23,158 nt of DNA from Prevotella sp. (GTDB lineage Bacteria; Bacteroidota; Bacteroidia; Bacteroidales; Bacteroidaceae). The first letter of the stretch is position 1. Each line of letters opens with the position of its first letter. Location of the stretch: assembly GCA_022732315.1 (NCBI GenBank), contig JAIJUV010000022.1, positions 1-23,158 of the forward strand, given 5' to 3'. Under the pieces are notes generated by a model. That model was given only the letters and a program-made list of their open reading frames with translations, was not told the origin of the DNA and ran no database searches. Both the position numbers and the translations under genes were made by a program. Positions 1-23,158 of the stretch are shown here, piece by piece.

Positions 1-256
1 GTTATACATTGAGGATAATTCGCTTTTTCCAATAAAATGTTATACCTTTGCCAACTCATAATAACTAACATACAATATCGAAATGAATTTTTACAAGACA
101 TTAGGATTGAAAAACAGCCGTATTGATGTGGCTGATGCCTTGCGAGGATTGGCAGTGGCAGTGGTGCAATGTCTGTTTTCAAATATCTGGCTCAAGTACC
201 ACTCCCATGGTCCTTTCGAGGGAATATGGAAGAAGCTGACCTGGATTAAGTTCTAA
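1..256 (+). repeat. Dispersed direct repeat R1 (copy 1, may continue left of the window)
   Basis: This stretch is nearly identical to 4142-4391. The shared unit holds a promoter-like TACCTTTG box at 43-50, a short leader, and a complete short ORF at 83-256. The two copies differ by scattered substitutions and one 6-nt indel inside the ORF. Similarity fades just after the stop codon, where each copy abuts the terminator hairpin of a convergent gene. The window begins inside the repeat, so its true left end cannot be seen. No terminal inverted repeats or target duplications are visible in the part shown. Confidence 0.9.
83..256 (+). pseudogene. Internally deleted DUF418/YeiB-like gene, ORF intact (57 aa), copy 1
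   Basis: The 57-codon ORF starts with ATG about 30 nt after a TACCTTTG box and ends TAA. Its first half contains RIDVADALRGLAV, which resembles the N-terminus of DUF418/YeiB-like multipass membrane proteins. Its second half, SNIWLKYHSHGPFEGIWKKL, resembles their extreme C-terminus (the W-L-x-x-x-x-x-x-GPxExxW-x-x-LT pattern). Roughly 300 residues that would normally lie between are absent, yet the frame is kept. It is probably a deletion relic, but the differences from copy 2 are mostly synonymous, so a translated micropeptide is possible. Family assignment rests on remembered family patterns, not on a search. Confidence 0.6.
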
Positions 257-269
257 ATATAAGAAGTTT

Positions 270-300
270 ACTGTAAAACTAGACACTCCAGTTTTACAGT
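270..300. terminator. Hairpin terminator at the 3' end of oxyR
   Basis: ACTGTAAAACT (270-280) pairs perfectly with AGTTTTACAGT (290-300) across a 9-nt loop. The oxyR stop codon (294-296) lies inside the right arm. It separates oxyR from the convergent short ORF at 83-256 and could act in both directions. The following U-tract is weak. Confidence 0.6.
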
Positions 301-1220
301 CTTATTCCATATTTCCGGATGCCTTCACTCATCATCTGCACTGGCATAAATTCTTTCATGCTGTTGATGATGGTGTTAAGCATTCGTTCCTTGATATAGT
401 CTTCCCTGATGTATAGGGAGATGCGTCTCTGGGAAAGATAATCTCCTTCTATCTTTCTTACATTCTTGCGTTGTGCCTCATTTAGGAATTCGAGGTGCAT
501 TTCTGGAATGATGGTGAACCCGCCGTTCTCATCCACGATGCGAATTAAAGTTTCTATGCTGCCTGACTCATAGATGTGCTGCCCTTTGCTTCTTGCTTTA
601 CAGAAGGAGAAAGCACTATCGCGAAGGCATTGTGCTTCTTTCATAATCCACATGTTCTCATGCTCCAGATTCTCTGGCTTGAACACGGGCAGCTTGCGCC
701 AGCAGTCTTCCGATAAATATACATAAAAGCGTTCTGTGTAAAGCGGAATCTCCAGTATTCCTTTACGAGGCAGGTCTGAGATGGCAATGCCAGCATCTAT
801 TTCTCCATCTTGCAAAACATGAAACATTTCTTCTGATTTCATCTCTTGAATAGAGAGGTTTACTTCAGGATAATCTTTTCTATAATGCTTGATGAATTTG
901 GGAAGAATATAAGGAGCGATGGAGGGACCTACGGAGAGAGACAGAGATTTGCCAATCTGGTTCTTCTCTTCAGCCACGAGTTCTGTGATTTTCTCTAGCT
1001 CCAAAAGTGTCTTTTTAGCTTGAAGGATGATTTTCTCTCCTGCACTCGTTGGTGTTACCTGTTTGTTGGTGCGGTCGAAGATGCGCACATCGAGTTCTTC
1101 TTCTAACTTCAGCAGCATGGCACTGAGTGTAGGTTGGGAAATATTGCACGAGTCAGCCGCCTTCGCAAAGTTGCGAAAGCGGTTGATTGCTACGATATAT
1201 TTGAGTTGTTGCAGATTCAT
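294..1220 (-). CDS. oxyR: OxyR, LysR-family peroxide-sensing transcription regulator
   Basis: The 308-aa protein has a LysR helix-turn-helix at about residues 1-60 (NFAKAADSCNISQPTLSAML) and an effector domain from about 90 onward. It keeps the redox motif CLRDSAFSFC, with C198 and C207 in the nine-residue spacing of E. coli OxyR C199/C208. In OxyR these cysteines form a disulfide on peroxide exposure and switch the protein to an activator. Length matches the family (about 305 aa). It is the last gene of a minus-strand redox operon, 41 nt after the membrane 4Fe-4S gene, with no obvious promoter of its own in the repeat-filled gap. A matching OxyR-type site lies upstream of that operon's promoter, so feedback control is likely. 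The stop codon sits in a hairpin. Confidence 0.92.
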   Translation of the reverse strand: MNLQQLKYIVAINRFRNFAKAADSCNISQPTLSAMLLKLEEELDVRIFDRTNKQVTPTSAGEKIILQAKKTLLELEKITELVAEEKNQIGKSLSLSVGPSIAPYILPKFIKHYRKDYPEVNLSIQEMKSEEMFHVLQDGEIDAGIAISDLPRKGILEIPLYTERFYVYLSEDCWRKLPVFKPENLEHENMWIMKEAQCLRDSAFSFCKARSKGQHIYESGSIETLIRIVDENGGFTIIPEMHLEFLNEAQRKNVRKIEGDYLSQRRISLYIREDYIKERMLNTIINSMKEFMPVQMMSEGIRKYGIRL

Positions 1221-1226
1221 TTTGCT

Positions 1227-1270
1227 TTGAATTATCTTGCTTGAATTTATCTTGCTTGAATTTATCTTGC
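1227..1270 (-). repeat. Three tandem copies of the upstream gene's 3' end
   Basis: Read on the minus strand, GCAAGATAAATTCAA occurs at 1256-1270 and 1241-1255, followed by a 14-nt variant at 1227-1240. The first copy includes the last codons and the TAA (1262-1264) of the membrane 4Fe-4S gene. The array fills nearly the whole gap before the oxyR ATG at 1220. Confidence 0.9.
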
Positions 1271-1840
1271 TTTGAGTTTACATATCAGCTGTGTCATGTT
1301 GCCCATAGGACAGAACACGCACCAGGTTCTTGGACGATAGATAATGGTGAGCAGAACGCCCACAATCAGCGAGGTGAGCATGATGCCATAGAGACCGAAG
1401 GCAAACTGTGCCTTCCATGGCTCAATCTCTACCGGGTAAGCCCAATGCCATGGCACGTTGAAGGTCCATAGCAGGTGGATGGTCTGATGGAGATTTTCTG
1501 TGCCCTTTGCCACCATTGTGGTAAGGATGATCATCTGGATAAAGAAGAACATGAAGAACAGGAGGAAGCCATGGCGGAACCATTTAGACGAGAGCCATCT
1601 TGGTGCCACCTTCTTGCGCGACCATCCCAGGGTGTTTCCTATTTGCAGGAAGAGTTGTCCTCGTCCACAATAGTTGTTGCAATATCCCTTTCCGCCTCCG
1701 AATATGGTCATGAGCAGCGGAATCAGAAAACAGATGACTCCGAGCCATGCGAACACGATATTGAAGAATCCGAGGGTGAAATAGGTGGCAGATACGAGCC
1801 ACAGGTAATCACTCCATTTCTTATTTTTCTGTTTTGCCAT
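1262..1840 (-). CDS. Membrane-bound 4Fe-4S protein (NapH/YccM-like, Fer4_5 type)
   Basis: The start is set at the ATG at 1840 (192 aa); three codons earlier there is only a TTG. Three or four hydrophobic segments are visible, at about residues 15-48, 90-110 and 145-168. Cysteine motifs follow the first segment (CNNYCGRGQLF) and the last (CVFCPMGNMTQLIC). This layout fits Fer4_5 proteins of the NapH/YccM group, which pass electrons at the inner membrane. The first motif is shorter than the usual CxxxCP cluster site. It lies 19 nt after the ferredoxin gene and is followed by oxyR after a repeat-filled gap. Its electron partner is probably the adjacent ferredoxin; the physiological acceptor is unknown. 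Confidence 0.75.
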   Translation of the reverse strand: MAKQKNKKWSDYLWLVSATYFTLGFFNIVFAWLGVICFLIPLLMTIFGGGKGYCNNYCGRGQLFLQIGNTLGWSRKKVAPRWLSSKWFRHGFLLFFMFFFIQMIILTTMVAKGTENLHQTIHLLWTFNVPWHWAYPVEIEPWKAQFAFGLYGIMLTSLIVGVLLTIIYRPRTWCVFCPMGNMTQLICKLKAR

Positions 1841-1859
1841 ACGAATCAATTTGATGAAA

Positions 1860-2060
1860 TTAAACGGGTTGTCTTAAAACTTTATGGATTACTCCTGCCG
1901 GACAGTTTTTCTCGCAGATGCCGCAGCCTATGCACTTCTCCTCATCTATCTGGGCATAGCATCCCTTGTAGATGCTGATGGCATCCTTAGGACATACTTT
2001 CACGCAAACGCCACATGCCACGCAGCGGTTTTGCTCGTTAATTGCTTTATACTTAGCCAT
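1860..2060 (-). CDS. 2[4Fe-4S] ferredoxin
   Basis: This 66-aa protein has two complete cluster motifs, CVACGVCVKVCP near residue 13 and CIGCGICEKNCP near residue 43, as in clostridial-type ferredoxins. It would carry low-potential electrons in the cytoplasm. The ATG at 2060 is 8 nt after the stop of the cysteine-rich gene, and the next gene, a membrane 4Fe-4S protein, begins 19 nt downstream. All three are very likely cotranscribed. Length and motif spacing are normal; the redox partner cannot be read from the sequence beyond this context. Confidence 0.9.
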   Translation of the reverse strand: MAKYKAINEQNRCVACGVCVKVCPKDAISIYKGCYAQIDEEKCIGCGICEKNCPAGVIHKVLRQPV

Positions 2061-2068
2061 ATTACTGC

Positions 2069-2500
2069 TTACTTCTGAATACCTTCCTTTTCCAGTATCT
2101 CTTCCAGAAATTCAGATGCATCAGCCACGCAGAGCGGACACTCGCGAAGCACTTTTCCTGTTCCCACACCTTTCAGCAGTTTGCATTGTGTGGCACCATT
2201 GCGTTGCTTAAACTTATCCATTATCATTCTCATGCCCTTGATAGACTTCGCCTTGTCTTGTGTAGCGAGTCCAAGTACGATGCCTGCACCAACGAGGGCT
2301 CCGCAGGTTCCCTCCATATTACCCATACCTGCAGCAAAGGCATTGCCAGCGTTCTTGATGGTTTCCTCGTCCATACCGGTGAAGTCGTGGTAGGTGCAGA
2401 GCACAGCCTGTGTGCAATTATGTGAGCCACAACGTTTCTTTTCTGCTGCTATTTCTTTTCTTGTTTCCATTGTCATTTTTTTCATTGTCATTTTTTCCAT
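2069..2500 (-). CDS. C_GCAxxG_C_C family cysteine-rich redox protein
   Basis: The 143-aa protein has cysteines in the family pattern: CGSHNCTQAV (C24, C29), EGTCGALVGAG (C66) and a C-terminal CPLC pair (C121, C124), with C35 and C106 in addition. The biochemical role of the family is not well established; a redox or metal-linked role is inferred from its cysteines and iron-sulfur neighbours. The frame is open up to 2683, but that extension runs through the promoter and another gene's terminator. The start is therefore placed at 2500, about 30 nt after the TAACTTTG box; 2491, 2485, 2476 and 2470 are also in-frame ATGs, created by a 15-nt tandem repeat. First gene of the operon ending in oxyR. 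Confidence 0.8.
   Translation of the reverse strand: MEKMTMKKMTMETRKEIAAEKKRCGSHNCTQAVLCTYHDFTGMDEETIKNAGNAFAAGMGNMEGTCGALVGAGIVLGLATQDKAKSIKGMRMIMDKFKQRNGATQCKLLKGVGTGKVLRECPLCVADASEFLEEILEKEGIQK
2469..2500 (-). repeat. 15-nt tandem repeat giving five alternative ATG starts
   Basis: On the minus strand two 15-nt units of the form ATGRAAAAAATGACA are followed by a partial third (ATGGAAAC). The encoded N-terminus is MEKMTMKKMTM, five methionines in eleven residues, all in one frame. The true start could be any of them; 2470 gives the most family-like N-terminus. Confidence 0.8.
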
Positions 2501-2532
2501 TGTTTTTTTATTTGTAATTTTGATTTCGGCTG

Positions 2533-2540
2533 CAAAGTTA
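2533..2540 (-). promoter_or_regulatory. -7 promoter box of the redox operon
   Basis: TAACTTTG on the minus strand matches the Bacteroidetes -7 consensus TAnnTTTG. It lies about 33 nt before the ATG at 2500. The -33 region has no clear TTTG, which would suit a promoter that depends on an activator such as OxyR. Confidence 0.65.
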
Positions 2541-2562
2541 ATACTTTTATTATAGATAAACG

Positions 2563-2598
2563 AAAGATTCTGGCTATAAGTTGATAGATAATATCTAT
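2563..2598. promoter_or_regulatory. Candidate OxyR binding site (two motifs)
   Basis: ATAGATAATATCTAT (2584-2598) is a perfect palindrome and fits the E. coli OxyR half-site ATAGnTnnnAnCTAT at every fixed base. A weaker relative, AAAGATTCTGGCTAT (2563-2577), precedes it with a 6-nt gap; the E. coli operator uses 7. The pair lies at roughly -36 to -71 relative to a start site inferred from the TAACTTTG box at 2533-2540, where activating OxyR usually binds. OxyR is encoded in the operon this site would control. The match is seen directly; binding is inferred. Confidence 0.6.
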
Positions 2599-2599
2599 T

Positions 2600-2650
2600 G
2601 ATGATAATCAAAAAATGCCCCCTTGCTTCACAGCAAGAGGGCACAAACAC
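2600..2650 (-). repeat. Terminator cassette T (copy 1)
   Basis: These 51 bases match 5713-5763 with one mismatch (2608 versus 5721). The unit contains a complete intrinsic terminator for the minus strand plus flanks on both sides, so more than the hairpin itself has been duplicated. Confidence 0.9.
2610..2643 (-). terminator. Intrinsic terminator after the AAA+ ATPase gene
   Basis: On the minus strand TGCCCTCTTGCT pairs with AGCAAGGGGGCA (one G-U pair) across a GTGA loop, followed by six U. It sits 23 nt after the stop of the ATPase gene and separates it from the redox operon. Confidence 0.85.
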
Positions 2651-2666
2651 ACAAAGTAAAACACCG

Positions 2667-3959
2667 CTAAAATTCGAGACCATTTACCGCATAGAGCGGT
2701 ACGTTTGTAACCCAATCTTCCTGCAGATAATCATTCATGGAGATTCGATAGGCCTTCTTTGGCTGGTTGTCAGCAACAAACTGGCGCAGGCTCTTTGCCT
2801 TGACATTCGTCTCGGCTTTCACCTCCAGCGGAACAATCTCATCCTCCTCATCCTGGAGCAGGAAATCAATCTCCTGAGTACTGTTTGTCTTGGCATAATA
2901 ATAGGGTTCATACCTGAGAATGAGCTGCTGCAAAACATACTGTTCCGTCAATGCCCCTTTAAACTCGGTAAAAATACTGTTGCCAGCCACTATTGTCGCA
3001 GCCTTGAGATTAGACATCGCACCTAGAAGCCCGACATCCAGGACAAAGATCTTGAAGGCCGCCCGGTCTTCATAACTGGCAAGCGGAAGTCGGGGAGCCT
3101 TCACATTATATACCTTATATATCAGTCCGGCATCCAGCAGCCACTGCAAGGCCAACTCATACTCCCGGGCTCTTGCCCCCTCGCGCACCATTCCATAGAT
3201 AAACTTCCTGTTTTCCTTGCTCAACTGGGCGGGCAAGGATTTCCACAAATCAGTAATACGGGGAATAATCTCCGATGGAGCATGCTTCGACATATCTCTC
3301 TGATAACTGTTCAGAATGTCCTTCTGTATGGTTCTCACCTCTTTCCAGTCACGGTTCTGGCAAAAGCTCAATACGGCTTCAGGCATGCCTCCCACGTAGT
3401 AATAATACTTTAAGAGTTCTTGAAACTTGGGAGCAAACATTGTTACCATATTCCAATCCTTCGTCTGAATCAGCTGCGCCAGATTCTTCTCTCCCATAGC
3501 CATCACAAACTCGATAAAGTTCATTGGACAGAGAGAGAGAAATTCCACCTTACCCACAGGAAAAGATTCCCCCTGATGCAGTTCGATACCCAGAAGAGAA
3601 CCTGCAGCTATGACATGATAGCCCGGCGCATTCTCTGCAAAATATTTGAGAGAAGTAACAGCATGAGGGGCAGCCTGAATCTCATCCAGGAATATCAGCG
3701 TTTCGCCCTCTGTGCAGGTTACATTCGTTGCAGCCCCAATAGCTGTAAGAATTCTAGGAATATTGAAATCCTGTTCAAAGAGATTCTGCAGAATCTTCAT
3801 CTCTTCAAAGTTCACATACGCCAGCTGCTTGTAATTCTGGCGGGCAAACTCCTTCACCAGCCAAGTCTTTCCCACCTGCCTGGCACCCTCAATAATAAGA
3901 GGTTTCCGATATTGTTTATTCTTCCATTTCAGAAGTTCATCGATAGCTAATCTTTCCAT
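2667..3959 (-). CDS. AAA+ ATPase with DUF4143 / PD-(D/E)xK-like C-terminus
   Basis: The 430-aa protein has Walker A GARQVGKT (residues 25-32), Walker B LIFLDE (88-93) and the AAGSLLG sensor region (about 118-124). The C-terminal DUF4143 part ends with a nuclease-fold-like pattern, EIDFLL (D365) followed by LEVK (E379, K381). Such stand-alone ATPases are frequent in Bacteroidetes and archaea and their function is not known; a DNA-linked role is only suggested by the C-terminal fold. The start is placed at MERLAID (3959), the usual family N-terminus; a further 26 codons to 4037 run into the iterons and are unlikely to be translated. Single-gene unit, closed by its own terminator, with its promoter inside a 33-bp-spaced repeat array. 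Confidence 0.85.
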   Translation of the reverse strand: MERLAIDELLKWKNKQYRKPLIIEGARQVGKTWLVKEFARQNYKQLAYVNFEEMKILQNLFEQDFNIPRILTAIGAATNVTCTEGETLIFLDEIQAAPHAVTSLKYFAENAPGYHVIAAGSLLGIELHQGESFPVGKVEFLSLCPMNFIEFVMAMGEKNLAQLIQTKDWNMVTMFAPKFQELLKYYYYVGGMPEAVLSFCQNRDWKEVRTIQKDILNSYQRDMSKHAPSEIIPRITDLWKSLPAQLSKENRKFIYGMVREGARAREYELALQWLLDAGLIYKVYNVKAPRLPLASYEDRAAFKIFVLDVGLLGAMSNLKAATIVAGNSIFTEFKGALTEQYVLQQLILRYEPYYYAKTNSTQEIDFLLQDEEDEIVPLEVKAETNVKAKSLRQFVADNQPKKAYRISMNDYLQEDWVTNVPLYAVNGLEF

Positions 3960-3976
3960 AATCCGTATCTTAAAAT

Positions 3977-4093
3977 CACATTTTATGAGGGAATAATCAC
4001 CTGTTCTCCCACATTTTATGTGGGAATAACGCTGCAAATATACACATTTTGTGAGGGAATCCTATCATGTTTCCACACATTTTATGAGGAAAC
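3977..4093 (-). repeat. Four 18-bp iterons with exact 33-bp spacing upstream of the AAA+ ATPase
   Basis: Units related to CACATTTTATGAGGGAAT (plus strand) occupy 3977-3994, 4010-4027, 4043-4060 and 4076-4093. Start-to-start distance is 33 bp each time. The 15-bp spacers are unrelated to one another. Unit 2 with its flanks is a perfect palindrome, CCCACAT-TTT-ATGTGGG (4008-4024); the others are imperfect. The likely -7 box TATATTTG lies in the spacer between units 2 and 3, so two units are upstream of it and two would be in the leader. This is the layout of a cooperative operator, possibly for autoregulation. Confidence 0.85.
4035..4042 (-). promoter_or_regulatory. -7 promoter box of the AAA+ ATPase gene
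   Basis: TATATTTG on the minus strand fits TAnnTTTG, followed by GCAGC as in other promoters here. It sits inside the iteron array, about 75 nt before the ATG at 3959. No clear -33 element is seen; iteron 3 covers that region. Confidence 0.55.
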
Positions 4094-4141
4094 ACCCATT
4101 TTTTAACTGATTTTAAAGGATAATCTTAAAACTTAATATTT

Positions 4142-4391
4142 GTTATACATTGAGGATAATTCGCTTTTTCCAATAAAATGTTATACCTTTGCCAACTCAT
4201 AATAACTAACATACAATATCAAAATGATTTTTTATAAGACATTAGGATTGAAAAACAGCCGTATTGACGTGGCTGATGCCTTGCGAGGATTGGCAGTGGT
4301 TCAATGTCAGTTTTCAAATATCTGGCTCAAGTATCATTCCCATGGTCCTTTTGAGGGAATATGGAAGAAGCTGACCTGGATTAAGTTCTAG
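4142..4391 (+). repeat. Dispersed direct repeat R1 (copy 2)
   Basis: Second copy of the unit at 1-256, with promoter box TACCTTTG at 4184-4191 and the short ORF at 4224-4391. The left boundary, as far as copy 1 can be seen, is at 4142; to the right, similarity ends just after the stop codon. It lies between the AAA+ ATPase promoter region and the terminator of the symporter gene. Confidence 0.9.
4224..4391 (+). pseudogene. Internally deleted DUF418/YeiB-like gene, ORF intact (55 aa), copy 2
   Basis: The 55-codon ORF has the same make-up as the one at 83-256: a DUF418-like N-terminus (RIDVADALRGLAV) joined to a DUF418-like C-terminus (WLKYHSHGPFEGIWKKLTW). Compared with copy 1 it lacks 6 nt (two codons) at the junction, has five synonymous changes, two amino-acid changes (N2I and an L-to-Q after the junction) and TAG in place of TAA. 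The indel keeps the frame and both ORFs end at the same codon. This suggests recent or continuing coding constraint, although the numbers are small. No function is known. Confidence 0.6.
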
Positions 4392-4405
4392 ATATTCAAG
4401 TTTAC

Positions 4406-4455
4406 ATAAGAGAAAAAGGTGTGTCATAACTCCATGACACACCTTTTTCTCTTAT
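4406..4455. terminator. Bidirectional intrinsic terminator after the symporter gene
   Basis: Two perfect 22-nt arms (4406-4427 and 4434-4455) flank a 6-nt loop. The core GGTGTGTCAT/ATGACACACC is bordered by A5 on one side and T5 on the other, giving a U-tract in both directions. The symporter stop codon (4452-4454) is within the right arm. Confidence 0.9.
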
Positions 4456-5636
4456 TTATCCTTTCTGAATATCTTATCAACGACAACGGCGATGGCACCA
4501 TCGCCCGTTACATTGCAGGCGGTGCCGAAACTGTCCATCGCAATATAGAGGGCTATCATAAGCGCCTGCATATCAGCATTGAACCCCAATACTGAGGCTA
4601 GCGGACCGAGTGCTGCCATCACAGCTCCTCCTGGAACTCCCGGAGCTGCTACCATGCAGATGGCGAGCACGAAGATGAAGTTGAGGAAGAGGGGGAGATT
4701 GCACGGCAAACCATTGATGAGGCAGATGGTAAGCGCACAGCAGGTAATCTTCATCATTGAACCTGAGAGGTGGATGGTGGCACAGAGTGGAATGGTGAAG
4801 CCGGCAATGCCATCGGTGACGCCGTTTTTCAAGGTCTGCTTCAGTGTAACCGGAATGGTGGCTGCAGACGATGAGGTGCCCAGTGCCGTGAAGTAGGCTG
4901 GCAACATGTTGAGCAACAGCTTGAACGGATTCTTATGGGTTAAGCCTCCAGCCAACAGATATTCGTAAAGTAATATTACGATATGGAGCACGAGAATCAC
5001 GAGGATAATCTGTGCGAAGACAAGCAGAATATGGTATGCTTCGCCCGAGAAAGTCATGCCCAGGAAGATGCCGAAGATGTAAAGGGGCAGGAGAGGGATG
5101 ATGACTTTGGCGATGACACCGGAAACGATTTCCTTGAATTCCTGAAAAACGTTCTGCATGGTGCGGCTGCCTTTGTGCGCAATGCCCAGTCCGGCGATGA
5201 ACGAGAAGACGAGGGCACTCATCACATCTACCATGGCAGGTATCTTGATTTCGAAGAAGGGTTTGAGTTCTTCTGCCTTATCTACTGCCACATGGGCAGA
5301 GTTGGCAATCATGTGAGGGAAGAGCGCCGATCCTGTGCCATAGGCTAGCAGACCTGCCAGGATGGTGTCGGCAAAGGCGATGCCCACGGTGGCAAGGAGG
5401 AGCTTTCCGGCACCGTGACCGATGTCGGCAATGGCTGGTGTAACGAGACCGATGATGATGAGCGGTATCATAAAGCCCAGGAATTGGCTGAAGATACCAT
5501 TGAAGGTGAGGAATGCTCTGACGGCCGCTTCATTGAAGAAATTGCCGAAAACTACACCCAAGATGATGGCAATGATGATTCTTGCCAAAAGTGGTGTTTT
5601 GACTTTTGCCAAAAGTGGCATTTTGATTCTTTTCAT
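4452..5636 (-). CDS. Dicarboxylate/amino acid:cation symporter (DAACS family)
   Basis: The 394-aa inner-membrane protein carries the serine-rich re-entrant loop GTSSSAATIP (253-262), the CATIHLSGS segment (285-293), APGVPGG (331-337) and the transport core MDSFGTACNVTGDG (367-380, with D368, N375 and D379). These are hallmarks of GltP/DctA/SstT-type Na+- or H+-coupled carriers. The exact substrate (glutamate, aspartate, serine/threonine or C4-dicarboxylate) cannot be assigned. The frame is open to 5780, but that extension crosses a terminator and a promoter, so the start is set at 5636. The N-terminus holds an 8-residue in-frame duplication, KMPLLAKV then KTPLLARI. Single-gene unit with its own promoter and terminator. 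Confidence 0.9.
   Translation of the reverse strand: MKRIKMPLLAKVKTPLLARIIIAIILGVVFGNFFNEAAVRAFLTFNGIFSQFLGFMIPLIIIGLVTPAIADIGHGAGKLLLATVGIAFADTILAGLLAYGTGSALFPHMIANSAHVAVDKAEELKPFFEIKIPAMVDVMSALVFSFIAGLGIAHKGSRTMQNVFQEFKEIVSGVIAKVIIPLLPLYIFGIFLGMTFSGEAYHILLVFAQIILVILVLHIVILLYEYLLAGGLTHKNPFKLLLNMLPAYFTALGTSSSAATIPVTLKQTLKNGVTDGIAGFTIPLCATIHLSGSMMKITCCALTICLINGLPCNLPLFLNFIFVLAICMVAAPGVPGGAVMAALGPLASVLGFNADMQALMIALYIAMDSFGTACNVTGDGAIAVVVDKIFRKDK
5582..5618 (-). repeat. 24-nt in-frame duplication at the symporter N-terminus
   Basis: TTGCCAAAAGTGG (plus strand) occurs at 5582-5594 and 5606-5618, 24 nt apart, with similar bases after each. On the coding strand it encodes PLLA twice, within KMPLLAKV and KTPLLARI. 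The spacing is exactly eight codons. Confidence 0.85.
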
Positions 5637-5660
5637 ATTCGTAGTGTTGCTTTTTGATTG

Positions 5661-5691
5661 CAAAGGTACGCTTTTTCTTACTAAAATCCAA
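5661..5691 (-). promoter_or_regulatory. Promoter of the symporter gene
   Basis: On the minus strand TTG (5691-5689), a 20-nt spacer and TACCTTTG (5668-5661) match the Bacteroidetes -33/-7 promoter. The ATG at 5636 follows about 25 nt after the -7 box. This is the main evidence for rejecting a longer N-terminus. Confidence 0.75.
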
Positions 5692-5712
5692 GGCTTTCGT
5701 TGTTTTTTAGAT

Positions 5713-5763
5713 GATGATAAGCAAAAAATGCCCCCTTGCTTCACAGCAAGAGGGCACAAACAC
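5713..5763 (-). repeat. Terminator cassette T (copy 2)
   Basis: This is the same 51-bp unit as 2600-2650, with one mismatch. Here it lies between the PIG-L fusion gene and the promoter of the symporter. Confidence 0.9.
5723..5756 (-). terminator. Intrinsic terminator of the ROK-nagB-PIG-L operon
   Basis: The hairpin and U6 tract are identical to those at 2610-2643. It stands 118 nt after the PIG-L fusion stop codon. The stretch between (5764-5874) is AT-rich and holds a 10-bp inverted repeat, ATAGTTGATA (5797-5806) with TATCAACTAT (5839-5848), but no gene. Confidence 0.8.
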
Positions 5764-5874
5764 CAATTTTTCTCGTACATTTAAATGCTTAAATGAATAG
5801 TTGATATAAAAGTTAGAGGATTAAATTCCTTGAATATTTATCAACTATAAGATATTTATATACCTATAAATTGC

Positions 5875-7866
5875 TTATAGCGGAACATACTCCACGAAAG
5901 CCTCCATAGCCTCGTAGCAAGCCAGGCCTAACTCATCATAGAGCTGGGCGGTGCCACGGTTGCGGTCCTCGGCACGCTGCCAGAACAAACGCTCATCGTT
6001 GCCCAGGAATGGGGCACTCTCCATCTGTGACTGATGCTTCAGAATAGAGTTACGCTTTGCTCTTAACTCCTCTGGGCTCAATGGAACACACATCTCGATG
6101 TTCTCAATCTCCCATTCTGCCCATGCACCACGATACATCCAGATGCGGCAGTCCTTCAGCCACTCTGCGCCAGCCTTCTTCTCCTCGTCGATGGCTGCGA
6201 GAACAGCGTCGGTACACTTCTTGTGGGTGCCGTGTGGGTCAGCCAGGTCACCAGCTACATAAATCTGATGAGGCTTCACCTCCTGCAACAAAGCTCTAAC
6301 AATCTCAACATCCTTCTCTGTCATCGGCAACTTCTCAATCTTACCGCTCTCATAGAATGGCAAGTCGAGGAAGTGAACACGGTTCAGAGGAATCTGGTTG
6401 TAGGTACATGCTGTGCGAGCCTCGCCACGACGAATCAAGCCCTTGATGGTCAGGATGTCGCGGGTGTCGAAGTCGCCCTCCTTCTTGTTGGCGAAGAATT
6501 CCTTGATCTCCTTGTACTTCTTAGAGATAACGCTGTCCTTAGAATCAGCGAAGATCTGGTTGAAGCCGTTGATGAAGTGCATGAATCTTGTCACCTCCTC
6601 GTCGCCTACAGCGATGTTGCCCGATGTCTCGTAAGCCACGTGAACCTCGTGCTGCTGCTGAACCAGGCGGCGGATGGTGCCACCCATAGAGATAACGTCA
6701 TCGTCTGGATGAGGAGAGAAGACAATCACCTTCTTAGGGAATGGCTTCGCACGCTCTGGGCGATAGGTATCGTCAGCGTTTGGCTTGCCGCCAGGCCATC
6801 CTGTGATGGTGTGCTGCAAGTCGTTGAAAATCTTGATGTTGGCATTGTATGCAGAGCCGTAGAGAGCCAGAAGTTCGCTCAAGCCGTTCTCGTTGTAATC
6901 CTTGTTGGTCAACTTCAGGATAGGCTTGTGCAGTTTCTGGCAGAGCCATACCAGTGCCGAACGCACCTGCTTGTCGGTCCACTCGCAGTTGGTTACGAGC
7001 CATGGATGCTTGATGCGGGTGAGGTTGGAAGCTGCGCTCAGGTCGAGGATGACGTGTGCATTAGGATGAGTCTGGAGGAAGCTTGCTGGCAATGTGTCAG
7101 TGATGTTTCCTTCTACCACCTTCTGCATGATGTCAGCCTTTTCGTCGCCCCAAGCCGTGAGATATACTTTCTTGGCAGAGAGCAGGGTAGCGATACCCAT
7201 GGTGAGCGAGCAAGGAGGAATCTGCTCCTTGGTGCCGAAACTGTTCTCCATCTCCTCTCGGGATGTGTTGCCGATGAGGATGAGACGGGTCATCGACTGG
7301 ATGCCGGAACCAGGTTCGTTGGCTGCGATGTTACCCATTCTTCCGATGCCCAGCAGAGCCACGTCGAGACCGCCGAAGGTCTTGATGCGCTGCTCGTAGA
7401 GGCGGCATGTATCCTGCACTGCGTCTTGAGCCACGCTGCCGTCGAGCGTGAAGATATTCTGTGGGTCGATGTCAATATGGTCGAGGAAGCGCTCCTTCAG
7501 CTGGTTGATGCTCTTCAGCGAGCTTTCCTTGGCAATAGGATAGTACTCGTAGGCGTTGAAAACAACCACGTTTCTGAAACTGAGCTGCTTAGCCTCGCAT
7601 CTTTTCTGCAATTCATTGTAGATAGGTGTGAGCGAAAGTCCTGTGCCCAATGCCATTACATAATACTTACCCTCATGCTGGGCTGCCTTGATTTCCTTCT
7701 CTATCTGGTCAGCTACATGAGCTGCACCCTCCATGGAAGAGGCGAAGATGTCGGTGTGAATTTTCTCCATTCTGGAGATTTCTGAATACTCAACGGTAGT
7801 CTTTGGCTTGTAGTAAGCCAAAGGTACCTTGTTGAGTACAATCTGTGAACTTAGATTGAGTCTCAT
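5875..7866 (-). CDS. NagB-like pseudoenzyme domain fused to a PIG-L (LmbE) deacetylase
   Basis: The 663-aa protein has two parts. Residues about 30-290 resemble glucosamine-6-phosphate deaminase, but the catalytic residues are changed: the FNMDEY motif reads FNAYEY (D72 equivalent is Y106) and [11 protein letters not shown] reads GRMGNIAANEP (D141 is M177, H143 is N179; E148 is kept as E184). Deaminase activity is unlikely. Residues about 378-663 are a PIG-L deacetylase with the metal motif PHPDDD (385-390) and a later DPHGTH (543-548), apparently intact. PIG-L enzymes remove acetyl groups from GlcNAc-containing substrates. Such fusions occur in Bacteroidetes and are often annotated simply as NagB. 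It follows nagB by 87 nt in the same operon. A role in GlcNAc-6-P or GlcNAc-conjugate deacetylation is inferred. Confidence 0.85.
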   Translation of the reverse strand: MRLNLSSQIVLNKVPLAYYKPKTTVEYSEISRMEKIHTDIFASSMEGAAHVADQIEKEIKAAQHEGKYYVMALGTGLSLTPIYNELQKRCEAKQLSFRNVVVFNAYEYYPIAKESSLKSINQLKERFLDHIDIDPQNIFTLDGSVAQDAVQDTCRLYEQRIKTFGGLDVALLGIGRMGNIAANEPGSGIQSMTRLILIGNTSREEMENSFGTKEQIPPCSLTMGIATLLSAKKVYLTAWGDEKADIMQKVVEGNITDTLPASFLQTHPNAHVILDLSAASNLTRIKHPWLVTNCEWTDKQVRSALVWLCQKLHKPILKLTNKDYNENGLSELLALYGSAYNANIKIFNDLQHTITGWPGGKPNADDTYRPERAKPFPKKVIVFSPHPDDDVISMGGTIRRLVQQQHEVHVAYETSGNIAVGDEEVTRFMHFINGFNQIFADSKDSVISKKYKEIKEFFANKKEGDFDTRDILTIKGLIRRGEARTACTYNQIPLNRVHFLDLPFYESGKIEKLPMTEKDVEIVRALLQEVKPHQIYVAGDLADPHGTHKKCTDAVLAAIDEEKKAGAEWLKDCRIWMYRGAWAEWEIENIEMCVPLSPEELRAKRNSILKHQSQMESAPFLGNDERLFWQRAEDRNRGTAQLYDELGLACYEAMEAFVEYVPL

Positions 7867-7876
7867 TATTCTGGTT

Positions 7877-7966
7877 TTTAAAGGTTGTAGGGATGTTCCT
7901 TATAATTCTGTAATTCTGTTTTTTTAAAGGTTGTCCCTATAAAATGTTATCATTTACAGGTTGTCC
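7877..7966 (-). repeat. Three copies of the nagB 3' end in the nagB/PIG-L gap
   Basis: The last nagB bases with the stop codon (7953-7966; minus-strand GGACAACCTGTAAA) recur as GGACAACCTTTAAA at 7923-7936 and in a diverged form at 7877-7890. The second and third share about 22 nt including flanks (an ATTCTG-T-rich-TAAAGGTTGT core on the plus strand). Offsets are 30 and 46 nt. Confidence 0.8.
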
Positions 7967-8745
7967 TTCTCGATGTCCTTGAAGTACTTGTAGGTGCTAA
8001 CCTTCAACTCGTCGGTAGCGCTCTCATCGCAAACGATGATGCCGTGCTGGTGAGTCTGAAGCGCACTGATGGTCCAAGCCTGTGTAACAGGACCCTCGAT
8101 AGCTGCCTGGAGTGCACGAGCCTTGTTGTGGCCGTTGCAGAGAATCATGACCTCTCTGGCTGCCATCACGGTACCTACACCCACTGTGAGAGCAGTAGCA
8201 GGCACAGCGTTCATGTCGCCGCCGAAGAAGCGTGAGTTGGCGATGCGGGTATCTGTGGTCAGAGTCTTAACTCGTGTACGTGATGTGAGAGAAGAGAAAG
8301 GCTCGTTGAAAGCGATGTGGCCGTCAGGACCGATACCGCCGATGAAGAGGTCGATGCCGCCTGCTTCCTCGATCATCTGCTCATAGTGAGCGCACTCTGC
8401 CTCGAGATCCTCTGCGTTTCCGTTGAGGATATGGATGTTCTCCTTAGGACAGTCGATGTGGTCGAAGAGGTTGTGAGCCATGAAAGAATGGTAGCTCTCT
8501 GGGTGAGACTCTGGCAAGCCTACATACTCGTCCATGTTGAAGGTGAGTACATGCTTGAATGAAATCTCGCCAGCCTTTACAGCCTTAACGATTTCTGCAT
8601 ACATGCCTACAGGTGATGAACCTGTTGGCAAACCCAAAACGAATGGTTTTTCTGCTGTTGGTTGGAAGGCTTTGATGGTCTCCACAACGTGACGAGCTGC
8701 CCAGCGAGCCAACTCCTCGTAATTCTTTTCGATGATTACACGCAT
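7954..8745 (-). CDS. nagB: Glucosamine-6-phosphate deaminase NagB
   Basis: The 263-aa enzyme converts glucosamine-6-phosphate to fructose-6-phosphate and ammonia, the last step that brings sialic acid and GlcNAc into glycolysis. Motifs are complete and fall at E. coli numbering: phosphate loop [11 protein letters not shown] (about 39-49), FNMDEY with D72, and [11 protein letters not shown] with D141, H143 and E148. Length equals that of typical hexameric NagB (about 266). It lies between the ROK regulator gene (106 nt upstream) and the NagB-like/PIG-L fusion (87 nt downstream), all on the minus strand. Both gaps contain duplicated gene ends. Cytoplasmic. Confidence 0.96.
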
Positions 8746-8794
8746 AGTTGTTTATGTTTTTATTAATAAATAGTTGAAAAGTTTATATTCTATT

Positions 8795-8855
8795 TCTTTT
8801 TCTTTTCTGAAAATCAGCTTCTTTTCTGAGAATCTTTTTCTTTTCTGAAAATCAG
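8795..8855 (-). repeat. Exact 23-nt duplication of the ROK gene 3' end
   Basis: Positions 8833-8855, which include the ROK stop codon (8852-8854), are identical over 23 nt to 8795-8817, 38 nt further downstream of the gene. A partial third copy of the TTCTTTTCTGA.AATC type lies between them (8819-8834). Confidence 0.9.
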
Positions 8856-10051
8856 TTCCCTTGCAGCATCCTGCTTCTAGCCATGAGGCAGGCGCCTATC
8901 AGCCCTGCCTGACCTTTCAGCTGTGATGTCACAATCTGTGAGTCTTCGCTCACCAGATTCAGGGAGTACTTCTTGATACCCATGCAGATAGATTGGGTGA
9001 GATAGTCTCCGGTCACCGACAGGTCTCCACCGATGACGAGCATCTTAGGGTTGAAGATATTGATGATTCCTGCAAGATTGGTTCCCAGTTCCACAGCCAT
9101 TTTCTGCAAGGCTTCGATGCTGAGCACGTCTTCTTTCCCGATGGCGTCGAGAATGTCCTGCAGGGTGAGCGGCTGGTGCTGCTTCATCACTTTTTCGGTG
9201 AGAACCGAAGTTTCTCCGTTCTTGAGCAGCTGGTTCATCTTTCTCAGCAGTGCCGAACCGGAAGCTTCGGTTTCCATGCATCCTGTTTTTCCGCAATGGC
9301 AGATGATGCCATTATTATAGATGTGCATATGTCCGATTTCTCCCGAGAAGCCCGATTCTCCCAGATAGAGTCTGCCGTCGATGATGATGCCGATGCCGAT
9401 ACCCCAGCTGATATTGACAAAGATAACGTTCTTCACGCCCTTGCTCACGCCTCTGAGGCTTTCGCCGTAGGTCATGCATCGGGTGTCATTGTCGATGCAT
9501 ACGGATAATCCCAGTTTTTCCGACAGGATTTCTGCCAGTGGCTTCTGCACGCAGGTGAAGTAATTATAGGCGCAGCCTGTGTTAGGATTCACACGTCCGC
9601 CGATACTCAGGCAGGTATTCTTAATCTGTTCCTTGGTGATGCCCGATTTTTCGATAAACTCGTTGGTGAGACTGATGAATTGCTCGAAGCATTCCATGCT
9701 GTCCTCGTAGATGAAGTCTATCTTCTGTGGTTCTGTCACCATGTTGCCGCAAAAATCGCAGATGCCGAAGGTTAGATTATCCTTTCCCGTGTCGATTCCC
9801 AGGAAGTAGCCCGAAGTAGCAATCAGGTCGTATATCTTGGGTGCTCTTTTCGAATAGTTGTCTTTCTTTCCTGTTACCTGTACCAGGCCGATGTCAATCA
9901 GCTCGTTTAGAGTCTTTGTGGTGTATGGCACGCTAACGCCTAGGCTTTTTGAGAGTTCGGCTATGGTCTGCCCGCCATATTCTATAAACTGGTTTAGGAT
10001 AGCAGTCATAGAGGCCGACCATTTTGTTTGGTTGATGATGTTCTTTAACAT
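8852..10051 (-). CDS. ROK-family transcription regulator (NagC/XylR type)
   Basis: The 399-aa protein has an N-terminal winged helix-turn-helix (about residues 15-60, TIAELSKSLGVSVPYTTKTL) followed by a ROK domain. The ROK zinc site is present: GHMHI (H241) and CHCGKTGCME (C251, C253, C258). The catalytic Asp of sugar kinases is retained (D189 in IDNDTRC), but the ATP loop reads GIDTGKDNLTF without the GGTK signature, so kinase activity is doubtful. ROK repressors usually bind a sugar or sugar phosphate. Its position, divergent from the nanT operon and first in the nagB operon, suggests it controls both in response to a GlcNAc or ManNAc derivative. Palindromic AT-rich sites are present in the shared upstream region. 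Confidence 0.9.
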   Translation of the reverse strand: MLKNIINQTKWSASMTAILNQFIEYGGQTIAELSKSLGVSVPYTTKTLNELIDIGLVQVTGKKDNYSKRAPKIYDLIATSGYFLGIDTGKDNLTFGICDFCGNMVTEPQKIDFIYEDSMECFEQFISLTNEFIEKSGITKEQIKNTCLSIGGRVNPNTGCAYNYFTCVQKPLAEILSEKLGLSVCIDNDTRCMTYGESLRGVSKGVKNVIFVNISWGIGIGIIIDGRLYLGESGFSGEIGHMHIYNNGIICHCGKTGCMETEASGSALLRKMNQLLKNGETSVLTEKVMKQHQPLTLQDILDAIGKEDVLSIEALQKMAVELGTNLAGIINIFNPKMLVIGGDLSVTGDYLTQSICMGIKKYSLNLVSEDSQIVTSQLKGQAGLIGACLMARSRMLQGN

Positions 10052-10082
10052 AAGCGTTGCCTTAATGAATGATTTAACGGTG

Positions 10083-10090
10083 CAAAGTTA
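10083..10090 (-). promoter_or_regulatory. -7 promoter box of the ROK-nagB operon
   Basis: TAACTTTG on the minus strand, 31 nt before the ATG at 10051, followed by GCACC. A clear -33 TTTG is lacking. The palindrome at 10095-10111 would lie just upstream of it, between the two promoter elements. Confidence 0.6.
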
Positions 10091-10094
10091 AATA

Positions 10095-10111
10095 AATAAA
10101 TCCATTTTATT
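10095..10111. promoter_or_regulatory. Candidate ROK operator, ROK side
   Basis: AATAAAT-CCA-TTTTATT is an inverted repeat with one mismatch, placed immediately upstream of the ROK -7 box. It resembles the AT-rich palindromes bound by NagC-type repressors. The surroundings are AT-rich, so chance occurrence is possible. Confidence 0.3.
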
Positions 10112-10318
10112 AATATTTGCTAGTTAATTAATCTAAATATTTTAAAGAAAGTGCCAATTTAAACATTTTTTGCTCTGATTTCCCCCGAATGTACCCTGGA
10201 AAGCGATGGTTGGGATACCCTTAGCCCCAAAAGCGGCTTTCTTTGTGCTATAAATGATGTATCGAGGTGCTCTATATAATATATAATAAGGTATAAGGGG
10301 TGAAACTGTCATAATAAA

Positions 10319-10338
10319 TAAATAAACTAATTTATTTA
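10319..10338. promoter_or_regulatory. Candidate ROK operator, nanT side
   Basis: TAAATAAA-CTAA-TTTATTTA is a perfect 8+8 inverted repeat, 30 bp upstream of the nanT -33 element. Its half-site resembles that of the palindrome at 10095-10111. Binding by the ROK protein is inferred only. Confidence 0.4.
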
Positions 10339-10368
10339 ATTATAATAATGAAAATAATTTCTTTAAAA

Positions 10369-10400
10369 TTTGGTTGATATTAAAAATAGTCGTATATTTG
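10369..10400 (+). promoter_or_regulatory. Promoter of the nan operon
   Basis: TTTG (10369-10372), a 20-nt spacer and TATATTTG (10393-10400) give a near-perfect Bacteroidetes promoter. Transcription would start near 10407 and leave a leader of about 50 nt before nanT. Confidence 0.85.
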
Positions 10401-10413
10401 CAGCAGAATTTCT

Positions 10414-10447
10414 AACTAACAATAATTATATAGCAAACTAACAATAA
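10414..10447 (+). repeat. Duplicated 12-nt element in the nanT leader
   Basis: AACTAACAATAA occurs at 10414-10425 and 10436-10447, 22 nt apart, in the untranslated leader. The leader is otherwise A/C-rich, without a Shine-Dalgarno site. Confidence 0.7.
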
Positions 10448-10455
10448 CAACAACA

Positions 10456-11688
10456 ATGAGAAATAGAAAGTTTTACCCTTGGTTGGTTGTTGCGCTCCTG
10501 TGGGTGGTTGCACTTCTCAACTATATGGATCGCCAGATGCTTTCAACCATGCAGGCAGAAATGAAGGTTGACATAGTGGAATTGCAGCAGGCTGAGGCCT
10601 TCGGAGCTTTGATGGCTGTCTTCCTTTGGGTGTATGGAATCGTGAGCCCGTTCGCTGGTATCGTGGCTGATAGAATCAGCCGAAAGAAATTGGTGGTGGG
10701 CAGTCTCTTCGTCTGGTCGCTGGTTACTTACCTCATGGGTTATGCTTCCAGTTTCAACCAGCTCTACATGCTCAGAGCTTTGATGGGTATCAGTGAGGCA
10801 CTCTACATCCCTTCTGCTCTCTCGCTCATTGCCGATTGGCATGAAGGCAAATCCCGCTCTCTCGCCATCGGTGTCCACATGACCGGTTTGTATGTAGGTC
10901 AGGCCATCGGCGGATTCGGTGCCACAGTGGCTGCAGCCTTCTCTTGGCATACCACTTTCCACTGGTTCGGTATCCTCGGAATCGCTTATTCCGTAGTATT
11001 GCTCCTCCTCTTGCATGATAAGGAAAAGGAGACCGTGAGTGTGGCGGCGCAGCAGGTAAAACCTGCGAAGGGCGGACTCTTCCAAGGCTTGTCGGTAGTG
11101 CTTTCTACGTGGGCTTTCTGGGTTATCCTTTTCTATTTTGCAGTACCTTCTCTCCCGGGTTGGGCAACCAAGAACTGGCTCCCTACCTTGTTTGCTGAGA
11201 ATTTGGGCATCCCAATGTCGCAGGCGGGTCCGATGTCAACCATCACCATTGCCGTATCTTCATTGATTGGTGTACTTTTCGGAGGTGTGCTTTCTGACAA
11301 GTGGGTACAGAAGAACATCCGTGGCCGTGTCTATACTAGTGCCATCGGTTTGGGTATGACCATTCCTGCGCTCTTCCTCCTCGGCTTCGGCCATAGCCTG
11401 GTAGCCATCGTAGGTGCAGGCTTGCTCTTCGGTATCGGTTACGGTATATTTGATGCCAACAATATGCCAATCCTCTGCCAGATTATCTCGGCAAAGTACA
11501 GAGCCACAGCATACGGTATCATGAACATGGTGGGCGTATTTGCCGGAGCCATGGTTACACAGGTGATGGGTAAGTGCTCTGATGGCGGCAACCTGGGCTT
11601 TGCCTTCGCCGTACTCGGCATCGTGGTGATAGCAGCACTGACTCTCCAGTTGGTCTGCCTGAAGCCAAAGACAGATAATCTGGAATAA
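10456..11688 (+). CDS. nanT: NanT-type MFS sialic acid transporter
   Basis: The 410-aa inner-membrane protein has the twelve-helix major facilitator layout. It shows NYMDRQMLS in the first helix region, the loop motif GIVADRISRKKLV (a version of G-x-x-x-D-R-x-x-R-K) after helix 2, and GVLSDKWVQ after helix 7. It is first in an operon with NanA and an AGE epimerase, as in the Bacteroides nanLET arrangement. Import of free Neu5Ac by proton symport is therefore the likely role; a hexuronate or other acid sugar cannot be excluded from sequence alone. The ATG follows a strong promoter and a 50-nt leader. Its last ~16 bases, stop and following nucleotides are duplicated 40 nt downstream. Confidence 0.85.
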   Translation: MRNRKFYPWLVVALLWVVALLNYMDRQMLSTMQAEMKVDIVELQQAEAFGALMAVFLWVYGIVSPFAGIVADRISRKKLVVGSLFVWSLVTYLMGYASSFNQLYMLRALMGISEALYIPSALSLIADWHEGKSRSLAIGVHMTGLYVGQAIGGFGATVAAAFSWHTTFHWFGILGIAYSVVLLLLLHDKEKETVSVAAQQVKPAKGGLFQGLSVVLSTWAFWVILFYFAVPSLPGWATKNWLPTLFAENLGIPMSQAGPMSTITIAVSSLIGVLFGGVLSDKWVQKNIRGRVYTSAIGLGMTIPALFLLGFGHSLVAIVGAGLLFGIGYGIFDANNMPILCQIISAKYRATAYGIMNMVGVFAGAMVTQVMGKCSDGGNLGFAFAVLGIVVIAALTLQLVCLKPKTDNLE

Positions 11689-11736
11689 GATAAAGACAGA
11701 TTTTCTTAAATAAGATAATCTGGAATAAAATAAAGA
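11673..11736 (+). repeat. Duplicated nanT 3' end
   Basis: Positions 11673-11696 (which contain the nanT stop at 11686-11688) and 11713-11736 match at 23 of 24 bases. The offset is 40 nt, not a multiple of three. Shared core: GATAATCTGGAATAA. Confidence 0.9.
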
Positions 11737-11776
11737 ATTAAGAATCATATAATTAACGTAAAAAATATTTTTGATT

Positions 11777-12694
11777 ATGGAAAAAATCATTGGACTCATT
11801 GATGCACCGTTCACTCCTTTTTATGCCAACGGTGATGTGAACTTGGAACCTATCGAGGCTTATGCCAAGATGCTTCAGAAAAACGGTCTGAAGGGCGTGT
11901 TCATCAACGGCTCTTCTGGTGAGGGTTACATGCTGACCACCGAGGAGAGAATGCTTCTCGCCGAAAGATGGGTAGCGGTGGCTCCAAAGGATTTCAAGAT
12001 TATCGTTCATGTGGGCAGCTGCTGCCTCCGTGAAAGCCGTCGCCTTGCTGAGCACGCACAGAAGTTGGGTGTTTGGGGCATCGGTTCAATGGCTCCTCCA
12101 TTCCCACATATCGGTCGCATCGAGGAACTGGTGAAGTATTGCGAGGAGATTGCTTCTGCAGCTCCAGAGCTTCCTTTCTACTACTACCACATTCCTGCTT
12201 TCAACGGTGCTTACCTGCCAATGCTCGACTTGCTGAAGGCTGTGGATGGACGCATTCCTAACTTCGCCGGTATCAAATATACCTTCGAGAGCCTCTACGA
12301 GTACAACCAGTGCCGCCTCTACAAGAACGGCAAATACGATATGCTCCATGGTCAGGATGAGACCATCCTCCCTAGCCTGGCTCAGGGTGGTGCACAGGGT
12401 GGCATCGGCGGAACTACCAACTACAATGGTAAGGAGCTGGTTGGCATCATCGAGGCTTGGAAGAACGGCGACATCGAGACAGCACGCGAGAAGCAGAACT
12501 TCGCTCAGGAGGTCATCAACGTGATCTGCCACTACCGTGGAAATATCGTGGGCGGCAAGCGCATCATGAAACTGATTGGCTTCGACCTGGGTCCTAACCG
12601 CACCCCATTCCGCAACATGACCGATGAGGAGGAGCAGGCTATGAAGAAAGAGTTGGAGGCTATCCACTTCTTCGACCGTTGCAACCAGTTCTAA
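11777..12694 (+). CDS. nanA: N-acetylneuraminate lyase NanA
   Basis: This 305-aa (beta/alpha)8 aldolase cleaves Neu5Ac to ManNAc and pyruvate. Class I features are present: GSSGE (45-49), catalytic Tyr in FYYYHIPAF (Y137) and Schiff-base Lys in FAGIKYTF (K167), near the E. coli positions Y137 and K165. Length fits the family (about 300). The ATG at 11777 is preferred over an in-frame TTG six bases earlier. Equivalent to NanL of the Bacteroides nanLET operon. Second gene of the operon, between nanT and the epimerase. Its stop region is duplicated in the following gap. Cytoplasmic. Confidence 0.95.
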   Translation: MEKIIGLIDAPFTPFYANGDVNLEPIEAYAKMLQKNGLKGVFINGSSGEGYMLTTEERMLLAERWVAVAPKDFKIIVHVGSCCLRESRRLAEHAQKLGVWGIGSMAPPFPHIGRIEELVKYCEEIASAAPELPFYYYHIPAFNGAYLPMLDLLKAVDGRIPNFAGIKYTFESLYEYNQCRLYKNGKYDMLHGQDETILPSLAQGGAQGGIGGTTNYNGKELVGIIEAWKNGDIETAREKQNFAQEVINVICHYRGNIVGGKRIMKLIGFDLGPNRTPFRNMTDEEEQAMKKELEAIHFFDRCNQF

Positions 12695-12727
12695 AAACAA
12701 GTTTGATTGTTGCAACCAGTTTTAAAA
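12678..12727 (+). repeat. Duplicated nanA 3' end
   Basis: GTTGCAACCAGTTCTAAAA (12678-12696, containing the nanA stop) recurs as GTTGCAACCAGTTTTAAAA at 12709-12727, 18 of 19 bases identical. The offset is 31 nt. Confidence 0.9.
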
Positions 12728-12761
12728 TTCAAGAATAATTATCTCCACTAAATCGATAAGA

Positions 12762-13946
12762 ATGAATATCAAGGAATATATCAAGCAGTGGGCTGAATCC
12801 TACAAGACCGATCTCACAGAGAACATCATGCCCTTCTGGATGGAGCATGGATGGGACAAGGTGAACGGTGGTGTCTATACCTGTGTGGATAGAGACGGAA
12901 GTCTGATAGACTCCACCAAGTCGGTATGGTTCCAGGGTCGATTTGCCTTCATCTGCGCTTATGCATATAATAATGTAGAGAAGAACCCGTTGTGGTTGGA
13001 AGCAGCGAAGAGCACGCTCGACTTCATCGAGAACCATTGTTTCGACGAGAACGGAAGAATGTACTTCTCCGTCACAGCTGAGGGCAAGCCATTGCGCATG
13101 CGCCGCTACGTGTTCTCTGAGACCTTCGCAGCCATTGCGATGTCAGAATATGCCCTGGCTACAGGCGACCAGAAGTATGCAGAGCGTGCCCTGCAGATTT
13201 TCAAGGACACCCAGCGTTTCCTCACCACTCCGGGCATCCTGGCTCCAAAGTTCGAGGAATCAGTGCAGTTGCAGAGCCACAGCATCATCATGATTCTCAT
13301 CAACGTGGGTTCATGCATCCGCAAGGTTATCAACGACCCTAAGCTCACCGAGCAGATTGATGAGTCAATCGCCAAACTGAAGAAGTACTTCATCCACCCA
13401 GAGTTCAAGTGTCTCCTGGAGACCGTGGGCATGAACGGTGAGTTTGTGGATACCTGTATGGGTCGCACCATCAACCCAGGCCATTGCATCGAGACTTCAT
13501 GGTTCATCATGGAAGAGGCGAAGCTGAGAGGTTGGGACAAGGAGATAACCGATATGGCACTGCAGATCTTCGACTGGTCTTGGGACTGGGGATGGGACAA
13601 GCAGTATGGCGGCATCATCAACTTCAGAGACTGCCGGAATCTTCCTGCGCAGGATTATTCACAGGATATGAAGTTCTGGTGGCCACAGACCGAAACCATC
13701 ATCGCTTCGCTCTATGCTTACCTGGCTACGGGAGACGACGAGTACATCTACAAGCACCAGCGCATCAGCGAGTGGACCTACGCCCATTTCCCAGATGCAG
13801 AGTTCGGTGAGTGGTATGGCTATCTTCACAGAGACGGAACCGTGGCACAGCCGGCAAAGGGTAATCTCTTCAAGGGTCCGTTCCACATTCCTAGAATGAT
13901 GATCAAGGCATATACATTGTGCCAGGAAATCTTGAACAAAAATTAA
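12762..13946 (+). CDS. nanE: AGE-family N-acylglucosamine 2-epimerase (NanE, renin-binding-protein type)
   Basis: This 394-aa (alpha/alpha)6-barrel protein would interconvert ManNAc and GlcNAc, the step after NanA. Characteristic AGE motifs are present: VWFQGR (R60), SHSIIM (H173), NPGHCIETSW (H241), WWPQTE (306-311) and PFHIPR (H375). H241 and H375 correspond to the two histidines thought to catalyse proton transfer. Length agrees with mammalian and cyanobacterial AGE (about 390-420). This is unlike the TIM-barrel NanE of E. coli, which acts on the 6-phosphate, and it matches Bacteroides NanE. It follows nanA and is 7 nt before the creatininase-like gene, so cotranscription is likely. Confidence 0.92.
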   Translation: MNIKEYIKQWAESYKTDLTENIMPFWMEHGWDKVNGGVYTCVDRDGSLIDSTKSVWFQGRFAFICAYAYNNVEKNPLWLEAAKSTLDFIENHCFDENGRMYFSVTAEGKPLRMRRYVFSETFAAIAMSEYALATGDQKYAERALQIFKDTQRFLTTPGILAPKFEESVQLQSHSIIMILINVGSCIRKVINDPKLTEQIDESIAKLKKYFIHPEFKCLLETVGMNGEFVDTCMGRTINPGHCIETSWFIMEEAKLRGWDKEITDMALQIFDWSWDWGWDKQYGGIINFRDCRNLPAQDYSQDMKFWWPQTETIIASLYAYLATGDDEYIYKHQRISEWTYAHFPDAEFGEWYGYLHRDGTVAQPAKGNLFKGPFHIPRMMIKAYTLCQEILNKN

Positions 13947-13953
13947 TGATTCG

Positions 13954-14721
13954 ATGAGAAAAGAACTAGACTTGTCTATTTCAAATTTGAGTACAGTGAG
14001 GGGCAAATGCTATGAGATGGCGATGTTACCTTGGGGTGCAACGGAACCTCATAATCTGCATTTGCCCTATCTCACCGACTGCATTCTTTCGCAAAGCATT
14101 GCAGTGGAGGCTGCCATGAAGCTCTACGCCGAGAAAGGCGTAAGATGCATGGTACTTCCGCCGGTGGCGATGGGCGCACAGAACCCAGGTCAGCGAGATG
14201 TAAACTTCTGTATTCACTACCGATACGAGACCCAGAAGGCTATCTTGAAAGATATAGTTGAGGCATTACAGCATCAGGGCATCCGAAAACTGCTGATAGT
14301 AAACGGCCATGGCGGCAACTGTTTCAAGAACATGATCCGCGATCTGGCTGTAGATGATCCGGATTTCATCATCGCTTCCAGCGAATGGTTCAAGATGTGT
14401 AATCCTAAGGAATTTTTTGATAATCCGGGCGATCATGCCGACGAGGTAGAGACTTCTGTGATGATGCATTATCATCCTGAGTTGGTAGACTTGAAGGATG
14501 CAGGCGAAGGAGCCGCCAAGGGCTTCCGTATTCCTGCGTTGAGCAGCGGAAAGATATGGATACCGCGCAACTGGTCGATGATTTCCACAGATACAGGAAT
14601 CGGAAACCCAGCCTTGGCTACGGCAGAAAAGGGCAAGAAGTTTGCCGAGGCAGTGGTCAGCGAGTATGTAGATTTCCTCAGTCAGTTCTCTTTAGTTAAA
14701 TCAGCATCTGATTTATATTAA
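13954..14721 (+). CDS. Creatininase-family amidohydrolase-like protein in the nan operon
   Basis: The 255-aa protein shows the creatininase metal motifs LPWGATEPHNLHLPYLTD (E31, H33 and/or H36, D42), NGHGGN (117-122, H119) and GDHADEVETS (159-168). These proteins are cytoplasmic metal hydrolases that open cyclic amides or act on related bonds, and most members have no known substrate. It is packed between the epimerase (7 nt) and the sialidase (19 nt), so a role in sialic acid use is likely. Possibilities include a lactam, lactone or modified sialic acid hydrolase, or a ring-handling step replacing the missing NanM mutarotase. None of these can be chosen from sequence. Confidence 0.85.
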   Translation: MRKELDLSISNLSTVRGKCYEMAMLPWGATEPHNLHLPYLTDCILSQSIAVEAAMKLYAEKGVRCMVLPPVAMGAQNPGQRDVNFCIHYRYETQKAILKDIVEALQHQGIRKLLIVNGHGGNCFKNMIRDLAVDDPDFIIASSEWFKMCNPKEFFDNPGDHADEVETSVMMHYHPELVDLKDAGEGAAKGFRIPALSSGKIWIPRNWSMISTDTGIGNPALATAEKGKKFAEAVVSEYVDFLSQFSLVKSASDLY

Positions 14722-14740
14722 AATAAATATGTAAAAACCT

Positions 14741-16045
14741 ATGAATAAAAAAATGATGTTATCAGCAAATGCCAGCAAGGCTTTGTTCCTGGCAGCGATG
14801 GGCTGCTCCCTTCTGATGCCAGCACAGATGATGGCAGCGCAGTTGGTGGGCGATGCTCCAGTCATGGCAGTTGAGGCTCAGGCTGTGAACGCTCAGGGAG
14901 GACTCACCGTCTTCTCTAACAAGGATGCACAGTATCGCATTCCTGCCATCGTAGAGTGTAAGTCGGGAAAGTTGATTGCGTTTACCGATCATCGTTATCA
15001 TAATAAGGATATTGGTGGCGGCCGTCATCTCGACATCGTGATGAAAACCAGTATGGACAAGGGCGCTACCTGGAGCTCTCCGGAGCAGATGGTGGCTAAG
15101 GGCGGAAACGGTATTGCTACCAGTTTCGACTGCGCCCATGGCGATGCGGCTGTCGTAGTAGACAAGAAGAGCGGCAGAATCCTCCTGATGTGTGCATCGG
15201 GCGGTATCGGCTACTGGGAGTCTAAGCGTGGCAATCTCCTGATGATGGGTAGATACTACAGCGACGACGAGGGTAAGACATGGTATGGCGAGGAAGTGAC
15301 CAAGCAAATCTACGACCTCATGCCAGAAGTGGAATCAGCCTTCTTTACCAGTGGTAGAATCTGCCAGAGTAAGCAGATCAAGGTGGGCAAGTACTATCGT
15401 GTCTATACCGTGTTGTGTACCCGCAGCGGTAACCGCATTCTCTATAGCGATGACTTCGGAGAGACCTGGAATGTATTGGGCAAGAATGTAGCCGAGGCTG
15501 CTCCTTACGGTGATGAGGCCAAGATAGAAGAGTTGCCAAACGGCAATGTGTTGCTCAGCAGCCGTGCAATGGGTGGACGCCACATCAACATCTATACTTA
15601 TGAGGATAAGAAGACTGCCACAGGCTCTTGGGGCAAGGTAATAGCTTCTGATGCCAAGAATATGGGTGTTGCTGCCCACAAGAACTCTTGCAATGGCGAG
15701 GTTCTCATGGTGGATGCCAAGAAGAACGGTAAGAAGGTGAAACTGCTCCTGCAGAGTGTTCCGGTAGGTCCAGGCCGTAACAACGTAGGTATCTACTACA
15801 AGGCATTGGAGACTCCTGCTGATTATGCTACTCCAGAGGCTATCGCCAAGAACTGGGAAGGCTGCTATCAGTTGAGCAACACAACATCGGCTTACTCAAC
15901 CATGGTTCAGGGCAAGAATGGCAGCATCTACTTCCTCCTGGAAGAGAATGCATTCAGAAATCCTAAAACCCAGACGGATGATTATTACGACATCCGATTC
16001 TATAACCTGAGCATTGGCCAAATAACGAACAATAGATACAAATAA
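14741..16045 (+). CDS. nanH: Secreted GH33 exo-sialidase
   Basis: The 434-aa protein has a signal peptide (about residues 1-33, cleaved near MMAA) and a six-bladed sialidase domain. Catalytic features: YRIP (65-68, R66 of the Arg triad), probable acid D90, E259 sixteen residues before R275 (GDEAKIEELPNGNVLLSSR), R346 (GPGRNN) and Tyr nucleophile Y385 (SAYSTM). Asp-boxes: SMDKGATW (104-111), SDDEGKTW (174-181) and SDDFGETW (236-243). It would release terminal alpha-linked Neu5Ac in the periplasm or at the cell surface. No extra carbohydrate-binding domain is seen. It lies between the creatininase-like gene and susC with 19-20 nt gaps. AMGC near residue 22 is a poor lipobox. Confidence 0.93.
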   Translation: MNKKMMLSANASKALFLAAMGCSLLMPAQMMAAQLVGDAPVMAVEAQAVNAQGGLTVFSNKDAQYRIPAIVECKSGKLIAFTDHRYHNKDIGGGRHLDIVMKTSMDKGATWSSPEQMVAKGGNGIATSFDCAHGDAAVVVDKKSGRILLMCASGGIGYWESKRGNLLMMGRYYSDDEGKTWYGEEVTKQIYDLMPEVESAFFTSGRICQSKQIKVGKYYRVYTVLCTRSGNRILYSDDFGETWNVLGKNVAEAAPYGDEAKIEELPNGNVLLSSRAMGGRHINIYTYEDKKTATGSWGKVIASDAKNMGVAAHKNSCNGEVLMVDAKKNGKKVKLLLQSVPVGPGRNNVGIYYKALETPADYATPEAIAKNWEGCYQLSNTTSAYSTMVQGKNGSIYFLLEENAFRNPKTQTDDYYDIRFYNLSIGQITNNRYK

Positions 16046-16065
16046 TAATAACTAATTATCAACTT

Positions 16066-19000
16066 ATGAACATGAACTCAGATTTGAAACAATTAGTCAT
16101 GGCAGTATCTTTGGGATGCATGGGCGCTTCGCCAGCATTCGCAGGTACTAACAGCTTGGCAGTAAGTGCCACGCAGCAGACCTCTACCTGTACAGGTGTG
16201 GTTGTTGATGACCTTGGAGAGACCGTTATCGGTGCTTCTGTACTCGTGAAGGGTACTTCCAATGGTACTGTTACCGACTTGGACGGTAAATTCTCTTTGA
16301 GCAACGTGAAGAAGGGTGACATCATCGTGATTTCCTACATCGGCTATGATTCACAGGAAATCAAGTTCGATGGACAGCCTATCAGCGTAACCATGAGCGA
16401 AAACAAGCAGGTGCTTGCCGAGGTGGTGGTAACGGGTTATGGTGGTCAGCAGAAGCGTGCCACATTGACCACTGCTATCTCTAAGATGGATAATAAGGTA
16501 TTGGAGAAGGCGGCTGTCAGCAACGTGGGTAATGCGTTGCAGGGTACAGTGACTGGTCTCCGTGTTATCAGCGAGTCTGGTCAGCCAGGTGCAAGTCCTA
16601 ACATCACTCTCCGTGGTGGTGCTTCTATCACGGGTGGCCATAATGGTGCCCTCATCGTTGTGGATGGTATCATCCGCGAGAGCCTGAGCGATATCAACCC
16701 TTCCGACATCGAGTCAATCCAGGTGTTGAAGGATGCCGCTTCTACCGCTATCTACGGTGCCCGTGCCAACGGTGGTGTAATTTTGGTTCAGACCAAGAAC
16801 GGTCAGGCTGGTAAGACAACCGTAAACTATAAGGCTAAGCTCGGTATGAACTTCTCCCGTCAGGGTTACGATTTCCTCAATGCACATGATTACATCTACT
16901 ACAACCGTTTGGGTTACAAGCGTTATACCAATAATGCTCCAAGTGCAGCTTCTGTAGATAACCAGATGGGTTATGGTATCGGTAACAAGTTGTTCGATAT
17001 CCGTTATCTCAATGATGATACCAAGCATCTCCAGAGCGAGGGCTGGCAGGTAATGGACGACCCATACTATGAGGGCAAGCAGATTCTCTATAAGGATTAC
17101 AGCGGTCAGATGGAAGATGCAACCTTCCACGATGTAGCGCTTACCCAGGATCACTACCTGAGCCTCTCTGGCGGTAATGATAAGGGTACCTTCTCTGCAA
17201 GTCTCGGTTACTACAATGAGGATGGTGCTGTTAAGGGTACAGGCTACAAGCGCTTCAATGGTGCCTTCAACGGTTCTTACTGGGTACTTCCTTTCCTGAA
17301 TGTAAAGGCTGGTACTACCTATAGCTGGGCTAAGCAGCCTTCTCTGTGGATCGGTACATACGAGTTCTTCTATCGTTCCCGTTCACAGCGTCCTACCTGG
17401 AATCCATATCTGGAGGATGGCACTCCAGCTTCTGGTTGGGGTACAGGTGACGGTAACCCAGAGTACTACCGTTCTCGCTTGACCAGTACTGATGGTACAC
17501 GTAAGCAGACCTACAACTTGGGCTTCGATTTGAACATCATTCCTAAGAAGTTGGTCTTCACAGCAAACTCTTCTCTGTATCACTACGATTACCAGTATGA
17601 GAGCTTCAATAAGTCTTACCAGCAGCAGAACCAGGGTTCTCCTAACCAGACCCGTGGTGCTTATGCCAACATTACACGCTTCACTCAGATTCAGTTGAGC
17701 GGTACCTTGAACTATCACGATACCTTCTTCGAGAATCACAATGTGGATGCCATGATTGGTGGTGAGTACTTCGACTATCAGTACTTTAACTTTAATGCAA
17801 GTACAGAGAACTCTCCTTTCGATACCATCCATACCCTGAACGTTGGTGCTAACCGTAAAGCTACAAGCAGCAGCAAGACCGGTTACCGTATCGAGTCTCT
17901 CTTCGGTCGTGTGAACTACGACTTCAAGCAGAAGTATCTCTTCTCTTTCACCTATCGTTACGACGGTATCTCTAAGTTGAAGGACAACCGCTGGGGTTTC
18001 TTCCCAGGTGTATCTGCAGGTTGGAACATCATGGAGGAGGATTTCTGGAAGAACTCTAAGATTTCCAGCGTCATCAGCAACTTGAAGCCACGTGTAAGTT
18101 ATGGTATCAACGGTAACGTAAACGGTATCGGTAACTTCGATATCTACGGTCTTTACAAGAAGTATGGCAACTATGCCGGTCAGACTGGTTACTACAACTC
18201 AACCCTTACCAACACAGCGTTGAAGTGGGAGCAGAGTAAGTCGTTCGAGGCAGGTCTCGATATCGGTTTCTTCAACAACCGTCTGGGCTTCATCCTCGAC
18301 TACTATAACCGTACAACCAACAACTTGCTTACTGATATCAGTTTGCCAGGTTACACCGGTTTCTCTAGCATGAAGACCAACCTGGGTAAGCTTCGCAACT
18401 CAGGTTTCGAGATGGAGGTACGTGCCAACATCATCAACAGCAAGGACTTCAAGTGGGATGTTACAGCTAACCTCACTTCTGTAGCCAACAAGGTATTGCA
18501 GTTGCCAAGCAGCGACAAGCCAAACAACCAGATTGGTGGTTACGAGGTAGCAGCAGGCAAGGTAGATGCCAACGGCAAGACCCCAACCAAGTGGATTGGT
18601 GGATACCGTGAAGGTGGCAAGTTGGGCGACCTGGTAGGTTACCAGCAGCAGCATATCTTCAGAGATTGGGACGATGTAAAGGCAAATGCCAACGAGCGTG
18701 TTGACGACATCGCACATCTTTATGGTCCAGGTTTGGCAGACCAGATCAACCCTGCAACCGGTAAGAAGTATAAGGAGTCTAATGGCTGGAAGCCTATCGA
18801 GCCAGGAGATGTATGCTGGGAAGACGTGAATGGCGACGGCCATATCAGTCAGCTCGACCGCGTGGTAGTAGGTAATATCTTCCCTAATGTGACTGGTGGT
18901 TTCACCACAACATTCGGTTACAAGAACGTATCTCTCTATGCACGTTTCGACTACTCTTTGGGTCACACCATCTACAACGACCTCAAGGCTCGTTCTTTGG

Positions 19001-19419
19001 GACAATATCAGGGTTCGTTCAACCTCATCGACAAGGTAAAGGATACATGGTCTGAGACCAACCGCGATGCAGACCTTCCAGTCTTCACATACGCTGACCA
19101 GTTGAACAAGATGAATATTACCCGTGAGAACAACGGTTACACCGCAGCCAACGGTAACAGCTCCCGTTTCTACGAGAAGGGCGACTACCTGGCATTGCGC
19201 GAGATTACTCTCAACTGGAACTTGCCAAAGACATGGATCAGCAGAGTAGGCATGCAGAATGCTTCCCTCTATGTAACAGGTCAGAACCTGTTCTACATCA
19301 CTGGTTATGACGGAGCTTCTCCAGAGCCAGCAGCGTATAATGGTTATGGTGCAGGTATTGACAACGGTCGTTACCCAACACCACGCACATTACTCTTCGG
19401 TTTATCTGTAACATTCTAA
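16066..19419 (+). CDS. SusC-like TonB-dependent outer membrane transporter
   Basis: The 1117-aa protein has a signal peptide (ends near SPAFA, residue 26), a carboxypeptidase-D-like N-terminal domain (about 42-115, GVVVDDLGETVIGASVLVKG), the TonB box region AEVVVTGYG (118-126), a plug with GGASITGGHNGALIVVDG and IESIQVLKDAASTAIYGARA, and a long beta-barrel ending in LLFGLSVTF with a C-terminal Phe. Length is normal for SusC (about 1000-1100). With the following SusD it would import sialylated or desialylated glycans released at the surface. It sits 20 nt after the sialidase gene and 12 nt before susD, with no separate promoter in the gap. The ligand is inferred from the neighbours. Confidence 0.96.
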   Translation: MNMNSDLKQLVMAVSLGCMGASPAFAGTNSLAVSATQQTSTCTGVVVDDLGETVIGASVLVKGTSNGTVTDLDGKFSLSNVKKGDIIVISYIGYDSQEIKFDGQPISVTMSENKQVLAEVVVTGYGGQQKRATLTTAISKMDNKVLEKAAVSNVGNALQGTVTGLRVISESGQPGASPNITLRGGASITGGHNGALIVVDGIIRESLSDINPSDIESIQVLKDAASTAIYGARANGGVILVQTKNGQAGKTTVNYKAKLGMNFSRQGYDFLNAHDYIYYNRLGYKRYTNNAPSAASVDNQMGYGIGNKLFDIRYLNDDTKHLQSEGWQVMDDPYYEGKQILYKDYSGQMEDATFHDVALTQDHYLSLSGGNDKGTFSASLGYYNEDGAVKGTGYKRFNGAFNGSYWVLPFLNVKAGTTYSWAKQPSLWIGTYEFFYRSRSQRPTWNPYLEDGTPASGWGTGDGNPEYYRSRLTSTDGTRKQTYNLGFDLNIIPKKLVFTANSSLYHYDYQYESFNKSYQQQNQGSPNQTRGAYANITRFTQIQLSGTLNYHDTFFENHNVDAMIGGEYFDYQYFNFNASTENSPFDTIHTLNVGANRKATSSSKTGYRIESLFGRVNYDFKQKYLFSFTYRYDGISKLKDNRWGFFPGVSAGWNIMEEDFWKNSKISSVISNLKPRVSYGINGNVNGIGNFDIYGLYKKYGNYAGQTGYYNSTLTNTALKWEQSKSFEAGLDIGFFNNRLGFILDYYNRTTNNLLTDISLPGYTGFSSMKTNLGKLRNSGFEMEVRANIINSKDFKWDVTANLTSVANKVLQLPSSDKPNNQIGGYEVAAGKVDANGKTPTKWIGGYREGGKLGDLVGYQQQHIFRDWDDVKANANERVDDIAHLYGPGLADQINPATGKKYKESNGWKPIEPGDVCWEDVNGDGHISQLDRVVVGNIFPNVTGGFTTTFGYKNVSLYARFDYSLGHTIYNDLKARSLGQYQGSFNLIDKVKDTWSETNRDADLPVFTYADQLNKMNITRENNGYTAANGNSSRFYEKGDYLALREITLNWNLPKTWISRVGMQNASLYVTGQNLFYITGYDGASPEPAAYNGYGAGIDNGRYPTPRTLLFGLSVTF

Positions 19420-19431
19420 AATTTGACTAAA

Positions 19432-20994
19432 ATGAAAAAGTTTTTGAAATATTTTGCAGCAGGCTGCATGGTCTTCTCAATGACTAGCTGTCTTGATGTA
19501 GAACCACAAAGTGAGATTACTGATGCTGGCTACTGGAAGGAAGAAGGCCAGTTCAGTTCAGCCAATACCGGTCTCCAGGCAATGTTCCGCGACCGCACTT
19601 TCAACCTTTACCTTTGGGGTGAGATGCGTACCAATCTCTATGGTGGCAGTCCTTTCTCTGGTGAGGCAAGTAGTGGATATGAGTTCATGTGGAACAACCT
19701 CTTGAGCCAGGCAAGTCCAGCCATCAGCAACTATGGCGGCTGCTACGGATTTATCAACCAGCTCAACCTGATGATTGCCAAGGCCGAGAATACCGATATT
19801 ATCAAGGAGGCTGCCAAGAATAACTATCTGGGTTCTGCATACGGTATGCGTGCCTTCATATACTTCCAGCTGTTGAGAACCTATGGCGATGTCATCGTAG
19901 TGACCGACTATACCAAGGGTAGCGACATCAACATCGGTAACATGGGTAAGGCTGCTTCTCCAGCAGCTGAGGTAATGGCTCAGATCAAGAAGGATATCCA
20001 GGCTTCTGAGCAGGCTTACGGCGAGAACTACAAGTTTACCAACGGCAGAAACTACTGGTCTCTGGCTGCTACCAAGATGCTCAAGGGTGAGGCTTATCTC
20101 TGGAGCGGTAAGCAGATGGGCGGCGGTAACGCTGATTATCAGATTGCCAAGGCTGCTTATGAGGACGTGAAGAAGGCTGACGTAGCTTTGCAGAACGACT
20201 TTACCAAGGTATTTGCCTTTAACAACAAGAAGAACAAGGAGATTATCTACGCTGTTTATTACGGCAAGGATGAGAAGACTATGTGGAATGATACCTTCCG
20301 CTTGACTTTGGTGATGGGTTCTATGTTCTTCAAGAACTACTATGAGGCTGATGGTACTTCTCTGGCTGAGTCTGCCATGAGTAATATGGACGGTGTAATG
20401 CGTATATCTCTCAACAAGGATATGTGGAAGGAGCTTTATCGTGACGGTGATACCCGTAAGGCTGGTAGCTTGAAGGATATCTATGCCAAGAACGAGGATG
20501 GGTCCCTCAAGTATGTTGGCAACATCCAGTATAAGTTCCAGGGTACCTTGCCAGAGGGTTACAACCAGCGCCAGTGGCTCGATGATTACCCAATCTATCG
20601 CTATGCAGACTGTCTCTTGGGCTTGGCTGAGGCTAAGGCTTTGCTGGGCGAGGATCCTGCTGCTGAGATCAACGAGGTAAGAAAGCGTGCTTACGGCGAG
20701 GAGTACTTCAATGCTCACCAGGCTGAGGTGGCTTATCCTAACGATACAGACGCTTCATTCTATGCCAACAACTCTTTCGTAGGCAGCGATGCTGATGTCA
20801 TCGAGGCTGTATTGAAGGAAAGATGCCGCGAGTTCCTCTTCGAGGGTAAGCGCTGGCACGACCTCCGACTGATGGGTACAGAGTATGTTACCAAATATAC
20901 TTCTGCTCATGCCGATAAGCTGTTGTGGCCTATCGATGAGAACACCCTCGGCTTGAACGGTCTGTTGCACCAGACTCCTGGTTACGACAAATAA
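19432..20994 (+). CDS. SusD/RagB-like outer membrane lipoprotein
   Basis: The 520-aa protein pairs with the preceding SusC as the glycan-capturing lid. It has a lipoprotein signal with lipidated Cys at residue 20 (VFSMTSCLD) and the SusD-type helical repeats, including GSAYGMRAFIYFQLLRTYGDVIVVTDY. The C-terminal part has LKERCREFLFEGKRWHDLRLMG, typical of RagB/SusD. The ATG at 19432 is preferred to an in-frame TTG nine bases earlier, because it gives a proper MKKFLK signal start. A perfect 13-bp hairpin follows the stop by about 60 nt. Exposed at the cell surface. Confidence 0.95.
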   Translation: MKKFLKYFAAGCMVFSMTSCLDVEPQSEITDAGYWKEEGQFSSANTGLQAMFRDRTFNLYLWGEMRTNLYGGSPFSGEASSGYEFMWNNLLSQASPAISNYGGCYGFINQLNLMIAKAENTDIIKEAAKNNYLGSAYGMRAFIYFQLLRTYGDVIVVTDYTKGSDINIGNMGKAASPAAEVMAQIKKDIQASEQAYGENYKFTNGRNYWSLAATKMLKGEAYLWSGKQMGGGNADYQIAKAAYEDVKKADVALQNDFTKVFAFNNKKNKEIIYAVYYGKDEKTMWNDTFRLTLVMGSMFFKNYYEADGTSLAESAMSNMDGVMRISLNKDMWKELYRDGDTRKAGSLKDIYAKNEDGSLKYVGNIQYKFQGTLPEGYNQRQWLDDYPIYRYADCLLGLAEAKALLGEDPAAEINEVRKRAYGEEYFNAHQAEVAYPNDTDASFYANNSFVGSDADVIEAVLKERCREFLFEGKRWHDLRLMGTEYVTKYTSAHADKLLWPIDENTLGLNGLLHQTPGYDK

Positions 20995-21054
20995 GGAGCC
21001 TATTGTGGAAATGATTTCGCCGATGAGGCAAATCGTTTTGTTTGATTATAAAAG

Positions 21055-21085
21055 AGAAGAGAGGGAATTCTGTTCCCTCTCTTCT
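21055..21085 (+). terminator. Hairpin between susD and the GH20 gene
   Basis: AGAAGAGAGGGAA (21055-21067) pairs perfectly with TTCCCTCTCTTCT (21073-21085), loop 5 nt. The following tract is not a strong run of U, so it may terminate partly or stabilise the upstream mRNA. The rest of the 161-bp gap shows only a degenerate promoter-like CAACTTTG at 21107-21114, about 40 nt before the GH20 ATG. Confidence 0.7.
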
Positions 21086-21155
21086 TCATAAACTCTCTTT
21101 CTAAATCAACTTTGTGAATAACAATAATTCATCAGAATCAACCTAAATAAAAAAT

Positions 21156-23021
21156 ATGAATCGACTCTTACTATTTGTGTTTTCTATATTTTGGTGCATG
21201 GCTGGCATCTCTGCCAATCATCCATCTTCCTTGTTGCCTCTGCCTCAGAAGTATCAGTTCAACGGCAAGAAATTCAGCGGCGAGTTGACGGTGGAGGAAA
21301 AATATGTGAGCCAGATTGAAGGAGCCAAGTTCCAGGAAGAGGCTTATCATCTATCGATTACCAAGAAAGGCATCCTTCTGGAAGCTACCACCCCGAAGGG
21401 TATGTATTGGGGACGACAGACACTAGAACAATTGAAATACACTAAAAACAAAAAGACTTGGGTGCCACAGTGTGACATCACCGACTGGCCTGCCTTCCGC
21501 ATCCGCGGCTTCATGCACGATGTGGGCAGAAGCTATATTCCTGTAGAGGAACTGAAACGTGAAATCAGACTGCTCAGCAGATACAAGATCAATGTCTTCC
21601 ACTGGCATCTCACCGAAAACCAGGCATGGCGACTGGAAAGTAAGCGCTATCCGCAGCTCAATGCGCCTGAAAACATGGAGCGTGAGAAGGGTAAGTTCTA
21701 TACCCTGGATGAGGCTCGCCAGCTGGTGGAATTCTGCAAGCAGCACCAGGTGCTCCTGATTCCGGAAATCGATATGCCGGGACACAGTGCTGCCTTTGAG
21801 CGTACCTTCAAGACCGATATGCAGAGCGAGAAGGGTACGCAGATTCTGAAAGACATCATCGATGAGGTATGCGCTACGTTCGATGTACCTTATCTCCATA
21901 TAGGAACCGACGAGGTTCAGTTCACCAATCCGGATTTCGTTCCGATGATGGTGAAATACATCCGCGACAAGGGCAAGAAGGTTATCTCCTATAACCCTGG
22001 CTGGAACTATAAACCGGGCGAAATCGACATGACGCAGCTCTGGAGCTATCGTGGCAAGGCACAGAAGGGCATCCCTGCCATCGACTGCCGCTATCACTAC
22101 GCCAACCACTTCGATACATACGCCGACCTGGTGGCGATGTTCAATAGCCGTATCTATAACCAGCCTGAGGGCAGCGATGATCTGGCTGGCTGCATCGTAG
22201 CCTTCTGGAACGACCGCTTCATAGACAATACACCTCAGCTGCTGGCTGAGAATAATTTCTATCCTTATATGCTCACCCTGGCAGAACGTGCCTGGCGTGG
22301 AGGCGGCAACTGCTATTTCAATGGCAAGGGCACCCTGCTGTGGGAGGACGAGCCAGAGCAGTTGGCTGCGTTCAAGGAGTTTGAAGACCGCCTGCTGTGG
22401 CAGAAGAAAACCTGGCTGAAGGAAGTTCCGTTCCCATACGTATGCCAGACCCAGAGCGAGTGGCAGATTACCGATGCCTTCCCTAACGGAGGCGATTTGA
22501 ACAAGGTCTTTCCTCCTGAGGAGAAAGAAGATTCCGTCTATCAGTATGAGGGCAAGTCCTATCACAGCCGCAAGATCATCGGCAACGGCATCTATCTGCG
22601 CCATGTATGGGGCACGCTGGTTCCCGGCTTCTACGCCAACCCTCAGGAGAACCATACCGCTTATGCCACCCGATGGATTTATTCTCCAAAGGAAAGAAAG
22701 GCGAAGCTGGCACTGGAGTTCCAGAACTACAGCCGTTCGGAAAGCGACTTGGCTCCCCGTCAGGGCACCTGGGATTACAAGTGCAGCCGTGCCTGGATCA
22801 ACGGCAAGGAAATCATGCCTCCTGTTTGGGAGAACACGAACACCGAGTGCTCTAACGAGATTACGCTGAAGAATGAGAATTGCATGTCTCGTCCGGCGAT
22901 AGATATCACCCTGAAGAAGGGGTGGAACAAGCTGATGCTGAAGCTTCCGGTGGGCAAGTTCTCTTCTAAGGAGACCCGCCTCGTAAAGTGGATGTTCACG
23001 GCTGCTATCCTCGACGAGTAA
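21156..23021 (+). CDS. Secreted GH20 beta-N-acetylhexosaminidase
   Basis: The 621-aa protein has a signal peptide (about residues 1-20, cut near GISA-NH), an N-terminal GH20b-type domain (about 25-110), and a GH20 barrel from about 113. The barrel shows RGFMHDVGRSYIP, FHWHLTENQAWRLE (148-161), IPEIDMPGH (202-210) and the catalytic pair D252-E253 in HIGTDEV. The usual GH20 motif is H-x-G-G-D-E; the Thr replaces the second Gly. A beta-rich C-terminal region (about 420-621) has no family I can name. It would remove terminal GlcNAc or GalNAc exposed after desialylation. It follows susD after a hairpin and may have its own weak promoter. Confidence 0.92.
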   Translation: MNRLLLFVFSIFWCMAGISANHPSSLLPLPQKYQFNGKKFSGELTVEEKYVSQIEGAKFQEEAYHLSITKKGILLEATTPKGMYWGRQTLEQLKYTKNKKTWVPQCDITDWPAFRIRGFMHDVGRSYIPVEELKREIRLLSRYKINVFHWHLTENQAWRLESKRYPQLNAPENMEREKGKFYTLDEARQLVEFCKQHQVLLIPEIDMPGHSAAFERTFKTDMQSEKGTQILKDIIDEVCATFDVPYLHIGTDEVQFTNPDFVPMMVKYIRDKGKKVISYNPGWNYKPGEIDMTQLWSYRGKAQKGIPAIDCRYHYANHFDTYADLVAMFNSRIYNQPEGSDDLAGCIVAFWNDRFIDNTPQLLAENNFYPYMLTLAERAWRGGGNCYFNGKGTLLWEDEPEQLAAFKEFEDRLLWQKKTWLKEVPFPYVCQTQSEWQITDAFPNGGDLNKVFPPEEKEDSVYQYEGKSYHSRKIIGNGIYLRHVWGTLVPGFYANPQENHTAYATRWIYSPKERKAKLALEFQNYSRSESDLAPRQGTWDYKCSRAWINGKEIMPPVWENTNTECSNEITLKNENCMSRPAIDITLKKGWNKLMLKLPVGKFSSKETRLVKWMFTAAILDE

Positions 23022-23087
23022 TATTAAAATAGAAGTTTTTTAGGTTATATATAGTTTACTGAACTTTCGCAAGTATCTCACCCACAC

Positions 23088-23158
23088 GCCCTGAAAGGGC
23101 AGAAGCTCCTAGCCCAGGGCAGCGCCCTGGGTAATGATGGATGCAAGCTTGTCGCCCT
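23088..23158. repeat. REP-like GC-rich palindromic repeat, cut by the window end
   Basis: Two hairpins lie in tandem: GCCCT-GAA-AGGGC (23088-23100) and CCCAGGGC-AGC-GCCCTGGG (23113-23131), the second a perfect 8-bp stem. Base composition differs sharply from the AT-rich sequence just before. Similar GCCCTGAAAGGGC / CAGCGCCCTGGGT sequences recur in Bacteroidetes genomes as I recall them, possibly related to REP elements. The right end is outside the window. Confidence 0.6.

Follow-up and report, generated by a model that had tools for sequence, protein, structure and literature searches.

The stretch of DNA analysed here, referred to as the window, comprises 23,158 nucleotides (positions 1 to 23,158 of contig JAIJUV010000022.1, assembly GCA_022732315.1, Prevotella sp.). 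It carries two glucosamine-isomerase-family genes, one GlcNAc 2-epimerase-family gene, one DHDPS-family gene and one GH20 gene, accompanied by genes for a ROK regulator, an MFS transporter, a creatininase-family protein, a BNR-repeat protein and a SusC/SusD pair. From this gene set we read the region as a sialic-acid or amino-sugar cluster. Positions 11400-13000 are closer to Segatella copri iA622 (92 percent identity) than to S. copri Indica (84 percent), and by this comparison the window looks like S. copri DNA. When the DNA of positions 10400-13000 and one protein were used as queries against plasmids and viral contigs, no close relatives were found, and the Rfam comparison returned no match at gathering score within the window.

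A shortened gene is present twice, at 1-260 and 4142-4395 (97 and 94 percent), and these near-identical copies flank a 4-kb segment. The shortened gene consists of the start and the end of a DUF418-family gene without its middle. The corresponding parts lie ∼960 bases apart in S. copri Indica and iA622, and in Indica they belong to a single 379-aa gene. The first copy (1-260) displays a 6-bp tandem repeat at the join.

Direct repeats are found at gene junctions of the window. A sequence-only reading had reported that the 3' ends of genes, stop codons included, recur in the following spacer at five of five same-strand junctions with gaps of 40-110 bp, and the five repeats that it described are all present. 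A sixth array, which it overlooked, lies over a gene start. The features are as follows.

1222..1272, minus strand: (a) 15-bp unit present 3.4 times, between the 4Fe-4S protein gene (stop 1262-1264) and the LysR gene (start 1220)
2464..2503, minus strand: 15-bp array of 2.7 copies over the start of the gene ending at 2069
7876..7966, minus strand: (b) gene end GGACAACCTGTAA (7954-7966), followed by two diverged copies ahead of the next gene
8800..8855, minus strand: (c) 19-bp unit present 2.9 times from the stop codon of the ROK gene on, mostly spacer
11667..11736, plus strand: (d) end of the MFS gene (stop 11686-11688), followed by a middle copy that has decayed and by one matching at 23/24 positions at offset 40
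12671..12725, plus strand: (e) terminal stretch of the DHDPS-family gene (12671-12694), repeated over 24 nt at 12702-12725

Tandem Repeats Finder resolves three of the five junction cases as plain tandem arrays (a, c and d, with units of 15, 19 and 25 bp, respectively). When the last 30 nt of each gene were scored against its own spacer, the claim of a gene-end copy stood for four junctions, where copies of 11-24 nt include the stop. At (a) the repeat extends from -11 to +25 relative to the stop with an offset of 15, and its score of 12.5 (shuffle p 0.017) is equalled in 0/201 other S. copri spacers of similar length. At (b) a 13-nt copy lies at offset 30 and the second and third copies are 46 nt apart; the score is again 12.5 (shuffle p 0.005), equalled in 0/127 length-matched S. 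copri spacers. The repeat at (d) spans -16 to +8 at offset 40, is identical at 23 of 24 positions and scores 18 (shuffle p 0.0005; 0/125 length-matched spacers), the copy adjoining the downstream gene being better kept than the middle one. At (e) it spans -17 to +2 at offset 31, reaches 24 nt if four differences are allowed and scores 17 (shuffle p 0.0005; 0/161). Each of the four differences is a C in the gene that reads T in the spacer copy, and C to T differences are the expectation of AT-ward decay. The claim fails at (c): here 23 nt occur twice without a difference, from -4 to +19 relative to the stop at offset 38, and the gene contributes only C+TGA, that is, the stop codon and one base. 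The gene-end score of 7.5 (shuffle p 0.23) is equalled in 40/105 length-matched S. copri spacers, and the junction is a real spacer array without a gene-end match.

The set of five same-strand gaps of 40-110 bp fits the open reading frames. The gene caller adds a sixth (gap 55), which has no copy (score 5.5) and which we attribute to a start called too far upstream for the gene ending at 2069. It had also been stated that the offsets are mostly not multiples of three, and this is so for 46, 38, 40 and 31; 15 and 30 are such multiples. By eye the offsets show no frame preference, and C-terminal extension as an explanation of the copies was ruled out on this ground. The array at 2464-2503 keeps the reading frame, so that the gene has several ATG codons at which it could start and its product a repetitive N-terminus.

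A broader survey covered ∼1.8 Mb of S. copri DNA (0.98 Mb of iA622 and 0.82 Mb of Indica, both genomes in part), 0.4 Mb of G136, 0.4 Mb of Phocaeicola vulgatus and further Bacteroidales loci, 78 of which entered the gene-end count. Genes were identified with a home-made caller based on hexamer usage, which over-extended some starts, and the null expectation was obtained by swapping in spacers from other junctions of similar length. The main S. copri count comprises 392 same-strand junctions with gaps of 30-149 bp at a main threshold score of at least 10.

Gene-end copies are in clear excess in S. copri: 25 of the 392 junctions harbour one, compared with 6.1 expected (P 9e-9), and the numbers are 10 vs 1.0 at a score of at least 12 and 5 vs 0.2 at a score of at least 14. 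Both genomes contribute, iA622 with 17/213 vs 3.3 and Indica with 8/179 vs 2.0. The sequence-only reading had anticipated an excess over controls; it is borne out in S. copri, and the evidence is weak in other Bacteroidales. The 78 loci yielded 9/242 vs 3.0, or 7/200 vs 4.7 with gaps of 40-149, whereas G136 gave 0/54 vs 0.8 and P. vulgatus 1/84 vs 1.8; outside S. copri the pooled figures show no clear gene-end excess (10/375 vs 6.4, P 0.11). In the same 392 S. copri junctions, the segment located 30-60 nt inside the gene is copied at the level of the controls (7 vs 5.7), and so are gene starts at a score of at least 10 (9 vs 8.8), with 3 vs 1.0 at a score of at least 12 (P 0.09). Copies of convergent gene ends are found in 3/134 cases as opposed to 25/392 co-directional ones, a difference that is not significant (Fisher 0.075).

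In the window itself, the count is 4/5 for the junction set of the sequence-only reading and 4/6 for that of the gene caller, both post hoc. Set against a species rate of 6/258 at a score of at least 12 and 16/258 at a score of at least 10, a comparison that is likewise post hoc, the window's 4/5 exceeds what this rate would give. The cluster may be due to chance, particular to the strain, or local. For nine of the 10 S. copri gene-end matches scoring at least 12, the sampled genome contains a matched 11-mer 1-4 times, and for the remaining one 10 times; by these low counts an origin as fragments of dispersed elements was ruled out for most S. copri matches. By eye, L196:14201 resembles part of a GC-rich dispersed element, and L108:6395 and L222:7629 sit in arrays with a 7-bp period. 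At other loci, the matches listed include, again by eye, copies at L003, between a gene that we take to be nanA and an epimerase gene, and at L049, between an MFS gene and a presumed nanA.

Repeats confined to the spacers are at least as common as copies of gene ends. In S. copri the first 20 nt of a spacer recur in its remainder in 38/392 junctions vs 4.3 expected, and the last 20 nt recur in 26/337 vs 3.5. Strong direct repeats were detected at 88 of 461 junctions, 63 of them spacer-internal, 20 reaching into the gene end and five on the start side. Once 7-bp multiples and dispersed words are left out, a reduced set of 20 remains, distributed as 10 internal, 8 stop-side and 2 start-side repeats, where an even spread would place 3.8 on either side. 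The coverage of these 20 peaks 10-40 nt past the stop, drops to nil beyond 30 nt into the gene and stays low around the following start. The earlier view that gene ends and stops are copied in their own right is not sustained: repeats are commoner within spacers, the array at (c) belongs to the spacer, and one of the window's gene starts carries a tandem repeat as well. Gene ends thus have no special status of their own. Gene ends may be somewhat favoured, as the stop-side figure of 8 vs 3.8 suggests.

A looser scan recovered repeats scoring at least 10.5 in 139/490 junctions, many of the weak ones being chance. When junctions of every orientation are taken, repeats scoring at least 12.5 are present in 88/428 junctions of iA622 and 62/364 of Indica, compared with 14/106 in G136, 11/177 in P. 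vulgatus and 46/495 in the other loci. At a score of at least 12, divergent spacers of 150-399 bp are not enriched in repeats in S. copri (3/93 vs 5.0), whereas those in the other Bacteroidales loci have them in 7/52 vs 1.3.

The comparison of orthologous junctions indicates that the copies are gains. Among 82 orthologous pairs drawn from the window, iA622 and Indica, 20 (junction e counted twice) have a repeat scoring at least 13 in one member only, and that member is the longer in 18/20, by a median of 45.5 bp; the median absolute difference in the 54 pairs without a repeat is 16.5 bp, and the extra length is partly ascertainment, because longer spacers have more room for repeats. The orthologue of (a) in Leyella, at L009, the only one among 80 loci where the two genes were found to be adjacent, is a 4-nt overlap (ATGA), 45 nt shorter, which corresponds to exactly three 15-bp units. 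The spacer of (b) measures 87 nt in the window and 35 nt in Indica, where there is no clear copy. A diverged copy with another middle is found at the junction orthologous to (d) in iA622, and no copy in Indica. The copy at (e) is absent from both iA622 and Indica, whose spacers are 29 and 25 nt long vs 67 nt in the window. Elsewhere, inspection by eye disclosed an exact 16-bp tandem copy with two shorter echoes at L112:1384 in iA622 and none in Indica, and three 16-bp units, the middle one decayed, at L121:11448 and also in Indica. Target-site duplication around a small insert was rejected as a source of the copies, as L112:1384 contains no insert and (a), (b) and (d) have more than two copies. 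Taken together, the 25/392 junctions and the 18/20 longer spacers uphold the part of the sequence-only reading according to which spacers lengthen by local duplication that sometimes takes in gene ends.

The repeats probably derive from short local duplications that recur in the 3' flanks of genes, are tolerated over stops and are removed near starts. The gene-end copies look like one face of a general local-duplication habit of S. copri intergenic DNA and do not look like a new functional element. Short duplication steps, mostly of 15-60 bp and tandem or near-tandem, would recur in the 3' flanks of genes. When a step crosses a stop codon, the first copy would still terminate the gene and the upstream protein would be unaltered, so that the duplication could persist; a step near the next start would alter the initiation region and mostly be lost. 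The spacer copies would later decay through point mutation. Short tandem duplication arises via replication slippage or template switching, and either may be the molecular cause here; slippage, already proposed from the sequence, fits the data. The depletion near starts may be due to selection. What is directly observed is an S. copri excess over controls, one of equal or larger size in spacers, none at starts when the main threshold is applied, and repeat-bearing spacers that are longer than their orthologues. Tolerance sits less easily with the stop-side surplus, the few copies at convergent ends, the window's 4/5, the 3 vs 1.0 at starts under the stricter score, the divergent repeats in other loci and the better-kept downstream copy at (d).

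Some of these points would follow if a duplication process, beyond mere tolerance, were aimed at the 3' ends of co-directional genes, for instance through replication or transcription trouble. The stop-side figure of 8 vs 3.8, the scarcity at convergent ends (3/134), the four of five junctions in the window and the different middles of the copies at (d) in the window and iA622 all point in this direction. Targeting of this kind nevertheless appears unlikely: spacer-internal repeats outnumber gene-end ones, the deficit at convergent ends falls short of significance, the count for the window was made post hoc, and the window also has a repeated gene start. Equally improbable is an S. copri process that would copy the last 10-25 nt of a gene, stop included, into co-directional spacers, with a preference for stops and perhaps repeatedly at one junction across strains, thereby lengthening spacers and being able to separate overlapping genes.

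It is very unlikely that the spacer copies are remnants of the 3' end of a former upstream gene variant that was replaced via recombination with a diverged strain. The iA622 copy at (d) does have TTAGAATAA in common with the Indica gene end, and three of the four codon differences at (e) are silent, but silent changes amount to 40/279 vs 43.9 expected over 88 matches, many of them by chance. Moreover, leftovers should include the segment 30-60 nt inside the gene, which is not copied (7 vs 5.7), and the exact 16-bp tandem copy at L112:1384 also tells against this origin. That the copies are retained for a function in termination, uncoupling or mRNA stability, exerted by a second stop region or by the longer spacer, is likewise very unlikely. 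At (a) the Leyella ATGA overlap is replaced by a 41-bp gap, as judged from one orthologue, and the last copy is well kept in (d) and (e); yet frame preference is lacking by eye, close relatives have altered copies or none, the window has no Rfam match at gathering score and 367/392 S. copri junctions do without such a copy. The role in coupling or mRNA stability offered earlier finds no support in the frames or in the changes, which are not mostly silent.

The local-duplication reading can be set beside known repeat systems. The long simple sequence repeats known from bacteria, among them heptamers (Mrazek et al. 2007, described in PMC4679880), are short, tandem and mostly intergenic and are thought to come from polymerase slippage. 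The spacers of S. copri iA622 resemble them in being rich in 7-bp periods (49/88 repeats), whereas the gene-end copies differ: their units measure ∼15-40 bp, occur two or three times and have a sequence of their own at each junction. Units of 5-11 nt in many copies are a feature of many other S. copri spacers and not of the window (units 15, 19 and 25; offsets 30-46). The TAACTGA direct repeats of Beggiatoaceae, Cyanobacteria and some Bacteroidetes are described in the same paper (PMC4679880) as intergenic occurrences of one fixed genome-wide word, mostly shortly ahead of start codons. The likeness lies in intergenic direct repeats that, in some of the cases described there, overlap the upstream stop codon; S. 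copri differs in that the repeated sequence varies from junction to junction and starts are avoided. Unlike a word repeated at many places of the genome, the 11-mers of the 10 S. copri gene-end matches mostly occur 1-4 times in the sampled genome.

In form the copies correspond to short tandem duplication: they are local and direct, partly in perfect tandem and adjacent or nearly so (offsets 15-46; arrays a, c and d), and exceed repeat-free relatives in length in 18/20 pairs, with some ascertainment. They depart from it in being concentrated in the gene 3' flanks of one species group and in comprising several copies separated by unrelated or decayed sequence. A literature search of titles and abstract openings returned nothing on gene-end copies in spacers. 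The data give a measurable picture of how within-operon gaps lengthen in a common gut bacterium, in which small duplications collect in 3' flanks, reach slightly over stops and avoid starts. The contrast between species, S. copri being rich and P. vulgatus poor in such repeats, makes the cause testable.

A 7-bp period characterizes 49/88 repeats in iA622 vs 12/62 in Indica. The iA622 spacers are crowded with 7-bp-period words such as AAAGTTC, GAAGAGT, TAGTGAT and their relatives at offsets of 7, 14 and 21, for example at L099 near 7066, L106 near 16855 and L108 near 6395; a stop-containing heptamer present three times places stops in all three frames. At the end of the window (23080-23158) a dispersed intergenic element begins (ACGCCCTGAAAGGGCAGAAGCT...); of its 43 match rows in the S. 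copri DNA surveyed, Indica contributes 33 and iA622 10. By eye, a terminator-like hairpin, CCCCCTTGCTTCACAGCAAGAGGG with its flanks, occurs twice in the window, at 2611-2650 and 5724-5764, preceding the regions of two unrelated minus-strand genes.
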